Assembly (NCBI RefSeq): GCF_014874095.1
Contig: NZ_JADBEB010000001.1
Span: forward strand, 6,572,001-6,636,000
Reading direction: 5' to 3'
DNA: 64,000 nucleotides
Origin: Plantactinospora soyae
GTDB lineage: Bacteria; Actinomycetota; Actinomycetes; Mycobacteriales; Micromonosporaceae
The notes beneath the pieces were generated by a model. The model did not search any database and was not told the origin of the DNA. It was given only the letters and a program-made list of their open reading frames with translations. Below, piece by piece: positions 1 to 64,000 of this stretch (position 1 is the stretch's first letter; every line of letters starts with the position of its first letter). A program made the position numbers and the translations under genes.

Positions 1-30
1 GGCAGGTAGGCGGGCGAGTCGTTCGCGGTG

Positions 31-627
31 CTACGCCGCCGGGGTCGCGCGGGCAGACTGGAGTAGGGCGAGCGCTGCCTGCTTGGCGAGGCGGGCGGCG
101 TCGGCGTCGGCGTGGTGGTCGGCGAGGACCGTGGCGCCCACCCTGAGGGCCAGCATCTGCTTGGCGACGCTGACAGCGTCGGCGGCACCAGCACGGCGAG
201 CGATACCGGTCAGCAGGTCGAGCTGGCGGTCCAGGTGCTGTCGGGCCACGGCGTTTGCCGGGCCGTCGTGGTGTTGGGCGGCCGCGTTGAGGATGGCACA
301 GCCCCGGAAGGTGGGTTCGTCATGCCACCGTCCAAGCGCGTCGAAGACGGCGGCGAGCTGATCGATCGGTTCCTCGCCAGCCGCTGTGACGGCGTCGTGC
401 AGCCAGCGCAGGATGCTGTCGCTGCGCGCCTCCAGAACCGCCTGCACCAGCCCGTCCTTCGAGCCGAAGTGGCGGTAGAGAGTTTCCTTGGACACGCCGA
501 TCGTCGAACACAGCTCGGCCACCCCGATGCCGTCAAGGCCGCGCTGGTACAGCAGCCGGGTGGCCGCGCGCAGGATGCCGGCGCGAGTCTGGGCGGGATC
601 GAGTGTCGCGCCTTTGGCAACGGGCAT
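31..627 (-). CDS. TetR/AcrR-family transcriptional repressor
   Basis: A 198-residue one-domain repressor. The N-terminal helix-turn-helix lies at about residues 10-55 and ends in the typical TetR recognition-helix text KETLYRHFGSKDGL; the rest is an all-helical ligand-binding domain. I start at ATG 627 rather than further upstream because this puts the HTH at the usual distance from the N terminus and leaves the operator region non-coding. It is divergent from the hydrolase-MFS pair beginning at 710. Two identical 14-bp palindromic sites in opposite orientation lie between them (640-691), so it probably represses itself and that pair. The inducer is unknown. Confidence 0.9.
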   Translation of the reverse strand: MPVAKGATLDPAQTRAGILRAATRLLYQRGLDGIGVAELCSTIGVSKETLYRHFGSKDGLVQAVLEARSDSILRWLHDAVTAAGEEPIDQLAAVFDALGRWHDEPTFRGCAILNAAAQHHDGPANAVARQHLDRQLDLLTGIARRAGAADAVSVAKQMLALRVGATVLADHHADADAARLAKQAALALLQSARATPAA

Positions 628-639
628 GACGAAGATAGT

Positions 640-691
640 ACCGATCGGTTCGAAGTATCTGCTAGCCTCTCGCCCAATCGAACCGATCGGT
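640..691. promoter_or_regulatory. TetR operator: two inverted copies of a palindrome
   Basis: ACCGATCGGTTCGA at 640-653 and its exact reverse complement TCGAACCGATCGGT at 678-691 flank a 24-bp AT-richer core. Each copy contains the perfect palindrome ACCGATCGGT. The site lies between the divergent starts at 627 and 710, which is where a TetR autorepressor would bind. Binding is inferred, not shown. Confidence 0.7.
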
Positions 692-709
692 TCCATCTGC
701 GAGGTGATC

Positions 710-1552
710 ATGACGGCCGACTTCCTGGTGACCGACCCCTTGAGTACCGCCCCGCCGGCCAGCACGCCAGCGGTGACGGTCACCAGCGGCGGCGAGGCGC
801 TGCTGGGTGTGCTGCACATACCGGCAGGTGCCGGACCTCATCCGGTCGTGGTGCTGCTGAACGGGTTCCCGGGCAACGAACGCAACTTCGACCTCGCCCA
901 GGCGCTACGACGCGCTGGATACGCGACGCTGGTGTTCCACTACCGCGGCTCGTGGGGCGTGGGTGGTTCCTGGTCGTGGCGCAACGTGCTCGACGACGCC
1001 ATCCGGGTGGTGGCCGCCGTCCGCGAGGACGCCTTCTCCATCGCCCACCGGCTGGACCCGCGGCGCTTGGCCGTGGTTGGGCACAGCCTCGGCGGGTTCG
1101 CGGCGCTGATGACCGCCGCCGCTGACCCGGGGGTGGGCGCGGTCGTCTCGGTGGCCGGATTCGACTTCGGCCCCGCGTCAGTGGCGAGCCTGGCCGACCC
1201 GGAGGTCCGATCCGCGTACGTGGAGGCGTGGGACGGCGAGCTGCTACCGCTGCGGGGCACCAGCGGCGAGGCGCTCGTCGCCGAGATGGAAGCCGCCGGG
1301 CAGGCGTGGAGTCTGGCCCGACTCGCACCGCGTCTGGCGGACCGGCCGGTGATGCTCGTCGGGACCGGCCGGGACACGGTCACTCCCGCCGACGTGCATC
1401 ACCGGCCGTTGGTAGAGGCGTACCAGGCGCACCCGGTGCATCGGCTGGAACACCGGCTCTTCCCGACCGACCACGCGCTGTCCGACCACCGGGTGGCGCT
1501 GGCCCGCACCATCGCGGACTTCCTCGACCGGCGCCTGCGGACACCGGTGTGA
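710..1552 (+). CDS. alpha/beta hydrolase (dienelactone hydrolase/prolyl-oligopeptidase-like)
   Basis: A 280-residue cytoplasmic serine hydrolase. Visible are the oxyanion-side LLNGFPGNE loop, the nucleophile elbow GHSLGG (about residue 127), an acid in GRDTVTPAD and the catalytic histidine in FPTDHALSDHR near the C terminus, so the triad looks complete. GAGG at 701-704 supports ATG 710; an in-frame GTG lies six bases upstream. The stop codon overlaps the GTG start of the MFS transporter, so the two are translationally coupled. The pair is probably a detoxification or scavenging unit controlled by the divergent TetR. The natural substrate cannot be read from the sequence. Confidence 0.85.
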   Translation: MTADFLVTDPLSTAPPASTPAVTVTSGGEALLGVLHIPAGAGPHPVVVLLNGFPGNERNFDLAQALRRAGYATLVFHYRGSWGVGGSWSWRNVLDDAIRVVAAVREDAFSIAHRLDPRRLAVVGHSLGGFAALMTAAADPGVGAVVSVAGFDFGPASVASLADPEVRSAYVEAWDGELLPLRGTSGEALVAEMEAAGQAWSLARLAPRLADRPVMLVGTGRDTVTPADVHHRPLVEAYQAHPVHRLEHRLFPTDHALSDHRVALARTIADFLDRRLRTPV

Positions 1553-2718
1553 CCACGTGGCGGTGGCGGTCGGCGCGCCTCGCGCTGGGCACCGCGTCGG
1601 CGCTCGGCCTCGGCCGGTTCGCCTACGGGCTGGTGCTGCCGGCCATGGCCGAGCAACTGCGTTGGGATCTGGCCCGTGCCGGCGCGATGACCACCGCGAA
1701 CGGGCTCGGCTACCTCGTCGGGGCAACGGCCACCGCCGCGCTCGCCCGCCGGCTGGGCGTCGCGGCGACGTTCCGACTCGGCATGGTGCTCTGCACCGTC
1801 GCCCTCGCCGCGACCGCCATCAGTGCCCACTATCCCGCACTTCTCGCCGCCAGGGCGGTGGCCGGGTTCGCCGGAGCCATGGTGTTCATCGCCGGAGCGG
1901 TCCTTGCCCCGACCACGGTCTACTTCGCCGGTACCGGGCTCGGGATCGTGCTCAGTGGTGCGGTTATCCCGCCTCTGCTGGACCAGCATCCGCAACGCTG
2001 GCCGCTCGCCTGGGCGGGTCTCGCCGTCGCCGCCGGCGTGGCGGCGGCGGTGAGCTGGACCGCCGCCCGACCGACGACCGCAGTCAGCGGCGGCCAGCCG
2101 GCCAGCTCGGTCCGTCGGCTGTGGCCGGTCGCGGTCGTCTACCTGCTGTTCGCGGCCGGCTACATCGCCTACATCACGTTCCTGTCGGCGTACCTCGCCG
2201 ACCGGCACGCCTCAACGACGCAGACGACCCTCACCTGGGTCCTGCTCGGACTTGCCGTCATGGTCGCGCCAGGTCTGTGGCAGCGCCCGATCAGATACTG
2301 GCCGGGCGGCCGGATCCTCGCTGTGCTGCTGGGCACTATCGCCGGTGCCGCCGCGCTCGTGCTGCTCCAACCCGTCCCCGCGGTCGTGATCGTCTCCGCC
2401 CTCACCTACGGCGCGACCTTCATGGCCGTACCGGCCGCGGTCACCGCGCTGGTCCGTGCCGCCACGCCGCCGGAAAAGCTGACCAGCACATTGTCGACCT
2501 TCACCGTCATCTTCGCCGTCGGGCAGATGGCCGGCCCCTGGCTCGCCGGGGCCCTGGCCGACCAGACCACCGCTGGCGCCATCCTCGGCTGGACCGCCGC
2601 GCTGTGTGGCACAGGCGCTGTCCTGGCCGTCACCACCGTGACACCGACGCATCGATCCTCCCCGGATCGAACGGCCCGCTCCCGGCTCCACCGGCCGCCG
2701 GGTCCGTCGGTCCGGTGA
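1549..2718 (+). CDS. YbfB/YjiJ-family MFS transporter
   Basis: A 389-residue, roughly 12-helix major facilitator protein. The N terminus carries the family-type stretch GLGRFAYGLVLPAM and the following GYLVGA segment, which place it in the YbfB/YjiJ group. The GTG start at 1549 overlaps the hydrolase TGA (GTGA), so both genes form one operon. Between the third and fourth helices the loop is short (APTTVYFAGTGLGIVLSG) compared with what I recall for the family, which may reflect a small deletion. The substrate is unknown; with a TetR regulator and a hydrolase it is likely a drug or metabolite exporter. The C-terminal tail is basic and probably cytoplasmic. Confidence 0.8.
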   Translation: MTTWRWRSARLALGTASALGLGRFAYGLVLPAMAEQLRWDLARAGAMTTANGLGYLVGATATAALARRLGVAATFRLGMVLCTVALAATAISAHYPALLAARAVAGFAGAMVFIAGAVLAPTTVYFAGTGLGIVLSGAVIPPLLDQHPQRWPLAWAGLAVAAGVAAAVSWTAARPTTAVSGGQPASSVRRLWPVAVVYLLFAAGYIAYITFLSAYLADRHASTTQTTLTWVLLGLAVMVAPGLWQRPIRYWPGGRILAVLLGTIAGAAALVLLQPVPAVVIVSALTYGATFMAVPAAVTALVRAATPPEKLTSTLSTFTVIFAVGQMAGPWLAGALADQTTAGAILGWTAALCGTGAVLAVTTVTPTHRSSPDRTARSRLHRPPGPSVR

Positions 2719-2811
2719 TGCGTTTCGACTGCACCGGGCTGGTGCGGCAGGGAGCCGTGTGTTGATGGCGTACCCGGTCACAGGCTCGGGCCCGGGTAGC
2801 AGCGCTCGGGC

Positions 2812-3672
2812 ATGCTCGGTGTCATGGCTACTACTTCCGGGACCGGGGTGGACCGGTGGGAGCGCCGGACGGCCGGCCTGCTGACGACGCTCGCCGTGCT
2901 GTTCATCGTGGCGTACGCGGTGCCCATCCTCCAGCCGGACCTGCCCCGGGGCTGGCGGGTGGCCTGCGAAGTGGCCGACGCGGCCATCTGGGCCCTGTTC
3001 GGCGTCGACTACCTCGTCCGGCTCGGGCTCAGCGTCGACCGCTGGCGATTCCTCCGGTCCCACCTCTTCGACCTCGCCGTACTGGTCCTGCCCGTGCTGC
3101 GACCGCTGCGGATGCTGCGCCTGGTGACCGCGCTGCTGGTGCTCAACCGTCGGACGGAGGTGTGGACCCGAGGCCGGTTGGCCGTCTACGTCGGCGCCAC
3201 CACCGTGCTGCTGGTCGGCGTCGGGGCCCTGGCGATCCTCGACGCCGAGCGGGGCAGCCCGGACGGCAACATCTCGAGCTACCCGGACGCGCTCTGGTGG
3301 GGCGTCGTCACCATCACCACCGTCGGGTACGGCGACTTCTATCCGACGACGGGCTCGGGTCGGCTGGTCGCGATGAGTCTGATGATCGGCGGGATCGGGC
3401 TGATCGGGTTCGTCACCGGGTCGCTGGCCACCTGGATCGTCGAGCGGATCTCCACCACCGAGAGTTCGACCGAGGCGACCAAGGCCGACGTGGCGGCCCT
3501 GCTGACGGAGATCCGACACCTGCGGGCCGAGGTGACTGCGCTGCGGCGGGCCGACGACGCCGGGGCCGATCAGGAGACGAGCAGCAGGGCGCCGACGGTG
3601 GCGGAGGTGCAGCAGACCGCCAGCACCAACCCGGTCGCCATGAACCTGCCCAGCGGCACCCGTACGCCGTAG
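2812..3672 (+). CDS. voltage-gated-type potassium channel
   Basis: A 286-residue Ion_trans/Ion_trans_2 family channel. Helices S1-S3 are visible at about residues 22-105, followed by an arginine-bearing S4-like stretch (LRPLRMLRLVTALLVLNRR), S5, the pore with selectivity filter TTVGYGDF, and S6. A C-terminal coiled coil (LLTEIRHLRAEVTALRR) follows. ATG 2812 and ATG 2824 are both possible and neither has a clear Shine-Dalgarno. The last 34 codons overlap, in antisense, the 3' end of the convergent permease gene. The tail after the coiled coil is low-complexity and could have arisen by loss of an earlier stop. Confidence 0.87.
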   Translation: MLGVMATTSGTGVDRWERRTAGLLTTLAVLFIVAYAVPILQPDLPRGWRVACEVADAAIWALFGVDYLVRLGLSVDRWRFLRSHLFDLAVLVLPVLRPLRMLRLVTALLVLNRRTEVWTRGRLAVYVGATTVLLVGVGALAILDAERGSPDGNISSYPDALWWGVVTITTVGYGDFYPTTGSGRLVAMSLMIGGIGLIGFVTGSLATWIVERISTTESSTEATKADVAALLTEIRHLRAEVTALRRADDAGADQETSSRAPTVAEVQQTASTNPVAMNLPSGTRTP

Positions 3673-4832
3673 GCGGCGCAGCGCTCGTACCAGATCAGGG
3701 TCGCCAGCGAGGCCCACGGGGTGGCCAGCGGACCGACGTTGGTGCCGATCAGCAGCGCGAGCAACTGGGTGTGGTTGGCCACCGGCACCACGGCCTCACC
3801 GGCGAGGTACGCGGGGAGGTTGTTCACCACGTTGGACAGGACCGCACCGGTGGCACCGGCCCGGAAGGCGCCGGTCGTGCCGGGGTCCGTACCGACCAGC
3901 GCGCCGACCAGGTCGTCCAGCCCGTACCGGCCGACCGTCTGGAGCACCAGGAACAGGCCGGTGACGAAGACCAGCAGCCGCCACGGAACCAGGGCCAGGG
4001 TCAGCCGCTCGCGGGCGCGTACCGCGAAGCCCACGATGACGATGGCGGCGGCCACCGCCGAGGCGAGCCCGATCTCCACCCCGAACAGGATGCCGGCGAC
4101 GAAGAGCAGACAGGCCGCGAAGGCCGTACGGTAGAGCACCCGGTCGGCCGGGGGCTGTGGCGTCGGCGGCTCGAACCGGTCGGCCCCGCGCTGCCCCCGC
4201 CGCCAGTACCAGATCCACAGCGCGGCCATGGTGACCGTGATCGCGACGAGTTGGGGCAGCCACATCCGGCCGGCGAACGGTACCGGCTCCAGATCGACCC
4301 GCCCGGCGGCGAGAATGTTCGTCAGGTTCGACACCGGGAGCAGCAGGCTCGCCGTGTTGGCCAGCCAGACAGTGGTCATCGCCAGCGGCAGCGCCGGGAT
4401 GCCCAGCCGGGCGGCCAACGCCAGCATCACCGGGGTGAGCAGCACGGCCGTGGTGTCGAGGTTCAGCGCGATCGTGGTGACCGACGCGAAGAGCACGCAG
4501 AGCAGGAAGAGCGCCAGGTAGCTGCCCCGGGCGACGCTGGCCAGGCGACCGGCGATCACGTCGAACACCCCGGCGGTGGCGGTCAGCTCGGCCACGATCA
4601 CGATCGTGCCGAGGAAGAGCAGGATCGGCATGATCCTGCCCATCGTGTCGTCCGCCTCCGGCGCCGGCAGCAGACCGGTCAGGACGCAGATCAGCCCGAC
4701 GGCCAGCAGCCCGACCGAGATCCAGTCGAGCACGCCGAGCCGGCCCAGCCACCGCCGCCACCTCGGGCCACCGTCGTTCGTCGGCGGAGTTTCGGCGGCG
4801 GCGAGCGGTGTGCCGCCGTTCGTCGCGGGCAT
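3570..4832 (-). CDS. ArsB/SLC13-type anion permease
   Basis: A 420-residue integral membrane protein of the ion transporter superfamily (ArsB/NhaD/CitM type), with about 11 hydrophobic helices. Features are the NLDTTAVLLTPVM segment in the first half, and LSNVVNNLPAYLAG with GTNVGPLATPWASLATL in the second half, the paired hairpin motifs of ArsB-like permeases. An upstream GTG at 4955 would add a Ser/Pro/Gly-rich extension; ATG 4832 gives the usual family length, so I prefer it. No ars regulator or reductase is adjacent, so arsenite specificity is not supported. The 3' end overlaps the K+ channel gene by 103 bp. Confidence 0.82.
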   Translation of the reverse strand: MPATNGGTPLAAAETPPTNDGGPRWRRWLGRLGVLDWISVGLLAVGLICVLTGLLPAPEADDTMGRIMPILLFLGTIVIVAELTATAGVFDVIAGRLASVARGSYLALFLLCVLFASVTTIALNLDTTAVLLTPVMLALAARLGIPALPLAMTTVWLANTASLLLPVSNLTNILAAGRVDLEPVPFAGRMWLPQLVAITVTMAALWIWYWRRGQRGADRFEPPTPQPPADRVLYRTAFAACLLFVAGILFGVEIGLASAVAAAIVIVGFAVRARERLTLALVPWRLLVFVTGLFLVLQTVGRYGLDDLVGALVGTDPGTTGAFRAGATGAVLSNVVNNLPAYLAGEAVVPVANHTQLLALLIGTNVGPLATPWASLATLIWYERCAAYGVRVPLGRFMATGLVLAVCCTSATVGALLLVS

Positions 4833-5031
4833 CGTGGCGGCGGAGCCGGCACTTCCGGGTGACGCGGGCGGGCCGCCGGACGGTCTCGACTGGCGGCGGC
4901 TGGCGGAGGGGGGCGGGCTGCCCGGATCGATGCCCACAGGGCAGGATCTTCGCACACGGCGCCACCGGGGACCGACGGCCGATCACGATGTGCCGGTCGC
5001 GGCGGTACGGGAGGAGAGCCCTCGGCCGGCA

Positions 5032-5037
5032 TACTGT
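5032..5037 (+). promoter_or_regulatory. -10 element TACTGT, probably leaderless
   Basis: TACTGT matches the actinobacterial TAnnnT -10 consensus and ends four bases before the GTG at 5042. No Shine-Dalgarno precedes that GTG at normal spacing, so a leaderless transcript is likely. GTG 5054 is an alternative start with a weak GGTAGG upstream. Confidence 0.4.
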
Positions 5038-5041
5038 CCGG

Positions 5042-8000
5042 GTGGTAGGTCGCGTGCAGCCAGTCCGGGCCGAGCGGTCCATCGATTTCTTCATCAGCTA
5101 CTCCCCGGCGGACGAGCGCTGGGCGACCTGGCTCGCCTGGGAGTTCGAGGCGGCCGGCTACCGGACAATGTTGCAGGCCTGGGACTTCGTGCCCGGCACC
5201 AACTTCATCGACTTCATGGACCGGGGTGTCCGGGAGGCGGCCGTGGTCGTCGCCGTCCTCTCCGAACGCTACCTGCGGTCCACCTACGGCAAGCTGGAGT
5301 GGCAGGCCGCGCTGCGGGCCGACCCGACCGGCACCGGCAACAAGCTGGTGACCGTCCGGATCGAGGACTGTCCACTGGACGGGCTGCTGGCCACCATCAC
5401 CTACGTGGACCTCGTCGGTGTCGCCGATCCCGCCCAGGCCCGGTCCCGGGTGCTGGACCGGATCCGGCAGGCACTCGACGGTCGGGCCAAGCCGGACCAG
5501 CAGCCGGTCTTCCCGCAGCCCCGGTCGGCGACCACCGGGCCCGGCCAACTGCCGGAGCCGGTCGCGGCCGGCCTCGGCCGCCGACCACGGTCCCGGCGTA
5601 CGCCGATCAACCCGCCGCAGTTCCCGCCGGCCGCCGGCTCCGGACCGGGTACCCGGAACGCGCTGACCGTGCTCCAGGTGGCCGGACCCCGCTTCGGCCG
5701 GGGAGTGATCGAGCCCGGGGCCCCGGTCACCCCCGGCGAGCTGCAAGAGAACATCATGGGCGAACTGACCCTGCTGATGAACGACGGAGTGCCCCGGCCC
5801 GACCTGATCGTGGTGGCCGGCAACCTCACCGAGTCGGGGAGCGCCCGGGAGTTCGAGGATGCGCTGAGCTTCCTCACCGGACTGCGGGTACTGGTCGGAC
5901 TGGAGCCGCACCGGCTGGTGGTGGTCCCCGGGGCCCGGGACATCACCCGGGCCGCGAGTCGGGCCTACTTCGCCACCTGCGAGGCCGACGACATCGACCC
6001 GCAGCCGCCGTACTGGCCGAAGTGGCGGCACTATGCCCGGCTGTTCGACGAGATCTACCAGGGGCTGGAAGAACCGATCTTCGACAGCGAACAACCCTGG
6101 ACCCTGTACGCCGTACCGGACCTGCAGGTGGTGGTGGCGGGGCTCAACTCCACCATCGCGGACAGTCACCGCGACGAGGACCACTACGGACACCTCGGCG
6201 AGGCCCAGGCGAGCTGGTTCGCCCAGTGGCTGCGGCCGTACCAGCAGACCGGCTGGCTCCGGCTCGGGGTGATGGCGCACGACCCCGGCGAAGCCGGCCC
6301 GTACGCCGGAGGCCTGCTCACCGGCCCGGAGTCGCCGCTGCGTGACGGCGGCACCTTCGGCCGACTGGTCGCCCCGATGCTGAACCTGCTGATGTCCGGG
6401 GCCGCGCCGTCCGGCGGGGTGACCGACCCGGCGGGGCCGGTCGCGCCGCCCGTGACCGACGGACGCGCCCAGGTGCTCCGCCTCGGCCCGACCGGCCTGA
6501 CCCGCTGGGTGCTCGGCCGGCACGACCGGTACGACGCCGGCGAGGAGATCCCGCGCCGCTGGTCCCGGGTCGAGGCGACCTTCGGCACCACCGGTCCGGC
6601 CCAGGTGCCCGGCCAGCGGGTGTCGGGGCTCGACGAGGGCCCGGCCCAGGGTTCCGGGTCGACCGGTCCGGGTCAGGGCATCGACGACCGGGTGGAGTTC
6701 GGGACCGACGGCCCGGACCAGCGGCCCGACCCGGTCGAGGAACTGCTCGACCGGCTGGCCGAGGTCTGCGAGGCGCGGCACGACCGGGTGTTGATCCGGC
6801 GGGTCGGCGGGCAGCGGACCGGGGGACAGCCGAACGGCGAGGGCGCGGGTGGGCTGCCGCACCTGTTCCTCACCTACCGCGAGGACGGGGTGGTCCGGCA
6901 GCAGCGGGTCGGGGTGAGCCTCGGCCAGCCGAGCCCGGCCGAGGTCGACGCGTTCGCCCGGCGGGTGCACGCCGCCAACCCGGAGATCGGTTCGGAGCTG
7001 GTCTACGACGGCCCCCGGCTGCCCCGCGCCCAGTACGACGACGCGCTGCGCCGGGGTGTCCGGGTGCTCAACCTGACCGAGTTCCAGGGCCTGCTGGACC
7101 TGCGTGACTACGTCGCGACGCAGACCGCGCGGTTGCAGGCCGACCAGCTCTACCCACCCGGCCTGTACGTGCCGCAGCGTTACCGCCACCTGGTCGGCGG
7201 GGAGCAGGGCGTCCAGGAGGACGTGGTCGAGGAACTGCTGCGGATGATGACCGCCCCGGACGGCCGGTTCGCCCTGGTGCTCGGCGACTTCGGCCGGGGC
7301 AAGACGTTCGCCATGCGCGAGCTGGCCCGGCGGCTGCCGACCGCCGCGCCGGACCTGATCCCGATCCTGGTGGAGCTGCGGGCCCTGGACAAGGCGCACT
7401 CGGTCGACGGGCTGGTCGCCGCCCACCTGGCCAACCACGGCGAGCAGGTGATCGACCTCAAGGCGTTCCGGTTCATGCTCCGGCAGGGGCGGATCGTGCT
7501 GCTCTTCGACGGCTTCGACGAGCTGGTCGCCCGGGTCACCTACGATCGCGCGGCGGACCATCTGGAGGCGCTGCTCCAGGCCGCCGACGGCAACGCCAAG
7601 GTCGTGGTCAGCAGCCGTACCCAGCACTTCAAGACCAATTCGCAGGTGCTCACCGCTCTCGGCGAGCGGGTCGGGCTGCTGCCGCACCGCCGGGTGCTCA
7701 ACATCGAGGACTTCACCCCGGGGCAGATCCGTACCTACCTGCGGCACCGGTACGGCGGCGACGAGCAGGCCGCGCAGGACCGGATGGACCTGCTGCGCGG
7801 CGTACAGGACCTGCTCGGGCTCTCCCGCAATCCCCGGATGCTCGGCTTCATCGCCAACCTGGACGACCGCCGGCTCGCGGCGGTGGCCGGTACGAGCGCC
7901 ACGTTCAGCGCGGCGGCGCTGTACCGGGAGATCCTCCAGTCCTGGCTCGACTTCGAGGAACGGCGGACCCAGGGGGTGCCGGGTGCACCGGTCAGCCTCG

Positions 8001-10918
8001 GTCAGACGGAGCTCTGGATCGCGGTGACCCGGCTCGCCCTGCGGCTCTGGGAGAGCGGTGAGTCCTACCTGCGGCTGGCGGAGATCGCGGAGGTCGCCGA
8101 GACCCTGACCGACCTGGCCGAGTTCCGGCTGTCCCGGCAGCAGGCGGCGCACGCGGTGGGCGCGGGCAGCCTGCTGGTCCGTACCGACGAGGGGTTGTTC
8201 GGCTTCATCCACGCCTCGGTGGTGGAGTGGCTCGTCGCGAACGACCTGGCCGAGCGACTGAATCGGGGCGAGTCGCCGCAGGCCCTGACCCGCCGGCCGC
8301 TGTCCCAGCTCACCGTCGACTTCCTCTCCGATCTGGCGAACGCGGCGCGCTGCGAGCAGTGGGCCGGCCGGATCCTCGGCGACGAGACCGCCAACGAGAC
8401 GGCGCGGGCGAACGCGCTCCGGCTCAGCGCCCGGCTGCGGCTGCCGTCCCGGGCCGACCTGCGCGGGGCGTCGCTGCGCGGCGAGGACCTCTCACATCGG
8501 GAGCTGGCCGGCGCGGACCTGAGCGACGCGGACCTGGGCGACGCCCGGCTGGTCGCCACCAACCTGCGCGGGGCCAACCTGCGGGGTGCCCGGCTGGTCG
8601 GCGCCCGACTGGACCAGACCAACCTGGTCGACGCCGACCTGCGCGGCGCGGACCTGACCGGTGCCCGGTTCCTCCGGGCCGACCTGCGCGGGGTCGCGGT
8701 GCAGGGCAGCAGGTGGCACCGGGCCTCGTTGATCGACGTGGAGGCCGACCGGACGCTGCTGGTCGCCCCGGAACTGCGCGGCGCGGTGCTGGCGCCGGGC
8801 CGGCCGGTGGTGCCCGGGCTGGCCCCGCCGGCGGTCGGCGTCGCCTACGGCTTCGAGGTGGGACGCATCCCGGACCCGGTCGGGTACGGCCCGGACGGTA
8901 CGACGCTCGCGGTGGGCAGCGACGACGGCGGGGTGCTGATCTGTGACACCGCCTCGGGGCTGCCGGTCCGGACCCTGCAGGGGCACCGTGGCCGGGTGTA
9001 CCTGGTGGACTACGACATCGCCGGGCACCAGTTGGTGACCGCCTCGGCCGACCTGACGGTCCGGCTCTGGGACGCGGACCACGGTGACCTGCGGCACGTG
9101 CTGGAGGGCTTCCGGGACTGGGTCTGGCCGGTGACGGTGGACCGGTCCCGGGGGGCGCTGGCGGTCGGCGACGCGGCCGGCACGGTCCGGGTCTTCGACA
9201 CCGGCACCGCCGAGCCCCGCTACGAGTTGACCGGTCACGCCCCGCCGATCTGGACCGCCTCGTTCAGTCCGGACGGGACGCTGCTGGTGGTCGGGGACAG
9301 CGCCGGGGTGATCCGGGGTTGGGACCTGGGCACCGGTGCGCTGCGCTACGCCAGGCACGACCCGGAGGTCGGTTACCGGCTCCAGATCAGCCCGGACGGC
9401 GCCCTGCTCGCCGTCGCCGGGCAGGGCGGCAGGATCCGGCTCAGCGACACCGGTAGCGGGCAGGAGCGGTTGGTGCTGCGCGGGCACGAGGCGGACGTCT
9501 ACGCGCTGGACTTCGATCCGACCGGGGCGCTGCTGGCCTCCGGGGACATCCAGGGGTCCGTACGGCTCTGGGAACCGGCGACCGGCCGGGCGGTCCGTAC
9601 CCTCGCCCGGCAGACCGGGGCGATCTACAGCGTCCGGTTCAACGGTGCCGGTGAGACGCTGGCCGCCGCCTCCAGCGACGGTGGGGTGCGGCTGTGGGAC
9701 GTACCGACCGGACAACTCGGGCACGAGTTGAGCCGGCACCGGGGTTCGGTGTGGCCGGTCGCGTTCCATCCCACCGAGGACCAGTTGGTCACCAGCAGCA
9801 ACGACGGCACCACCCGGCTGTGGGACGTCCGCTCCGGCCAGTGCCAGCACACCCTGCGCGGACACGGCCGGCGGGTCACCTCGGTGGCGTTCCGGGAGGA
9901 CGGCTCGACGCTGGCCAGTTGCGGCAACGACGGTGTGGTCCGGTTGTGGGACCCGCGGGGCGGGCGCTGCGTCCGGCAGATCGCGGGTACGTCGGACCGG
10001 CTGATCTCCGCCGTCTTCTGCCCCGGTACGCCGATTCTCGCCGCCGCCAGCGGCGACGGTGGCGTGCACCTGTGGAATGTGGAGACCGGCGTCGACGAGC
10101 GGGAACTCGACGTGGACACCGACCACGTCTGGGCCGAGGCGTTCAGCCCGGACGGTGACGTGATGGCGACCGCCAACGACGACGACACGGTACGGCTGTG
10201 GTACCGCACCACGGGCCGGCAGATCGGCACGCTGAGCCCGCACCGGGGCCGGGTCCGCTCGGTCGCGTTCAGCCCGGACGGTACGACGATCGCGACCGGC
10301 TGCGACGACCGGCTGGTACGACTCTGGGACGCCGCGACCGGTACCTGCCGGCACAGCCTGGAGCAGCACACCGACCGGGTCTACGCGGTGGTGTTCAGTC
10401 CGGACGGTGGCCTGCTGGTCAGTGCGAGCAACGACGGCACGGCCGTGCTCTGGGACACCGTCACCGGTGCCCGGGTGCGGGTGTTCACCGAGCACACCGG
10501 CCGGCTCTGGTCAGCGGCGTTCAGTCCGGACGGCAAACTGCTGGCCACCGCCGGTGACGACCTGGCGATCCGGCTCTGGGACCCGCGTACCGGGCGTCGG
10601 CACGGCTCGCTGGGCGGGCACAGTCGACGGGTCTGGTCGGTGGCTTTCAGTCCGGACAGTACGCTCCTGGCCAGCGCCGCGGACGACGGCAGCGTACGGC
10701 TGTGGGACGTGGCCGACCCGGAGCACGCGCAGCCCCGGCTGACCCTGCTCGGCCTGCCGGACGGCTGGGCGGCGCTGAGCCCGGACGGGCGGTACAAGTT
10801 GGAAGGTGACGCCGCCGGCCAGTTCTGGCACACGATCGGCACCTGCCGGTTCGAGACCGGTGAACTCGACGCCTATCTCACCCAGGTTCGCCGGTTGCCG
10901 GCCGACGCACCCTTCTAG
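5042..10918 (+). CDS. TIR-NACHT-pentapeptide-WD40 STAND protein
   Basis: A single 1958-residue multidomain protein. (1) TIR domain, about residues 13-125, beginning IDFFISYSPADERW; the NADase glutamate appears kept as E86 in STYGKLEW. (2) A calcineurin-like phosphoesterase-shaped region, about 205-450, whose metal motifs are all altered: AGPRFG (214-219), AGNLT (259-263), PGARD (296-300), MAHDP (411-415). (3) A stretch at about 600-700 with a possible restriction-endonuclease-like fold. (4) NACHT NTPase with Walker A GDFGRGKT (748-755), Walker B LLFDGFDE (820-827) and sensor VVVSSRTQ. (5) Pentapeptide repeats, about 1138-1235. (6) About 15 WD40 units, about 1270-1905, then a conserved-looking tail (SPDGRYKLEGDAAGQFW). 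STAND proteins oligomerise when the sensor repeats detect a trigger; a TIR effector would then deplete NAD+. An antiphage role is an inference from architecture. It is transcribed alone. Confidence 0.85.
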   Translation: MVGRVQPVRAERSIDFFISYSPADERWATWLAWEFEAAGYRTMLQAWDFVPGTNFIDFMDRGVREAAVVVAVLSERYLRSTYGKLEWQAALRADPTGTGNKLVTVRIEDCPLDGLLATITYVDLVGVADPAQARSRVLDRIRQALDGRAKPDQQPVFPQPRSATTGPGQLPEPVAAGLGRRPRSRRTPINPPQFPPAAGSGPGTRNALTVLQVAGPRFGRGVIEPGAPVTPGELQENIMGELTLLMNDGVPRPDLIVVAGNLTESGSAREFEDALSFLTGLRVLVGLEPHRLVVVPGARDITRAASRAYFATCEADDIDPQPPYWPKWRHYARLFDEIYQGLEEPIFDSEQPWTLYAVPDLQVVVAGLNSTIADSHRDEDHYGHLGEAQASWFAQWLRPYQQTGWLRLGVMAHDPGEAGPYAGGLLTGPESPLRDGGTFGRLVAPMLNLLMSGAAPSGGVTDPAGPVAPPVTDGRAQVLRLGPTGLTRWVLGRHDRYDAGEEIPRRWSRVEATFGTTGPAQVPGQRVSGLDEGPAQGSGSTGPGQGIDDRVEFGTDGPDQRPDPVEELLDRLAEVCEARHDRVLIRRVGGQRTGGQPNGEGAGGLPHLFLTYREDGVVRQQRVGVSLGQPSPAEVDAFARRVHAANPEIGSELVYDGPRLPRAQYDDALRRGVRVLNLTEFQGLLDLRDYVATQTARLQADQLYPPGLYVPQRYRHLVGGEQGVQEDVVEELLRMMTAPDGRFALVLGDFGRGKTFAMRELARRLPTAAPDLIPILVELRALDKAHSVDGLVAAHLANHGEQVIDLKAFRFMLRQGRIVLLFDGFDELVARVTYDRAADHLEALLQAADGNAKVVVSSRTQHFKTNSQVLTALGERVGLLPHRRVLNIEDFTPGQIRTYLRHRYGGDEQAAQDRMDLLRGVQDLLGLSRNPRMLGFIANLDDRRLAAVAGTSATFSAAALYREILQSWLDFEERRTQGVPGAPVSLGQTELWIAVTRLALRLWESGESYLRLAEIAEVAETLTDLAEFRLSRQQAAHAVGAGSLLVRTDEGLFGFIHASVVEWLVANDLAERLNRGESPQALTRRPLSQLTVDFLSDLANAARCEQWAGRILGDETANETARANALRLSARLRLPSRADLRGASLRGEDLSHRELAGADLSDADLGDARLVATNLRGANLRGARLVGARLDQTNLVDADLRGADLTGARFLRADLRGVAVQGSRWHRASLIDVEADRTLLVAPELRGAVLAPGRPVVPGLAPPAVGVAYGFEVGRIPDPVGYGPDGTTLAVGSDDGGVLICDTASGLPVRTLQGHRGRVYLVDYDIAGHQLVTASADLTVRLWDADHGDLRHVLEGFRDWVWPVTVDRSRGALAVGDAAGTVRVFDTGTAEPRYELTGHAPPIWTASFSPDGTLLVVGDSAGVIRGWDLGTGALRYARHDPEVGYRLQISPDGALLAVAGQGGRIRLSDTGSGQERLVLRGHEADVYALDFDPTGALLASGDIQGSVRLWEPATGRAVRTLARQTGAIYSVRFNGAGETLAAASSDGGVRLWDVPTGQLGHELSRHRGSVWPVAFHPTEDQLVTSSNDGTTRLWDVRSGQCQHTLRGHGRRVTSVAFREDGSTLASCGNDGVVRLWDPRGGRCVRQIAGTSDRLISAVFCPGTPILAAASGDGGVHLWNVETGVDERELDVDTDHVWAEAFSPDGDVMATANDDDTVRLWYRTTGRQIGTLSPHRGRVRSVAFSPDGTTIATGCDDRLVRLWDAATGTCRHSLEQHTDRVYAVVFSPDGGLLVSASNDGTAVLWDTVTGARVRVFTEHTGRLWSAAFSPDGKLLATAGDDLAIRLWDPRTGRRHGSLGGHSRRVWSVAFSPDSTLLASAADDGSVRLWDVADPEHAQPRLTLLGLPDGWAALSPDGRYKLEGDAAGQFWHTIGTCRFETGELDAYLTQVRRLPADAPF

Positions 10919-11044
10919 ACGGGTTCACCTTCCTGATTCTCCGGACTGTCGGCACACTCGGATGAATGGCGGTATAACGGGACAAGTAGTGAATTTCCGG
11001 CGTGGCCGGTCCTCGGCGTGCCGCGACTCGCGAAAGGCTCGACC

Positions 11045-12241
11045 ATGCGACCGCTTCGGGTGCTGCGGATCATCTCGCGGATGAACGTCGGTGAGGCTGC
11101 GCCGCAGGTCAGCGCGTTGATGCGCGGCCTGGATCCGGACCGGTTCGAGCAGCGGCTCTACGCCGGTCCGGTCGAGACGGGTGAGGGTGACTACCGGCGC
11201 CTGGGCGCCGCCGACGTGCCGGTCCGGGTGCTGCCCGCGCTCCGGCGTTCGGCCCGACCGGCGGACAACCTCCGGGCCCTGACCGCCCTGGTCGCGGCGA
11301 TCCGTCAGTTCCAGCCGGACCTCGTGCACACCCACGACCTGCGCGGTGGGGTGCTGGGCCGACTCGCGGCGGCGTCCTGCCGGGTGCCGATCCGGGTGCA
11401 CAGCTTCCATGGTCATCCGCTGCCCGGCCCGCTGTCTCCGCGAGGGCTCGCCCGGCTCGTCGGCGGTGCCGAGGCGACCCTGGCCTGGACCAGCCACGCC
11501 CTGGTCGCGGTGAGTGCCCGGGTACGGGACGACCTGCTCGCCGCCCGGATCGGCCGACCGCACCAGTACACCGTGGTGCCGCCGGGGACGAGCCTGTCGC
11601 CCGTACCGGACCGGGACCTGGCCCGGCGGGCGCTCGGGCTGGACGGGACCGGGCCGGTGGTGGCGTACGTCGGCCCGGTCACCGCGGTCAAGCGGCTCGA
11701 CCGGATCCTGACGGTGGCCCGGGCGGTCCGGCGCACGATGCCCGGCGTCCGGTTCGTGGTCTGCGGCGACGGTGACCGGCTGGCCGAGACGACGGCCCTG
11801 GCGTTGGCCGACGGGCTCGACGTCATGTTCCTGCCCTGGCGGCCGGACGTGGAGACGGTCTACGCGGCGGCCGACGTGGTCCTGCTGACCTCGGACCAGG
11901 AGGGAACCCCACTGGCGCTGATCGAGGCCGGGCAGGCCGGTCGGCCCGTGGTCGCCACCGACGTCGGCGGCACCGCCGAGGTGGTCCGGCACGGTCGGAC
12001 CGGACTGCTCTGCGATCGCCGGGACCTCGACGGACTCTTCCGGGCGGTGCTGCAACTGCTCGGTGACGACGACCTGCGCGCCACGATGGGCCGGGCGGCG
12101 CTGGCCGAGACCCGGGAGGCGTTCGGCACGCCCCGGCTGGTGGCGGCCACCCGCGACCTGTACCACCGGCTCGCCATGGCCCGGGGCTGTTGGCCGACGG
12201 AGCAGGTCGAACCGGTGGCCGCGCTCGCCCGGGCCCGCTGA
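11045..12241 (+). CDS. GT4-family glycosyltransferase
   Basis: A 398-residue GT-B fold retaining glycosyltransferase. The N-terminal Rossmann half carries ISRMNVGEAAPQVSALMRGL and LVHTHDLRGG; the C-terminal half carries VAYVGPVTAVKRLDRIL and the nucleotide-sugar site TSDQEGTPLALIEAGQAGRPVVATDVGGTAEVV-type EX7E region (about residues 285-315). GAAAGG at 11032-11037 gives a good ribosome site for ATG 11045. It stands 126 bp after the STAND gene and converges on a nucleotide-sugar dehydrogenase, suggesting a shared role in extracellular polysaccharide or glycolipid synthesis. The sugar transferred is unknown. Confidence 0.85.
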   Translation: MRPLRVLRIISRMNVGEAAPQVSALMRGLDPDRFEQRLYAGPVETGEGDYRRLGAADVPVRVLPALRRSARPADNLRALTALVAAIRQFQPDLVHTHDLRGGVLGRLAAASCRVPIRVHSFHGHPLPGPLSPRGLARLVGGAEATLAWTSHALVAVSARVRDDLLAARIGRPHQYTVVPPGTSLSPVPDRDLARRALGLDGTGPVVAYVGPVTAVKRLDRILTVARAVRRTMPGVRFVVCGDGDRLAETTALALADGLDVMFLPWRPDVETVYAAADVVLLTSDQEGTPLALIEAGQAGRPVVATDVGGTAEVVRHGRTGLLCDRRDLDGLFRAVLQLLGDDDLRATMGRAALAETREAFGTPRLVAATRDLYHRLAMARGCWPTEQVEPVAALARAR

Positions 12242-12347
12242 CCCGGCACCGCCGTTGGAGGGGTCGGGCGCCGCGGCGCCGTCGGCGTCGCTCCCCGGGT
12301 GGGCGCCGCGGCCGGGATCGGGGTGAGCGCCGTCCGGAACCGCCGGC

Positions 12348-13610
12348 TCAGAGCTGTTCGACGTTCGGCCCGGTGCACCGGTTACGGCTGTCGAAGACGT
12401 AGGCGGCGGTGCGGGTGATCGACTCGTAGTCGAGGTCGTCGTGATCGGTGACCACCACGACCGCGTCGGCGGCCCGGACCTCCGGCTCGGTCGGATCCAC
12501 CACCGCCACCCAGGCCGGGATCTGCTGCGGATCGGCGTGCGGCTCGACCGCCCTGACCCGCGCGCCGAGGGCGTGCAGCCGATTGGCCAGGTCGACCGCG
12601 GGCGAGTCCCGGAGGTCCCCGGTGTTCTTCTTGTACGCCAGACCGATCATCAGCAGGGTGGCGCCGTTCAACGGCCGGCCCCGGGTGTTGAGGCCGGCCA
12701 TCACCCGTTGGGCCACGTACTCGGGCATGGTGTGGTTGATGTCGCTGGCCAGCTCGATGAACCGGAACTGTCGGCCCAACCGCCGCTTGACCTGCCAGGA
12801 GAGGTAGCAGGGGTCGATCGGCAGGCAGTGCCCACCGGTGCCCGGTCCGGGAGTGAACGACATGAAGCCGAACGGCTTGGTGGCCGCCGCGTCGATGGCC
12901 TGCCAGATGTCGATGCCGAGCTGGTGGCTGAACACCGCCAGCTCGTTGACCAGCGCGATGTTGACCTGGCGGAACGTGTTCTCGATCAGTTTGGTGAGTT
13001 CGGCGACCCGGGTCGAGTCGACCGGTACGGTCCGCTGCACGATCCGGCGGTAGAAGGCGTCGACCCGGGCCAGTGCCGCCGGGTCCATCCCGGAAACCAC
13101 CTTGGGGGTGTTGTCCAGGCGCCAGGTCGGGTTGCCGGGGTCGATCCGTTCGGGGCTGTAGCCGAGGTGGAAGTCACCCGGGCTGCGCAGTCCGCTGCCC
13201 TGCTCCAGCAGCGGCAGCAGCAGTTCCTCGGTGGTGCCGGGATAGGTCGTCGACTCCAGGATCACCGTGGCGCCGGGCCGCAGGTGCGGGGCCAGCGCGG
13301 TGCCGGCCTGCTCGACGTAGCTGAGGTCCGGCACGCCGTCCCGCAGCGGGGTGGGCACGCTGATCACGCAGACGTCGAAGTCCCTGGCGTCGGCGTAGTC
13401 GCTGGTCGGCAGGTAGCGCCCGGTCGCCAGCGCCTGACCGAGCCGGGCGTCGGAGATGTCCTCGACAAAGGACTCCCCGATGCCGAGCCGCTTGACCCGG
13501 GTGGTGTCGAGGTCGAGCCCGACGACGTCCAGGCCGGCCTCCACCGCCGAGACCGCGAGGGGGAGACCGACGTACCCCTGACCAACGACAACCAGCTTTT
13601 CCCTGCTCAT
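12348..13610 (-). CDS. UDP-sugar 6-dehydrogenase (UDP-GlcNAc/ManNAc type)
   Basis: A 420-residue NAD-dependent nucleotide-sugar dehydrogenase that oxidises C6 of a UDP-hexose to a uronic acid. The Rossmann motif GQGYVGLPLA lies at about residues 10-19. The YSPERIDPGN segment and the catalytic-cysteine motif GPGTGGHCLPIDP (about 250-262), followed by YLSW, resemble the UDP-N-acetylglucosamine/mannosamine dehydrogenase branch (WbpA/WecC) more than UDP-glucose dehydrogenase. GGGAG at 13615-13619 supports ATG 13610 over GTG 13622. It converges with the GT4 gene and could supply its acidic sugar donor. Confidence 0.87.
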   Translation of the reverse strand: MSREKLVVVGQGYVGLPLAVSAVEAGLDVVGLDLDTTRVKRLGIGESFVEDISDARLGQALATGRYLPTSDYADARDFDVCVISVPTPLRDGVPDLSYVEQAGTALAPHLRPGATVILESTTYPGTTEELLLPLLEQGSGLRSPGDFHLGYSPERIDPGNPTWRLDNTPKVVSGMDPAALARVDAFYRRIVQRTVPVDSTRVAELTKLIENTFRQVNIALVNELAVFSHQLGIDIWQAIDAAATKPFGFMSFTPGPGTGGHCLPIDPCYLSWQVKRRLGRQFRFIELASDINHTMPEYVAQRVMAGLNTRGRPLNGATLLMIGLAYKKNTGDLRDSPAVDLANRLHALGARVRAVEPHADPQQIPAWVAVVDPTEPEVRAADAVVVVTDHDDLDYESITRTAAYVFDSRNRCTGPNVEQL

Positions 13611-13723
13611 GCGGGCTCCCACCGTACAGAAAAGACGTGGTGCACACCTTAGGGCGGTTTATCATTGATCACCGTGGAAACGGGGATAAAGGTAAGTATT
13701 TCGTCGTCTTTCCACCAGGAAGG

Positions 13724-13753
13724 ACTATGGGTAGTGGAGACACTACCAATAGT
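13724..13753. terminator. hairpin terminator downstream of the kinase gene
   Basis: Stem ACTAT plus GGTAGTG pairs with CACTACC plus ATAGT, with one mismatch and a GAGA loop. It begins 30 bases past the kinase stop and lies before the promoter region of the dehydrogenase gene. There is no long T tract. Confidence 0.5.
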
Positions 13754-13782
13754 GAATGGCGAAGCGGGGGTTGCCGGGCCGG

Positions 13783-15174
13783 TCAGCCCGCGTCCGGATC
13801 GACCGGGCCGCCGCTCGGCGGGTCCTCGGGTCCGTCCGGAGGGGTCGTCGGCACCGGATTGGTGGGCTCCGCCGAGCCGGTCGGCTCGCCCGACGGTTCG
13901 TCGTCCGGCTCCGGATCCGAACTCGGCGTAGCGGACTGGGTGGGCCGGCGAGTGTTGGTCGGCCGGGGTGGCGGGACGTTTCCACCGCCGCTCGGGATGG
14001 TGGCCGTGGCCTCCGGCACGCTCGGTTCTACGGTCGTGCTCTGGCTGACGGTCGGCGAGGGCGTCGCCCCCGTCGCCGGTGACCGGTCGTCCGCCCGGAA
14101 CGCGATCAGGGCCGTCACGGCCGCCGCGGCCAGCCCGACGACGGCGGCGATCCCGGCCAGGGTCAGGACGCCGAGGCCGGGCTCCCGGGACCGGTCGTCC
14201 GACCGTACGGCGGGATTGTCGGCGAGGGTCCCGCCACCGCCTCCCCGGCGGGCCGAACCGGTCCGGGCCGCGCCCGCACCCACGGCCGTCCGCCGGGGGG
14301 TGCCGGGCTCCCCGGCCTCGTCCGCCGCGTCCGCGGCGGCGACGTCCGGATCGCGGGCGGCGGCCCGGGCCGCCGCCGCCAGCGCGGCGGCGTCCGGATA
14401 ACGGTCCGCCGGATCCTTGGCCAGGGTCCGCTCGATCAACGCGGCAACCGACGCGGGTACGTCGTCGGGCAGCGGCGGCGCCTCCTCGTGCAGGTGCTTC
14501 ACCGCCACCTGGAGCGGGTTGTCCCCACTGAACGGCGGCTCGCCGACGATGCACTGGTACGCGACCGTACCCAGCGCGTAGATGTCGGTGGCCGCCGAGA
14601 CGGGCCGGCCGGCCGCCTGCTCGGGAGCCATGTAGAGGGCCGTACCCGGCACCGCGTTGGCGCTGGTGATGCTGGTGATGTTCACCGAGCGGGCGACACC
14701 GAAGTCCAGCAGCCGTACCCGGCCGTCGGTCTGGATCAACAGGTTGCTCGGCTTGACGTCCCGGTGCACGATCCCGCCCCGGTGCGCGGCGTGCAGGGCG
14801 TGTGCGACCTGCGCCACCACCCGGAGGGTCTCGGCGACACTGAGCCGGCCCGCCTCGCGGATCCGCGCCGACAGCGGCTCGCCGTCGGCGTACTCCATCA
14901 CCAGGTAGTCGGTCCGACCGGTCGGCAGTTCGTCCTCACCGAAGTCGTAGACCTGGACGATGCCGGGATGGTGCAGAGTGGCCAGCATCCGCGCCTCGGC
15001 ACGGAACCTGGCGATGAAGTCGGGATCGGCCAGCAGGGCCGGCAACAGCACCTTCACCGCGACCCGGCGACCGAGCACCACGTCGGTACCGCGCCACACG
15101 TCACCCATTCCACCGGTGGCGACACGGTCCTCGAGGCGGTACCGCCCACCCAGCACGACTCCGGATTCCAGCAC
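13783..15174 (-). CDS. membrane-anchored Ser/Thr protein kinase (PknA/B-like)
   Basis: A 463-residue eukaryotic-type kinase. The catalytic domain (about 1-265) carries the glycine loop ATGGMGDVW, the ATP-binding lysine in VAVKVL, the catalytic loop HRDVKPSNLL, DFGVARS and the P+1/APE segment MAPEQAAG. One transmembrane helix follows (LGVLTLAGIAAVVGLAAAAVT region, about 325-350). The external tail of about 110 residues is rich in Pro, Thr and Ser and has no PASTA domain. Substrates are unknown. It precedes the dehydrogenase on the same strand but with a hairpin between them, so it is probably a separate transcript. Confidence 0.9.
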   Translation of the reverse strand: MLESGVVLGGRYRLEDRVATGGMGDVWRGTDVVLGRRVAVKVLLPALLADPDFIARFRAEARMLATLHHPGIVQVYDFGEDELPTGRTDYLVMEYADGEPLSARIREAGRLSVAETLRVVAQVAHALHAAHRGGIVHRDVKPSNLLIQTDGRVRLLDFGVARSVNITSITSANAVPGTALYMAPEQAAGRPVSAATDIYALGTVAYQCIVGEPPFSGDNPLQVAVKHLHEEAPPLPDDVPASVAALIERTLAKDPADRYPDAAALAAAARAAARDPDVAAADAADEAGEPGTPRRTAVGAGAARTGSARRGGGGGTLADNPAVRSDDRSREPGLGVLTLAGIAAVVGLAAAAVTALIAFRADDRSPATGATPSPTVSQSTTVEPSVPEATATIPSGGGNVPPPRPTNTRRPTQSATPSSDPEPDDEPSGEPTGSAEPTNPVPTTPPDGPEDPPSGGPVDPDAG

Positions 15175-15338
15175 GTGCTCACCGTACCCAGCGGGTGGAT
15201 CTCGTACCCAATCGCGGCGGTCTCTTCTGCGAGGCCTCCCCGACGGGCGCGTCGGCCACCTTACCGGCCGGCGTCGCCCGGGTACCCGATGGGGGACGCG
15301 GCCCGCCGGGCGCCCCGGGTCCGACCGTCGGCCGCCAG

Positions 15339-16430
15339 CTAGTCCGCGAGTCGGATCGCCGTCGAGTCCTCGGCCCGGTAGAACCGCATCCGGCCCGGGT
15401 CGACCGAGAGCCAGACCGGGCTACCGGGACCGATCCGGAAGCTCGGCGGGGTCTGCACCTTGAGCTGTCGACCCTCCAGCTCCACGGTCAGCAGGATCGC
15501 GGCCCCGGTCGGCTCGACCACCTCCACCCGGGCGGCGAGCCGGTCCGGACCGTCGGCGTCGAAGACCTCGATGTTCTCCGCCCGCACGCCCACCGTCAGC
15601 TCCTCGGACCCGTGGCCGGCCAGCGCCGCCGGGGCCGTGATCCGCTGGTCGCCGAACCGCAACCCGGGCCGGTCGCCCGTGCGGTCCAGCCGGGCCGGGA
15701 GGAAGTTCATCGGCGGGGCACCGAGGAACCCGCCGACGAACTCGTCGGTGGGTGCGTCGTACACCTCGAGCGGCGGCCCGACCTGGGCTATCCGGCCCTC
15801 CCGGAGCACCGCCACCCGGTCGCCGAGGGAGAGCGCCTCGGCCTGGTCGTGGGTCACGTAGACGGTGGTGGTGCCGAGCTTGCCGACGATCCGCTTCAGC
15901 TCGGTCCGGAACTCCATCCGGAGCAGGGCGTCCAGATTGGACAACGGCTCGTCCATCAACAGCACGTCGGCGTCCACCACGATGGCCCGGGCCACCGCGA
16001 CCCGTTGGCGCTGGCCGCCGGAGAGCTGGGCCGGATAGCGGTCCAGGTACTCCGTCAGGTGCAGCAGTTCGGCCGCCTCGCCGACCCGCCGGTCGACCTC
16101 CGCCTTCGGGGTCTTCCGCATGGTCAGCCCGAACGCGATGTTCTGCCGGACCCGCAGGTGCGGAAAGATGGCGTACGACTGGAAGACCATGGAGAGCCCG
16201 CGCTGCCGGGCCGGCAGGTCCGTCACGTCCCGGCCACCGATGTGCACGGTGCCCTCGTCCGGTGACTCCAACCCGGCGATCATCCGGAGCAGGGTCGTCT
16301 TGCCGCAGCCGCTGGGGCCGACGAGCACCAGGAACTCGCCGTCGCGTACCTCCAGGCTGATGTCGTCGGTGGCGGGCGTCCTGGTTCCCGGATAGGTCTT
16401 CGCCAGATTCCGCAGCACGATCTCGGCCAA
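15339..16430 (-). CDS. ABC transporter ATPase, MalK/UgpC type
   Basis: A 363-residue ATPase of a carbohydrate-type (CUT1-like) importer. Walker A is GPSGCGKTT, the signature is LSGGQRQR, Walker B with D-loop is [13 protein letters not shown] and the switch histidine is in [11 protein letters not shown]-terminal TOBE/OB regulatory domain (about 240-363) follows, as in MalK. It is the last gene of a four-gene operon (binding protein, two permeases, ATPase) and starts 64 bp after the second permease. In many actinomycetes one MsiK serves several importers; here the ATPase is encoded with its own permeases. Confidence 0.9.
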
Positions 16431-16494
16431 CGCTCGTCCCTTCCTCGGTGCCGCTCCTGAATGTCGCCGCCTCGATGTCGCGTCGTCGGCGGCG

Positions 16495-17316
16495 TCAGCG
16501 GATCGTGGTTCCCCACATGTTCAACAGGTATCGGCGCATGAACGCGATGAAGACCAGGGCCGGTACGACGAGCGCGAAGCCGCCGGCGAACCGGAAGGCC
16601 AGTGGCGAGTCGGCCAGCGTCGAGAGCACCTGGGCCGGCAGGGTACGCCGGTTGAGGGTGAGCACCGCCGCACCCAGCACCTCGTTCCAGGAGGTGACGA
16701 AGGTGAAGATGGCGGCGGCGGCGATCCCGGGCAACGCCTGCGGCAGCACCACCCGGGCGAATGCCTTCGGTGCGCTCGCTCCGAAGATCATCGCCGCCTC
16801 CTCGTGCTCGACCGGCACCGCGACGAAGATCGCCGACGTGATCAGTACGGTGGTCGGCAGGGCCAGCGCGGTGTGCAACAGTGCCACCGCGTACGTCGTG
16901 TCGTACAGCCCGCTGGCCAGGAAGACCCGGGCCAGCGGCACCGAGAGCACAACGATCGGCAGTGCCCGGGTGAGCAGCAGGAAGAGTTGGTACGGCTCCC
17001 GCCCGCGGAACGCGTACCGGGCCACGGCGTACCCGGCGGGCACGCCGAGTGCCAGCGACAGGACCAGACTGAGCAGGCCAACCTCGACGGAGTTCTGGAA
17101 TCCGCCGATCACCCCGGTGCTGTCCAGGAAGACCCGCATCGTCTCGGTCGACAGGTCCCCGGGCAGCAGGGAGAGCGGGAAACGGTTCAGCGACTCGCGA
17201 CTGGAGAGTGCGGCCAGCGCGATCAGGTAGATCGGTACCCCCATGAAGAGGGTGACGGCGACACAGGCGAGGTGGATACCGACGGTGCGGCGCCGCGCCG
17301 CGCTCCGGCGGCTCAC
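16495..17316 (-). CDS. ABC transporter permease 2 (MalG type)
   Basis: A 273-residue inner-membrane permease with six predicted helices. The cytoplasmic EAA loop that contacts the ATPase is visible as EEAAMIFGASAPKAFARVVLP (about 180-200). GTG 17316 overlaps the stop of permease 1 as GTGA, giving translational coupling. It partners with permease 1 to form the translocation channel of the importer. Confidence 0.87.
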   Translation of the reverse strand: MSRRSAARRRTVGIHLACVAVTLFMGVPIYLIALAALSSRESLNRFPLSLLPGDLSTETMRVFLDSTGVIGGFQNSVEVGLLSLVLSLALGVPAGYAVARYAFRGREPYQLFLLLTRALPIVVLSVPLARVFLASGLYDTTYAVALLHTALALPTTVLITSAIFVAVPVEHEEAAMIFGASAPKAFARVVLPQALPGIAAAAIFTFVTSWNEVLGAAVLTLNRRTLPAQVLSTLADSPLAFRFAGGFALVVPALVFIAFMRRYLLNMWGTTIR

Positions 17317-18236
17317 CGGACGCCACCGGTCGACGGGTCGCGCAGCACCCGCAGGTAGACGACGGCGGTGCCGAGCGACATCAGCAGGATGACCAGCGCG
17401 ATCGCCGCCGAGACGTGTTCGTTCTGGAGCGTCACGTACCACTGGTAGGTCTCGCCGACCAGCAGCGGGAAGCTTCGGCCGGTGAGTGCCTGGGCGACGG
17501 CGAAGGTCTGGAGTCCGAGGATCGTCCGGAGGATGAGCGCGACCTGCAGGCTCGGCCGCAACTGGGGCAGGATGACGTACCGCAGCCGCTGCCAGTACGT
17601 CGCGCCGAAGACCGCCGCCGCCTCGTCGTAGTCGCGGGGGATGTTCTGCAGCCCGGCGACCACGATCACCAGGACCAGTGAGGTGGCCCGCCACAGCTCG
17701 GCCAGCAGCACCGCGACGAACATGGTGGTCTGGTTGTCGTACGACAGCCAGGCGAAGCCGTCACCGAGCCCGAGCCAGGCCAGCGTCGAGTTGAGGTACC
17801 CCCGATCGGCGAAGATCGACAGCCAGACCAGTCCGGCCGCGAGATCGCTGATCGCCAGCGGTACGCACCAGACGTAGAAGTAGAACGAGGAAAGCCGGGG
17901 GCGCTCCCGCAGCAGCAGCGCCATGGTCAGCGCGAAGGCGAACTGCAGCGGGATGAGCACGACGATCAGCAGGGCGGTGTTCCGGGTTGCGGTCCAGAAG
18001 TAGGGGTCGTCGACCATCCGGCGCAGGTGGGCCAGCGTGGGCCCGTCGGCGCCGGTGAACGCCTGCCCGACGCCGACCGCGATCGGCCAGAGGAACAGCG
18101 CGGCCAGGAACACCACGGAGGGCGCGACGAGCAGGGCGGCGGTCGGCACCCGGGACCGCCGCCGCCGACGGGCCGGCCGGGGCGGGACCGCCGCCGGCGA
18201 CGGCTCCGACGGTGCCGGGTCGGGCGCCGTCGTCAC
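17313..18236 (-). CDS. ABC transporter permease 1 (MalF type)
   Basis: A 307-residue permease. A Pro/Arg-rich cytoplasmic N terminus (about 1-35) precedes six helices. The EAA loop reads YDEAAAVFGATYWQRLRYVILPQ (split here at about residue 215). GTG 18236 overlaps the binding-protein stop as GTGA; the longer reading from 18284 would run into that gene, so I reject it. It is the MalF-like half of the channel. Confidence 0.86.
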   Translation of the reverse strand: MTTAPDPAPSEPSPAAVPPRPARRRRRSRVPTAALLVAPSVVFLAALFLWPIAVGVGQAFTGADGPTLAHLRRMVDDPYFWTATRNTALLIVVLIPLQFAFALTMALLLRERPRLSSFYFYVWCVPLAISDLAAGLVWLSIFADRGYLNSTLAWLGLGDGFAWLSYDNQTTMFVAVLLAELWRATSLVLVIVVAGLQNIPRDYDEAAAVFGATYWQRLRYVILPQLRPSLQVALILRTILGLQTFAVAQALTGRSFPLLVGETYQWYVTLQNEHVSAAIALVILLMSLGTAVVYLRVLRDPSTGGVR

Positions 18237-19585
18237 TGCACCCGGCACGTCTGTCCCGCCACGACCGGGTCCGGGCGCCAGCACGGCACCTTCGCCTCGT
18301 CCAGAATGGTGTTCAACTGCTGGGCCTGGCGGTCCAGGACCTGCTGCACCGGCCGGCCGTCCAGGCAGATCTCCTTGAAGCAGTTCTTGAAGAGCTGCGA
18401 CACCTCGCCGTCCTTGGCGCCCAGCCCCACCGGCGGCAGTGCGAGGACGGCCCCTTCGGCACTCTGCTGCCGGCGTACCGCCTCGGCCTCGAGGGCGACG
18501 GCGGGCGGCAGGTCGGTCGGCAGCGTCGCGTTGACGACCGGGAAGAACGCGTTCCGGCGCAGCACCTCGAGCTGCACGTCCGGGGTGGTCAGCGCCTCGA
18601 TCACCTCGCGGGCCCGGTCCGCCTCCGGCGCGCCGCGCGGGATCGCCAGACCGGCGACGACCAGCATGTAGCCGAGACCCTTCGGGCCGCGGGGCGCGGG
18701 TGCCATCAGCCAGTCGTCCGGCTTGTCGGCCGGGGCGTTGACCAGGCGGGCGACGTGGTCCCAGGCGATCAGCACCTCACCGCGTTGCAGCGGCTCCTGC
18801 ATGTTGTCGAAGTTGGTCGACGCCGGTGCGGTCTGGGCCCACAGTTCCAACATGTACTGCCAGGCGGCGGCCGCCTCCGGGCTGCGGAAAGTGGTCATCT
18901 GACCGCCGGTGAAGCTCGGCAGCAGGTAGCCCTGGAAGAACCGGTGGTAGAGGCCCTTCGGACCGCAGGGCAGGCCGAAGACCGGCTTGTTGCCGTTGCC
19001 CCGCCGGGCGGCGGTGACCCAGTCCAGCAACTGGTCGTACGTCAGGTTCTGCACGTCGGCCCCGGCGGGCAGCCACTGCAGGGCCCGCTTGTGCACCGCG
19101 AGCACGTACGACGCCTGCATCCACGGCAGGTACGTCGTGGCGCCGCCAGCCAGCTTGCCGAGGTTCGCGATCTCCGGCGGGAACTGGCGGTCGGTGAGCT
19201 TCGCGGCCAGGTCGTCGAGGTTCTCGAACTTGTCGGCGTGCGGGGCGAAGTCCCCGTGCAGGCCACCGGCGAGGCTCACCTGGACCCGGCCGGCCGCCAC
19301 CTGGGAGGTGATGGTGGAGGAGAAGACGTTCGGCTCGACCGTGTTGTACGCGACCGCGCCGGCCTTCACCCGGTCGCGGAGGATCTGCTCGAACCGCTGC
19401 CGCTCCTCCACCGGAGTGAACTGGGTGGAGATGAAGGTGATCGCACCTTCGGCGTCCGAGCCGGTGGTCGAGGCCCCGCCGCACGCGGCGAGCAGCGGAG
19501 CGGCTCCGGCGGCGAGGCCGAGGCCGAGCAGTCGGCGACGGTCGAGCCGGAGGTCTGGGGTGCCTGGGCCTGCGGATGGTGCCAT
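18233..19585 (-). CDS. ABC transporter substrate-binding lipoprotein
   Basis: A 450-residue extracellular solute-binding protein (SBP_bac_1-like). The N terminus has a twin-arginine-type DRRRLLGLGLAAG segment and a lipobox LLAACGG, so it is exported and lipid-anchored at the cysteine near residue 35. The body matches a type I/II periplasmic-binding fold of sugar importers, but the ligand is not identifiable. GGGAGG precedes ATG 19585 at good spacing. It is the first gene of the importer operon; no regulator gene is adjacent. Confidence 0.88.
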   Translation of the reverse strand: MAPSAGPGTPDLRLDRRRLLGLGLAAGAAPLLAACGGASTTGSDAEGAITFISTQFTPVEERQRFEQILRDRVKAGAVAYNTVEPNVFSSTITSQVAAGRVQVSLAGGLHGDFAPHADKFENLDDLAAKLTDRQFPPEIANLGKLAGGATTYLPWMQASYVLAVHKRALQWLPAGADVQNLTYDQLLDWVTAARRGNGNKPVFGLPCGPKGLYHRFFQGYLLPSFTGGQMTTFRSPEAAAAWQYMLELWAQTAPASTNFDNMQEPLQRGEVLIAWDHVARLVNAPADKPDDWLMAPAPRGPKGLGYMLVVAGLAIPRGAPEADRAREVIEALTTPDVQLEVLRRNAFFPVVNATLPTDLPPAVALEAEAVRRQQSAEGAVLALPPVGLGAKDGEVSQLFKNCFKEICLDGRPVQQVLDRQAQQLNTILDEAKVPCWRPDPVVAGQTCRVQ

Positions 19586-19704
19586 CGTGCCTCCCCGTGC
19601 GGTGGCGGGCCGGCCGGGTCACCTGCTGCGGGCACCGTTGCCGGCTTGAGCGGAGTGTCACAAGTGCACATATTCGCAAGCGTGGTGTCAAGTCGAGGGA
19701 CTTC

Positions 19705-20589
19705 TCAGTCGGCGTTCCGATCCGACTCCTCGGCGAGTCGTCGGGCCAGTGGCTCGATCCGGTCCCGCCAGGCGGTCAGCGCGGTCACCTGCGCCCCGGT
19801 CGTATCGGCCGGACCGGTCTGGACGAGAACGAGCCGGGCACCGTGTCCGGTCCCGGCGGAAAGTTCCCAGCGGATCCGTCCGGCCGGCTGCCCGGCGGAC
19901 TGCCAGGCGTACTCCAGCAGGGACGGTGCGTCCAGCGCGGTGATCACCCCGGCCGGGAACGCGTCCGTGGTGAACCCGGACGGCGGGGTCGCGCCGATCG
20001 TGGCCGCCGGGCAGTGGTCCGGGTCGGCGAGTGCGGCCCAGACCGCCTCGATCGGCCGGGTCAGTTGCCGCTCGAAGCGCACCTGCCAGCCGTCCGCGGT
20101 GGTGTCGGCGGTCCCGTCGGCCAGCCCGAACGCCTCGACGTACGACTCGTGCAGCCGGCCCGAGGGGCGTTCCGGCGGTACGTCCGGCCGGCCGTCCAGC
20201 AGCCGGTCGAGTCCGTCCAGGCAGTTGCGCCAGCCGGAGGCGTAGCTCGCCGCCGCGGGGCGGTCGTCGAAGGTGTGGCTGAACACCAGCAGGCAACCCG
20301 GGCCGTCGGCGCGCAACTCGATCCGGAACAGGTCGCCGTCCCAGTCGAAGGCGAACAGCCGGGGCGGGTCGTACGCGCTGATCGAGCCGGCGGACGCGGC
20401 GTCGCCCGGACCGAAACTGAAGGTGATCCGTCCGTCGACGCGGGGCTCCAGGCTCACCTCGGCCGGGAACCACCGGCTCAGGTGCTCGGGCTCGGTGACG
20501 GCCGGCCAGACCTTCTCCGGCGGGTGCGCCAGCCGCCGCTCGATGCGCAGCCGTTGGCGTCCCGCCACGCTGTCCAGGCTCTCCTTCAT
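19705..20589 (-). CDS. tandem SRPBCC (AHSA1-like) domain protein
   Basis: A 294-residue protein with two consecutive START/SRPBCC domains. Domain 1 (about 14-130) begins IERRLAHPPEKVWPAVTEPEHLSRWFP; domain 2 (about 165-285) begins FERQLTRPIEAVWAALADPDH, the typical AHSA1 opening. Its ATG overlaps the stop codon of the upstream ArsR gene by one base (TAATG), so they are co-translated. ArsR-SRPBCC operons are common in actinobacteria; the ligand of these domains is generally unknown. Confidence 0.85.
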   Translation of the reverse strand: MKESLDSVAGRQRLRIERRLAHPPEKVWPAVTEPEHLSRWFPAEVSLEPRVDGRITFSFGPGDAASAGSISAYDPPRLFAFDWDGDLFRIELRADGPGCLLVFSHTFDDRPAAASYASGWRNCLDGLDRLLDGRPDVPPERPSGRLHESYVEAFGLADGTADTTADGWQVRFERQLTRPIEAVWAALADPDHCPAATIGATPPSGFTTDAFPAGVITALDAPSLLEYAWQSAGQPAGRIRWELSAGTGHGARLVLVQTGPADTTGAQVTALTAWRDRIEPLARRLAEESDRNAD

Positions 20590-21023
20590 TACCGGTCCTC
20601 CGATCTCGTGCGTCCCCGCCGCCCCGGGTCCGCGCCGTCGCCGTCCGCCGGTCGCGGCGGGCCGGGGACGGACGGGTCGTCGCGGGCGGCGGAACTGTCG
20701 GACCCACTTGGCATGGTGTTCAGATGTTGTTCAAGCGCGTCGAGCCGACCGGCCCACATCCACCGATACGGTGCGAGCCAGGCGTCGAGTTCGGCGAGTG
20801 GTTCGGGACAGAGTTCGTACCAGCGACGTTGCGCGTCCGGGCGCACCCGGACGAGCCCGGCTTCGCGCAGCACCCGCAGGTGCTTCGAGGTGCCCGGCTG
20901 GGTCAGACCCAACTGCTCGGTCAGTTCGCCCACCGAGCGTGGGCGCTCCCGCAGCAGGTCCAGGATCCGGCGTCGGGTCGGCTCGGCGAGTACCTCGAAC
21001 GGGGTGGCCACGGAGGCGAACAT
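20589..21023 (-). CDS. ArsR-family transcriptional regulator
   Basis: A 144-residue winged-helix repressor. The HTH core EVLAEPTRRRILDLLRERPRSVGELTEQLGLTQ spans about residues 8-40, and TSKHLRVLREAGLV is the recognition region. No cysteine pair typical of metal-sensing ArsR proteins is visible, so it is the non-metal AHSA1-linked subtype. ATG 21023 is chosen because the longer frame would run through the intergenic AT-rich region. It is divergent from egtA and leads the SRPBCC gene. Confidence 0.88.
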   Translation of the reverse strand: MFASVATPFEVLAEPTRRRILDLLRERPRSVGELTEQLGLTQPGTSKHLRVLREAGLVRVRPDAQRRWYELCPEPLAELDAWLAPYRWMWAGRLDALEQHLNTMPSGSDSSAARDDPSVPGPPRPADGDGADPGRRGRTRSEDR

Positions 21024-21047
21024 ACCAACCCAGTAATATGCCAAGCA

Positions 21048-21059
21048 AGTTATGTAACT
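21048..21059. promoter_or_regulatory. candidate ArsR operator (AGTTA-TG-TAACT)
   Basis: A 5-bp inverted repeat, AGTTA..TAACT, sits 25 bp upstream of the ArsR start in an AT-rich patch and is loosely extended by AGC/GCT on the outside. It is the only palindrome I see in the arsR-egtA intergenic region, so it is a reasonable autoregulatory site. Confidence 0.35.
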
Positions 21060-21142
21060 GCTGTTTCCCGGGAGGTTGGTGAGGGTTGTCCGTCGGAAAA
21101 CCGGGTAAGGCACAACGATCGTGGCGGAGGGAGGCTTCCCAG

Positions 21143-22375
21143 GTGATGTCGTCGGACCTGGACAGCGGCACGATTTTGCACGCCGTGGATGATGCCGCGG
21201 GATACATCGCGAAGATCTGCTTCAAGACCGGACCACCCCGGCTGCACGGCGTAGAGCTGGAATGGACCGTTCACGACGCAGCCTCGCCGAGCCGGCCGAT
21301 CGAGCCGGACCGGCTTCGGAACGCCCTCGGACCCCACGCACCGCCCACCCTCGATCCGGACAGTCCCGCCGCACCGTTGCCCAGTTCCGGCACGGTCAGC
21401 GTCGAGCCCGGGGGTCAGGTGGAGATATCCACCGCCCCGCGTCGCTCGCTCGGCGAACTGCACGAGAGCACCACCTCGGACATCGCCCACCTCGACAGCC
21501 TGCTCGGCGCCGCCGGGCTGGTTCTCGGCGGCACCGGCATCGATCCGTACCGCGCGCCGGCCCCGGTGGTCGACACCCCCAGATACCGCGCGATGCGCTG
21601 CGCCTTCGACCGGCTCGGGAACGCCGGCCGGACGATGATGTACAGCACCGCCGGGCTCCAGGTCTGCCTCGACGCCGGTACGGCCGACCAGTACCCGGAG
21701 CGCTGGGCCACGGCCCACGCGGTCGGGCCCGCGTTGCTCGCCGTCTTCGCCACCGCCCGGCGGCACGCCGGTCGGGACACCGGCCGGGCGTCCGCCCGGA
21801 TGGCCGCCTGGCACCGGATCGACCCGGCCCGGACCCGGCCGGCCTGGATCCCGGACGCCGGTACGGCCGATCCGGTCGCCGCCTGGGTCGGTTACGCGCT
21901 GGCGGCGCCGCTGCTCTGCGTACGCCGGGACGGCACCGACTGGAGCGTTCCACCCGGGATCACCTTCGCCGACTGGATCGCCGGAGCCCTGCCCCAGCGG
22001 CCGAGCACCGACGACCTCGACTACCACCTCAGCACCCTGTTCCCACCGGTACGTCCGCGCGGCTATCTGGAGATCCGCTATCTCGACGCCCAACCGGCGG
22101 GGGAGTGGATCGCCCCGGTCGGGGTGCTCACCGCCCTACTCGGCACCCACCGGACCCGGTCCGCGGCCCTGGAGGCATCTGAACCGGTGGCCGGCCGGTG
22201 GACCGAGGCGGCCCGGTCCGGGCTGCGTGACCCGGAGCTGGCCCGGGCCGCCGGGACCGTGCTGGACCTGGCTCTCCGGGCACTGGACCGGACCGGCCTG
22301 CCGCCGTCGACCTGCGAGGAAATCGCCCGGATAGTGGCGCGGCGGCTCGCCGTCGCGCGGGGAGGACCGTCATGA
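21143..22375 (+). CDS. egtA: glutamate-cysteine ligase EgtA (ergothioneine pathway)
   Basis: A 410-residue GCS2-type ligase making gamma-glutamylcysteine, the sulfur donor used by EgtB in mycobacterial-type ergothioneine synthesis. Typical segments are GVELEWTV, VSVEPGGQVEISTAP (the strand-loop that binds glutamate) and MMYSTAGLQVCLDAG. GGGAGG at 21129-21134 fits GTG 21143; ATG 21146 is one codon later. The stop overlaps the egtB start as ATGA, starting a tight egtABC unit. Assignment rests on family resemblance plus the neighbouring egtBCD genes. Confidence 0.9.
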   Translation: MMSSDLDSGTILHAVDDAAGYIAKICFKTGPPRLHGVELEWTVHDAASPSRPIEPDRLRNALGPHAPPTLDPDSPAAPLPSSGTVSVEPGGQVEISTAPRRSLGELHESTTSDIAHLDSLLGAAGLVLGGTGIDPYRAPAPVVDTPRYRAMRCAFDRLGNAGRTMMYSTAGLQVCLDAGTADQYPERWATAHAVGPALLAVFATARRHAGRDTGRASARMAAWHRIDPARTRPAWIPDAGTADPVAAWVGYALAAPLLCVRRDGTDWSVPPGITFADWIAGALPQRPSTDDLDYHLSTLFPPVRPRGYLEIRYLDAQPAGEWIAPVGVLTALLGTHRTRSAALEASEPVAGRWTEAARSGLRDPELARAAGTVLDLALRALDRTGLPPSTCEEIARIVARRLAVARGGPS

Positions 22376-23706
22376 CCGACCTGCGCCAGCAGAGTCAGCC
22401 GCCGGAGGTGTTGCGGGACCGGATCGCCGCCGTGCTCGGCCGGGCCCGCGACCGCAGCATCCTGCTCACCGAGGCCGTCGACGACGACGATCTGGTGCGG
22501 CAGCACTCGCCGATCATGTCCCCACTGGTCTGGGACCTCGCCCACGTCGGCAACCAGGAGGAGTTGTGGCTGGTCCGCGACGTCGGTGGCCGGGAGCCCG
22601 TACGGCACGACATCGACGAGCTGTACGACGCGTTCAAGCACCCCCGCAAGGACCGGCCGGCGCTGCCGCTGCTGGGCCCGGGGGAGGCCCGGACCTACGT
22701 GGCGACGGTCCGGGACAAGGTGTTCGACCTGCTCGACGGCATCCGGTTCGACGGGCGCCGGCTGGTCGCCGACGGATTCGCGTTCGGCATGATCGCCCAG
22801 CACGAGCAGCAGCACGACGAGACGATGCTCGCCACCCACCAGCTCCGCACCGGGCCGCCGGTGCTCTCCGCGCCCCCGCCGCCGGCCGCCGCCGTACCGG
22901 TGACCGGGGAGGTGCTGATCCCGGCCGGGCCGTTCGTGATGGGCAGCTCGACCGATCCGTGGGCGCTGGACAACGAGCGCCCCGGCCATCTGGTGGACCT
23001 GCCGGCGTACGTGCTGGACGCGGCACCGGTGACCAACGCGGAGTACCTGGCCTTCGTCGCCGACGGTGGCTACACCGAGCCGCGTTGGTGGAGCGGGCCG
23101 GGGTGGCGGCACCGGTCGTCCGCGGGGCTCTCGGCGCCGATGCACTGGCGCCGGGACGGTACCGGCTGGGGCTACCGGCGATTCGGTCGGTTTGCCCCGC
23201 TGGTGCCGGACGAACCGGTGGTGCACGTCGGCTACCACGAGGCCGAGGCGTACGCGGCGTGGGCCGGAAAGCGGCTGCCCACCGAGGCCGAGTGGGAGAA
23301 GGCGGCCCGCTGGGACCCGGTCAGCGGCCGGTCCCGCCGGTACCCCTGGGGCGACCAGGACCCGACGCCGGAGCACGCCAACCTCGGCCAGCGGCACCTG
23401 GCGCCGGCGCCGGTCGGGGCGTACCCGGCGGGTGCCTCGCCGCTCGGCGTACACCAGTTGATCGGTGACGTCTGGGAGTGGACGTCGAGTCCGTTCCAGG
23501 GCTACCCCGGGTTCACGGCGTTTCCGTACCGGGAGTACTCCGAGGTCTTCTTCGGTCCGGACCACCGGGTGCTGCGCGGCGGGTCCTTCGGCACCGACCC
23601 GGTGGCCTGCCGGAGCACCTTCCGGAACTGGGACCTGCCGATCCGCCGGCAGATCTTCAGTGGCTTCCGCTGCGCGCGGTACGCCCGACCGGACGAGGTC
23701 GGGTGA
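22372..23706 (+). CDS. egtB: hercynine oxygenase EgtB (sulfoxide synthase)
   Basis: A 444-residue non-heme iron enzyme that joins hercynine to gamma-glutamylcysteine with O2. The N-terminal DinB-like domain carries the iron ligands H58 (WDLAHVGNQEE) and H144/H148 (the HEQQH motif). The C-terminal FGE-sulfatase domain (about 180-440) shows IPAGPFVMGS, RLPTEAEWEKAAR, NLGQRHL, DVWEWTSSPF and LRGGSF. ATG 22372 overlaps the egtA stop, with GGAGG at 22361-22365. Second gene of the egt operon. Confidence 0.95.
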   Translation: MTDLRQQSQPPEVLRDRIAAVLGRARDRSILLTEAVDDDDLVRQHSPIMSPLVWDLAHVGNQEELWLVRDVGGREPVRHDIDELYDAFKHPRKDRPALPLLGPGEARTYVATVRDKVFDLLDGIRFDGRRLVADGFAFGMIAQHEQQHDETMLATHQLRTGPPVLSAPPPPAAAVPVTGEVLIPAGPFVMGSSTDPWALDNERPGHLVDLPAYVLDAAPVTNAEYLAFVADGGYTEPRWWSGPGWRHRSSAGLSAPMHWRRDGTGWGYRRFGRFAPLVPDEPVVHVGYHEAEAYAAWAGKRLPTEAEWEKAARWDPVSGRSRRYPWGDQDPTPEHANLGQRHLAPAPVGAYPAGASPLGVHQLIGDVWEWTSSPFQGYPGFTAFPYREYSEVFFGPDHRVLRGGSFGTDPVACRSTFRNWDLPIRRQIFSGFRCARYARPDEVG

Positions 23707-23743
23707 GCCGATCCGGCCGCCGCGAGCGGGCAGCGGAGGGCTG

Positions 23744-24541
23744 ATGTGTCGTCATCTGGCCTACCTCGGCCCACCCGTGCCGCTCGGCGCACTGCTCTTC
23801 GACCCGCCGCACTCGCTGGCCCGGCAGTCCTGGGCACCGCGCGACATGCGCGGCGGGGGCACGGTCAACGCCGACGGGTTCGGGGTCGGCTGGTACGCCG
23901 CCGCCGCCGAACCGGTGCGCTACCGCCGGGCCGATCCGATCTGGACCGACCTCACCCTGCCGGCGCTGGCCGCGTCGACGGTCTCCGGCGCGGTCCTGGC
24001 GGCGGTGCGCTCGGCGACCGTCGGGATGCCGGTGGTCGAGACGGCGGCGGCGCCCTTCGCCGAGGGGCCCTGGCTGTTCAGCCTGAACGGGGTGATCCGT
24101 GGCTGGCCGGACTCGGTCGCGGAGTTGGCCGCCCGGTTGCCGACCCGGGACCTGCTCACCCTGGACGCCCCGACCGACGCGGCCCTGCTCTGGACGCTGG
24201 TGCGGCACCGGCTGCGGACCGGGGCGGCGGGGCCGGAGGCGGTCGCCGAGACCGTCCGGACGGTCGCCGCCGCCGCGCCCGGCTCGCGGCTGAACGTGCT
24301 GCTCACCGACGGACGTCTGCTGGTGGCCACCGCGGCCGGGCACGCGTTGTCGGCACGGGTCACCGGCAGTTCGGTGCTGGTCTGCTCCGAGCCGTTGGAC
24401 GACGAGCCCGGCTGGCGGCCCGTTCCGGACGGGACTCTCCTGCTGGCCACCGCCGGTCGGGTCGACCTGCGCCCGATCGAGGGCACCGGTTCGACGCGGC
24501 GGGGGAGCCGGGACGCCGGATCGACGGGGCCGGCCCCCTGA
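23744..24541 (+). CDS. egtC: gamma-glutamyl hercynylcysteine sulfoxide hydrolase EgtC
   Basis: A 265-residue class II (Ntn-type) glutamine amidotransferase-like hydrolase that removes the glutamyl group from the EgtB product. The mature nucleophile is Cys2 (MCRHLAYLGPP), with RDMRGGGTVNADGFGVGWY and the FSLNGVIRGW segment of the family. GGAGGG at 23735-23740 supports ATG 23744. It lies 37 bp after egtB. Some C-terminal residues beyond about 245 are low-complexity. Confidence 0.93.
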   Translation: MCRHLAYLGPPVPLGALLFDPPHSLARQSWAPRDMRGGGTVNADGFGVGWYAAAAEPVRYRRADPIWTDLTLPALAASTVSGAVLAAVRSATVGMPVVETAAAPFAEGPWLFSLNGVIRGWPDSVAELAARLPTRDLLTLDAPTDAALLWTLVRHRLRTGAAGPEAVAETVRTVAAAAPGSRLNVLLTDGRLLVATAAGHALSARVTGSSVLVCSEPLDDEPGWRPVPDGTLLLATAGRVDLRPIEGTGSTRRGSRDAGSTGPAP

Positions 24542-24616
24542 GCGCACCCGCGTACCGCACCGAGCAGGGGCCGCCATCGCAGCGGCGACGGATGTCGACC
24601 GGAGGGGAGAGCACGC

Positions 24617-25582
24617 GTGACCGCGGATCCGTTGGAGATCTACCTGGAGGAAGAGGACCTGGCTCGAGCGTTGCGGGCGGACGTCCGGGCCGGGCTCACC
24701 GACGTACCCAGATGGCTGCCGCCGAAGTGGTTCTACGACGCCCGGGGCAGTGAGTTGTTCGAGCAGATCACCCGGCTGCCCGAGTACTACCCGACCCGGG
24801 CCGAGCGGGCGGTCCTGGCGGAGCACGCCGCCGAGATCGCCCGGCTCACCGACGCGAAGACCCTTATCGAGCTGGGTTCGGGCTCGTCGGAGAAGACCCG
24901 CCTGCTGCTCGACGCGCTGACCGCGCACGGCAGCCTGGGCACCTTCGTGCCGCTGGACGTCTCGGTGAGCGCGCTGCGCCAGTCGACCGCCGAGATCGCC
25001 TCGGCCTACCCGGGCCTGCGGGTACGGGGCATCGTCGGCGACTTCACCCGGCACCTGGACCGGCTGCCCACCGGTGGTCGGCGGCTGGTGGCGTTCCTCG
25101 GCGGCACGATCGGCAACCTCCTGCCGGCGGAGCGATCCAGCTTCCTGGCCGCGATGCGGGCGGCGTTGGAACGGGGCGACTGGCTGCTGCTCGGCACCGA
25201 CCTGGTGAAGGATCCCGGGGTGCTGGTCCCGGCCTATGACGACGCGGCCGGGGTGACCGCCGAGTTCAACCGGAACGTGTTGCGGGTGCTCAACCGTGAG
25301 CTGGACGCGAACTTCGACGTGGCGGCGTTCGATCACGTCGCGATCTGGGACGCCGATCAGCGGTGGATCGAGATGCGGTTGCGGGCCCGGCGGCCGATGC
25401 GGGTACGCGTGCTCGACCTCGATCTCGCCTTCGCCGCAGGGGAGGAGCTGCGGACCGAGGTCTCGGCGAAGTTCCGGCCGGCGGACGTGGACCGGGAGCT
25501 GACCGCAGCGGGCTTTGCCGTCCAGGCCCGGTGGACCGACGACGACGGTCTCTTCGCGGTGACCCTCGGCCAGGCCGTCTGA
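24617..25582 (+). CDS. egtD: L-histidine N-alpha-methyltransferase EgtD
   Basis: A 321-residue SAM-dependent enzyme that trimethylates histidine to hercynine, the first committed ergothioneine step. Seen are PPKWFYDARGSELFEQITRLPEYYPTR (split at residues 36-62), the SAM-binding ELGSGSSEKTR and FLGGTIGNL, plus the C-terminal KFRPADVDREL. The GTG start has GGAGGGG at a suitable distance. It is the last egt gene; a hairpin follows. No egtE (PLP C-S lyase) is adjacent. Confidence 0.95.
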   Translation: MTADPLEIYLEEEDLARALRADVRAGLTDVPRWLPPKWFYDARGSELFEQITRLPEYYPTRAERAVLAEHAAEIARLTDAKTLIELGSGSSEKTRLLLDALTAHGSLGTFVPLDVSVSALRQSTAEIASAYPGLRVRGIVGDFTRHLDRLPTGGRRLVAFLGGTIGNLLPAERSSFLAAMRAALERGDWLLLGTDLVKDPGVLVPAYDDAAGVTAEFNRNVLRVLNRELDANFDVAAFDHVAIWDADQRWIEMRLRARRPMRVRVLDLDLAFAAGEELRTEVSAKFRPADVDRELTAAGFAVQARWTDDDGLFAVTLGQAV

Positions 25583-25585
25583 CAG

Positions 25586-25633
25586 GGTCCCCGTCGCCGA
25601 GGTTCCGTCACCGGGATCCCGGCCACGGGGACC
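25586..25633. terminator. hairpin between convergent egtD and VOC genes
   Basis: GGTCCCCGT (25586-25594) pairs exactly with ACGGGGACC (25625-25633). An inner palindrome CCGGGATCCCGG (25611-25622) sits in the loop. It starts three bases after the egtD stop and can serve both converging transcripts. Confidence 0.5.
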
Positions 25634-25659
25634 CCGGCGCCCGCCACCGGGACCTCCGG

Positions 25660-26076
25660 TCATCCGGTCACGTACTGCTCCGCGTAGGCGCCGGTGGGCG
25701 GGATCGGGGTGATCACGTCGATGAGCACTCCGTTGGGGTCGGCGACGATGAAGTGGCGCTGCCCGAAGTCCTCGCTGCGCAGCGCCAACTCGGCCGGCAG
25801 CCCCTCGGCGAGGACGAGGCGCCGCCACTGCGCGTCCACGTCGGCGACCTCGAAGTTGAGCAGCAGGCCCCGCACCGGGCTGCGGTACGCCTCCGGCAGT
25901 GTCGGGTGCTCGTGGTCGAGCAGTGCGAGTTCGTACGTCGGTGGGCCGGGGCGCCGCAGGCTGACGTACCAGTCGGCCTCGAAGGTCGTCTCGAAGCCCA
26001 GTAGCCGGGTGTAGAAGTCGCGGGTCTCGGCCAGTCGGGAGGTGCAGATGACCGGATAGAAGCTGGTCAGCTCCAT
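25660..26076 (-). CDS. VOC/glyoxalase-bleomycin resistance family protein
   Basis: A 138-residue protein with paired beta-alpha-beta-beta-beta modules. It opens [22 protein letters not shown] and ends with [14 protein letters not shown], the usual VOC metal-site strand. AAAGGAG precedes ATG 26076. It is divergent from a TetR gene, with two matching palindromes between them, so it is probably a TetR-controlled enzyme or binding protein for a small toxic molecule. The substrate is unknown. Confidence 0.85.
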
Positions 26077-26090
26077 GAGTGCTCCTTTCG

Positions 26091-26138
26091 CATACCGTCG
26101 GTATGTGAAAGGTAAGCTACTGACGTACCCTGGGTATG
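26091..26138. promoter_or_regulatory. paired TetR operators in the VOC/TetR intergenic region
   Basis: CATACCGTCGGTATG (26091-26105) is a perfect inverted repeat. CGTACCCTGGGTATG (26124-26138) is a near-identical second copy. Their spacing of 33 bp is about three helical turns, so two dimers could bind on one face. They lie between the divergent starts at 26076 and 26156. Confidence 0.7.
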
Positions 26139-26155
26139 TCAACGGACGGAGTGCG

Positions 26156-26746
26156 ATGCCGAACCTGAGCCGGGAACAGCAGCGGGAGCAGACCCGACGC
26201 ACGCTGGTACGCGAGGGCAGGCGCCTGTTCGCGACGCAGGGGTACGCCGCGGTGGGGCTCTCGGAGATCGTCGCGGCGGCCGGGGTGACCAAGGGTGCCC
26301 TCTACCACCACTTCGACGGCAAGGCCGCGCTGTTCCACGCCGTACTGGCCCAGGTGCAGGAGGAGGTCGCCCGGCGCGTCGCCGCGACCGCCGACGCCCA
26401 GGACGATCCGTGGACCCAGTTCACCGCCGGTTGCCAGGCCTTCCTCACGGCCAGCACCGACCCCCAGGTGCAGCGGATCATGCTCGTCGACGGTCCCGCC
26501 GTGCTGGGCTGGGCACAGTGGCGGGCCCTGGACGAGGCCGGATCGGCCCGCCACCTCAGCGACGCGCTCGGCGCGCTGATCGAGGCCGGAGCCATCGCGC
26601 CGCAGCCGGGCGCGCCGCTGGCCAGGCTGCTCTCCGGGGCGATGAACGAGGCGGCGCTCTGGCTGGCGGCGTCGGGACGCCCGCAGGACATGGCGGACAC
26701 CCTCGCCGCGCTGAACCGGATGCTGACGGCGCTGCGCGTCCGGTGA
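26156..26746 (+). CDS. TetR-family transcriptional repressor
   Basis: A 196-residue regulator. The HTH at about residues 12-55 reads [30 protein letters not shown] (two adjoining segments), followed by a helical effector domain with [16 protein letters not shown] near the C terminus. ATG 26156 has GACGGAG upstream. It faces the VOC gene across two copies of a CATACC..GGTATG-type palindrome and so probably controls both. Confidence 0.88.
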
Positions 26747-26810
26747 CCTCCCTCGCAGTCCGGGGGAGGTCCCGGCGGGCCCGACCTTGATCAGGTAGGG
26801 TCGTCCGCAG

Positions 26811-26906
26811 CGAAGGGGAGTAGCTCCCAATGTCGTGGTCGACACACTGGCGCGTTCCGCGCCCGGCCACGCGGCCTCACCCAGGTGGGGCGGGCGAGAC
26901 CTTCGA
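26811..26906 (+). promoter_or_regulatory. yybP-ykoY manganese riboswitch
   Basis: P1 is formed by CGAAGG (26811-26816) and CCTTCG (26901-26906). Between them lie the invariant loop GGGGAGTAGC (26815-26824) and the second conserved element GCGAGACC (about 26895-26902), both hallmarks of this Mn2+-sensing family. A TAGGGT -10 box at 26796-26801 fits a start just upstream. It precedes a GDT1/UPF0016 gene, a known target class, and presumably turns it on when Mn2+ is high. Confidence 0.85.
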
Positions 26907-26971
26907 CTCAGGCAGAGATGCCGGGTCGAGGTCGCCCATGCCCCCGGCCCGGTACGACCGGGAAGGGTGTC

Positions 26972-27559
26972 ATGGAGGATTTCAACACGGCCTTGGCGAT
27001 CAGCTTCGGCGTCATCTTCGTCGCCGAACTGGGCGACAAATCGCAGCTGATGGCGTTGACCTTCGCCACCCGGTTCAAGGCGATACCGGTCATCATCGGC
27101 ATCACGGTGGCGACCTCGGTGGTGCACCTGGCCTCGGTGGCCCTCGGCGTGGGAGTGGGCGCGGCGCTGCCCACGGGCTGGATCGCCCTGGTCGCCGGGC
27201 TGGCGTTCCTGGGCTTCGGAGCCTGGACCCTGCGCGGGGACAAACTCACCGACGAGGAACGACGCAAGGCGGAGCGGACCACCAGGTCCGCGATCATCGC
27301 CGTCTCGATCGCCTTCTTCCTGGCCGAACTCGGCGACAAGACGATGCTCGCCACGATCACCCTGGCCACCCAGCACGGCTGGTTCGGCACCTGGCTGGGC
27401 TCCACCCTCGGCATGGTCGCCGCGGACGCGCTGGCCATCGGCGTCGGTCGGGCACTCGGCCGTCGAATGCCGGAAAAGGCCATCCGGTACGGCGCCAGCG
27501 CGCTGTTCGCGATCTGCGGCCTGTGGCTGCTGCTGGACGGGATCCGGCAACTGGCCTGA
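26972..27559 (+). CDS. GDT1/TMEM165 (UPF0016) family Mn2+/Ca2+ exporter
   Basis: A 195-residue, six-helix membrane protein with the two signature repeats ELGDKSQL (about 22) and ELGDKTML (about 117) that form the cation site. Family members export Mn2+ or exchange Ca2+/Mn2+ for protons. ATG 26972 follows GGAAGGG. The upstream yybP-ykoY riboswitch supports a manganese role and implies control by Mn2+ rather than by a protein repressor. Confidence 0.9.
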   Translation: MEDFNTALAISFGVIFVAELGDKSQLMALTFATRFKAIPVIIGITVATSVVHLASVALGVGVGAALPTGWIALVAGLAFLGFGAWTLRGDKLTDEERRKAERTTRSAIIAVSIAFFLAELGDKTMLATITLATQHGWFGTWLGSTLGMVAADALAIGVGRALGRRMPEKAIRYGASALFAICGLWLLLDGIRQLA

Positions 27560-27653
27560 CCCGATCCGGTGTGCAACGGCAGCTTGCGGGTAGCCGTTCC
27601 GGTGGCCGACGGGTCGGCGGACCCGGCTCGTGGCTGGAACGGAGGATCACCGC

Positions 27654-27872
27654 ATGACCAGGCACGATGAGCCGAACGAGTACGGATTCGCCGGCGAGGT
27701 CGCCCTCCCCGAGCCGGAGCCGCCGCACAAGCGGGACGCGGTCGCGGAGGAGGCGGAGGAGACCGCGGTGCCGGGCTCGGATCTGTCCCGCGAGTTCCAG
27801 GAGGCACTCGCCGACTCGGACCACTACGAGAACGCGGACGACGACGACCCGGCGCCGCCCCGGCCCCGCTAG
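27654..27872 (+). CDS. small acidic hypothetical protein
   Basis: A 72-residue, strongly acidic, low-complexity protein beginning MTRHDEPNEYGFAGEVALP. The start is set by GGAGG at 27641-27645 with eight bases of spacing. No domain is recognised. It follows the GDT1 gene by 94 bp and its stop codon lies in the loop of a strong hairpin. Confidence 0.65.
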   Translation: MTRHDEPNEYGFAGEVALPEPEPPHKRDAVAEEAEETAVPGSDLSREFQEALADSDHYENADDDDPAPPRPR

Positions 27873-27884
27873 GCCGGGGCGGCG
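27853..27884. terminator. strong bidirectional hairpin
   Basis: A perfect 13-bp stem, CGCCGCCCCGGCC (27853-27865) with GGCCGGGGCGGCG (27872-27884), and a six-base loop that contains the TAG of the small acidic gene. It sits exactly between that gene and the convergent nhaA. Confidence 0.65.
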
Positions 27885-27889
27885 GGAGC

Positions 27890-29236
27890 TCAGTTCGCCG
27901 TCCCGGGGCGCCGGTCGTCGGGATCCGGCCGCTGGTAGACGTCCGGCACCCCGTCGGCGTCCTCGTCCCGGCTCTCCTCCTCGGAGAGCCGCCGATACTT
28001 CGCGTTCCGCAGGGTCAGCACCAGCGACGCCAGTACGGCCGAGGTCAGCGACCCGGCCAGTACGGCGGCCTTGACGAACCGGTCCTGCTCGCCGCCGGCA
28101 CCGAAGGCGAGTTCACCGATCAGCAACGAGACCGTGAACCCGATTCCGGCGAGCAGCGCGACGCCGAACAGGTCGGGCCAGCCGATGTTCTCGTCCAGCT
28201 CGGCCCGGGTGAATCGGGACAGCAGGTAGGTGGCACCGAAGATGCCGAGCGTCTTGCCGACGATCAACCCGGCGGCCACGGCGAGCACGATCGGTTCGCG
28301 GATCAGACCGCCCAGGTCGGTGCCGCGCAGCGCGACCCCGGCGGCGAAGAACGCGAAGACCGGCACCGCGAACCCGGCCGAGACCGGGCGCCAGCGGTGC
28401 GCGAGGTGTTCGGCCAGCCGGCGGCGCTCGCCCGGACGGGTCAGCACCGGAACCGTGAAGCCGAGCAGCACACCGGCGACGGTCGCGTGCACCCCGGAGG
28501 CGTGCATCAGCACCCAGCTCAGTACGCCGAGCGGCAGCAGAACCCACCACCGGGTCAGGCGTCGCTGCACCAGCAGCCCGAAGACGCCGATCGTGGCGAG
28601 CGCGCCGAGCAGCGGCGGCAGGCTGAACTGGTCCGTGTAGAACAGCGCGATCACCAGGATCGCGATCAGGTCGTCGACCACCGCCAGGGTGAGCAGGAAG
28701 GCGCGCAGCCCGTGCGGTAGGTGGGAGCCGATGACGGCGAGTACGGCCAACGCGAACGCGATGTCGGTGGCCATCGGGATCGCCCAGCCGGCGTACGCCC
28801 CGCCTCCGGAGATCGCCGTCACCGAGACGTAGACCAGCGCGGGCAGCGCCATTCCGCCCAGCGCGGCCAGTACCGGCACCACGGCGCGACGCGGATCACG
28901 CAGGTCCCCGACGACGAATTCGCGTTTGAGTTCGAGGCCGACCACGAAGAAGAAGATCGCCAGCAGGCCGTCGGCGGCCCATTCGGCGAGACTGAGATCC
29001 AGGTGCAGGTCCTCGCCGGCCGCCCAGGGGACGTACCGGCCGAGGGCGAGGTAGCTGTCGGCCCAGGGCGAGTTGGCCCAGCCGAGTGCGATCACCGCGC
29101 CGAGCAGCAGCAGCCCCCCGCCGACGGTCTCGGCACGCAGCACGTCGGCGACGAATCTGGCCTCGGGCCAGGAGCCGCGCTGGAAGAACCGCCGTACGGC
29201 ACCGGGCGGCGAAGCGGGGCGCTGGTGATCGGTCAT
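27890..29236 (-). CDS. nhaA: Na+/H+ antiporter NhaA
   Basis: A 448-residue antiporter with about 12 helices. The aspartate pair of the ion site is in [10 protein letters not shown], and the discontinuous-helix text [13 protein letters not shown] and [16 protein letters not shown] are typical of the family. The hydrophilic tail of about 45 residues is rich in Asp, Glu and Arg and is longer than in enteric NhaA. It exchanges external protons for internal Na+ (or Li+) in pH and salt homeostasis. Confidence 0.95.
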
Positions 29237-29547
29237 CCGGCGTGGTCACCTCGATCTGGGCAGTGTTGATCAACCTGCCGACCAGACTTCCCGGCGCACC
29301 TGGTGATCACCTTACCGGGATCCACCGACTGTTGCCGGGCGCAGAGTTATCGACCCGGCCGCCACCTCTGGTACTTGTCGCGTCGTGTTGCGCCGAGTGC
29401 GACTACTGAGGGCGCTCAATCATCTACATTCGGTAGGAACTGTCGAGTGACAAGTGTGCACTTTTCATACTGTTGCATTTTTTGTGATCACTAGAGGTCT
29501 TTAGCACCCCGAGATCGGTTTGGTGCTGAGACGGGAGGCCTGGCCTG
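29237..29547 (+). other. 311-bp intergenic region with AT-rich promoter patch
   Basis: The stretch between nhaA and the Wzz-kinase gene carries the only markedly AT-rich sequence for several kilobases (29400-29510, with a run of T around 29478-29483). It must hold both divergent promoters. I see no gene, and no -35/-10 pair convincing enough to name. GGGAGG at 29533-29538 is the ribosome site for 29548. Confidence 0.5.
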
Positions 29548-31023
29548 ATGGATCTGCACAGCTACCTGCGCGCGCTGCGCCAACGCTGGTGGGTGGTACT
29601 CGCGACCATCATGGTCGCGCTGGGGGTGACCGGACTCGTCACGGTCCGGGCGACGCCCCAGTACGCCTCCTCGGTGACCTTCTTCGTCACCTCACCCGGC
29701 CAGGGAATGTCCGATGCGTACCAGGGCGGTCTCTTCCTCCAACAGCGGGTCAAGTCGTACGTCGACCTGCTGACCAGTGACCGGTTGGCGCAGACGATCG
29801 CGGGGGAGGAGCAGATCGGACTGACCGCAGATGAGGTGCGGACCCGGATCGCCGCGCGGGTGGAGGCGGACACCGTCCTGCTGTCCGCCACCGTCACCGA
29901 CACCGACCAGGCCCGGGCGTTGCGCCTGACCGAGGCGGTCGCCGCGCATTTCGTCACGCTTGTGCACACCATCGAGACGCCGCCGGGCGCCAAGGACGCG
30001 CCGATCAAGATCGAGGTCGTCGGCGGTCCACGGGTCGACGCCGAACCCGTCTCACCCAGACCGGTCCGCAATCTCGTCCTCGCCGGAGTGTTCGGGCTCG
30101 TCCTCGGTGTCGGGCTCTCGGTGCTGCGCGGGCTGACCGACACCACGTTCCGGGACGGCGAGGCGCTCCAGGAGGCGACCTCGGCGCCGTTGCTCGGCAC
30201 CATCCCCTACGACGGACAGGCCCGGTCGAGTCCCTTGATCGTCGGCGCCGCCGGGCAGTCGGCCCGGGCCGAGGCGATGCGGAAACTGCGGACGAATCTC
30301 CGGTTCGTGGACGCCCAGGAGCCGGCCCGGGTCATCGCGGTAACCAGCGCCGTCCAGGCGGAGGGCAAGTCCACGCTGGCCTGCAACCTGGCGATCACGC
30401 TGGCGGAGGCGGGCTGGCAGGTGCTGCTGGTCGACGCCGACCTGCGACACCCCCGGGTGGCGAACTATCTCGGTCTCGGCTCCGGAGCCGGTCTGACCGA
30501 CGTGTTGATCGGCGAGGTCGCGGTGGAGGACGTGTTGCAGCCGTGGGGGGACAGGTCGCTGCTGGTGCTGCCGGGCGGCTCGGTTCCGCCGAATCCGAGC
30601 GAACTGCTCGGTTCGAAGGCCATGGCGGACCTGCTGCTCTCGCTGCGCGAACTGACCGACATCGTCATCATCGACACCCCGCCTCTGCTGGCGTTCACCG
30701 ACGGGGTGGTGGTCGCGGTGCAGGCCGACGGCGCACTGCTGGTCACCCGCCAGGGGAAGACCCCGAGCGCGCAGACCGCCGCCGCCGCCCAGGCGTTGCA
30801 CGCGGTGGCGGCCCGGGTGCTGGGCTGCGTGCTGAACATGTCGAAGGAAAACCAGATCGACGTCGAGCAGTACCGGGCGTACCAGAAGGGCACGCCGGTC
30901 GAGAAGCCTCCTCTGGCGCACGGCGAGCAGATCGAGATCACCGACCCCACGCGGCTCCCCCCGCGCAACAACGGTGTCCGGGTACCGGAGGACACCGCGG
31001 AACTCAGCCGGGTGCCGCGATGA
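29548..31023 (+). CDS. Wzz-bacterial tyrosine kinase fusion (polysaccharide co-polymerase)
   Basis: A 491-residue membrane protein. Residues 1-190 are a Wzz chain-length domain with two helices (WWVVLATIMVALGVTGLVTV and NLVLAGVFGLVLGVGLSVL). Residues 215-440 are a BY-kinase ATPase with Walker A SAVQAEGKST, Walker A' VLLVDADLRHPR and Walker B DIVIIDTPPLL. Few tyrosines are present near the C terminus (YRAYQKG), so the usual Tyr cluster is nearly absent. It controls capsule or exopolysaccharide chain length and export. It starts a same-strand group with a glycosyltransferase, a DUF4012 protein and an LPXTG protein. Confidence 0.9.
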   Translation: MDLHSYLRALRQRWWVVLATIMVALGVTGLVTVRATPQYASSVTFFVTSPGQGMSDAYQGGLFLQQRVKSYVDLLTSDRLAQTIAGEEQIGLTADEVRTRIAARVEADTVLLSATVTDTDQARALRLTEAVAAHFVTLVHTIETPPGAKDAPIKIEVVGGPRVDAEPVSPRPVRNLVLAGVFGLVLGVGLSVLRGLTDTTFRDGEALQEATSAPLLGTIPYDGQARSSPLIVGAAGQSARAEAMRKLRTNLRFVDAQEPARVIAVTSAVQAEGKSTLACNLAITLAEAGWQVLLVDADLRHPRVANYLGLGSGAGLTDVLIGEVAVEDVLQPWGDRSLLVLPGGSVPPNPSELLGSKAMADLLLSLRELTDIVIIDTPPLLAFTDGVVVAVQADGALLVTRQGKTPSAQTAAAAQALHAVAARVLGCVLNMSKENQIDVEQYRAYQKGTPVEKPPLAHGEQIEITDPTRLPPRNNGVRVPEDTAELSRVPR

Positions 31024-31059
31024 CGTGGCGCCGACTGTCGGGTGATCGGGGGATGGGAC

Positions 31060-32304
31060 ATGAAGATCGGAGTTATCTCGTACTGGTTTCCGCCGGAGCC
31101 GGCCTTCATACCGGGGTGTCTGGCTGAGGAACTGGCCGCCCGTGGGCACGAGGTCCGGGTACTCACCGGGTTTCCGAACTATCCGACCGGACGGATCTAT
31201 CCGGGGTACCGGCAACGCTGGCGGGACCAGACCGACGAGGGCGGGGTGACCATCCGGCGGGTGCCGATGTACGCCAGCCACGACGGCAGCCCGGCGCGGC
31301 GGGCAGCCCGGCAGCTCTCGTACGCGATGACCAGTGCGCTGGCCGCGCCCGGCTATCTGGCCGGGGTCGACGCGCTCTACGTCTACTTCCCGCCGGCCGG
31401 CGCCTACGCGGCGGCGGCGCTGCTCCGGTTGCTGCGCCGGGTTCCGGCCGTGGTGCACGTTCAGGACGTCTGGCCGGAGGCGGTGACCGAGCCGGCTGTC
31501 GAGGGCCGACCCGAGGGCGGGCGGATGATGCACGGGCTGCTGACCCGCACGATGCGCGGCATCTACCGATCGGCGGCCGGAATCGCGGTCATCGCGCCGT
31601 CGATGCGCGACGTGGTGATCGAGCGGGGAGCCCATCCGGACAAGGTGCGGGTGGTGCTCAACTGGACCGACGAGCGGCTGTTCCGGCCGATCGGGACCAC
31701 TCCGGCGGGCCGCCGTGCGATCGGGCACCGTGGTCACACCACCGTGATGCACGCCGGCACCATGGGTCCGTTCCAGCGGGTCGACACGGCTGTCCGGGCG
31801 GCGGCGGCGGTCAACGGGAGGGTGGACCTGGACCTGGTGCTGGTCGGTTCCGGCCCGGAGGAGCGGCAGAGCCGGCAGCTCGCCGAGGAACTCGGCGCGA
31901 CCAACGTCCGGTTCCTCGGTTGGCACCCGCCGGCCGAGATGGCCGACCTGTACGCCGCCGCCGAGTACCAGCTCGTGCTGTTGCGGGATCTGCCGGCGTT
32001 GCACGGGGCCGTGCCGGCCAAGTTGCAGGCCGCGCTGTCGGCCGGAGCGCCGGTCGTCGCGTCCGCCGGAGGCGACACGGTCGACCTGGTGGAACGGGCC
32101 CGTGCCGGCCTCTCCTGTCCGGCCGAGGACTGGCAGGCCCTGGCGGACCGGTTCGCTCTGGCCGCGGTGATCCCCGGTACGGCGCGGGCGGAGATGGCGC
32201 AGCGGGCGAGGGACAGCTACCTGGCCCAGATGTCGCTGCGGACCGGGGTCGACCAGATGGAGCAGATGTTGGCCGAGGCGGCGGCGAGCCGGCGCCGGCG
32301 GTAA
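31060..32304 (+). CDS. GT4-family glycosyltransferase (WbuB-like)
   Basis: A 414-residue GT-B glycosyltransferase. It opens MKIGVISYWFPPEPAFIPG, with the donor half containing VVLNWTDERLF, VMHAGTMGPFQRVDT and GWHPPAEMADLYAAAEYQLV. This resembles WbuB-type colanic/capsular transferases. GGGGGA precedes ATG 31060; GTG 31042 is an in-frame alternative. It lies 36 bp after the Wzz-kinase gene, probably one operon for a secreted polysaccharide. Confidence 0.87.
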   Translation: MKIGVISYWFPPEPAFIPGCLAEELAARGHEVRVLTGFPNYPTGRIYPGYRQRWRDQTDEGGVTIRRVPMYASHDGSPARRAARQLSYAMTSALAAPGYLAGVDALYVYFPPAGAYAAAALLRLLRRVPAVVHVQDVWPEAVTEPAVEGRPEGGRMMHGLLTRTMRGIYRSAAGIAVIAPSMRDVVIERGAHPDKVRVVLNWTDERLFRPIGTTPAGRRAIGHRGHTTVMHAGTMGPFQRVDTAVRAAAAVNGRVDLDLVLVGSGPEERQSRQLAEELGATNVRFLGWHPPAEMADLYAAAEYQLVLLRDLPALHGAVPAKLQAALSAGAPVVASAGGDTVDLVERARAGLSCPAEDWQALADRFALAAVIPGTARAEMAQRARDSYLAQMSLRTGVDQMEQMLAEAAASRRRR

Positions 32305-32308
32305 CCGG

Positions 32309-32338
32309 GGCCCGGCGGCCGGGAACGACTGCCGGGCC
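32309..32338 (+). terminator. hairpin after the GT4 gene
   Basis: GGCCCGGC (32309-32316) pairs with GCCGGGCC (32331-32338) across a 14-base loop, directly after the stop at 32304. An AT-rich stretch follows, which probably carries the next promoter. Confidence 0.45.
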
Positions 32339-32491
32339 AATCCGGGCGTTTTATGAGTGTTTCTCACTGTAAATGCATAAAAGAACCCTAAGAGGCCTTG
32401 AAATCCCTACAACGGGCTGCTAGGCGTGCTATAGAGATATAGGACACAAACGACATTCTGTCTTATTCGTTCCAATTAGTCGAGAGTGGTG

Positions 32492-34282
32492 GTGGCAGTG
32501 GGGGATGTTTCCCCGACACGACGGCGGACGAGCCGTCGGGCGTTCCGACGCAACCTGCGTCGGGCCCTGCTCACCGCACTCGTGGTCGTCTGCCTCCTCG
32601 GCCTCGTCGGTGGTTGGCTGGGGCTGCGCGGTTGGCAGGCGAGGGGGAACCTGGACAACGCGGCGAGCCTGGCCCGCGAGCTGAGCCAGCAGGTACTCGA
32701 CGGCGAGACCGTCCAGGCCCGCCGGACCCTCGCCGCGCTGCAACAGCAGACGGCGGCGGCCCGGTCCCGTACCGGCGATCTGGGCTGGCGGGCGGCCGGA
32801 AACACCCCGTACGGCGGCTCGACCCTGTCCGCCGTACGGGCCCTCGCGGTGGGCGTCGACGAACTCGCCCGCCGGGCGTTCCCGCCGCTGGTGGAGCTCG
32901 ACCTGAGCACGCTGCTGCCCAGCACCGGGCGGCTGGACCTGGCCGCACTGCGGGCCGCGATGCCCGCCGTCAGCCAGGCGGACACCGCCGCGCAGGAGGT
33001 ACGGGAGCAGATCCGGACCGTACCGACCGACGGGCTCCAGCCCGCGGTCCAGGAGGCGGTACGGCTGCTGCGTACCGAACTGGATCGGCTGGTCACCCTC
33101 ACCTCCGCCGTACGGCGCAGCGGCGCCCTGCTGCCGGTGCTGCTCGGCGGCAGCGGGACCAGGACGTATCTGGCGGTCTTCCAGAACCTCGCCGAGCCCC
33201 GCGCGACCGGTGGGATCTTCGGCGCCTACGCCGTCATCCAGGCCAGCGCCGGCCGGGTGAAGATCGTCAAGCAGGGAGCGGCCAGCGAACTGAGGAGCTT
33301 CGAGCGGCCGGTGCTGCCGCTGTCCCGGGAACAGCGGGCGCTCTACACCGACCTGCTCGGGATCTACCCCGCGGACGTGAACCTCACTCCGCACTTCCCG
33401 ACGGCGGCCACGCTCTTCCGGGAGATGTACCGGCGAGCCGGCGGCGGCGCCGTCGACGGTGTGCTCGCCACCGATCCGGTGGCGCTGTCGTACCTGCTCC
33501 GAGCCGTCGGCCCGGTACCGGTGCCGGGGCATCCGACCCTCACCGCGCCCACGGTGGTCCGGACCCTCCTCTCGGACACCTACCGCCGACTCGACGCGCC
33601 GGCCGAGCAGGACGACTACTTCGCCGCGTCGGCCAAGGCGGTCTTCAACGCGTTGCTGAACCGCGCGGTCAACCCGCGGGCCGTGGCGGAGGCCCTCGGC
33701 ACGGCCGTGGCCGAGCGCCGAATCCTGTTCTGGAGTGCCCACGCGGCCGAGCAGCGGGAACTCGTCGACAGCCGGCTGGCCGGTGTGCTCCCGGACCGGG
33801 AGACGGTCAACAACGTCGGCGTGTTCCTCAACGACGGCAGCGGTGCCAAGCTCGGCTACTACCTCAAGGGCGCTGCCGACCTGACCGTCGGCGACTGTCG
33901 ACCCGACGGCCGCCGCGAGATCCATCTGCGCCTCACCCTGCGCTCGACCACGCCCTCCTCCGGGCTCAGCGAGTCGGTCCGGGGCCTGGCGATGTCCGGT
34001 GATCCCTACACGATGAGGGTCCTGGTCTACGTGTTCAGCCCGCTGCGCGGATCGCCGCTCGGTGCCCGGTTGGACGGCAAGCCGGAACCGGTGGGCGGCG
34101 GCATGGAGCGGGGGCGCCGGGTCGGCGTACTCGCCGTCGACATCAAACCCGGACGTACCCGCGTGCTGGAGGTCAGCCTGCTCACCCAGGAGAAGGCCAG
34201 CGGCGCGGCGGAGTTGTGGCTGACCCCGGGCCCGACGCCATGGACCACCCGCATCAGTCCCGCACCCGCGTGTGATCAGTAG
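32492..34282 (+). CDS. DUF4012 membrane protein of the polysaccharide locus
   Basis: A 596-residue protein with a short Arg-rich cytoplasmic N terminus, one transmembrane helix (LLTALVVVCLLGLVGGWLGL, about 25-45) and a large external DUF4012 region. Typical family text is NLAEPRATGGIFGAYAVI and PADVNLTPHFPTAATLF. Function is unproven, but the family is usually found in actinobacterial exopolysaccharide clusters. Several in-frame GTGs occur at the start; I chose 32492 because of GAGAG just upstream. An AT-rich promoter region of about 180 bp precedes it. Confidence 0.8.
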   Translation: MAVGDVSPTRRRTSRRAFRRNLRRALLTALVVVCLLGLVGGWLGLRGWQARGNLDNAASLARELSQQVLDGETVQARRTLAALQQQTAAARSRTGDLGWRAAGNTPYGGSTLSAVRALAVGVDELARRAFPPLVELDLSTLLPSTGRLDLAALRAAMPAVSQADTAAQEVREQIRTVPTDGLQPAVQEAVRLLRTELDRLVTLTSAVRRSGALLPVLLGGSGTRTYLAVFQNLAEPRATGGIFGAYAVIQASAGRVKIVKQGAASELRSFERPVLPLSREQRALYTDLLGIYPADVNLTPHFPTAATLFREMYRRAGGGAVDGVLATDPVALSYLLRAVGPVPVPGHPTLTAPTVVRTLLSDTYRRLDAPAEQDDYFAASAKAVFNALLNRAVNPRAVAEALGTAVAERRILFWSAHAAEQRELVDSRLAGVLPDRETVNNVGVFLNDGSGAKLGYYLKGAADLTVGDCRPDGRREIHLRLTLRSTTPSSGLSESVRGLAMSGDPYTMRVLVYVFSPLRGSPLGARLDGKPEPVGGGMERGRRVGVLAVDIKPGRTRVLEVSLLTQEKASGAAELWLTPGPTPWTTRISPAPACDQ

Positions 34283-34350
34283 ATCGCCGCATCAGAAGAA
34301 CGTCATCCGCTCCGATGTGAACGGCATGCGAACAGTAGAGAGGAACCATC

Positions 34351-34980
34351 ATGCGGCTATCCCGCATCATCGGCTCGGCCGTGGCGACGCTCGCCACGGT
34401 GGGCGCGTTCGCCATCGCGGGGATGCCCGCGGCGGCCCAACCACTACCGCAACCGCCCTACCCGCCGGTGCCACCGTCGCTGACCGTCAGCGATCCGACG
34501 GTGGTCGCCGGGACGGCGTTCACCGTGTTCGGCCGCGGCTACGGCGGAAACGAACTCGTCCGGCTCGACTTCGCGTTCGGGCCGATCGCCCTGGGCGCCC
34601 AGCCGGCGGCGGACACCGGCGGTGTCGGCGCCATGCTGCCGGTCGCGCGCCAGGCGGCGCCGGTGCACACCGATCCGCGCAGTGGACTCACGGTACGGGC
34701 CAACGTGACCGGTGAGTTCTCGGTCCGGCTCCGGTTCAACCGTACGGGCACGCTGACCATCACCGGAACCGGCCTCACCACCGGACGGGTGGCCAGCACC
34801 ACGGTCACCATCGTCTTGGCGCAGCCACCGCTGCCGGTCACCGGTAGCGAGACCGGATCACAGATCGCGGTCGGCACCATGCTGCTGATCGCCGGTGCGC
34901 TGCTCGTACTGGTGGCCGTGGTCTGGCGGAGCCGGAGCCGTCGTACCGGACGGTCGCGGCAGTTGACCTCGGTCGGCTGA
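34351..34980 (+). CDS. LPXTG-type sortase-anchored surface protein
   Basis: A 209-residue exported protein: signal peptide with AAAQ cleavage region (about residues 1-30), a proline-rich spacer, one Ig/IPT-like beta domain (SLTVSDPTVVAGTAFTVFGRG onward), and a C-terminal cell-wall sorting signal consisting of LPVTG, a hydrophobic helix and a basic tail (RSRSRRTGRSR). GAGG precedes ATG 34351. It would be attached to peptidoglycan by a sortase, which is not in this window. It closes the polysaccharide group. Confidence 0.85.
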   Translation: MRLSRIIGSAVATLATVGAFAIAGMPAAAQPLPQPPYPPVPPSLTVSDPTVVAGTAFTVFGRGYGGNELVRLDFAFGPIALGAQPAADTGGVGAMLPVARQAAPVHTDPRSGLTVRANVTGEFSVRLRFNRTGTLTITGTGLTTGRVASTTVTIVLAQPPLPVTGSETGSQIAVGTMLLIAGALLVLVAVVWRSRSRRTGRSRQLTSVG

Positions 34981-35031
34981 CCTCCGCCTCCGACCGGTCG
35001 ACGACGTCGCCGGTCACCCGGTTCGTGGACG

Positions 35032-35080
35032 ACGCGCCTGCCGGACGAGTTCGCTCGTCCGGCAGGCGCGTCCGGCTTTT
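35032..35080. terminator. very strong 18-bp hairpin with TTCG tetraloop
   Basis: A perfect 18-bp inverted repeat (35032-35049 with 35054-35071) around a TTCG loop is followed by CCGGCTTTT. It separates the LPXTG gene from the convergent quinone reductase gene and is the clearest intrinsic terminator in the window. Confidence 0.85.
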
Positions 35081-35111
35081 CCAGACCTCGCAGCTCGTGG
35101 GCCCGGAGCGG

Positions 35112-36068
35112 TCAGATCGTGAGCAGTGTCTTGCCCACCGTGGCCCGCGACTCGATGGCGGCGTGCGCCTCCGCCGCCCGCGCCAGCGGAACCCGCTGCC
35201 CGATGACCGGGCGTAGCCGACCGGCCAGCGCCTCGGCCAGCGCGGCCCGGGTGAACTTCCGTAGCTCGGCCGGGTCGGCCCGGGGAACCCGGACGATGGT
35301 CGCCCCCCGTTGCCTCGCGACCTCCTCCGGGATGTCCGTCCACGCCCCACTGGCCAGACCGAAACTGACCATCCGGCCGTTCCGGCCGAGCAACTCGAAC
35401 GCCGACCGCCCCACCGCGCCGCCGACACCGTCGAACACGACGTCGACCGTGCCGGCGGCGTCGCGTACCCGGTCCGTCCAGTCCGGAGCCCGGTAGTCGA
35501 CCGCCACGTCGGCGCCCAGTTCGCGGGCCAGTTCGCTCTTACGGCCGCCCCCGGTCGCCGCGACAACCGTGGCGCCGGCCGCCTTGCCGAGCTGGACCAG
35601 CAGACTGCCCACGCCGCCCGCCGCAGCCTCGACCAGGATCCGTTCACCTTCGCGGATCCGGGCCGCCCCGATCAGCAGGATCGCGGTACGGCCGTCGGCC
35701 AGCAGCGCCACCGCGCTGTCCAGCGGCAGCCCGTCCGGCACCTCGATCAGGTCCTCAATGTTCACCACCGCGCGCTCGGCATAGCCCCCCGAACCCCCGG
35801 TGCCGCTGATCACCCGCCGGCCGACCAACGTCGGATCGGCGCCCGGACCGACCGAGGCGATCCGACCACCGACGCCGTTGCCCGGGATCACCGGCAGCTC
35901 CGGCCTGTACGGGATGCCGCCACCGGCGCGGAGCTGGGTCTCCACGAAGGTGATGTTGGCGAACTCGACGTCGACCACGACCTGCCCCGGGCCGGCCACC
36001 GGATCGGGGCGCTCGGTCGCGACGAGCACCTCCGGCCCGCCGAACTCCGTCAACCACACCGCGTGCAT
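35112..36068 (-). CDS. NADPH:quinone reductase-like zinc-type (MDR) oxidoreductase
   Basis: A 318-residue medium-chain dehydrogenase/reductase. It shows GNGVGGRIASVG (catalytic-domain loop), the Rossmann motif EAAAGGVGSLLVQLGKAAGA and FDGVGG. The structural-zinc cysteines are missing, so it belongs with the quinone oxidoreductase/zeta-crystallin subgroup. ATG 36068 starts at the usual MHAVWLTEFGGPEVL. It is a single gene; the physiological substrate is unknown. Confidence 0.85.
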   Translation of the reverse strand: MHAVWLTEFGGPEVLVATERPDPVAGPGQVVVDVEFANITFVETQLRAGGGIPYRPELPVIPGNGVGGRIASVGPGADPTLVGRRVISGTGGSGGYAERAVVNIEDLIEVPDGLPLDSAVALLADGRTAILLIGAARIREGERILVEAAAGGVGSLLVQLGKAAGATVVAATGGGRKSELARELGADVAVDYRAPDWTDRVRDAAGTVDVVFDGVGGAVGRSAFELLGRNGRMVSFGLASGAWTDIPEEVARQRGATIVRVPRADPAELRKFTRAALAEALAGRLRPVIGQRVPLARAAEAHAAIESRATVGKTLLTI

Positions 36069-36246
36069 GTCAGCCCCTTCCGGCCCGGTGGCACGTCCGG
36101 GGCAAGTCAACAACCTGAACCTCGGTCGAGGTCAACCGTTCGGCACGGTGAACTCCGGATCCTTGCGGGGGTCGGGGCTCTCCGCCCCGCCGCCGGGATG
36201 GCCGGTGCCGGTCGCCGGTCCTGGTCAGGCGCCCGGGACGGCGGCG

Positions 36247-36252
36247 TAGGCT
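36247..36252 (+). promoter_or_regulatory. -10 element TAGGCT for a leaderless pirin transcript
   Basis: TAGGCT fits TAnnnT and lies seven bases before GTG 36260. There is no Shine-Dalgarno in between. Confidence 0.5.
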
Positions 36253-36259
36253 CGGCCGG

Positions 36260-37240
36260 GTGAGTACTGCGGAGCCGATGCCGGGACAGACCCTGCGACC
36301 GGGTACGGCGGCGGCGGTCGCCGAGCCGACCAACGTGCTGCTGCCGGGCCACGACGTACCGCTGGGCCGGTACACCACGGTGCGTCGCCTGCTGCCGCAG
36401 CGACAGCTCCGTACCGTCGGCGCCTGGTGTTTCGTCGACCACTTCGGTCCGGACAACGTCGCCAACCGTCCCGGAATGGGCATCGGTCCTCATCCACACA
36501 CCGGACTACAGACCGTCACCTGGCTGGTGCACGGCGAGATCCGGCACCTGGACAGTCTCGGTAGCGACCAGCTCATCCGGCCCGGTCAGCTCAACGTGAT
36601 GACGTCCGGGCACGGGATCGCGCACTCGGAGTACTCGCCACCCGACCATCCGCCCACTCTGCACGGGTTGCAGCTCTGGGTGGCGCTGCCCGACGCCGCC
36701 CGTTCGGACCCGCCGGGCTTCGCCCACCACCCGGACCTGCCGGTGCTGGCCGAGCCGAACCACTCGGTGACCGTACTGGTCGGGGAGTTCGGTGGGGTCC
36801 GGTCCCCGGCGGTGGTGCACTCGCCGCTGCTCGGCGCGCAGCTCTGGCTACCGGACGGCGGCGAGGCCCGGCTGCCGCTGGAAGCCGGATTCGAGCACGG
36901 GGTGCTGGTGATGTCCGGAGCCGCCGAGGTCGCCGACGTCGTGCTGAGCCCGGGCTCGCTGCTCTACCTCGGGATCGGCCGTCGGGAGCTGACGGTCCGG
37001 GCCGCCGGTCCGACCCGGCTGATGCTGCTCGGCGGCGAGCCGTTCGACGAGTCGCTGGTGATGTGGTGGAACTTCGTCGGACGGTCGCACGAGGAGATCA
37101 CCGAGGCGCGGGCGGACTGGATGGCCGGCGGTGCCCGGTTCGGCCGGGTGCGGGGCGACGACGCGGATCCGCTGCCGGCGCCGGAGATGCCGACGACCCG
37201 GCTGAAGAGTCGCGATCGGCACGGCCGCACCGTCGGCTGA
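36260..37240 (+). CDS. pirin family protein
   Basis: A 326-residue bicupin. The N-terminal pirin motif carries the metal-binding histidines in GIGPHPHTGLQTVTWL and SGHGIAHSE. The C-terminal cupin follows FEHGVLVMSG. Bacterial pirins have been linked to quercetinase-like activity and to redox regulation; nothing here selects a role. The GTG start is preceded by a -10 box at leaderless spacing. Confidence 0.88.
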   Translation: MSTAEPMPGQTLRPGTAAAVAEPTNVLLPGHDVPLGRYTTVRRLLPQRQLRTVGAWCFVDHFGPDNVANRPGMGIGPHPHTGLQTVTWLVHGEIRHLDSLGSDQLIRPGQLNVMTSGHGIAHSEYSPPDHPPTLHGLQLWVALPDAARSDPPGFAHHPDLPVLAEPNHSVTVLVGEFGGVRSPAVVHSPLLGAQLWLPDGGEARLPLEAGFEHGVLVMSGAAEVADVVLSPGSLLYLGIGRRELTVRAAGPTRLMLLGGEPFDESLVMWWNFVGRSHEEITEARADWMAGGARFGRVRGDDADPLPAPEMPTTRLKSRDRHGRTVG

Positions 37241-37331
37241 GCATCGGCCGCACCGTCGGTTGAGTGTCGGCCCGGCGAAACCTCCGGAGCCGGACAGCTT
37301 TGGTCCGACCCGTCGCGGGTAGTCGCCCGGC

Positions 37332-37997
37332 ATGGCGACTACTGCGACGACGAGCGTCGAGGAGCGCAAGCGGCTCGTCCGCCGGCTGGTGGGGCGGAGC
37401 CGGGGCTTCGCCGAGGAGTACGGACTCCAGGTGACCAACAACCCGGCGAGCCTCTTCCAGGTGCTCTGCCTGTCGATCCTGTTGCGGCGGAGCCCGGACG
37501 TCCGCCGGGCGGTGGAGCCGGTGTTGGCGCTGCGGAGCCAGGGGTGGGGAAGTCCGGCCCGGATGGCCCGGTCCCAACCGGAGGCACGGGCCGGGTTGCT
37601 CCGCGACCACGGCCGGCGCGGTGACGCGGACCGGCTCGCCGACACCCTGGGTGACCTCGCGGTGGCGCTCGTCGAGCGTTACCAGGGCGATCTGCGACGC
37701 CTGCGGGCCGGGGCCCGGTACGCGCCGGCCCGGGAGCGGACCATGCTCCGCGAACTACCCGGAGTGGACGCCGAGGTCGTCGAGCTGTTCCTGCGTGAGG
37801 TCCAGGCGTTGTGGTCGGAGACACCGCCGGTCGCCGACCGGGACGCCCTGATCGCGGCGCGGAAGCTCGGTCTCGGACGGACGGCAGCCGACCTGGCGGT
37901 ACTCGCCGGTGGTGGGGAATCCGAGAAACTGGCCTGGTTGGTGGGTGCCCTGGCCAGGATCGAAGTGGAGAACACATACGACGAAATCGCCCGTTGA
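37332..37997 (+). CDS. HhH-GPD-like protein lacking catalytic motifs
   Basis: A 221-residue protein with the helical layout of endonuclease III-like glycosylases, including the hairpin-helix-hairpin-like LRELPGVDAEVVELFLREV (about 135-155). The expected catalytic Lys/Asp pair and the four-cysteine iron-sulfur loop are not visible. It may bind DNA without base excision. It could also be a diverged family of its own. It stands alone between the pirin gene and the convergent DUF1345 gene. Confidence 0.7.
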   Translation: MATTATTSVEERKRLVRRLVGRSRGFAEEYGLQVTNNPASLFQVLCLSILLRRSPDVRRAVEPVLALRSQGWGSPARMARSQPEARAGLLRDHGRRGDADRLADTLGDLAVALVERYQGDLRRLRAGARYAPARERTMLRELPGVDAEVVELFLREVQALWSETPPVADRDALIAARKLGLGRTAADLAVLAGGGESEKLAWLVGALARIEVENTYDEIAR

Positions 37998-38242
37998 GTG
38001 GCGAAACAGCGTGCTTTCGCGCACAGTTTTCGCGAATTCTGACCGGTCGGCCAATCCCAGATCATAAGATAGGTCAGCGGCGCTTGCTCGCCCGGTTCGG
38101 GCTGGCAGCCGCTGCCCGGCAACGGTCCGTGTCCGGTTCGGACGCGTCGACCGGGTCGGGGCAATGTCGGACGTGGCGCCCGGTTCGCGTCCAACCGCGA
38201 ATGGGGCGCCTCGTCCGGTGCCTCGGTTCCGTCCGGCAGTGA

Positions 38243-38911
38243 CTACGCGGCCAGTCCGGCCAACAGGTTGATGGTCGCCGCGATGATGACCGCGCCGAAG
38301 AGGTACGACAGCAGCGCGTGCCGCAGCACCTCCGCCCGCATCGGCTTCGAGGTGAGAGCGGTGTCGGCGACCTGGAAGGTCATCCCGATCGTGAACGACA
38401 GGTACGCGAAGTCGGTGTACCGGGGCGGCTCCGTCTCGTGGAACATGATGCCCCCGTCGTCGCCGGTGTAGTAGAGCACGGCGTACCGGGCGGTGAAGAC
38501 CGTGTGCACCACCGTCCAGGACAGCAGCACGCTGACGATGCCCAGTCCGATGTGCACGTCCTGGTCGAGACCCCGTACCGACTGGTCGGTGGCGAGCAGG
38601 ATGCCGATCGCCAGCAGGCTGGCCAGGCCAGCGGTCAGCAGCACCGCGTCCCGGACGGGGCGGCTCGGGTCCTCCCGTACGGCCAGTGCCGCCGTCTCCT
38701 GCCAGGTCCGGGGCCACAGCACCCGCCAGGCCCAGACCAGGTAGGTGACTGCCGCCGCGTCCCAGCCGATCAGTGGTCCCAGCACCGGCGAGAGCAGCAG
38801 CGTCACCGGGACACCGACCAGCACCCCGATGGTGGTGAAGACGGCCGCCTGGACGGAGGCCCTGGGCGGCTCGCGCCGGGGCCGGCGTGGCTGCCCGCCC
38901 TGGGAACTCAC
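38243..38911 (-). CDS. DUF1345 membrane protein
   Basis: A 222-residue, roughly five-helix membrane protein. The family text WTVVHTVFTARYAVLYY and FHETEPPRYTDFAYLSFTIGMTFQVAD is clear. Function is unknown. The GTG start at 38911 follows an Arg/Pro-rich cytoplasmic N terminus. The neighbouring 245 bp toward the HhH gene hold no gene that I can support. Confidence 0.85.
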   Translation of the reverse strand: MSSQGGQPRRPRREPPRASVQAAVFTTIGVLVGVPVTLLLSPVLGPLIGWDAAAVTYLVWAWRVLWPRTWQETAALAVREDPSRPVRDAVLLTAGLASLLAIGILLATDQSVRGLDQDVHIGLGIVSVLLSWTVVHTVFTARYAVLYYTGDDGGIMFHETEPPRYTDFAYLSFTIGMTFQVADTALTSKPMRAEVLRHALLSYLFGAVIIAATINLLAGLAA

Positions 38912-38944
38912 CGGATCACCGGGGCCGTGTCCGAGGGCTTGCCG

Positions 38945-39217
38945 TCAGAGCTGACGCATGTGCCGGGCGACCCGCTGATGGGTACGGTTGCGCGCCTTCG
39001 CCGCCAGCTCCGCGGGACTGGCGTCCGGGGCCAGGTCGGTCGCGGCCGACCGGGCCACCTCCTCGGTGTTGTGATAGTCCACCGGCGGCATTCCGCGCAG
39101 CGCCTGGAGCACCTCGCGCGGCGCTCCCGCGCGTTCGGCCTCCCGGACGATGTCCTCCTTGGGGGCCGGGAAGTCCATCGACTCCAGGTACCGCAGTACG
39201 TCCGCGTTGGTCACCAT
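38945..39217 (-). CDS. DUF2795 small protein
   Basis: A 90-residue soluble protein. The N-terminal half (LRYLESMDFPAPKEDIVREAERAGAPREVLQALRGM, two adjoining segments) is the DUF2795 fold, found widely in actinobacteria and often with DUF1345 or stress genes. AGGAG precedes the ATG at 39217. It lies 33 bp before the DUF1345 gene on the same strand, so they may be co-transcribed. Function unknown. Confidence 0.85.
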   Translation of the reverse strand: MVTNADVLRYLESMDFPAPKEDIVREAERAGAPREVLQALRGMPPVDYHNTEEVARSAATDLAPDASPAELAAKARNRTHQRVARHMRQL

Positions 39218-39365
39218 GAGATCCCGCTCCTCGCCGGTTGTCTGAGTCCACCGGCCGGCCGGATACCCGTTGCGGGGACACTCACGCCTGCCTCGGGACC
39301 CGGATCCCCGGTGGCTCCGGCCCGGCTCGCGGGATAATCGCCTCGCCGGGCCGTGACGGCGGGAC

Positions 39366-39371
39366 TAACCT
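39366..39371 (+). promoter_or_regulatory. -10 element TAACCT for a leaderless sulfotransferase transcript
   Basis: TAACCT lies seven bases before ATG 39379 with no ribosome site between, the same layout as several other genes here. Confidence 0.5.
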
Positions 39372-39378
39372 CGTCCGG

Positions 39379-40332
39379 ATGCCTTCCGATCCCGTCCGTT
39401 ACCGGTCAGATGACGAGGACAGCGCCCGCTGGGCCGGGTTCCCCCACCGCCCGGGGGACGTGGTGATCAGCACCCGCTCCAAGAGCGGCACCACCTGGAT
39501 GCAGATGATCTGCGCCCTGCTGGTGTTCCAGGACCCGGACCTGCCGGCGCCGCTGGCCGACCTGTCGCCGTGGCTCGACTGGCTCGTCGAACCCCGGGAC
39601 GAGCTGTTCGCCCGGCTGGCCGCGCAGCCGCACCGCCGGTTCATCAAGACGCACACCCCGCTCGACGGGATCCCGCTCGACACCCGGGTCGACTACATCG
39701 TGGTCGCCCGGGACCCGCTGGACATGGCGGTGTCGCTCTACCACCAGGTCGACAACCTCGACCGGGAACGCATCCGGCAACTGACCGGCCGAACCACCTC
39801 CGACGGGCCCGTACGGCCCCGGCCCCCGCTGCGCGAGTGGCTGCTCTCCTGGATCGATCGGGACGTCGCGCCGGCCGACGCGCTCGACTCGCTGCCCGGG
39901 GTGCTGTGGCACCTCTCCGATGCCTGGGCCCGACGCGCCGAGCCGAACGTGCTGCTCGTGCACTACGGCGACCTGGTCACCGATCTGCCGGGCGAGATGC
40001 GCCGGATCGCGGAGCGGCTCGAGATCGGGGTGCCGGAGCGGCGCTGGCCCGATCTGGTCGAGGCGGCCACCTTCGCGCGGATGCGGGCCAGGGCGACCCG
40101 GCTGGTGCCGGACCGGACCGGGGTGCTCAAGGACCGGTCGGCCTTCTTCCGGCGGGGCAGTTCGGGGGCCGGGCGGGAGGTGCTCGACGCCGACGAGGTG
40201 GCCCACTACCGACGCCGGGTGGCCGGGCTGGGAGCGCCGGACCTGGTGCGGTGGCTGCACCACGACGATGGTCCGACGGCGGACGCCCACCGTTCATCTG
40301 CGTCGATACGGCTGGTCACCGGGCCGAATTAG
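39379..40332 (+). CDS. PAPS-dependent sulfotransferase
   Basis: A 317-residue Sulfotransfer_1 family enzyme. The 5'-phosphosulfate loop is RSKSGTTWMQM (near residue 35). The 3'-phosphate site is VARDPLDMAVSLYHQ. The C-terminal FFRRGSSGAGR corresponds to the cytosolic-type RKGxxGDWK region but with altered residues. The acceptor is unknown; a small molecule or glycan is likely. The start is ATG 39379; earlier in-frame codons are unsupported. The next gene follows after 35 bp. Confidence 0.87.
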   Translation: MPSDPVRYRSDDEDSARWAGFPHRPGDVVISTRSKSGTTWMQMICALLVFQDPDLPAPLADLSPWLDWLVEPRDELFARLAAQPHRRFIKTHTPLDGIPLDTRVDYIVVARDPLDMAVSLYHQVDNLDRERIRQLTGRTTSDGPVRPRPPLREWLLSWIDRDVAPADALDSLPGVLWHLSDAWARRAEPNVLLVHYGDLVTDLPGEMRRIAERLEIGVPERRWPDLVEAATFARMRARATRLVPDRTGVLKDRSAFFRRGSSGAGREVLDADEVAHYRRRVAGLGAPDLVRWLHHDDGPTADAHRSSASIRLVTGPN

Positions 40333-40367
40333 GTTCATCGACATTCACGACGGCGTGGAGGTCTCCG

Positions 40368-41522
40368 ATGGATCGACGTACCCTTTTGCGTGTCGCGGTG
40401 GTGGGCGGTGGCGGCACCGCGTTCGCCGGTAGCCTCTGGTCGGCGGCCTTCGCCGATCCGGCCCAGCCGGGCGGTGGCCCGTACGGGTCGCTGCGGGCGG
40501 CCGACGGCAACGGCCTGCAACTGCCCTCCGGATTCACCTCTCGGGTGATCGCCCGGTCCCGACAGCGGGTCGGCGGCACGACCTACCTCTGGCACGACGC
40601 GCCGGACGGCGGCGCCTGTTTCACCGCCGGCAGCGGCTGGGTGTACGTCTCGAACTCGGAGATCTCCGGCACCGGCGGCGCGTCCGCGGTGCGGTTCAAC
40701 GCCGACGGGAGCATCGCGTCGGCGTACCGGATCCTCAGTGACACCAACGTGAACTGTGCCGGCGGGGCCACCCCGTGGGGTACCTGGCTATCCTGCGAGG
40801 AGACCAGCCGTGGGTACGTCTACGAGACGTACCCGCTGGGCGGCACCACGGCGGTCCGGCGGCCGGCGATGGGGCGTTTCAAGCACGAGGCCGCCGCCGC
40901 GGATCCGGTCCGGCGGGTCGTCTACCTGACCGAGGACGAGACCGACGGCTGCCTCTACCGCTTCCGGCCGACCTCCTGGGGCGAGCTCGGCAGTGGAACG
41001 TTGGAGGTGCTGGTCGCGGGCTCGGCGACCAGCGGACCGGTGAGCTGGGCCCGGGTGCCCGATCCGGACGGCAGCCCGACTCCCACCCGAAACCAGGTCT
41101 CCGGCGCCAAGCGCTTCAACGGTGGCGAGGGCTGTTACTACGCCGACGGCGTCTGCTGGTTCACCACGAAGGGGGACAACCGGGTCTGGGCGTACGACGC
41201 GGTGAACCAACGGATCGCGCTGGCGTACGACGACTCGCTGATCTCCGGCACCCCGCCGCTGACCGGGGTGGACAACATCACCGGTTCGCGCGGCGGGGAC
41301 CTCTTCGTCGCCGAGGACGGCGGCAACCTGGAGATCAACATCATCACGCCGGACGACGTGGTCGCGCCGTTCCTGCGGATTGCCGGCCACAGTGGTTCGG
41401 AGATCACCGGGCCGGCCTTCTCGCCCGACGGCACCCGGCTCTACTTCTCCTCGCAGCGGGGGAGCAGTGGATCGTCGTCCGGCGGCATCACCTACGAGGT
41501 GCGCGGCCCGTTCCGGTCCTGA
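40368..41522 (+). CDS. PhoX-family (DUF839) Tat-exported phosphatase-like protein
   Basis: A 384-residue secreted beta-propeller protein. The N-terminal MDRRTLLRVAVVGGGGTAFAG is a twin-arginine signal. The body shows GGATPWGTWLSCEE, GRFKHEAAAADPVRRVVYLTEDE and NGGEGCYYADGVCWFTTKGDN, which are PhoX-type calcium/iron-site segments. GGAGG at 40357-40361 supports ATG 40368. It may be an alkaline phosphatase; several DUF839 proteins are uncharacterised, so activity is uncertain. Confidence 0.85.
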   Translation: MDRRTLLRVAVVGGGGTAFAGSLWSAAFADPAQPGGGPYGSLRAADGNGLQLPSGFTSRVIARSRQRVGGTTYLWHDAPDGGACFTAGSGWVYVSNSEISGTGGASAVRFNADGSIASAYRILSDTNVNCAGGATPWGTWLSCEETSRGYVYETYPLGGTTAVRRPAMGRFKHEAAAADPVRRVVYLTEDETDGCLYRFRPTSWGELGSGTLEVLVAGSATSGPVSWARVPDPDGSPTPTRNQVSGAKRFNGGEGCYYADGVCWFTTKGDNRVWAYDAVNQRIALAYDDSLISGTPPLTGVDNITGSRGGDLFVAEDGGNLEINIITPDDVVAPFLRIAGHSGSEITGPAFSPDGTRLYFSSQRGSSGSSSGGITYEVRGPFRS

Positions 41523-41556
41523 CCTCGACAAACGGCGGGGGTCGGGCGACGGGGGA

Positions 41557-42732
41557 TCAGGCGACGGCGCCGTCGCCCCGAAGTCGCCCGATCCGGTCGG
41601 CGTCGAGACCGAGTTCGGCCAGCACTTCGTCGGTGTGCTCGCCGGGATGCGGCGGCGGCCGGCGGATCGCCCCGGGGGTACGGCTGAACCGGGGTGCCGG
41701 GGCCGGCTGCTCGGCCCCGGCGTGGGTGACGAACACACCCCGGGCGGCGAGGTGCGGATGCCGGGGTGCCTCCCGCCAGTCGAGCACCGGAACCACGCAG
41801 GCGTCGGTGTGCTCCAGCAGGCCGGCCCAGTCGTCCCGGCTCCGGGTCCGGAACAGCCGCGCCCACGCCTGGCGCAGCGCCGGCCAGTTCGCGGGGTCGG
41901 TACGGTCGAGCGCCTCGTCCGGGGCCAGCGGAAATCCGGTGCGTCGGACCAGTTCGGCGTAGAACTGCGGCTCCACGGCGCCGACCGCCAGGTACTTCCC
42001 GTCGGCGCACTCGTAGGTGTCGTAGAACGGGGCGCCGCCGTCGAACATGTTGACGCCGCGGGAGTCCTGCCACATCCCCATCCCGCGCAGGGAGTGGATC
42101 ATCGTGGAGAGCAGCGCCACTCCGTCCACCATGGCGGCGTCCACCACCTGCCCGGTTCCGCCGCCCCGGACGTCGAACAGTGCGCAGACCACGCCGAGTG
42201 CCAGCAGCATTCCACCGCCACCGAAGTCGCCGACCAGGTTCATCGGCGGTACGGGTGGCCCGTCGGCCCGACCGATGCCGTGCAGCACGCCGGTCAGCGC
42301 CAGGTAGTCGATGTCGTGCCCGGCGTACGGGGCGTTCGGGCCGTCCTGCCCCCAGCCGGTCATCCGGCCGTACACCAGCCGGGGGTTCACCGCGAGGCAG
42401 TCCTCCGGTCCCAGGCCGAGTCGCTCCGTCACGCCCGGCCGGAACCCCTCGACGAGTACGTCGGCGGCGCGGACCAGGTCGCGTACCACCTCCCGGCCGG
42501 CGGCCGTCTTGAGGTCGACGGCCAGCGACCGCCGTCCCCGGTTCAGCAGGTCGGGATGGGGCGTGCCGAACCGTTCCGGTCGGACCTCCGCGACCCGGTC
42601 GACCCGGACCACGTCGGCACCCAGGTCGGCCAGGACCATCGCCGCGAACGGGCCCGGCCCGATGCCGGCGAGTTCGACGATCCGGACGCCGTGCAGTGGG
42701 CCCCCCGGGGCCGCCGGTCGGGGTGCGGTCAT
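41557..42732 (-). CDS. CaiB/BaiF CoA transferase, alpha-methylacyl-CoA racemase-like
   Basis: A 391-residue family III CoA enzyme. It opens GGPLHGVRIVELAGIGPGPFAAMVLADLGADV (two adjoining segments), with the AMACR-type NLVGDFGGGGMLLALG that carries the catalytic aspartate and GHDIDYLALTG. This favours 2-methylacyl-CoA racemase over formyl-CoA transferase. ATG 42732 is used; the frame runs upstream without a better start. The gene converges with the PhoX-like gene, 34 bp apart. Confidence 0.87.
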   Translation of the reverse strand: MTAPRPAAPGGPLHGVRIVELAGIGPGPFAAMVLADLGADVVRVDRVAEVRPERFGTPHPDLLNRGRRSLAVDLKTAAGREVVRDLVRAADVLVEGFRPGVTERLGLGPEDCLAVNPRLVYGRMTGWGQDGPNAPYAGHDIDYLALTGVLHGIGRADGPPVPPMNLVGDFGGGGMLLALGVVCALFDVRGGGTGQVVDAAMVDGVALLSTMIHSLRGMGMWQDSRGVNMFDGGAPFYDTYECADGKYLAVGAVEPQFYAELVRRTGFPLAPDEALDRTDPANWPALRQAWARLFRTRSRDDWAGLLEHTDACVVPVLDWREAPRHPHLAARGVFVTHAGAEQPAPAPRFSRTPGAIRRPPPHPGEHTDEVLAELGLDADRIGRLRGDGAVA

Positions 42733-42894
42733 CCGTGCACGATAGGACAGTGCCGGCCGCCGGTCGAGCGGTGATCTTCCTGCCTCGCGGGGTTGGCGCG
42801 CGTCGTCCGCGCGCTTGCCGACCAGGGCGGTCAACAGGGCTTATCGTCGGCCCAGGCGCCGCTCGTCGTGGCGGGAGAGAACGGACCGACCGCT

Positions 42895-44772
42895 ATGCGT
42901 ACGGGCGAGGTGGGCCACCGGAGCACCGGTCACGATGCCGCAGGCCGTACCGGTACCGGCCAGGACGGGCGGCCGGCGCGGCTGCGGTACTGGCGGCTGG
43001 TCGGCGCCCCGCCGCCCACCCGCGCCGAACGGCTCGGCCGCCTGGTCGGGCTGCGGGTGCTCCGGATCCCCGTCGTACGGCGGATGCTGGTCGTCGCCGG
43101 CTCGCTGGACCGGCTACGCGACCTGTTGGCCCTGCCCGTGTCGCTGGCGGCGACCAGCTCGGCCACGATCGTGGTGGCGTACTGGCGGGCGCCCCGGCGG
43201 GGCTGGTCCGGCGGGATGGGGCCGCTGGAGCACCTTCGCGGGCACCGGGTGTCGTTGCCCGGTCGGGGGCGGGGCGTCGCCACGGTCACCGTCCGGCTCT
43301 CCCGACCGGCACAGTTCCGCGATGTGCTGGCTGCGGTGCTCCACACGCTGGCGCCGGGTCGGCCGCTGCCCGCGCCGGCCGGTCCGAACCTGACCGGCCA
43401 GGACACCCTGCCGGCGTACCTGCCGACCCAGCCGGCCGCCTCGGTGACCCGGGGCGCGCTGCCGGACAGCCCGGAGATCCGGGCCCACGACGTGGTGCTG
43501 CGGGCGTCCGGCACGTCGGGCTCGGCGTCCGGCGCGGCGGCGTACGCGGTGAACTGGGAGACGAGCCGGCACGGACCGCGCCTGGCCGGTGGCCCGGCCG
43601 TGCTGGTGGACGCGCGGCGGATCAATCCGCGGGGCCGCCGGGCCGGTTGCTACCAGCCGGACGCCCCCCGGGTACGGCTGGACTTCGGCCCGGCGCCGGG
43701 GTGGCGCCGGACCGGGGCCGCAACCCGGCCGCAGCCGCTCGACGGGCCCGGGGTGACCGCCCCGGTGCTGGCCATGCTGCGCCAGGTCGGCGTGGTCGAC
43801 TGCCCGGACGTCCCCGACAGCGCGGCGGTGGAGGTGGCGGCGCTGCTGGTCCAGGTGGCGATGACCGGGGCACTGGTGTCCGCCCCGACCCTGCCGGACC
43901 GGGTGGCCGACCTCATCGTCCCGGAACTGCGGACCCTGCTGGCCGGTACGGTGACCGAGACCGGGCCGCTGGCCCGGGAGGCGCGCAGCGTACGACAGCG
44001 GCGGGCCGCCCTGCGCGGCCACGCCACCGCGTTCGCGCTGCCGGGGCTCACCTCGGCGGTCTTTCCCCAGCTTCCCGTCTTCCCGTCGGTGAGCGTGCTG
44101 CTGGCCACCCGGCGTCCGGAGCGGCTGCCGGCGGCGCTCCGGATGATCGCCGAGCAGACGTATCCGGAGCTGGAGATCATCCTCTGCCTGCACGGCGTCG
44201 AACTGCCGGAACCACTCCGCGCCACGCTGGCCCGGTGCGGGCGGCCGTACGAGATCGTCCAGGTGCCCGGCACCGCCAGCTTCGGTGAGGCGCTGGGCGC
44301 CGCGACCGGACGGGCCCGGGGGAGCCTGGTCACCAAGTTCGACGACGACGACAGCTACGGCACCGAACACGTCTGGGACCTGGTACTGGCCCGGCACTAC
44401 TCCGGCGCGACCCTGGTGGGCAAGGGGTCCGAGTTCGTGCACCTGGAAACGCTGGGCATCACCATCCGTCGACCGTCGGGCGCGGCCGAGAGCGACGGCG
44501 AGGTGGTGGCCGGCGGCACGATGTTGATCGCCAAGGGGGATCTCGAGTCGGTCGGCGGCTGGCGTCCGGTGCCCCGATCCGTCGACTTCGGACTGCTCGA
44601 CCGGGTACGCCGGGACGGCGGGGTGATCTACCGGACGCATCCGCTCGGCTACGTCTACCACCGGCGGGCGGCCGGACACACCTGGGACCCCGGCCAGCCG
44701 TACTTCCTCGACAGCGCGTACGCCCGCTGGACCGGTCTGCCGGCCGAGGTGCTCGGCGAAACCGCCCCCTGA
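42895..44772 (+). CDS. GT2-family glycosyltransferase with long N-terminal region
   Basis: A 625-residue protein. The C-terminal third (about 395-625) is a GT-A glycosyltransferase: SVSVLLATRRPERLPAALRMIAEQTYPELEIILCL (two segments), the metal-binding KFDDDDSYG and a GGTMLI acceptor region. The first 390 residues are Arg/Pro-rich and match no family I recognise; one part reads like a nucleoside-binding or polymer-binding domain (DVVLRASGTSGSASGAAAYAVNWE). ATG 42895 is used; in-frame GTG 42868 is possible. Sugar and acceptor are unknown. Confidence 0.8.
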   Translation: MRTGEVGHRSTGHDAAGRTGTGQDGRPARLRYWRLVGAPPPTRAERLGRLVGLRVLRIPVVRRMLVVAGSLDRLRDLLALPVSLAATSSATIVVAYWRAPRRGWSGGMGPLEHLRGHRVSLPGRGRGVATVTVRLSRPAQFRDVLAAVLHTLAPGRPLPAPAGPNLTGQDTLPAYLPTQPAASVTRGALPDSPEIRAHDVVLRASGTSGSASGAAAYAVNWETSRHGPRLAGGPAVLVDARRINPRGRRAGCYQPDAPRVRLDFGPAPGWRRTGAATRPQPLDGPGVTAPVLAMLRQVGVVDCPDVPDSAAVEVAALLVQVAMTGALVSAPTLPDRVADLIVPELRTLLAGTVTETGPLAREARSVRQRRAALRGHATAFALPGLTSAVFPQLPVFPSVSVLLATRRPERLPAALRMIAEQTYPELEIILCLHGVELPEPLRATLARCGRPYEIVQVPGTASFGEALGAATGRARGSLVTKFDDDDSYGTEHVWDLVLARHYSGATLVGKGSEFVHLETLGITIRRPSGAAESDGEVVAGGTMLIAKGDLESVGGWRPVPRSVDFGLLDRVRRDGGVIYRTHPLGYVYHRRAAGHTWDPGQPYFLDSAYARWTGLPAEVLGETAP

Positions 44773-44821
44773 GATTCGAGGTTGTCGCCTGCGATCCCCG
44801 GCGAGGTGGTAGGACTAGCGG

Positions 44822-45421
44822 GTGGGCATCGTGTCTCCAGGCTTCCAGGGTCGGCGTCGAGCGGCCGAGCCGAACCTGCCGCCCGGGCAGTACCTCACCG
44901 AGGACTTTCCGGTGCTCTCCGCCGGCCCCACCCCACGGGTGTCGCTGACGGACTGGGAGTTCGTGCTCAGCACCGAGACGGGTGCCGAGTCCCGCTGGTC
45001 CTGGGACGAGATGTGGGCGCTGCCCACCGAGACGCCGATGGTGGACATCCATTGCGTGACCCACTGGTCGAAGCTGGGCACGAACTGGCGCGGCGTCTCC
45101 ATCGACACCCTGCTGGACGGTGTCGACACCGCCGCCGACTACGCCCTGGTGCACTCGTACGGCGGCTACACCACCAACCTGCCCCTGGACGACCTGCGGG
45201 ACGGGCAGGCCTGGATCGTCCACCAGTACGACGGCGCCGACCTGCCGGCCGAACACGGCGGCCCGGCCCGGCTACTGGTGCCCCACCTGTACTTCTGGAA
45301 ATCCGCGAAGTGGGTGCGGGGCATCCGCCTCGGCCTGACCGACGAGCCCGGTTTCTGGGAGACCGCCGGCTATCACGACTACGGTGACCCATGGCGCGAA
45401 CAGCGATACCAGGGAGACTGA
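44822..45421 (+). CDS. sulfite oxidase-like molybdopterin oxidoreductase
   Basis: A 199-residue protein of the Oxidored_molyb family (YedY/SUOX-like). The molybdenum-ligand cysteine is in VDIHCVTHWSKLG (about residue 78), and HSYGGYTTNLPLDDL and HGGPARLLVPHLYFWKSAKWV are the conserved Moco-binding segments. There is no signal peptide or heme domain, so it is probably cytoplasmic. It overlaps the next gene by 31 bp, and that flavin reductase probably passes electrons to it. Confidence 0.9.
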   Translation: MGIVSPGFQGRRRAAEPNLPPGQYLTEDFPVLSAGPTPRVSLTDWEFVLSTETGAESRWSWDEMWALPTETPMVDIHCVTHWSKLGTNWRGVSIDTLLDGVDTAADYALVHSYGGYTTNLPLDDLRDGQAWIVHQYDGADLPAEHGGPARLLVPHLYFWKSAKWVRGIRLGLTDEPGFWETAGYHDYGDPWREQRYQGD

Positions 45422-46155
45422 CCAAGCGGGCCGGCTGGTGGGTCGCCCGCCTGGTCGAGCGCCGGGAGGAGACGGCCACCGCCTGCACGCTGGTGCTGGA
45501 GGTTCCCGACTGGCCGGGGCACCTGCCCGGCCAGCACGTCGACCTGCGGCTGACCGCCGAGGACGGCTACCAGGCGGCCCGCAGCTACTCGGTCTCCGCC
45601 CCGGCCGACGGCGAGCGGATCGAGGTGACCGTCCAGCGGGTGCCCGACGGAGAGGTCTCGCCGTACCTGATCGAGGGCCTGTCGGTCGGCGACCAGATCG
45701 AGGTCCGGGGTCCGGTCGGTGGCTATTTCATCTGGCGGATGACCGAACCCGCACCGGTGCTGCTGGTCGGGGGCGGCTCGGGCATCGCGCCGCTGATGGC
45801 CATGATCCGGGCCCGGCGGGCCGCCGGGAGCCGGGTGCCGTTCCGGCTGATCTACTCGGTCCGGAGCGAGCGCGACATCTACTTCGCCGACGAACTGCGC
45901 CGCCGGGTCCGGGACGACCAGGGGCTCGACGTGGCCTACGTCTACACCCGGGAGGTGCCGGAGAGTTCGCCCGCCCGGGCACACCGGATCGCGGTCGCCG
46001 ACCTGAACACCCACGGCTGGCCGCCCCAGCTCGAACCGACGAACTTCGTCTGCGGCCCGACCGGGTTCGTGGAGGCCGTCTCCGACATCCTGGTCGCGCT
46101 CGGTCACGAGCCCCGCCGGGTCAAGACCGAGCGGTTCGGTCCCACCGGGGCCTGA
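45391..46155 (+). CDS. FAD/NAD(P)-binding ferredoxin-reductase-type protein
   Basis: A 254-residue FNR-family reductase. FAD is bound by AARSYSVSAP, NAD(P) by VLLVGGGSGIAPLMAMI, and the C-terminal CGPTGFVEAV is typical. No 2Fe-2S domain is attached. It overlaps the sulfite-oxidase-like gene by 31 bp and is followed by a DUF6510 zinc-ribbon gene, a set that recurs in actinobacteria. It is likely the electron partner of the molybdoenzyme. Confidence 0.9.
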   Translation: MARTAIPGRLTKRAGWWVARLVERREETATACTLVLEVPDWPGHLPGQHVDLRLTAEDGYQAARSYSVSAPADGERIEVTVQRVPDGEVSPYLIEGLSVGDQIEVRGPVGGYFIWRMTEPAPVLLVGGGSGIAPLMAMIRARRAAGSRVPFRLIYSVRSERDIYFADELRRRVRDDQGLDVAYVYTREVPESSPARAHRIAVADLNTHGWPPQLEPTNFVCGPTGFVEAVSDILVALGHEPRRVKTERFGPTGA

Positions 46156-46161
46156 CGGCGC

Positions 46162-46274
46162 CGACGAGCGCAGCGAGGAGTGGACGTGACCGAGCGGAGC
46201 GAGGGAACCGGGCAGCTCAGTTGGCGGGGTCATGGCGATGACGAGCGCAGCGAGGAGACGACGTGACCGAGCAG
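46162..46274 (+). repeat. duplicated ribosome-site/start segment (ACGAGCGCAGCGAGGAG)
   Basis: The segment ACGAGCGCAGCGAGGAG, two variable bases, GACGTGACCGAGC occurs twice, at about 46163-46194 and 46240-46271, 77 bp apart. The second copy supplies the ribosome site and GTG of the DUF6510 gene; the first does the same for a 26-codon frame. Confidence 0.75.
46186..46266 (+). CDS. 26-residue upstream ORF coupled to the DUF6510 gene
   Basis: GTG 46186 has GAGGAG at a good distance and opens a 26-codon frame (VTERSEGTGQL to DDERSEETT). Its TGA overlaps the next GTG as GTGA. It exists because the start region is duplicated. It may be translated and coupled; a function for the peptide is not implied. 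Confidence 0.35.
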   Translation: MTERSEGTGQLSWRGHGDDERSEETT

Positions 46275-46589
46275 TTGTATCCGGAGCAGCCGAGGATGGA
46301 CTACGTGGACGGCAACATGCTGGCCGGCCCGTTGCAGGAGGTGTTCGCGGTGGACCTGACCACGGCCACCGGCCGGTGTGCCTCATGTGGACAGACCGGC
46401 CCGGTGGCCGCGTTGCGGGTCTACTCGAACGCACCTGGCGTGGTCGCCCGCTGCCCGTCCTGCACCGAGGTCATGCTCCGGCTGGTGCGTACGCCGAACA
46501 GCGCATGGTTGGACCTGCGCGGTGCGACCTTCCTGCAGATCCCGATGCCGGCGGAGTCGTTCACGACACCGGGGCCGGTCACGATGTAG
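46263..46589 (+). CDS. DUF6510 zinc-ribbon protein
   Basis: A 108-residue protein with two CxxC pairs (RCASCGQTG and ARCPSCTEV) forming a zinc ribbon. It opens with MDYVDGNMLAGPLQEVF, as in the family. GAGGAG precedes GTG 46263. It belongs to the molybdoenzyme/flavin-reductase group by position. Its 3' end overlaps the convergent MFS gene by 11 bp. Role unknown. Confidence 0.82.
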   Translation: MTEQLYPEQPRMDYVDGNMLAGPLQEVFAVDLTTATGRCASCGQTGPVAALRVYSNAPGVVARCPSCTEVMLRLVRTPNSAWLDLRGATFLQIPMPAESFTTPGPVTM

Positions 46590-47916
46590 CCTCCGCCGGC
46601 CCGGTGCCGTCGAACGCCGGCCCGGTGCCGTCGAATCTGCCGGTCGCGCCGAGCCGCCGCCAGAAGCCCAGGAGCAGTAGCGTCGTCGCCACCGCCGCTG
46701 TCCAGAACGGCACCGTGAGGCTGTCGGTTCCGGCCGCCAGGATTCCACCGAGCAGCGTACCGATCGCGGCGCCGCCGAGGTCGAGCAGCGAGTAGACGCT
46801 GTTCACCCGGCCACGCAGCTCATCGGGTACGAGTCGGGCCCGCAACGACATCACCAGCGCGCCCCAGACCATGGTGTGCACGCCGAACAGTGCCATGATC
46901 GTGCCCGCCAGCCACGGTTCGCGGGTCGCCGCCAGCACCGTGTGGGTGGTGATCTCGACGATCAGGCCCGCCCGTAACAGTGCCGGTGTCCCGAATCTCC
47001 TCCGTAGTCGGGGACTGAGCCAGGCGCCGAGCAGTCCGCCGACGGCGGAACTGGTCAGCAGTACGCCGAAACCGATCTCGTCCAGCCCGAGCCGCTGCCG
47101 GCAGTAGAGGACGAAGACCGCGAACGCGGCACAGAACACCACGTTCATCAGACAGAGGCAGACGGCCAGCATCCGCAGCACGGCCGACTCCCACATGGCC
47201 CGAAGGCCGACAGCGATCTCCGCGGCCAGGCTTCGATCAGCCCGCCGGCCCGCGTCCGGCTTCTCGGCCGGAGTGGGCCGCCAACGCAACGCGGTGAGCA
47301 GCAACGCGGCGACCACGAAGGTGACCGCGTTGAGCCCGAACGGCGACGCCACCGCCACCACGAAGAGGTACGCGCCGAAGGGTTTGGCGATGAACTGGTT
47401 GCCCACCACGAAGGTCGCCTGCAACCAGCCGTACGCCTGCTCCAGGCGTTGCTCGGGCACGATGTTGGGCAGCACCGACACGGCGGCGGTGTCGGCGAGG
47501 GTCTCGGCGACGCCGAGCAGGAAGAAGGCCACGTACACGGTCGGTACGGTGACGACCCCGGCCAGCGCGAGGCAGGCGAGGGTGCCGAGCACGACGGCCC
47601 GGCCGAGGTCGACCGCGATCATCACCCTGCGGCGGTCGAGCCGGTCCACCAACGCCCCGCCGGGCAGCGAGAACAGCAGCCAGGGCAGTTGTTGGACGAA
47701 CGCCGCCCCGGCGATCAGGGCCGGATCGTCGGTCAGCGAGGCGACCAGGAGCGGGCCGGCCACCGCCGTGACTCCGTCGCCGATGTTGGAGATCGCGCTG
47801 GCGGACCAGAGCTTGCCGAACTCCCGACCGAGCCGGGGCACCGGCCGCTCGGAGATAGGACGGTCAGGGGCGGATTCTTCGGGTACGGACTGGTTCGGCG
47901 TGGCGGCGGCGGTCAT
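46579..47916 (-). CDS. MFS exporter (MFS_3/EntS-like)
   Basis: A 445-residue, 12-helix transporter. It opens FGKLWSASAISNIGDGV, with the motif-A-like loop PGGALVDRLDRRRVM and the second-half ARLVPDELRGRVNSVY, typical of EntS/macrolide-type exporters. Start codons GTG 47970 to ATG 47916 are all possible; I chose ATG 47916. Its C terminus ends with a 7-residue tandem repeat (FDGTGPA twice) from a 21-bp duplication at 46595-46635. Upstream lies a leader-peptide frame with alternative hairpins, suggesting antibiotic-responsive attenuation. Confidence 0.82.
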   Translation of the reverse strand: MTAAATPNQSVPEESAPDRPISERPVPRLGREFGKLWSASAISNIGDGVTAVAGPLLVASLTDDPALIAGAAFVQQLPWLLFSLPGGALVDRLDRRRVMIAVDLGRAVVLGTLACLALAGVVTVPTVYVAFFLLGVAETLADTAAVSVLPNIVPEQRLEQAYGWLQATFVVGNQFIAKPFGAYLFVVAVASPFGLNAVTFVVAALLLTALRWRPTPAEKPDAGRRADRSLAAEIAVGLRAMWESAVLRMLAVCLCLMNVVFCAAFAVFVLYCRQRLGLDEIGFGVLLTSSAVGGLLGAWLSPRLRRRFGTPALLRAGLIVEITTHTVLAATREPWLAGTIMALFGVHTMVWGALVMSLRARLVPDELRGRVNSVYSLLDLGGAAIGTLLGGILAAGTDSLTVPFWTAAVATTLLLLGFWRRLGATGRFDGTGPAFDGTGPAEATS

Positions 47917-48135
47917 CGGTACCACCGCCGGTGGGCCGGGCAGGAACACTCTCTCCACGTGCGCGGGCACGCGGAGTTGACGTACGGGAACAAGGAAGTC
48001 TCCTCGGAAGCGATGAGGTGGCGCCGGATGGAGGCGCCGGAAATCGGACCGTCGGGATCGGCGGTCGATGGATCGCTCCGAGGCGGAAGCCCGGGGTGGA
48101 CGGATGGCGCCGGCCTGGTCAGTTACCAGTAGAGA

Positions 48136-48176
48136 TGCCCGGTCACCAGGACGGCTGCCCGGTCACCAGGACCGGG
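48136..48176 (-). promoter_or_regulatory. attenuator-like hairpin with duplicated arm
   Basis: A 20-bp unit containing TGCCCGGTCACCAGGAC occurs twice in tandem (48136-48152 and 48156-48172). CCCGGTC (48158-48164) and GACCGGG (48170-48176) form a 7-bp stem with a 5-base loop. In the transcript the first arm can pair with either of two identical downstream arms, giving mutually exclusive structures directly after the leader ORF. Confidence 0.5.
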
Positions 48177-48183
48177 TGCGACG

Positions 48184-48249
48184 TCAGCGAGCGGTGGACT
48201 TCCGCGTCGAAGCGGAGATCTGCACCGTGCCGAGGAGAGCAATGCTCAT
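48184..48249 (-). CDS. 21-residue leader peptide upstream of the MFS exporter
   Basis: ATG 48249 has a perfect AGGAGG (48256-48261 on this strand) six bases upstream, the best ribosome site in the window. It encodes 21 residues opening MSIALLGTV and ending KSTAR. The stop lies eight bases before a hairpin with a duplicated arm, and the MFS exporter starts about 270 bp further. Ribosome stalling here could shift the hairpin. This is inferred from layout only. Confidence 0.5.
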   Translation of the reverse strand: MSIALLGTVQISASTRKSTAR

Positions 48250-48441
48250 GATCAGCCTCCTGATGTCGCCGATGAATGTCGGACGCTACCCGCGGCCGAC
48301 CGCGACCGGCAAGCCTGCGGCGGGCGGCTAGACTGGGCCGCAACGGTTTCCCGTCGATGGCCCGTGTGCGCCGCGAAGCACATCTCAGATGATTGAAACC
48401 TGTCTGATTGACACCTGTCGCGGCGGAGCCGCCGTCCTCCG

Positions 48442-48960
48442 GTGAGCCCGGCGATCCGGGTCCGCCCCCGTCGTGAGTTGACCGCCGCACGTCGTCCCCG
48501 GGCCCACCGCTGCTGGGGCCACCTCGTCGCGGCTCCACTGTGGCCAATGCACGGCGCCAACCTCGGCACGTTGCTGCGGACCTGCGACGCGGTGGGCGCG
48601 TGTCTGGCCGTACCGCCCTGGCGCTGGGTCGACGAGGCCGTGGCACGTGGCAACACGTTGCGCCGGCCGAGTTGCGTCCACCGGGTCGGTAACCCGCTGA
48701 GCTGGCTGGCCGCGCAGCGGTCGGCCGGGGCGCGGATCCTCGGCGTCGAACTGGCCGAGGAAGCGGTCCGACTCGCCGACCTGCCGCCGGCCCGGCACCG
48801 CACCATCGTGGTGCTCGGGCACGAGGCCACCGGCATTCCGGCGGAGGCCCTCGACACCCTCGACGCGGCGGTGGAGATCCCGATGGTCGGCACCGGGCTG
48901 AGCCTGAACGTCGCGGTGGCCGGTTCGCTGGTTCTCTACAAGCTGGCCGGTTTGCTGTGA
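48442..48960 (+). CDS. SpoU/TrmH-family RNA 2'-O-methyltransferase
   Basis: A 172-residue SPOUT enzyme. The three family motifs are present: NLGTLLRTCDAVGA (motif 1), TIVVLGHEATGIP (motif 2) and EIPMVGTGLSLNVAVAGSLVLYK (motif 3, where SAM is bound in the knot). There is no N-terminal RNA-binding extension, so it resembles TrmL-like short members. GTG 48442 has only a weak ribosome site. The exact tRNA or rRNA site is unknown. Confidence 0.87.
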   Translation: MSPAIRVRPRRELTAARRPRAHRCWGHLVAAPLWPMHGANLGTLLRTCDAVGACLAVPPWRWVDEAVARGNTLRRPSCVHRVGNPLSWLAAQRSAGARILGVELAEEAVRLADLPPARHRTIVVLGHEATGIPAEALDTLDAAVEIPMVGTGLSLNVAVAGSLVLYKLAGLL

Positions 48961-49038
48961 CGGCGGGGTTGATCGGCTGTGTCGCGGCTGCTACGGAACG
49001 AGCCCGACGCCGGACCGCGCGGTGTCGGACGCCGGCCC

Positions 49039-49044
49039 TACACT
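49039..49044 (+). promoter_or_regulatory. -10 element TACACT for a leaderless DUF4132 transcript
   Basis: TACACT is eight bases before ATG 49053, with no ribosome site between them. Confidence 0.5.
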
Positions 49045-49052
49045 CCGGCGGC

Positions 49053-51500
49053 ATGACGGACGTAACCGCCGAAGTGCCCGAGGCACCATCGACGACGGTG
49101 ATGTCGGTGCCGCTGTCGCCGTACGCGACCGAACTGCTGCGCGTGTTGACCAGTACGGCGGACGAGCCCGATCCGGCCGCCCGACGGGGCGTCGACCTGT
49201 CCCGGATCGACAATCGGGAGCTCGGGGTGCTGCTCGCGGTCGCCCGCGAACGACCCGCCCACGAACTACCCGCCCTGCATCCCAGCCGGGAGCTTCGCTG
49301 GGCCTTGACGACCGCACTGGAGAACCGGCAGACCCGCTTCACCCCCGAGTCGTGCGCCGCGGTGCTGGCGGCGCTGGTGAAGGAGTCCCAGGCCGACCGG
49401 GCCACCGGCAATCCGCTGCTGGCCGTCAGCGCACTGCTCCGGTGCGACGGTGAATGGCCGGCGAGCGCGGCGCGGTCGGCGGGAGCCATCGTCCGGGCGA
49501 TGATCGCGCGGGCTCGGTTCGAGCAGCCGTACGCGATGGCGGCGCTGACCGGGCTCGCCGGTGGCTTCACCCGGGCGGCGCTGAACACGGTGTTCCGTTG
49601 GTCGCTCGGCCCGATCGCCCGGGACGAGGTGGACCTGCTGGTGAAGCTCGGGATGCCGGCCCAGGCGCTGGTGGCCGAGGTCTGCCGGGACCGGCCGTAC
49701 CCGTCGATGCCGCAGCTTCCCGACGCGTGGCAGCGGCTGGCGGCCATCACCGAGTACGCCGACTTCGCCCGTCGGGCGCTCGACGCCGCGCAGGCCCGGG
49801 TCGCCGCGATCCAGGCCGGTGAGCTGCCGTACGTCGCGGACAAGGCGTTCGCCCCGGACGAGGTCGAGGTGCTGGCCCGGGCCGTCCGGATCGCGTTGTC
49901 CCGCAACGAGACGTGGCTGCCGGAGCTGCTCCGGTCGCTGCTACCCGGCATCGCGGTCGCCCCGACCAGCGCGAAGACGCTGCCGTCGCAGGCACTGCTC
50001 TACGAGGTCGCCCGGGCGGCCGGGGACTTTCCCACCCCGGAGGCGCTGGCCGCGCTGGTCGCCGTCCGGGGCGTGGTTCGGCACAAGGGCGTGCCGAGGC
50101 ATCTCGACCGGTTGTGCAAGCGGATCGAGCGGGCGCTCGCGGAGCGGCAGGACACCGTGCTGACCCTGCCCGATCTCGGGTTCGACTCCGCCGGGACGCG
50201 TGCCGTCGAGGTCGGCGGCCACCCGGCGGTGCTGGTCGCGTCGGACGAGGTCGTACTGCGGTGGCGGCGCGGGGACGGAACGCTGACGGCGACGGTGCCG
50301 GCGGCGGTACGGCGGGACCACCCCGACGAACTCAAGGAGCTGCGCGGTCGGGTCAAACAGGCCCGGGACCAGGTGTCGGCACTCGTCCGGACCCTGGAGG
50401 CGGGATATCCGGCGGCGTCGGCGCGGCCGTACGCGGATTGGCGTGCCGGGTTGGCGACGAACGGCCTCGGCTGGCAGATCGCCCGGCGACTGATCTGGGA
50501 GGTCCAGCACCCCGACGGCGGACAGTGGCAGGCGGTCCTGCCGGACGGCGATGCCGACGACGAGCGGTTCGTGGACGCGTCCGGGGTGTCGGTGGCCCGG
50601 CCGGAGCCGGACGCCGCACTTCGACTGTGGCACCCGATCCGGTCCAGTGCCGACGAGGTCCGCGCCTGGCGGGACCTGCTCACCGAGCGGCAGCTGCGCC
50701 AGCCGGTACGCCAGGCGTTCCGCGAGGTGTATCTGCTGACCCCGGCCGAGGAGGCGACCGGGACCTACTCGCTGCGGTTCGCCGCGCACGTCGTGCACTA
50801 CCGCCAGCTGTATCCGCTGCTGCGCTCGCGTGGCTGGACGACCCGGATGCTCGGACCGTGGGACGGCGGCGACGAGGCGCAGGCGTACCGGGTGCTGGCG
50901 GCGGGGACGTGGCGGATCGGCTTCCACCACGACTACCTCGGCGAGGAGGATCTGGAGTGCGCCAGCACCGGCCGGGTGTGGTTCGAGCGGCCGATCGAGG
51001 GGGCCTGGCGGACCGAGCCGCTGACCGAGGTGCCGATCGTCGTGTTCAGCGAGGCGATGCGGGACGTGGACCTGTTCGTCTCGGTGACCTCGATCGCCGC
51101 CGATCCTTACTGGACGGACCGCCGGACGGAGTACGTCGACTACTGGCGTGCCGAGAGTCGTCGGGAACTCGGGATGACGGCTCAGGTACGACGTACCGCG
51201 CTGGAGCGGATCCTGCCCCGTACGAAGATCGCGGACCGGTGCACGTTGACCGATCGGTATCTCGTGGTCCGGGGGGAGCTGCGGACGTACAAGATCCATC
51301 TGGGTAGCGCGAACATCCTGATGGAGCCGGACGACGCGTACCTGTGCATCGTGCCGTCCCGGCGGAAGGCGCCCGGCGACATCTTCCTGCCCTTCGAGGA
51401 GGACCGGCTCGGTCTGATCCTCAGCAAGGCGTTCCTGCTCGCCGAGGACACCCGGATCACCGACGAGTCGATTCTGCTGCAGTTGCGTACCCGGCTCTGA
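49053..51500 (+). CDS. DUF4132 domain protein
   Basis: An 815-residue soluble protein. The N-terminal 400 residues are helical, repeat-like and alanine-rich. The C-terminal DUF4132 region (about 450-620) contains WEVQHPDGGQWQAVLP, LWHPIRSSADEVRAWRDLL, RQPVRQAFREVYLLTPAE and RFAAHVVHYRQLYPLLRSRGW. Family members (MolR-like) were linked to molybdate response in Escherichia coli without a settled mechanism; actinobacteria encode several copies. ATG 49053 follows a leaderless -10. A large hairpin ends the transcript. Confidence 0.85.
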   Translation: MTDVTAEVPEAPSTTVMSVPLSPYATELLRVLTSTADEPDPAARRGVDLSRIDNRELGVLLAVARERPAHELPALHPSRELRWALTTALENRQTRFTPESCAAVLAALVKESQADRATGNPLLAVSALLRCDGEWPASAARSAGAIVRAMIARARFEQPYAMAALTGLAGGFTRAALNTVFRWSLGPIARDEVDLLVKLGMPAQALVAEVCRDRPYPSMPQLPDAWQRLAAITEYADFARRALDAAQARVAAIQAGELPYVADKAFAPDEVEVLARAVRIALSRNETWLPELLRSLLPGIAVAPTSAKTLPSQALLYEVARAAGDFPTPEALAALVAVRGVVRHKGVPRHLDRLCKRIERALAERQDTVLTLPDLGFDSAGTRAVEVGGHPAVLVASDEVVLRWRRGDGTLTATVPAAVRRDHPDELKELRGRVKQARDQVSALVRTLEAGYPAASARPYADWRAGLATNGLGWQIARRLIWEVQHPDGGQWQAVLPDGDADDERFVDASGVSVARPEPDAALRLWHPIRSSADEVRAWRDLLTERQLRQPVRQAFREVYLLTPAEEATGTYSLRFAAHVVHYRQLYPLLRSRGWTTRMLGPWDGGDEAQAYRVLAAGTWRIGFHHDYLGEEDLECASTGRVWFERPIEGAWRTEPLTEVPIVVFSEAMRDVDLFVSVTSIAADPYWTDRRTEYVDYWRAESRRELGMTAQVRRTALERILPRTKIADRCTLTDRYLVVRGELRTYKIHLGSANILMEPDDAYLCIVPSRRKAPGDIFLPFEEDRLGLILSKAFLLAEDTRITDESILLQLRTRL

Positions 51501-51509
51501 CCGCCGCCG

Positions 51510-51558
51510 GACCGGTCGAGGCCCGGCACGCGGGGTGCGTGCCGGGCCTCGGCCGGTC
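51510..51558. terminator. 22-bp bidirectional hairpin
   Basis: Two 22-base arms (51510-51531 and 51537-51558) pair with a single mismatch around a GGGGT loop. It sits ten bases after the DUF4132 stop and just before the convergent HAAS gene end. Confidence 0.75.
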
Positions 51559-51569
51559 GTCAGGCGTGG

Positions 51570-52523
51570 TCAGCCGCGCTGTTGGCCCATCGAGCGGACG
51601 CCGTCGATCACGTCCCAGATCACGATCACGGCCATGACCACGGTGCTGACGGTGGCGACCGTTCCGAGGTTGTCGCCCTCGCGGAACCACTCGAAGTGCT
51701 GGACGAACGCCGGGTTGAACAGCCGGTCGGAGAGGATCAGCCAGGCGGCCGGCACCGCGAACGCCAGGTGCAGCCCGACGTTGACCCCGATCAGCGGCCA
51801 GGTCCAGCGCCCGACGCGGTATTTGACGATCTCGAAGACCACGCTGGCTACCAGCGCGGCGATAAGGACCGGTAGCCAGGAGGTCCACAGCGCCGGGTCG
51901 ATGATCGGGATGTTGGTGCCGTCGGCGGTCTCCACCCACGAGCGGAAGTGCTGGAGGGGGAGGTACGCGATGGCGAAGAGGAGCCAGGCGACCGCCGTGG
52001 CGGTGCCCGCCAACGAGATCTCGCGGTCGACCGGGGCGTTGGGAAGCTCGTCGACGTTCCAGTCGGCGAGACCCTGCACCGGTGTGGTGCGTTCGAGGAT
52101 GGCGAAGGTCAGGGTGAGCCAGAAGGCGACGTGCACCGCCACCTCGATCGCCGTGCCGATCCCGGACCCGATCGCGCCGCCCACCCCGACGCTCCCGTCG
52201 GCCGCGCTGGAGACGGCGTCCACGGTGCCGACGATCGCCGGGACCAGGGAGAGCAGGAGTCGCAGCAGCCGTCGCCAGATCAGGTAGTAGGCGGGGCCGA
52301 TGAGCTGCAACCGGCGGTCGGCGTACCGGGCGGCGAGCCGCTCGGGGTTGCCGAGTTCGGTGAGCACCTCTCGCTCGGCGGTGACGGGGTCCTGTCCGTT
52401 GCCTGTCCGGTCTTCGATCATGTCCTCGATCGAGCCGCGGAGTTCGGCGGCGATCTCCTCGCGGCGGGCGGCAGGCACCGAGGGCAGGGTGGCGGCGAGG
52501 TAGCGGTCGGTCAGGGTGTTCAT
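51570..52523 (-). CDS. HAAS-domain membrane protein partner of PadR
   Basis: A 317-residue protein. The N-terminal HAAS domain (about 1-70) reads TDRYLAATLPSVPAARREEIAAELRGSIEDMI (two segments) with TELGNPERLAARY, then five or six transmembrane helices. HAAS domains are signalling partners of PadR regulators and permeases. ATG 52523 overlaps the PadR stop as ATGA, a tightly coupled pair. The sensed signal is unknown. Confidence 0.85.
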   Translation of the reverse strand: MNTLTDRYLAATLPSVPAARREEIAAELRGSIEDMIEDRTGNGQDPVTAEREVLTELGNPERLAARYADRRLQLIGPAYYLIWRRLLRLLLSLVPAIVGTVDAVSSAADGSVGVGGAIGSGIGTAIEVAVHVAFWLTLTFAILERTTPVQGLADWNVDELPNAPVDREISLAGTATAVAWLLFAIAYLPLQHFRSWVETADGTNIPIIDPALWTSWLPVLIAALVASVVFEIVKYRVGRWTWPLIGVNVGLHLAFAVPAAWLILSDRLFNPAFVQHFEWFREGDNLGTVATVSTVVMAVIVIWDVIDGVRSMGQQRG

Positions 52524-52861
52524 CGGTCCATTCCTTCGGTCAGCCCGGTCACGGAAATCTGGATGGCGGCGAGGTCGTCGAGGAGTAGTCGCAGGATCGA
52601 CTCGCCCTCGTCGCTGGTGCGGTAGAACTTGCGCGGCCGGCTCTCTTCGGTGTTCCACTCGCTCGTCACCAGGCCCTGCTCCTCGAGCCGGCGCAACAGC
52701 GGGTAGAGGGTGTTGGCGTCCACCGGAAAGCCGTGCTTCGTGAGGCGTTGGAGCAGCGCGTATCCGTAGTCGGGTCGTCGTAGCGCCACGAGGCTCGCCA
52801 CGACGACCGTGCCTCGTCGTAGCTCCTGGAGGTGTGTCCGCAGGAGGTCATCGCTAACCAT
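52520..52861 (-). CDS. PadR-family transcriptional regulator
   Basis: A 113-residue winged-helix repressor of the short PadR-s2 type: LRRGTVVVASLVALRRPDYGYALLQRL, VDANTLYPLLRRLEEQGLV and RKFYRTSDEGE. It leads the HAAS gene. The promoter upstream has a palindrome placed between -35 and -10, so autorepression is likely. Confidence 0.92.
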   Translation of the reverse strand: MVSDDLLRTHLQELRRGTVVVASLVALRRPDYGYALLQRLTKHGFPVDANTLYPLLRRLEEQGLVTSEWNTEESRPRKFYRTSDEGESILRLLLDDLAAIQISVTGLTEGMDR

Positions 52862-52868
52862 GCGTCGT

Positions 52869-52898
52869 ACTTTACTGTGTGAGACACACTATTGTCTA
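52869..52898 (-). promoter_or_regulatory. PadR promoter with operator in the spacer
   Basis: On the minus strand: -35 TAGACA (52893-52898), 18-bp spacer, -10 TAAAGT (52869-52874), then seven bases to the ATG, a leaderless layout. The inverted repeat TGTGT-ctc-ACACA (52876-52888) occupies the spacer, an ideal repressor position. Confidence 0.65.
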
Positions 52899-53004
52899 GC
52901 GGGACAGCATTGCGCCCGACAGGGGTATGGGCGTACCTGGGGAACTAGGGCTATCTCGGGATGAAGTGCGACATCCGGCTCGGTCCCGGGTGGCCGGCGG
53001 GCGT

Positions 53005-53028
53005 GTATTTTAGTAATGGCTATAAATC
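53005..53028. promoter_or_regulatory. operator copy 1 upstream of the TetR gene
   Basis: A 24-bp AT-rich element (TTTTAGTAAT core, TATAAAT end) that matches 18 of 24 positions of the element at 53922-53945. It lies 21 bp before ATG 53050, so the TetR is likely autoregulated. Confidence 0.55.
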
Positions 53029-53049
53029 CGACCGAACCGGAAGGCGATC

Positions 53050-53652
53050 ATGGCAGGAGGACGGCCCCGCACCTTTGACAGCGACACGGCTCTCGATCGG
53101 GCGCTGGAGGTGTTCTGGCGCCAGGGCTACGAGGGCACGGGAATCTCCGACCTCACCAAGGCGATGGGCATCAACAACGCGCCCAGTCTCTACAACGCCT
53201 TCGGGAACAAGGAGCAGCTGTTCAGCAAGGTCCTCGACCGCTACGCCGACGGGCCCGCCCGGTACATCCGGGAGGCGTTCGACCAGCCGACGGCACGGGC
53301 GGCGGTGGAGGCCCTCCTACATGGCGCCGCCGACGCGACGACGGATCCCGACCACCCGCGCGGATGCATCACGGTGCAGGGCGCGCTGGCGTGCTCGCCG
53401 GGTGCGGAGACCGTACGCGACGAACTGGTGGCACGCCGGGCGGCCGGCGAAACGGCCCTGCGCGAGCGGCTCCAGCGGGCCGATGGCGAGGGGGAGCTAC
53501 CGGCCGGCACCGATGCTGACGGGCTTGCCCGCTACTTCGCCACCATCTACCAGGGCATCGCGGTCCAGGCCGCCGGCGGCGCGAGCCGGGAGCAACTGCA
53601 CCAGATCGTGGACACGGCCATGACCGTCTGGCCGCAGCGGGCAGGCGCCTGA
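53050..53652 (+). CDS. TetR-family repressor controlling the SDR gene
   Basis: A 200-residue regulator. Its HTH reads LEVFWRQGYEGTGISDLTKAMGINNAPSLYNAFGNKEQLF (two adjoining segments, about 18-57), a subgroup usually next to SDR or redox genes, with a TetR_C-type tail. GGAAGG precedes ATG 53050. A related AT-rich operator lies before this gene and again over the -10 box of the SDR gene. GGAGAT-cacga-ATCTCC (53655-53671) after the stop is a short hairpin. Confidence 0.9.
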   Translation: MAGGRPRTFDSDTALDRALEVFWRQGYEGTGISDLTKAMGINNAPSLYNAFGNKEQLFSKVLDRYADGPARYIREAFDQPTARAAVEALLHGAADATTDPDHPRGCITVQGALACSPGAETVRDELVARRAAGETALRERLQRADGEGELPAGTDADGLARYFATIYQGIAVQAAGGASREQLHQIVDTAMTVWPQRAGA

Positions 53653-53654
53653 CC

Positions 53655-53671
53655 GGAGATCACGAATCTCC
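53655..53671 (+). terminator. short hairpin after the TetR gene
   Basis: GGAGAT (53655-53660), CACGA loop, ATCTCC (53666-53671). It begins three bases past the stop and has no T tract. Confidence 0.35.
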
Positions 53672-53896
53672 ACCTCCGGCTTCGGTGGGGGCAGTTGCAC
53701 CCTAGGTGACGAGGCTTCCCGGTGGCCCCGGCCGGAACCGGCCCGCGATGGACCGCCGCGCCGAGTCTGGTGCCCTGTCGAGTGCGGGTGAGACGCCTCA
53801 CGTCGGTTCTGCCCTTCCCTGTGTGATGCGGGCAGCCCGCTGGGCCGCGATCGGCCGTTGAGGCCCCGGTCAGAGAGCAATACGCGTGACATCCAT
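53672..53896. other. gene-free part of the TetR-SDR intergenic region
   Basis: Between the TetR hairpin and the SDR promoter no frame with a ribosome site and plausible composition is seen; base composition stays high in GC until about 53880. Confidence 0.4.
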
Positions 53897-53945
53897 TTGA
53901 CAGGTGACCTCGGCCGAGCTAGTTTTTTAGTGATCGATAAAAAAC
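53897..53945 (+). promoter_or_regulatory. SDR promoter with TetR operator copy 2
   Basis: TTGACA (53897-53902), a 17-bp spacer and TAGTTT (53920-53925) form the most canonical housekeeping promoter in the window. The perfect inverted repeat GTTTTTTA..TAAAAAAC (53922-53945, 8-bp arms, 8-bp spacer) overlaps the -10 box and start point, so bound repressor would block polymerase. Confidence 0.75.
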
Positions 53946-54041
53946 AGCGCGGGTTGGGTGAGTGGGGCCGGACAAAGGCCACAAGTTTCCCACCGGCCGC
54001 CCGTGCAAATTACCCTCAACGGGATAAAGGGAGCACACATT

Positions 54042-54791
54042 ATGGGGCAGCTTGACGGCAAGACGGCGATCGTGACCGGAGGCACCGGCGGAATCGGCCT
54101 GGCCACCGCGGAGCGTTTCGCGGCCGAGGGCGCACACGTCTATGTCACCGGCCGTGGTCAGGCCGCGCTCGACGCCGCGGTGGCCAAGATCGGTCACAAC
54201 GCGACCGGCGTACGCGGCGACGTCGCCGTTCCGGCCGACCTGGACCGGCTCTACGAGGCCGTGGCCAAGCAGAACCGGCGCATCGACGTGCTGTACGCCA
54301 ACGCGGGCGGCGGCGAGTTCTCCACCCTGGAGCAGGTCACCGAGAAGCATTTCGACGAGACGTTCGGCCGCAACACCAAGGGACTGCTGTTCACGGTCCA
54401 GAAGGCGCTGCCGCTGCTGAACGACGGTGCGTCGATCATCTTGCAGTCCTCGAACGCCGGCACCCTCGGCAACGAGGCGTTCGGCGTGTACGCGGCCTCG
54501 AAGGCGGCCGTACGCTCCTTCGCCCGTACCTGGGCCGCAGAACTCAGGGGCCGTTCGATCCGGGTCAACGCCATCAGCCCCGGGACGATCGACACTCCCG
54601 GCATCGACGGCCTCATGCCCGACCAGGAGCAGGCCGACCAGCTCAAGTCGTACCTGGCCAGCACGATTCCGATGGGACGTGTCGGGCGCCCCGACGAGGT
54701 GGCGAGCGCCGTTCTCTTCCTCGCCTCGGACCAGAGCAGCTTCATCACCGGCATCGAGCTCTTCGTCGACGGCGGCCGGAACCAGATCTGA
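54042..54791 (+). CDS. SDR-family oxidoreductase
   Basis: A 249-residue classical short-chain dehydrogenase. The cofactor motif is TGGTGGIG (about 13-20), NAGGGE follows the fourth strand, and the catalytic set is S (LQSSNAG), Y-x3-K in YAASKAA. The C-terminal RPDEVASAVLFLASDQSSFITG and DGG are typical. AAGGGAG precedes ATG 54042. It sits under a strong promoter with a TetR operator and is probably induced when the TetR ligand appears. The substrate is unknown. Confidence 0.92.
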   Translation: MGQLDGKTAIVTGGTGGIGLATAERFAAEGAHVYVTGRGQAALDAAVAKIGHNATGVRGDVAVPADLDRLYEAVAKQNRRIDVLYANAGGGEFSTLEQVTEKHFDETFGRNTKGLLFTVQKALPLLNDGASIILQSSNAGTLGNEAFGVYAASKAAVRSFARTWAAELRGRSIRVNAISPGTIDTPGIDGLMPDQEQADQLKSYLASTIPMGRVGRPDEVASAVLFLASDQSSFITGIELFVDGGRNQI

Positions 54792-54855
54792 CCGTCGCCC
54801 GTACCCCAGCGTCGGCTGGGCGTCGGCCATCGCGGACCGACCGACGCGGCAAGGG

Positions 54856-54889
54856 CGCCTTGCCTCCTGGGTCGCCAGGAGGCAAGGCG
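54856..54889 (+). terminator. perfect 15-bp hairpin between the SDR and LLM genes
   Basis: CGCCTTGCCTCCTGG (54856-54870) pairs with CCAGGAGGCAAGGCG (54875-54889) around GTCG. No T tract follows, but the stem would stop or attenuate transcription before the LLM gene. Confidence 0.65.
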
Positions 54890-54949
54890 GCGTCCGCGTA
54901 CCGCACCACCTTCACCCACGAATCCACCTGCACAGATGGGAACCGAGCC

Positions 54950-55807
54950 ATGGATCTGGGATCGACCGGCATCTGGAGTATCGAGCTGAGAACGGCCGAT
55001 CCGGACGAGATCGCCGACGCCGCCGCCGAGCTGGACGAACTGGGCTGGGGGACCCTGTGGATCCCGGGTCTGGGCGGCGGTGACATCCTCGGCGACTCGG
55101 AACGGCTGTTACGGGCGACCCGCACGGCGAAGGTGGCCGTCGGCGTCGCGAGCATCTGGCGACACCAGGCCGCCGAGATGGCGGCAGGGCACGCCCGCCT
55201 CCAGGCCGCCCACGGCCGCCGGCACCTGCTGGGCCTGGGCGTCAGCGACCCTGCGGCCGCACAGAACGCGGGACACCCGTACCGGCCACTGGCGGACATG
55301 GGCAGTTACCTCGACAAACTCGACCAGGCTCCCGTACCGACGCCTCCGGCGGAGCGACTTCTGGCGGCACTCGGCCCCAGGATGACCGAACTGGCGGGAC
55401 GACGCACCGCCGGCGTCCACCCGTTCATGGTCACGCCGGAGTACTCGGCCGGGGCGAGAAAACAGCTGGGCGAGGGACCGCTCATCGCTCCCTACCAGGC
55501 CGTCGTACTCGAACGCGACCCCGCTGCGGCCCGTGCCGCGGCCCGCGACTTCCTCGGCGCATTCCTCGGCATGGACCACTACGCCCGAAGCCTGCGCCGC
55601 CAGGGGTTCGCCGAGGAGGACCTGACCGCCGGAGGAAGCGACCGGCTCATCGACAGCGTCGTGGCCTGGGGGGACGTGGAGGCCATCGGCGCGCGCATCC
55701 AGGCACACCGGCAGGCCGGCGCCGACCATGTCTGCCTGCATGTCGTGGGCGCCGGTCCAGGCATGCCGCTGTCCCAGTGGCGCGAACTGGCCCCGCTCAC
55801 CACCTGA
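54950..55807 (+). CDS. LLM-class F420-type oxidoreductase
   Basis: A 285-residue luciferase-like monooxygenase-fold protein: GSTGIWSIELRTADPDEIADAAAELDELGWGTLWIPG (two segments) at the N terminus, VGVASIWRHQAAEMAAGHARLQ and LLGLGVSDP. This matches the actinobacterial subgroup that uses F420 (TIGR03620 type, from memory). ATG 54950 is chosen over the longer frame through the hairpin. Same strand as the SDR gene but with a strong hairpin between them. Confidence 0.87.
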   Translation: MDLGSTGIWSIELRTADPDEIADAAAELDELGWGTLWIPGLGGGDILGDSERLLRATRTAKVAVGVASIWRHQAAEMAAGHARLQAAHGRRHLLGLGVSDPAAAQNAGHPYRPLADMGSYLDKLDQAPVPTPPAERLLAALGPRMTELAGRRTAGVHPFMVTPEYSAGARKQLGEGPLIAPYQAVVLERDPAAARAAARDFLGAFLGMDHYARSLRRQGFAEEDLTAGGSDRLIDSVVAWGDVEAIGARIQAHRQAGADHVCLHVVGAGPGMPLSQWRELAPLTT

Positions 55808-55874
55808 GCACAGCTCCGGCACCGGTGCCGGTGGGCGTCAGCGTCGCCGGAGTCCGTCGGTGACCCGAGTCGGG

Positions 55875-56129
55875 TCAGGGGGAGGTGCGGACCCAGCCGA
55901 GGAAGCGCGTGCTCAGATCGCGTGCCTCGGGGGCCGTGTCGGGATTGAGTGTGTGCAGGTCCCGGAACGCCTCGGCCAGCGAAGTGCCGAGGTAGATGGT
56001 CAGCGCGGCGCGCTGACCGGCGTACCCCCGGGTGAGGGTGAGGCGCGCGGACCCGCACGGCCAGGGCTGCCCGTCGGTCCGGCACAACCAGAGCGGCCGG
56101 AGCGGCGTGTGCGGCGCGGGCGCGTTCAC
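55875..56129 (-). CDS. small hypothetical protein with paired cysteines
   Basis: An 84-residue protein: LWLCRTDGQPWPCGSARLTLTRGY, then TIYLGTSLAEAFRDL and a RFLGWVR ending. The same layout recurs in actinobacteria next to XRE/DUF397 genes, but I know no assigned function. GTG 56129 overlaps the stop of the preceding small gene (GTGA), so the two are coupled. The longer frame to 56855 is an antisense artefact over the XRE gene. Confidence 0.7.
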   Translation of the reverse strand: MNAPAPHTPLRPLWLCRTDGQPWPCGSARLTLTRGYAGQRAALTIYLGTSLAEAFRDLHTLNPDTAPEARDLSTRFLGWVRTSP

Positions 56130-56452
56130 CGGCCCGTCGTCTCGGCCCGCGCGCCGCGCCGCCGTTGGCCCATCGGGTACGCGGCTTCGGCGTTGACCAG
56201 GGGCGGGGTGTTCCGACCGAAGCGGTTGCTGCGGTTGCCGTTGTACGGCCGGGGGCGAGGAGTGAGGCCGTCCGCTCTCGCGAGTTGAGGCGGGATGTCG
56301 GGCCTCGGTGGAACCCGGTGCGCCAGCACTGAGCGGCCACGGTCCGGACAGGAGCGCCACCACAGCCCGCATCGGCAGCAGAGCCACCAGTGGCGCCAGT
56401 ATCGACGGTGACGTACGACGAGTGATCGCGTCTGTCGGCCGGTCGTTCCCAT
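56126..56452 (-). CDS. small Trp/Cys-rich basic protein
   Basis: A 108-residue protein with a cluster WRHWWLCCRCGLWWRSCPDRG near residue 20-40 that suggests a zinc-binding knuckle, then a disordered Pro/Arg/Asn-rich tail. AGGAGG at 56457-56462 strongly supports ATG 56452. It is coupled to the 84-residue protein and is divergent from the XRE-DUF397 genes, starting about 200 bp away. Function unknown. Confidence 0.7.
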   Translation of the reverse strand: MGTTGRQTRSLVVRHRRYWRHWWLCCRCGLWWRSCPDRGRSVLAHRVPPRPDIPPQLARADGLTPRPRPYNGNRSNRFGRNTPPLVNAEAAYPMGQRRRGARAETTGR

Positions 56453-56658
56453 CACGCCTCCTGATGTTCGTTCGCTGGATGGGGGTCACCCCATTACGGG
56501 GGGAAGTGGGGTGACCCCCTCGGTTCCGCCCTGGCGGTCTGGCCGGTCCTGAGCGGTCCCGCTGGTGACACTCTGCTGTGGCATCATTACGGTCGACAGT
56601 GGATAAGCCGCATTCCGGAGCAATGGGTGGAACTTCTGGGTGTTCTGGAATCGGCGAG

Positions 56659-57480
56659 ATGACCTTGGGGAGGCGTGGAGGCGTGGGCATCTCACCTTCG
56701 GAGTACCTGCTCCGGGAACTGCGGCGGCGCCGCAAGGCCGCCGGTGTTTCGCAGGAAGTGTTGGGCGGCAAGTGTTTCTGCTCGGATTCGCAGGTTTCCG
56801 CCATCGAGACCGGTTCGACTCCGGTCACACTGAAGCACCTGCGCCTGGTGGACAAGGCGCTGGAAACCGGCGGCTACTTCGAAACACTCTGGAACGAGCT
56901 GGTCAAGGACGATGCGGCGCCCGTCTGGCTGCGCGAATGGCTGGAGTACGAGCGCGAGGCGCGCACGTTCCGCTGGTACGAGCCGGCCTTCGTGCCAGGA
57001 CTCTTCCAAACCGAGGCGTACGCCCGCGCGCTGTTCTCGCTTGGCCGGCTGTCAACGGCCGCGATCGAACAGAAGGTTACTTCCCGGATGGAGAGGCAAG
57101 CTGTTCTCGACCGTGACGAGCCACCGCAGTTCTTCGTCGTGGTGGACGAGATGGTGATCCGTCGGCTCTGCGGGAGCCGGGAGGTGGTCGTCGCGCAGCT
57201 GGAGCACCTGATGGACCTGGCCGAGCGTCCCAACATCAACCTGCACGTCATTCCGACCACCCTTGGCCTGTACTCGGGCCTGGCTGGCGCGTTCATCATC
57301 GCGGACCTTCCCGATCACAACCGGGTCGGCTATGTGGACAATCAGCTCGCTGCGCAGGTCGTCACTCGGGGCGAGGACGTTGCTAACCTTGGGCTGTCGT
57401 GGGATGCCGTGCACGGCGAGGCGCTGCCGCGCGTGTCGAGCCTCGATCTTCTGAAGGAAGTGACCAAGTCATGGACATGA
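56659..57480 (+). CDS. XRE-family regulator with DUF5753 domain (Scr1-like)
   Basis: A 273-residue protein: N-terminal XRE HTH (LRELRRRRKAAGVSQEVLGGKCFCSDSQVSAIETG, about 17-50) and a DUF5753 effector domain (FRWYEPAFVPGLFQTEAYARAL onward). This is the class paired with DUF397 proteins, such as Scr1/Scr2 of Streptomyces coelicolor, which behave like a toxin-antitoxin-type regulatory pair. ATG 56659 is preferred; GTG 56683 lies too close to GGAGG. It overlaps the DUF397 gene by 10 bp. Confidence 0.9.
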   Translation: MTLGRRGGVGISPSEYLLRELRRRRKAAGVSQEVLGGKCFCSDSQVSAIETGSTPVTLKHLRLVDKALETGGYFETLWNELVKDDAAPVWLREWLEYEREARTFRWYEPAFVPGLFQTEAYARALFSLGRLSTAAIEQKVTSRMERQAVLDRDEPPQFFVVVDEMVIRRLCGSREVVVAQLEHLMDLAERPNINLHVIPTTLGLYSGLAGAFIIADLPDHNRVGYVDNQLAAQVVTRGEDVANLGLSWDAVHGEALPRVSSLDLLKEVTKSWT

Positions 57481-57671
57481 CCGGCGCACAGTGGCGGAAG
57501 TCGGCCCGCTCGTCCACCAACGGTGGCGCGTGTGTGGAGGTCGCCGACAACCTGGCCGGCGTCGTCCTGGTACGCGATACCAAGGACCGCGACGGCGGCA
57601 CCCTGGCCTTCGGCCCGGCGGGCTGGCAGGCGTTCGTCGACCTCGCCAAGCGGACCGGGCCGGTCGGCTGA
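57471..57671 (+). CDS. DUF397 small protein (Scr2-like)
   Basis: A 66-residue protein with the full family text: WRKSARSSTNGGACVEVA, VLVRDTKDRDGGTLAFGPAGWQAFV. It overlaps the XRE stop, with AAGGAAG upstream. The partner relationship to the XRE gene is supported by family knowledge and by overlap. Confidence 0.95.
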   Translation: MDMTGAQWRKSARSSTNGGACVEVADNLAGVVLVRDTKDRDGGTLAFGPAGWQAFVDLAKRTGPVG

Positions 57672-57746
57672 CGGCTGCGGCTCGGCCGGTCAGCGACACC
57701 AACTGGTCCGTGTCGCAGCTTGGACGCCATGTGTAAGAGTCGATGC

Positions 57747-58610
57747 ATGTCGACCTCGCCGGATCCCAGAATCGATTCGCGCTCGAGAGCAACAGCCGTC
57801 TCCAGCGTCACGAGCAGGCTGGGACGGGATCTGCGGCAGGGCCGGAATCTTGATCTCTACATCGCTGTCGGGGTCGCGGTCGTCATCGCCACGCTGGGTG
57901 TCTTCGGTGTCGTCGATGCGAAAGTCCTGGCGGCCGCCACGCTCGCGGTCCTGGCCGTCATGGCGATCTCCGGACTCAGCAGTCGGCACGAGGTCGATGG
58001 CGTTCGGACGGCACTGAACCGAATCGCAGCCGGCGAATCCGGCGAGGTCGCAGCGGAGCGCTTCTTGTCGTCGCGTCCGCCGGCCGTCGACACGGAGATC
58101 GCGACCGCGACCGACGTCGCCATCGTCGGCGTGACGCTGACCCGTACCGTGCGTGACATGCTTCCGGTGCTGGACCGTCGGCTGCGGGCCGGCGCACGCG
58201 TACGGGTCATGCTGATCGACGCGGACAGCGCGGCCAACGTAGAGGCGGTGGCTCGGAGCAGGAAGGCCGACACGCCCGAGTTCTACCGGCATCGGGTGTC
58301 GGCCACTCTCGACCTCCTGCGCGTCCTCGCATCCTCGGGATCGAGTGAGACAGCCCTGCAGATCCGCCTCCTGCCGTTCGTACCGACCTTCGGGTTGTGC
58401 CTGGTGGACGCGGATGATGTCCATGGGCGCATCCGCGTGGAGATGTATCAGCATCGGACACTTGAGCCCAATCCGACGTTCCGCCTGCGCGCGGACCGTG
58501 ACGCCTGGTGGTACGCCCTGTTCAGGGGACAGTTCGAGACAATGTGGGAGAGTGCTCGCGAGCTTCGACCGGGGACGGGTAGTCACGCTGTGGGCAGTGG
58601 CGAACGCTGA
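57747..58610 (+). CDS. two-helix membrane protein with PLD-like cytoplasmic domain
   Basis: A 287-residue protein. Two helices lie at about residues 38-80 (LYIAVGVAVVIATLGVFGVV and VLAAATLAVLAVMAISGL). The domain after residue 125 reads DVAIVGVTLTRTV, LRAGARVRVMLIDADS, LLPFVPTFGLCLVDADD and GRIRVEMYQHR, similar to phospholipase-D-like folds, but no HxK catalytic motif is present. ATG 57729 is an alternative start. The gene follows DUF397 by 75 bp. It may be a membrane sensor or effector; function is unproven. Confidence 0.7.
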   Translation: MSTSPDPRIDSRSRATAVSSVTSRLGRDLRQGRNLDLYIAVGVAVVIATLGVFGVVDAKVLAAATLAVLAVMAISGLSSRHEVDGVRTALNRIAAGESGEVAAERFLSSRPPAVDTEIATATDVAIVGVTLTRTVRDMLPVLDRRLRAGARVRVMLIDADSAANVEAVARSRKADTPEFYRHRVSATLDLLRVLASSGSSETALQIRLLPFVPTFGLCLVDADDVHGRIRVEMYQHRTLEPNPTFRLRADRDAWWYALFRGQFETMWESARELRPGTGSHAVGSGER

Positions 58611-58775
58611 CCGTGCGGCGTGCTCTGCCGTTCGTCGAAGGCGGGGCGTGCGTACCTTGCCGCAGCTGGTCACCAGGTCGGCCGCGTGCCCCGGGTCGAT
58701 GTACCGCAGCAGGAACCGGCCGAGGGACAGGTCTGGACGGTGCTCGATCAGGCGTAGTTCCGGGTCGACGACCAC
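58611..58775 (-). other. coding-like fragment without a valid gene
   Basis: On the minus strand this stretch translates to protein-like text (RLIEHRPDLSLGRFLLRYIDPG) and then runs antisense into the PLD-like gene. It has no ribosome site or independent stop. It may be a relic of a lost gene. Confidence 0.2.
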
Positions 58776-58802
58776 GACACCCCACCGGTCCGGACCCGTC
58801 GG

Positions 58803-59135
58803 TCAGCCGTGGGTGGTGGCTCCGGAGGTAGTGAGCACGACGACGCCGATGACGATCAGCACGATCCCACCGATGGCGGTGAGGTTGAGGTGTTCGCCGT
58901 AGACGAGGGCTGCGATGGCGGCGACACCGGCGGTGCCGACGCCGGACCAGACGGCGTACACGACGCCGACGTTGAGGGTGCGCAGTGCGTACGCCATCAG
59001 CGTGAACGAGGCGACGTATCCGATGACGACCGCCGCGATGTTCAGGGGGCGGATTCCGCCGGCGGTACCCCGTAACGCGAGGGTCGCGGCGACCTCCGAG
59101 ACGATCGCCACGGCGACCAGGAACCAGGCCATCAT
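58803..59135 (-). CDS. SMR-family multidrug efflux protein
   Basis: A 110-residue, four-helix protein. The proton/drug-site glutamate is in VAIVSEVAATLALR (helix 1), and YAVWSGVGTAGVAAIAALVYGE is the family signature in helix 3. ATG 59135 overlaps the TetR stop (ATGA). It works as an antiparallel dimer exporting cationic compounds. Regulated by the preceding TetR gene. Confidence 0.92.
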   Translation of the reverse strand: MMAWFLVAVAIVSEVAATLALRGTAGGIRPLNIAAVVIGYVASFTLMAYALRTLNVGVVYAVWSGVGTAGVAAIAALVYGEHLNLTAIGGIVLIVIGVVVLTTSGATTHG

Positions 59136-59674
59136 CGTGCCTCCTCGATCAGGGCGGTCAGGGTCGCGTACACCCGCTCGTGAAGTCCGGGTGGTGGCGG
59201 TGCCAGGTCGACCAGCTGGGCGAGCCACCAGCCGTCGACCGCCAGCCGGACGACGGTGGCCACGGCGGGATCGATGCCGTCGTTCTCCAGCCGCTGTTGC
59301 CATGCCTGGTAGGCGGTACGGAGCGGGCTGAGCGCGCCGGGATCGACGAGAGCGGCGGCGAACAGCGCGACCGTGGTCCGGTCGGCGGCGGTGCTCGTGG
59401 CCGTGGGGGTCGGCGGGGTGACGCTGGCGGCCAGGTAGGCGCGGGTGGCCGCCCCGGGTTCGTCGCCGGCACCGTCGAGGGCGGCGTCGTACTGGGCGAC
59501 CAGCCGGTCGACCAGGCCGGCGATCAGCGCCTGCTTGCTGGCGAAGTGGTAGAAGAGGGCACCCTTGCTGACCTGGGCCTGCTTGGCTATCGCCTCGAGG
59601 GTGAGCGCCTGTGCGCCGTCGCGCAGCAGCACCAGCGCCGTGGCGTCCAGCAGCTTGTTCCGGGTGTCCGTCAT
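59132..59674 (-). CDS. TetR-family repressor of the SMR exporter
   Basis: A 180-residue regulator whose HTH is LLRDGAQALTLEAIAKQAQVSKGALFYHFASKQAL (two segments). Its C-terminal domain matches the TetR_C group found with SMR genes. The -10 TACAGT lies six bases before the ATG, and a 30-bp perfect inverted repeat covers it. It leads the SMR gene and is divergent from the AraC-type regulator. Confidence 0.92.
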   Translation of the reverse strand: MTDTRNKLLDATALVLLRDGAQALTLEAIAKQAQVSKGALFYHFASKQALIAGLVDRLVAQYDAALDGAGDEPGAATRAYLAASVTPPTPTATSTAADRTTVALFAAALVDPGALSPLRTAYQAWQQRLENDGIDPAVATVVRLAVDGWWLAQLVDLAPPPPGLHERVYATLTALIEEAR

Positions 59675-59677
59675 GAA

Positions 59678-59707
59678 GTTACTGTACCGGCCAGCCGGTA
59701 CAGTAAC
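59678..59707. promoter_or_regulatory. 30-bp operator over divergent -10 boxes
   Basis: GTTACTGTACCGG (59678-59690) and CCGGTACAGTAAC (59695-59707) form a perfect inverted repeat around CCAG. Because the arms are complementary, each strand reads TACAGT facing outward, giving the TetR gene a leaderless -10 and the AraC-type gene a second one. Confidence 0.75.
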
Positions 59708-59747
59708 CTAATGTCCACCCCCTGCCCCACGGCACTACCGTGGAGGC

Positions 59748-60719
59748 ATGTCGGAGAAGGTGATCCTCGTCGTGGGGTACGACGGAGCGGAACTGCTCGA
59801 CATCGCCTGTGTCACCTCCAGCCTGGACATCGCCAACCGGATCGGCGCCAACCCGCCGTACCGGACGGTGCTCGCCACACCCGGCGGGCACAGCATCACC
59901 TGCGACTCGGGGTTGCGGTTGCACGCCCAGGCGGCCCTGGAGCGGTTCAACGCCCCACTCGACACGCTGCTGGTCTCCGGCGGCCTGGGTCATGCCGAGG
60001 CCGCCTCGGGTCAACTCCTGGTCGCGCACGTCCGACGGCTGTCCACGCTGGCCCGCCGGGTCGCGTCGGTCTGCACCGGGGCGACCGTACTGGCCGAGGC
60101 TGGTCTGCTGGAGAACCGCCGCGCCACCACCCACTGGATGTACGCCGAGCAGCTCGCCCGTAGCTATCCCGCCGTACGGGTCGATCCGGATCCGATCTAC
60201 ATCCGTGACGGCGACCTCGCGACGTCCGGCGGCGTCACCAGCGCGCTCGATCTGACCCTCTCCTTCATCGAGGAGGACCACGGGATGGCACTGGCCCGCG
60301 GTGTCGCGCTGGGCACGGTCGCCTACCTGCAACGGCCCGGCGCTCAGGCACAACTGAGCATGTTCCTGACCCGCTGCTCCTCCGACGATCTCGTAGTACG
60401 CCGGACCAGCAACCACATCGTGAGCCATCTCGGCGACGACCTGAGTACGGCCACACTGGCCAGGATCGCCGGGGTCAGCGAGCGGCACCTGTCCCGACTG
60501 TTCCTGACCTACGTACACGAGACGCCCGCGCAGTACGTGCGGCGGGCCCGGACCGAGGCGGCGGCGTACCTGTTGACGTCGACCGCGTTGCCGGTGGCCG
60601 CGGTGGCACGGCGGTCCGGATTCGGCACCACCGAGTCACTGAGACAGGCGTTCCTCGCCCACTACTCCGTTCCGCCGTCGCGCTACCGGCTCGAGCATCA
60701 GCCGTCCGACACTCGTTGA
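59748..60719 (+). CDS. GlxA-type AraC regulator with DJ-1/PfpI domain
   Basis: A 323-residue regulator. Residues 1-175 form a GATase1-like/DJ-1 domain (DGAELLDIACVTSSLDIANR, ASVCTGATVLAEAGLL with the Cys nucleophile-type elbow). Residues 220-315 are an AraC HTH_18 domain (LARIAGVSERHLSRLF and ALPVAAVARRSGFGTTESLRQAFLAHY). Such proteins often regulate in response to amine or aldehyde metabolites. GGAGG is only one base from ATG 59748, so the transcript may begin in the palindrome upstream. Confidence 0.9.
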   Translation: MSEKVILVVGYDGAELLDIACVTSSLDIANRIGANPPYRTVLATPGGHSITCDSGLRLHAQAALERFNAPLDTLLVSGGLGHAEAASGQLLVAHVRRLSTLARRVASVCTGATVLAEAGLLENRRATTHWMYAEQLARSYPAVRVDPDPIYIRDGDLATSGGVTSALDLTLSFIEEDHGMALARGVALGTVAYLQRPGAQAQLSMFLTRCSSDDLVVRRTSNHIVSHLGDDLSTATLARIAGVSERHLSRLFLTYVHETPAQYVRRARTEAAAYLLTSTALPVAAVARRSGFGTTESLRQAFLAHYSVPPSRYRLEHQPSDTR

Positions 60720-60810
60720 TCCCAGGAATCCGGCGCCGCCGGGCAGGAATCCGGACGTGATCGGTTCCGGGTCTGCGTCGGGGTCGCGCGTTCCGGGCAC
60801 GATCGACGCC

Positions 60811-61395
60811 ATGACGGAGACGGCATTGCCACCCCGGAGGGAACTGGCCGATCGTTGGCCGACAGCCGTTGCGATGGTGGCGATAGCGGTCGCGGTCGCG
60901 GTTATGGTCCTGCTCGATGGCGAGGCGGAGCTGTTCGGCCCGGCCATCGCCGTGATGGCCGGCATCTACCTGATGGCATACGCGCTCGGCCGCCCGTCGA
61001 CCGCCTGGCTGGCCTTTGTCGTGCTGAGCGCCGTGGTGTCGGTGTTGCACATCCTGGACGGCCGGCAGGTGTCGGGGGTCGATCCGGCGGTCGGCATGAC
61101 GATCGTGCTGGTCCTGTTGTGGCTGTGGACGGTGGCGCGGCGTCGTTTCACCGAGGCCCGGACGTTCTCGATCCAGACTGCCGGCATGGTGGGTTTCGGC
61201 GTACTCACGCTGCTCTGCACGGCGGTCGCGCCCCGACTGGGCATCGTGCTGGCCGGGGTCGGGTTTCTCGCGCACGGTGCCTGGGACGCGTACCACTTCA
61301 GGGTGAACCGGGTGGTGAACCGGCCGTGGTCGGAGTTCTGCGCGGTCGTCGACCTCGGGGTCGGTGTGGCCCTGATCGTCGTCGCGACGGCATAG
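60811..61395 (+). CDS. hypothetical multi-pass membrane protein
   Basis: A 194-residue protein with five or six hydrophobic helices and few charged residues between them (AMVAIAVAVAVMVLL, AVMAGIYLMAYALG, TIVLVLLWLWTVARRR). A conserved-looking HGAWDAYHFRVNRVVNRPWSEFCAV near the C terminus resembles a small actinobacterial membrane family without assigned function. ATG 60811 has no good ribosome site. It is a single gene after the AraC-type regulator. Confidence 0.65.
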   Translation: MTETALPPRRELADRWPTAVAMVAIAVAVAVMVLLDGEAELFGPAIAVMAGIYLMAYALGRPSTAWLAFVVLSAVVSVLHILDGRQVSGVDPAVGMTIVLVLLWLWTVARRRFTEARTFSIQTAGMVGFGVLTLLCTAVAPRLGIVLAGVGFLAHGAWDAYHFRVNRVVNRPWSEFCAVVDLGVGVALIVVATA

Positions 61396-61533
61396 CGGCC
61401 GGACCGCATCGGCCCGGCGGCCCCTGGCCGAGCGGCACGCCGACTGCGGTCGCATCGGCCGATCGGATGGGACCAGGCGCTGATCGGCTATTTCCATGTG
61501 CGACGGACTGTCCGCGACGACTAGGAAAGAGCC

Positions 61534-62253
61534 ATGACCAACGAGGTGACCGTTCCCCTGCTGCCCTGCGCGTCGATTGACGACATCGAAACCTTCTACG
61601 GGGTTCTCGGCTTCAGCACCACGTATAAGCAGCGCAAACCCAACCCCGGCCTGGGACTGCAACGTGAAGACCTGAACCTGCACTTCTTCGAGATTGCCGG
61701 GTTCGACCCAGAGCAGTCCTACGGCTCCTGTCTCGTGATCACCTCGGACATCGCGGAACTGCACCGGGCTTTCGCTACCGGCATGCGGGCCGCATACGGC
61801 AAAGTCCTGGTGTCCGGAGTACCGCGGATGACCCGGCCCAGGGCTCGAAAGAACGCCGACGGGGTGGGCGGATTCAGCGTCATCGACCCGGGCGGCAACT
61901 GGATCCGCGTCTTCCAGAACACCGCCACGATGCCCACGCCAGCACCCGCACCCGCCGGACGACTCGCCAAAGCGCTGGCGAACGCCGTCGTGCTAGCCGA
62001 CTCCAAGGGTGACGCCGGCCAGGCAGTCCGCGTTCTCGACAGCGCGTTGGCTCGCCCGCAGGCCGACGACGACCCCGTCACACACGTAGAGGTTCTGGTG
62101 TACCGCGCAGAACTGGCGATGGCACTCCATGACCGGGACACCGCAACGGAGATGCTGGCCCGCGTCGAGCACATCGCGCTGAACCCAGACGAGACCGCAA
62201 GGGCGGCACCGACCTTCGAGATCGCTGCCGACCTCACAGCGGCGCTGCGATGA
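61534..62253 (+). CDS. VOC domain protein with C-terminal TPR-like region
   Basis: A 239-residue fusion. Residues 1-130 are a glyoxalase/bleomycin-resistance fold (CASIDDIETFYGVLGFSTTYKQR and GGFSVIDPGGNWIRVFQ). Residues 145-239 are helical and tetratricopeptide-like (AVVLADSKGDAGQAVRVLDSAL, VYRAELAMALHDRDTATEML). Such VOC-helical fusions occur in actinobacteria as uncharacterised resistance-type proteins. GGAAAGAG precedes ATG 61534. G/C third positions are lower here than in neighbours, which may indicate a different origin. Confidence 0.8.
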   Translation: MTNEVTVPLLPCASIDDIETFYGVLGFSTTYKQRKPNPGLGLQREDLNLHFFEIAGFDPEQSYGSCLVITSDIAELHRAFATGMRAAYGKVLVSGVPRMTRPRARKNADGVGGFSVIDPGGNWIRVFQNTATMPTPAPAPAGRLAKALANAVVLADSKGDAGQAVRVLDSALARPQADDDPVTHVEVLVYRAELAMALHDRDTATEMLARVEHIALNPDETARAAPTFEIAADLTAALR

Positions 62254-62518
62254 GTTCGGGGCGCAGTGGAGGTGTAGGCGATGCTTTCTCTCGGCTAGAA
62301 GCGCGCGTCGACGTTTGGTCCAGCATCACGATCGGCGTCTACGCAGGGCGACGTAGCGGCCCTCTCTGTCAAGCTGGCCGCTGACTCCCGATAGTCAAGA
62401 AAGTGGCGCTCGTTCTGACGAACATCCGCGGGGACCGGGAGCGCGAGGTGGCGCCGAAGTGGCGAACATCTGGCTCCGGTTCTCGCGGACAAAATCAGGT
62501 TGCCCTCTTTCCTCGCGA

Positions 62519-62524
62519 TACGGT
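62519..62524 (+). promoter_or_regulatory. -10 element TACGGT for a leaderless DinB-type gene
   Basis: TACGGT lies six bases before ATG 62531, with no ribosome site between. Confidence 0.45.
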
Positions 62525-62530
62525 GCTGCC

Positions 62531-63187
62531 ATGTCTCGATCAGTCGAACCCGGATCAGTCTTGTCTCCCGTCACCGCGGACGACGTCGACCTTGCCGTGC
62601 GGCTCGCCGTGGGCATCCTTCGGGACGCACCCCCGCAGGGGTGGGGCGGTAAGGCCGGTTCGCTGGAGTGGGACTGCTGGGAGACCGCCGAGCACCTCGC
62701 CAACGACCTGTTCTACTACGCCGTGCAGCTGGGGCCGCAGAGCCCGCCGCTGGACACCCATGTGCCTTTCGCGTTGAGCCAGAAGAGGCCGGCCGCACCC
62801 GCGAAGTTCCTCTATGCGGACCGTGCTGCGGGTCCGGCCGGCCTGGTGCAGGTGCTGGAGGCGTGCGGCGCGCTGCTGGTCGCCATGGTGCGTACCACTC
62901 CGCCCCGGGTCCGCGCCCACCACGCCGCCGGGGTGTCGGACCCCGAAGGCTTCGCGGCGCTGGGGATGCAAGAGACGCTGGTACACATGCACGATCTGGC
63001 GGAAGGCTTCGGGCTTGCCTGGACCCCGCCCTCCGCTCTCTGCTCGCGGGTGCTCGCCCGCCTGTTTCCAGAGGCTCCGGGCGGCGCGGATCCCTGGCTC
63101 ACCCTGTTGTGGGCCACCGGCCGCGCCGAACTGCCGGGGCACCCTCGTCTCACCACGTGGCGCTCGGACAGCACACCACGGTCATAG
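62531..63187 (+). CDS. DinB/mycothiol-dependent maleylpyruvate isomerase family protein
   Basis: A 218-residue four-helix-bundle protein. The metal-binding residues appear in WETAEHLANDLFYYA and in ETLVHMHDLAEGFGL, the HxxxD/HxxE-type pattern of MDMPI_N/DinB proteins. Function may be a mycothiol-linked thiol transfer, but most members are uncharacterised. The upstream 277 bp (62254-62530) hold no gene that I can support. Confidence 0.75.
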   Translation: MSRSVEPGSVLSPVTADDVDLAVRLAVGILRDAPPQGWGGKAGSLEWDCWETAEHLANDLFYYAVQLGPQSPPLDTHVPFALSQKRPAAPAKFLYADRAAGPAGLVQVLEACGALLVAMVRTTPPRVRAHHAAGVSDPEGFAALGMQETLVHMHDLAEGFGLAWTPPSALCSRVLARLFPEAPGGADPWLTLLWATGRAELPGHPRLTTWRSDSTPRS

Positions 63188-63299
63188 GAGGAGATCGGCT
63201 TGACCACGGCCAGGCCGATGATCGTGCCCTTACCGCGGCGAGAGCGGGCCGGGCCACCCGTCCCAACCGGCAACCCGGCGAACCCATGCGGTCACGGCA

Positions 63300-63510
63300 C
63301 TAGATGGTCGTGCTGACCGGTGTCGGCCGGCCCGTGGCGGCCGCGGTCAGGCGCCAGGCCGCCGAGATCAACCCGATATGCGAGAACGCCTGCGGCAGGT
63401 TCCCCAGTCCACCGAGCCGTCGCGGCTGACCAGGGCCCCGGACCGGCCATCGGCGAGGTAGCCGTAGTCGTCAATCCGGCAGGCGCACACGGCACGCCAT
63501 CCGAGGGCGG
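63300..63510 (-). pseudogene. relic of a GH15 glucoamylase/trehalase-like gene
   Basis: Reading the minus strand, the upper part encodes IDDYGYLADGRSGALVSR followed by DGSVDW, the N-terminal signature of GH15 proteins. At about 63404 the frame shifts and continues GNLPQAFSHIGLISAAWR, the C-terminal signature of the same family, ending at a TAG (63300-63302). The roughly 550 codons expected between them are missing, so this is an internal-deletion pseudogene with no activity. Confidence 0.8.
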
Positions 63511-63670
63511 TCAGTTCTCAGCAGCCGAGCCACCTGGTGATCATCCTTTCGGTGCTTGCCGACGGGCAGCCAGGCGGCGGATCCCGAACAGCGTGACCCG
63601 GGACGCACCGAATCGCCTGGGCGCCCGCTTACCCCGGCCCGGGTGGCTTAACCCGCCGACAGGGCTCGGA
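63511..63670. other. intergenic region after the GH15 relic
   Basis: No gene is supported between the relic and the response-regulator stop at 63671. Together with 63188-63299 this makes a stretch of about 480 bp with only the pseudogene in it. Confidence 0.4.
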
Positions 63671-64000
63671 TCAGGCGTACCGGCCCGGCACGATGCCGGC
63701 GTCGTAGGCGTGGATGATGGCGCCGGCCCGGTCGCGGACGCCCAACTTGAGGAATATCGCCGAGATGTGCCCCTTGACGGTCCGTTCGCTGAGATGGAGC
63801 GACCCGGCGATCTCGGTGTTGTTCGCGCCCGAGGCGACGAGGCGGAGCACCTCCAGCTCACGGTCGGTCAGCGCGTCGACCATCGGCGTCGGCGTGTTCG
63901 CGCGTCGCTGCCGGACCAGTCCCATGACCCGCTGGGCGACCTGAGGATCGAGCCAGGAGCCGCCGCGCGCGGTTACCCGGATGGCGCCGACGAGATCGAC
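63671..64000 (-). CDS. LuxR/NarL-type response regulator, C-terminal part (cut by window edge)
   Basis: The last 109 residues of a response regulator; the receiver domain lies beyond position 64000. The LuxR HTH is complete: LTDRELEVLRLVASGANNTEIAGSLHLSERTVKGHISAIFLKLGV (three adjoining segments), preceded by the linker VTARGGSWLDPQVAQRVM typical of NarL/FixJ proteins. A histidine kinase partner is expected just upstream (to the right) but is not visible. Confidence 0.9.
   Translation of the reverse strand, partial: VDLVGAIRVTARGGSWLDPQVAQRVMGLVRQRRANTPTPMVDALTDRELEVLRLVASGANNTEIAGSLHLSERTVKGHISAIFLKLGVRDRAGAIIHAYDAGIVPGRYA

Follow-up and report, generated by a model that had tools for sequence, protein, structure and literature searches.

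A six-domain TIR-STAND protein of actinobacteria with two apparently inactive enzyme folds, an exchangeable head and recurring partner genes

We analysed a window of 64,000 nucleotides from Plantactinospora soyae (NZ_JADBEB010000001.1, positions 6,572,001 to 6,636,000) and observed a single STAND gene encoding six domains, in an order that recurs in other actinobacteria together with a set of partner genes. We give an even chance to the reading that this protein is an NLR-like immune or cell-death sensor-effector around which several further genes form a conflict cassette in actinobacteria. The protein itself is probably an NLR-like sensor that would detect a cue through its tail and act via an immune-type TIR head. 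An NLR-like TIR receptor would then be tied to recurring partner genes in filamentous actinobacteria, which leads to a prediction open to direct test: a receptor that needs other genes in order to act.

The STAND reading frame is open throughout from a GTG codon at 5042 to the stop at 10918, and its features are collected in Table 1. We favour this GTG as the start because of the CATACT hexamer ahead of it. Of 25 TIR-bearing homologues aligned, 20 keep the hexamer upstream of the gene as CATAAT or CATACT and five lack it. The spacing from hexamer to GTG in the window would fit a leaderless transcript, and a start at 5054, picked by the gene caller, is a possible alternative. Chance occurrence of the frame is excluded because the N-terminal 1,128 residues are conserved across lineages, with identities to the window protein of 96% in the same genus, 75-77% in Micromonospora, 69% in a MAG, 59-61% in Streptosporangiaceae and 50-53% in three further TIR-type rows.

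Table 1. Positions in the window of the STAND gene, its domains and the divergent transporter gene
Feature	Position	Strand	Evidence
STAND gene product of 1958 aa with six domains (TIR - dead phosphoesterase - NA-iREase3 - NACHT - pentapeptide - WD40)	5042..10918	+	ORF, Pfam
CATACT, candidate -10 box	5030..5035	+	6 nt before GTG start; hexamer kept upstream in homologues
TIR domain (TIR_2), residues 16-133; E86 codon 5297-5299	5087..5440	+	Pfam, alignment
Calcineurin-type phosphoesterase fold, residues ~204-500, metal motifs lost	5651..6541	+	NCBIfam, alignment, Foldseek
NA-iREase3 (NACHT-associated inactive restriction-endonuclease fold), residues 566-687	6737..7102	+	Pfam
NACHT NTPase module and helical part, residues ~720-1110; Walker A GDFGRGKT, Walker B LLFDGFDE	7199..8371	+	Pfam, alignment, model
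Pentapeptide repeats, residues ~1136-1250	8447..8791	+	Pfam, NCBIfam
WD40 blades, n=15, residues ~1275-1891	8864..10714	+	Pfam, motif reading
ArsB/CitMHS-type transporter, divergent from STAND gene (start perhaps 4832)	3570..4955	-	Pfam, tblastn, gene calls

Residues 1-1270 were searched with Pfam for four of the domains and matched TIR_2 (117 bits, cut-off 28), NA-iREase3 (103 bits, cut-off 27), NACHT (residues 744-903, 36 bits, cut-off 26.7) and Pentapeptide (95 bits, cut-off 20.2), while WD40 matched at 358 bits (cut-off 27). The sequence-only reading of this DNA had named a TIR, an inactive phosphoesterase-like domain, a NACHT, pentapeptides and about 15 WD40 units in one frame; all five were borne out by the Pfam matches, a count of 15 blades and the loss of the metal motifs, but its list was incomplete, NA-iREase3 between phosphoesterase and NACHT having been missed. 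The TIR glutamate that it placed at E86 is present, and its STAND/NLR-like layout with an unbroken NACHT site agrees with the intact Walker motifs. The motifs GK[ST] and DG[FL]DE were found in each of the 36 NACHT-bearing rows of the alignment, and a model of residues 1-1128, of moderate quality (pLDDT 72.5, pTM 0.41), matched NOD2, NLRP3 and NLRC4 in a structure search.

The WD40 third of the protein comprises 15 blades about 42 residues apart and a tail, a count read by hand from the motif list after dropping a false motif at 1813 and adding a first blade near residue 1300. Its length is steady: of 24 TIR-type rows, 23 fall within 699-742 aa, and the 818 aa of L099 are an artefact of where the sequence was cut. 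Many pathogen-facing sensors vary in length, unlike this part, and its steadiness counts against the immune reading. We considered a hypervariable sensor and rejected it, both length and identity of the WD40 part being steady within the TIR group. As judged from sequence and model, the NACHT and the C-terminal repeats have the makings of a STAND/NLR-like protein, with a putative sensing role for the repeats.

Compared with the Micromonospora orthologues, the TIR is the best conserved domain (91-92% identity), followed by NACHT (81-83%), phosphoesterase (72-75%), WD40 (70-73%) and iREase (69-73%), with pentapeptides at 73-75% when row L099, shortened by a 1,330-aa limit, is excluded. The TIR glutamate is invariant in all 25 TIR-bearing rows. 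The best solved TIR matches by sequence in the PDB were TLR2 and MyD88, with a TLR-like DF[VI]PG loop. E86 alone proves little about NADase activity because a glutamate of TLR2, which we take to be a signalling scaffold without NADase activity, aligns to it. Four residues before the glutamate, where Trp is the usual letter, the rows have Tyr (22 of 25), Trp (2) or Asn (1). These matches, the Tyr and a co-occurring PLD-like-fold putative membrane protein all favour an immune reading in which the TIR would be a MyD88-like scaffold recruiting a partner, with the PLD-like protein or the transporter as executioner. We consider it distinctly unlikely, as the invariant glutamate argues against it and the sequence search may simply have missed the solved bacterial NADase TIRs. 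The PLD-like domain, moreover, has no clear HKD motif (the catalytic motif of PLD-type enzymes) on reading the alignment, and one TIR-bearing genome, G007, has no strong PLD-like match.

Behind the TIR lie two folds that we read as dead enzymes. Within the phosphoesterase region of the window protein Pfam gave no Metallophos match at E 0.05, and NF053862 (NCBIfam, an anti-phage phosphoesterase) matched weakly over residues 248-412, scoring 39 bits where the cut-off is 420. The region aligns with homologues that do match Metallophos, and Foldseek matched the model to Rv0805 with a TM-score of 0.70 when target-normalised and 0.16 when normalised to the 1,128-residue query. Calcineurin-type phosphoesterases carry the metal motifs DxH, GDxx, GNHD, H and GHxH; the window has GPR, GNL, GARD, a kept H and SGA at these positions. 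Among 37 aligned members, two have near-intact motifs (L023 and L028, with DxQ for DxH) and L076 has kept them in part; not one of the 25 rows with a TIR has them. The phosphoesterase of the TIR-STAND protein is predicted from these positions to be inactive, lacking what its active site requires. The NA-iREase3 family is itself named inactive, and two stretches inspected by eye showed no invariant acid-ExK pattern. That some homologues keep a near-intact phosphoesterase site and others have lost it makes the family well suited to the question of why dead enzymes are retained in immune-type proteins. Phosphoesterase motifs that look intact by reading were also observed in three other proteins (L031:4611-6983, L032:5977-8415 and L055:1177-3570), the first with TPR and Metallophos matches in Pfam; the N-terminal stretch of these proteins presumably resembles a nucleoside-deoxyribosyltransferase/TIR-like fold.

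When the named genome collection was scanned, 22 loci were found, 17 of them from Micromonospora and the others from Plantactinospora alkalitolerans, Streptosporangium (two), Sinosporangium album and an Actinomycetota MAG. The six-domain order was observed in one reading frame in 20 of the 22; L085 has its TIR out of frame with the other domains and reaches its contig end in the pentapeptides, the L094 sequence starts only within the STAND gene, and the L095 sequence contains runs of N. The order is shared by Plantactinospora, Micromonospora, Streptosporangium and Sinosporangium, and by less closely related actinobacteria. The sequence-only reading had not known it as described, and we found no description of the domain order or the cassette in the open-licence PubMed Central literature, but the order is not unique to this genome. 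A sample of 298 genomes from the order gave any match to the STAND protein in 33, of which 15 (including the source genome) were strong and TIR-carrying. Among 61 relatives eight had a match and five the TIR (G000, G002, G007, G013, G042). Only two of seven genomes of the same genus had strong matches, and the distribution of the TIR-STAND protein is therefore patchy.

The head of the protein varies among homologues. A paralogue in the same genome (L023, 43% identical) begins with Trypsin_2, followed by Metallophos (49 bits), NA-iREase3 and NACHT in the same order after the head, with 37%, 35% and 49% identity to the window protein in the phosphoesterase, iREase and NACHT parts, respectively. 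Pfam found the Trypsin_2 head also in L029, L076 and L077 and an HTH_3 in L027; for the remaining trypsin-type rows, namely L028, L030, L078 and another gene of L029, the type was recognised from reading and alignment, and L075 has, by reading, an HTH-like stretch ahead of its TIR. In the NACHT tree a 100/99 branch separates 11 trypsin-type rows from 24 TIR rows and the HTH row. Since the head swaps and the later order is kept, the chassis is constant while the head changes, and the N-terminus behaves, as far as sequence tells, as an interchangeable putative effector (TIR, trypsin-like protease or HTH) on a fixed chassis. Locus L027 (7081-15865) is a natural split, in which a separate 499-aa TIR-phosphoesterase gene shares a single gene run with a methyltransferase, a cupin-like gene and an HTH-phosphoesterase-iREase3-NACHT-WD40 gene. 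Because both chains of this pair keep a phosphoesterase, that fold is suggested to be an adaptor. The series of TIR, protease and HTH forms, natural split included, shows NLR effector change with the sensor kept. We also observed trypsin-headed phosphoesterase-NACHT genes in tandem (two copies in L029, three in L030, two in L078). Weak matches to the NACHT part were also seen at two other places in the source genome (G000:C1:1580100 and 8539264; L003 and L004).

Searching for homologues and their neighbourhoods, a check that the sequence-only reading had proposed, recovered the same order elsewhere and showed partner genes recurring around the TIR-type loci. Across lineages these encode an inositol-phosphatase-family enzyme, a cupin-like protein and a PLD-like putative membrane protein, joined in several lineages by a methyltransferase. 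In the source genome the methyltransferase, PLD-like, cupin-like and phosphatase genes form an operon at 6564457-6567948, about 9 kb upstream of the STAND gene and outside the window. A Nonomuraea record carries PLD-like, cupin-like, phosphatase, transporter and TIR-STAND genes in a row, with no methyltransferase match. Neither the cupin-like nor the PLD-like protein matched any Pfam or PADLOC family, and a PDB search with the cupin-like alignment returned no matches; the cupin-like protein had one weak PHROG match (24 bits), to a PHROG of unknown function. The label cupin-like comes from reading HxH and GxxYxLxAGxFH, which we take to be cupin motifs. The PLD-like protein is called a membrane protein from two hydrophobic N-terminal stretches read by eye; its soluble part has E. 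coli phosphatidylserine synthase as a match, with a best E of 4.6e-4, and phospholipases D as weaker ones (E at least 0.02), and residues 1-105 of its model are mostly below 50 pLDDT. The phosphatase keeps [ST]DxD, EE and DPLDGTNN in 12 of 12 sequences and VDxPxG in 10 of 12, presumably the metal motifs of the inositol-phosphatase family. In L074 and L075 the cassette also includes a HAD-type hydrolase (identified by Pfam in the L075 copy), a further protein whose N-terminus has hydrophobic stretches, and a gene without a Pfam match that reads like a 2H phosphoesterase, an identity that we assume from its motif.

Strong matches to the cupin-like profile (E<1e-90) fell in 15 of the 298 genomes, precisely those with the TIR form. 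This count ignores relatedness and does not stand for 15 independent events, 11 of the genomes being of one genus. Fifteen other genomes had weaker matches, the best at 4e-47 (G279). Two candidates per genome were scored for STAND and ten for the cupin-like protein, so misses are possible, and two 298-genome draws were taken as one set from their matching sizes and handles. The order sample spans three families, to which the Streptosporangiaceae loci add a fourth. Strong cupin-like matches among the 61 relatives were exactly the five with the TIR-phosphoesterase, with two weak others. Strong PLD-like matches occurred in four of these five, the exception being the split genome G007, with a weaker one in G049; a phylum sample of 396 genomes had PLD-like matches in two, the source genome and one weak match.

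That the STAND protein is a self-contained, single-gene abortive-infection protein, with the linked genes as passengers, is highly improbable in our view. All NLR modules do lie on one chain, and single bacterial NACHT proteins protect from phage according to the available part of one paper (PMC12169576). The genome sets of the cupin-like and STAND genes nevertheless match in two samples despite distances of about 3 to 30 kb in several genomes (they are on different contigs in draft genome G002 and in G117), and the cassette order recurs in several lineages, Streptosporangium, Nonomuraea and a MAG among them. The sequence-only reading had called the protein self-contained and its system one-gene, which is not supported, strong matches to the cupin-like gene falling in exactly the TIR-form genomes and the transporter lying beside or near the STAND gene in nearly every TIR-type locus.

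By tblastn the transporter was observed in all 29 TIR-type loci (28 distinct contigs, L025 and L093 being one), usually as the next gene; L085 holds it, the L094 sequence, starting within the STAND gene, does not extend to its position, one gene intervenes in L074 and L075, and in L026 it lies about 3.9 kb off on the same strand. The same search found it in none of seven trypsin-type loci and not near split locus L027, and the split genome G007 has it elsewhere. The stretch between STAND gene and transporter is about 83-119 bp in most loci with both starts called, the genes of fetched loci being called by a home-made codon model with approximate starts. In some loci the transporter escaped this caller but not tblastn. 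The transporter is no diagnostic marker, matches of some kind occurring in 43 of the 61 relatives; within the genus a close match was found only in the two TIR-form genomes. A cassette-only transporter was rejected, 12 loci carrying it without a STAND gene (nine with unrelated neighbours and three beside a WD40-KAP NTPase). In a tree 20 cassette transporters fall in a 99/96 branch, with two solo ones inside. Three other genomes have a ~1,280-aa protein divergent beside the same transporter type (L112:2898-6740, L114:8502-12335, L115:2945-6766). The L112 copy has WD40 and KAP-NTPase domains (Pfam), and the transporter therefore pairs with two unrelated kinds of WD40-NTPase protein.

The strongest of the rivals, and a serious one, is a non-immune regulator, in which a STAND switch would sense a metabolite or cell-surface state and control the divergent transporter and the linked operon, in the manner of STAND transcription regulators. 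The divergent arrangement with its short shared intergenic stretch fits this reading, as do the phosphatase, methyltransferase and transporter, whose partly metabolic look counts against an immune cassette. The HTH variants (L027 by Pfam, L075 by reading) likewise suggest regulation, and the orthologues cluster by genus in the NACHT tree. Only one of 11 matching records in the plasmid collection covers at least 80% of the query, and this is an 11.85-Mb Nonomuraea record. Of ten flanking genes searched with PADLOC at E 1e-5, just two had matches: a Ser/Thr kinase gene, to 34 families (mostly PD-T4-6), and an ABC ATPase gene, to four (best mad3). We read these matches as family-level resemblance, and the flanks appear to hold no recognisable defence island. 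Against regulation, Pfam found no DNA-binding domain in residues 1-1270 of the window protein, and the swap from TIR to protease, with the TIR the best conserved domain, fits an enzymatic output better than transcription control. On balance we find the regulator unlikely.

Returning to the NLR-like sensor-effector, domain order, motif states, effector interchange, co-occurrence and conserved neighbourhood were observed directly, and from them we infer the functional steps that follow. The 15-blade WD40 tail with the pentapeptides would bind a cue, upon which the NACHT module would swap ATP and oligomerise, clustering the N-terminal TIR domains. Clustered TIRs would then consume NAD(P)+ or make an ADP-ribose-type signal, leading to growth stop or cell death. 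The apparently dead phosphoesterase and NA-iREase3 folds may serve as structural or ligand-binding adaptors, and the anion-type transporter and the PLD-like, cupin-like, inositol-phosphatase-family and often methyltransferase partners may set, limit or execute the response. A more specific version is tentative and, to us, rather unlikely: five or six genes would make up an immune cassette, with the TIR-STAND protein gated by its dead nucleotide-handling folds. The TIR product would have the co-inherited PLD-like protein as its target or mediator, and the inositol-phosphatase-family enzyme would reset this product. Within that version, the motifs near-intact in two protease-headed homologues suggest that the phosphoesterase is a formerly active cyclic-nucleotide-type phosphodiesterase turned nucleotide-binding latch, and split locus L027 suggests instead an adaptor pairing the TIR-phosphoesterase with the NACHT-phosphoesterase chain.

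Among known systems, STAND or repeat proteins with TIR, trypsin or calcineurin-like domains are described as putative conflict systems in the available parts of three papers (PMC7159879, PMC8195603, PMC10907252). As far as those parts go, the NTP-dependent conflict systems of PMC7159879 and the TRADD-N proteins of PMC8195603 likewise reuse inactive enzyme domains in multicellular bacteria and combine interchangeable TIR, trypsin or calcineurin-like effectors with STAND/repeat modules; they differ in that no MoxR-vWA, GTPase or TRADD-N component was found among our genes run through Pfam. The words 'inositol', 'cupin' and 'methyltransferase' do not occur in the main text of PMC7159879. Thoeris, SpbK and TIR-APAZ, in the descriptions available, share with the window protein a TIR with a conserved glutamate, which here is fused to a NACHT-WD40 protein. 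No ThsA-like gene was found among the cassette genes (Pfam) or the ten window neighbours (PADLOC), and the PADLOC bSEFIR and TIR models match the STAND protein at only 15.7-33.2 bits. EruA (NCBIfam) matches it at 27 bits against a cut-off of 1000, and none of the six PADLOC families that matched it at E 0.01 was an Avs model. Proteins of matching layout behind the head (Trypsin_2 - Metallophos - NA-iREase3 - NACHT - pentapeptide - WD40, as in L023) differ in their protease head, in the near-intact metal motifs of L023 and L028, and in having no such transporter near the seven loci tested. With bNACHT and Avs/AVAST the window protein shares the common tripartite STAND layout of N-terminal effector, central NTPase and C-terminal repeats, its NACHT motifs being intact, and it differs from them in that its putative effector is a TIR placed ahead of two apparently dead enzyme folds and accompanied by recurring partner genes.
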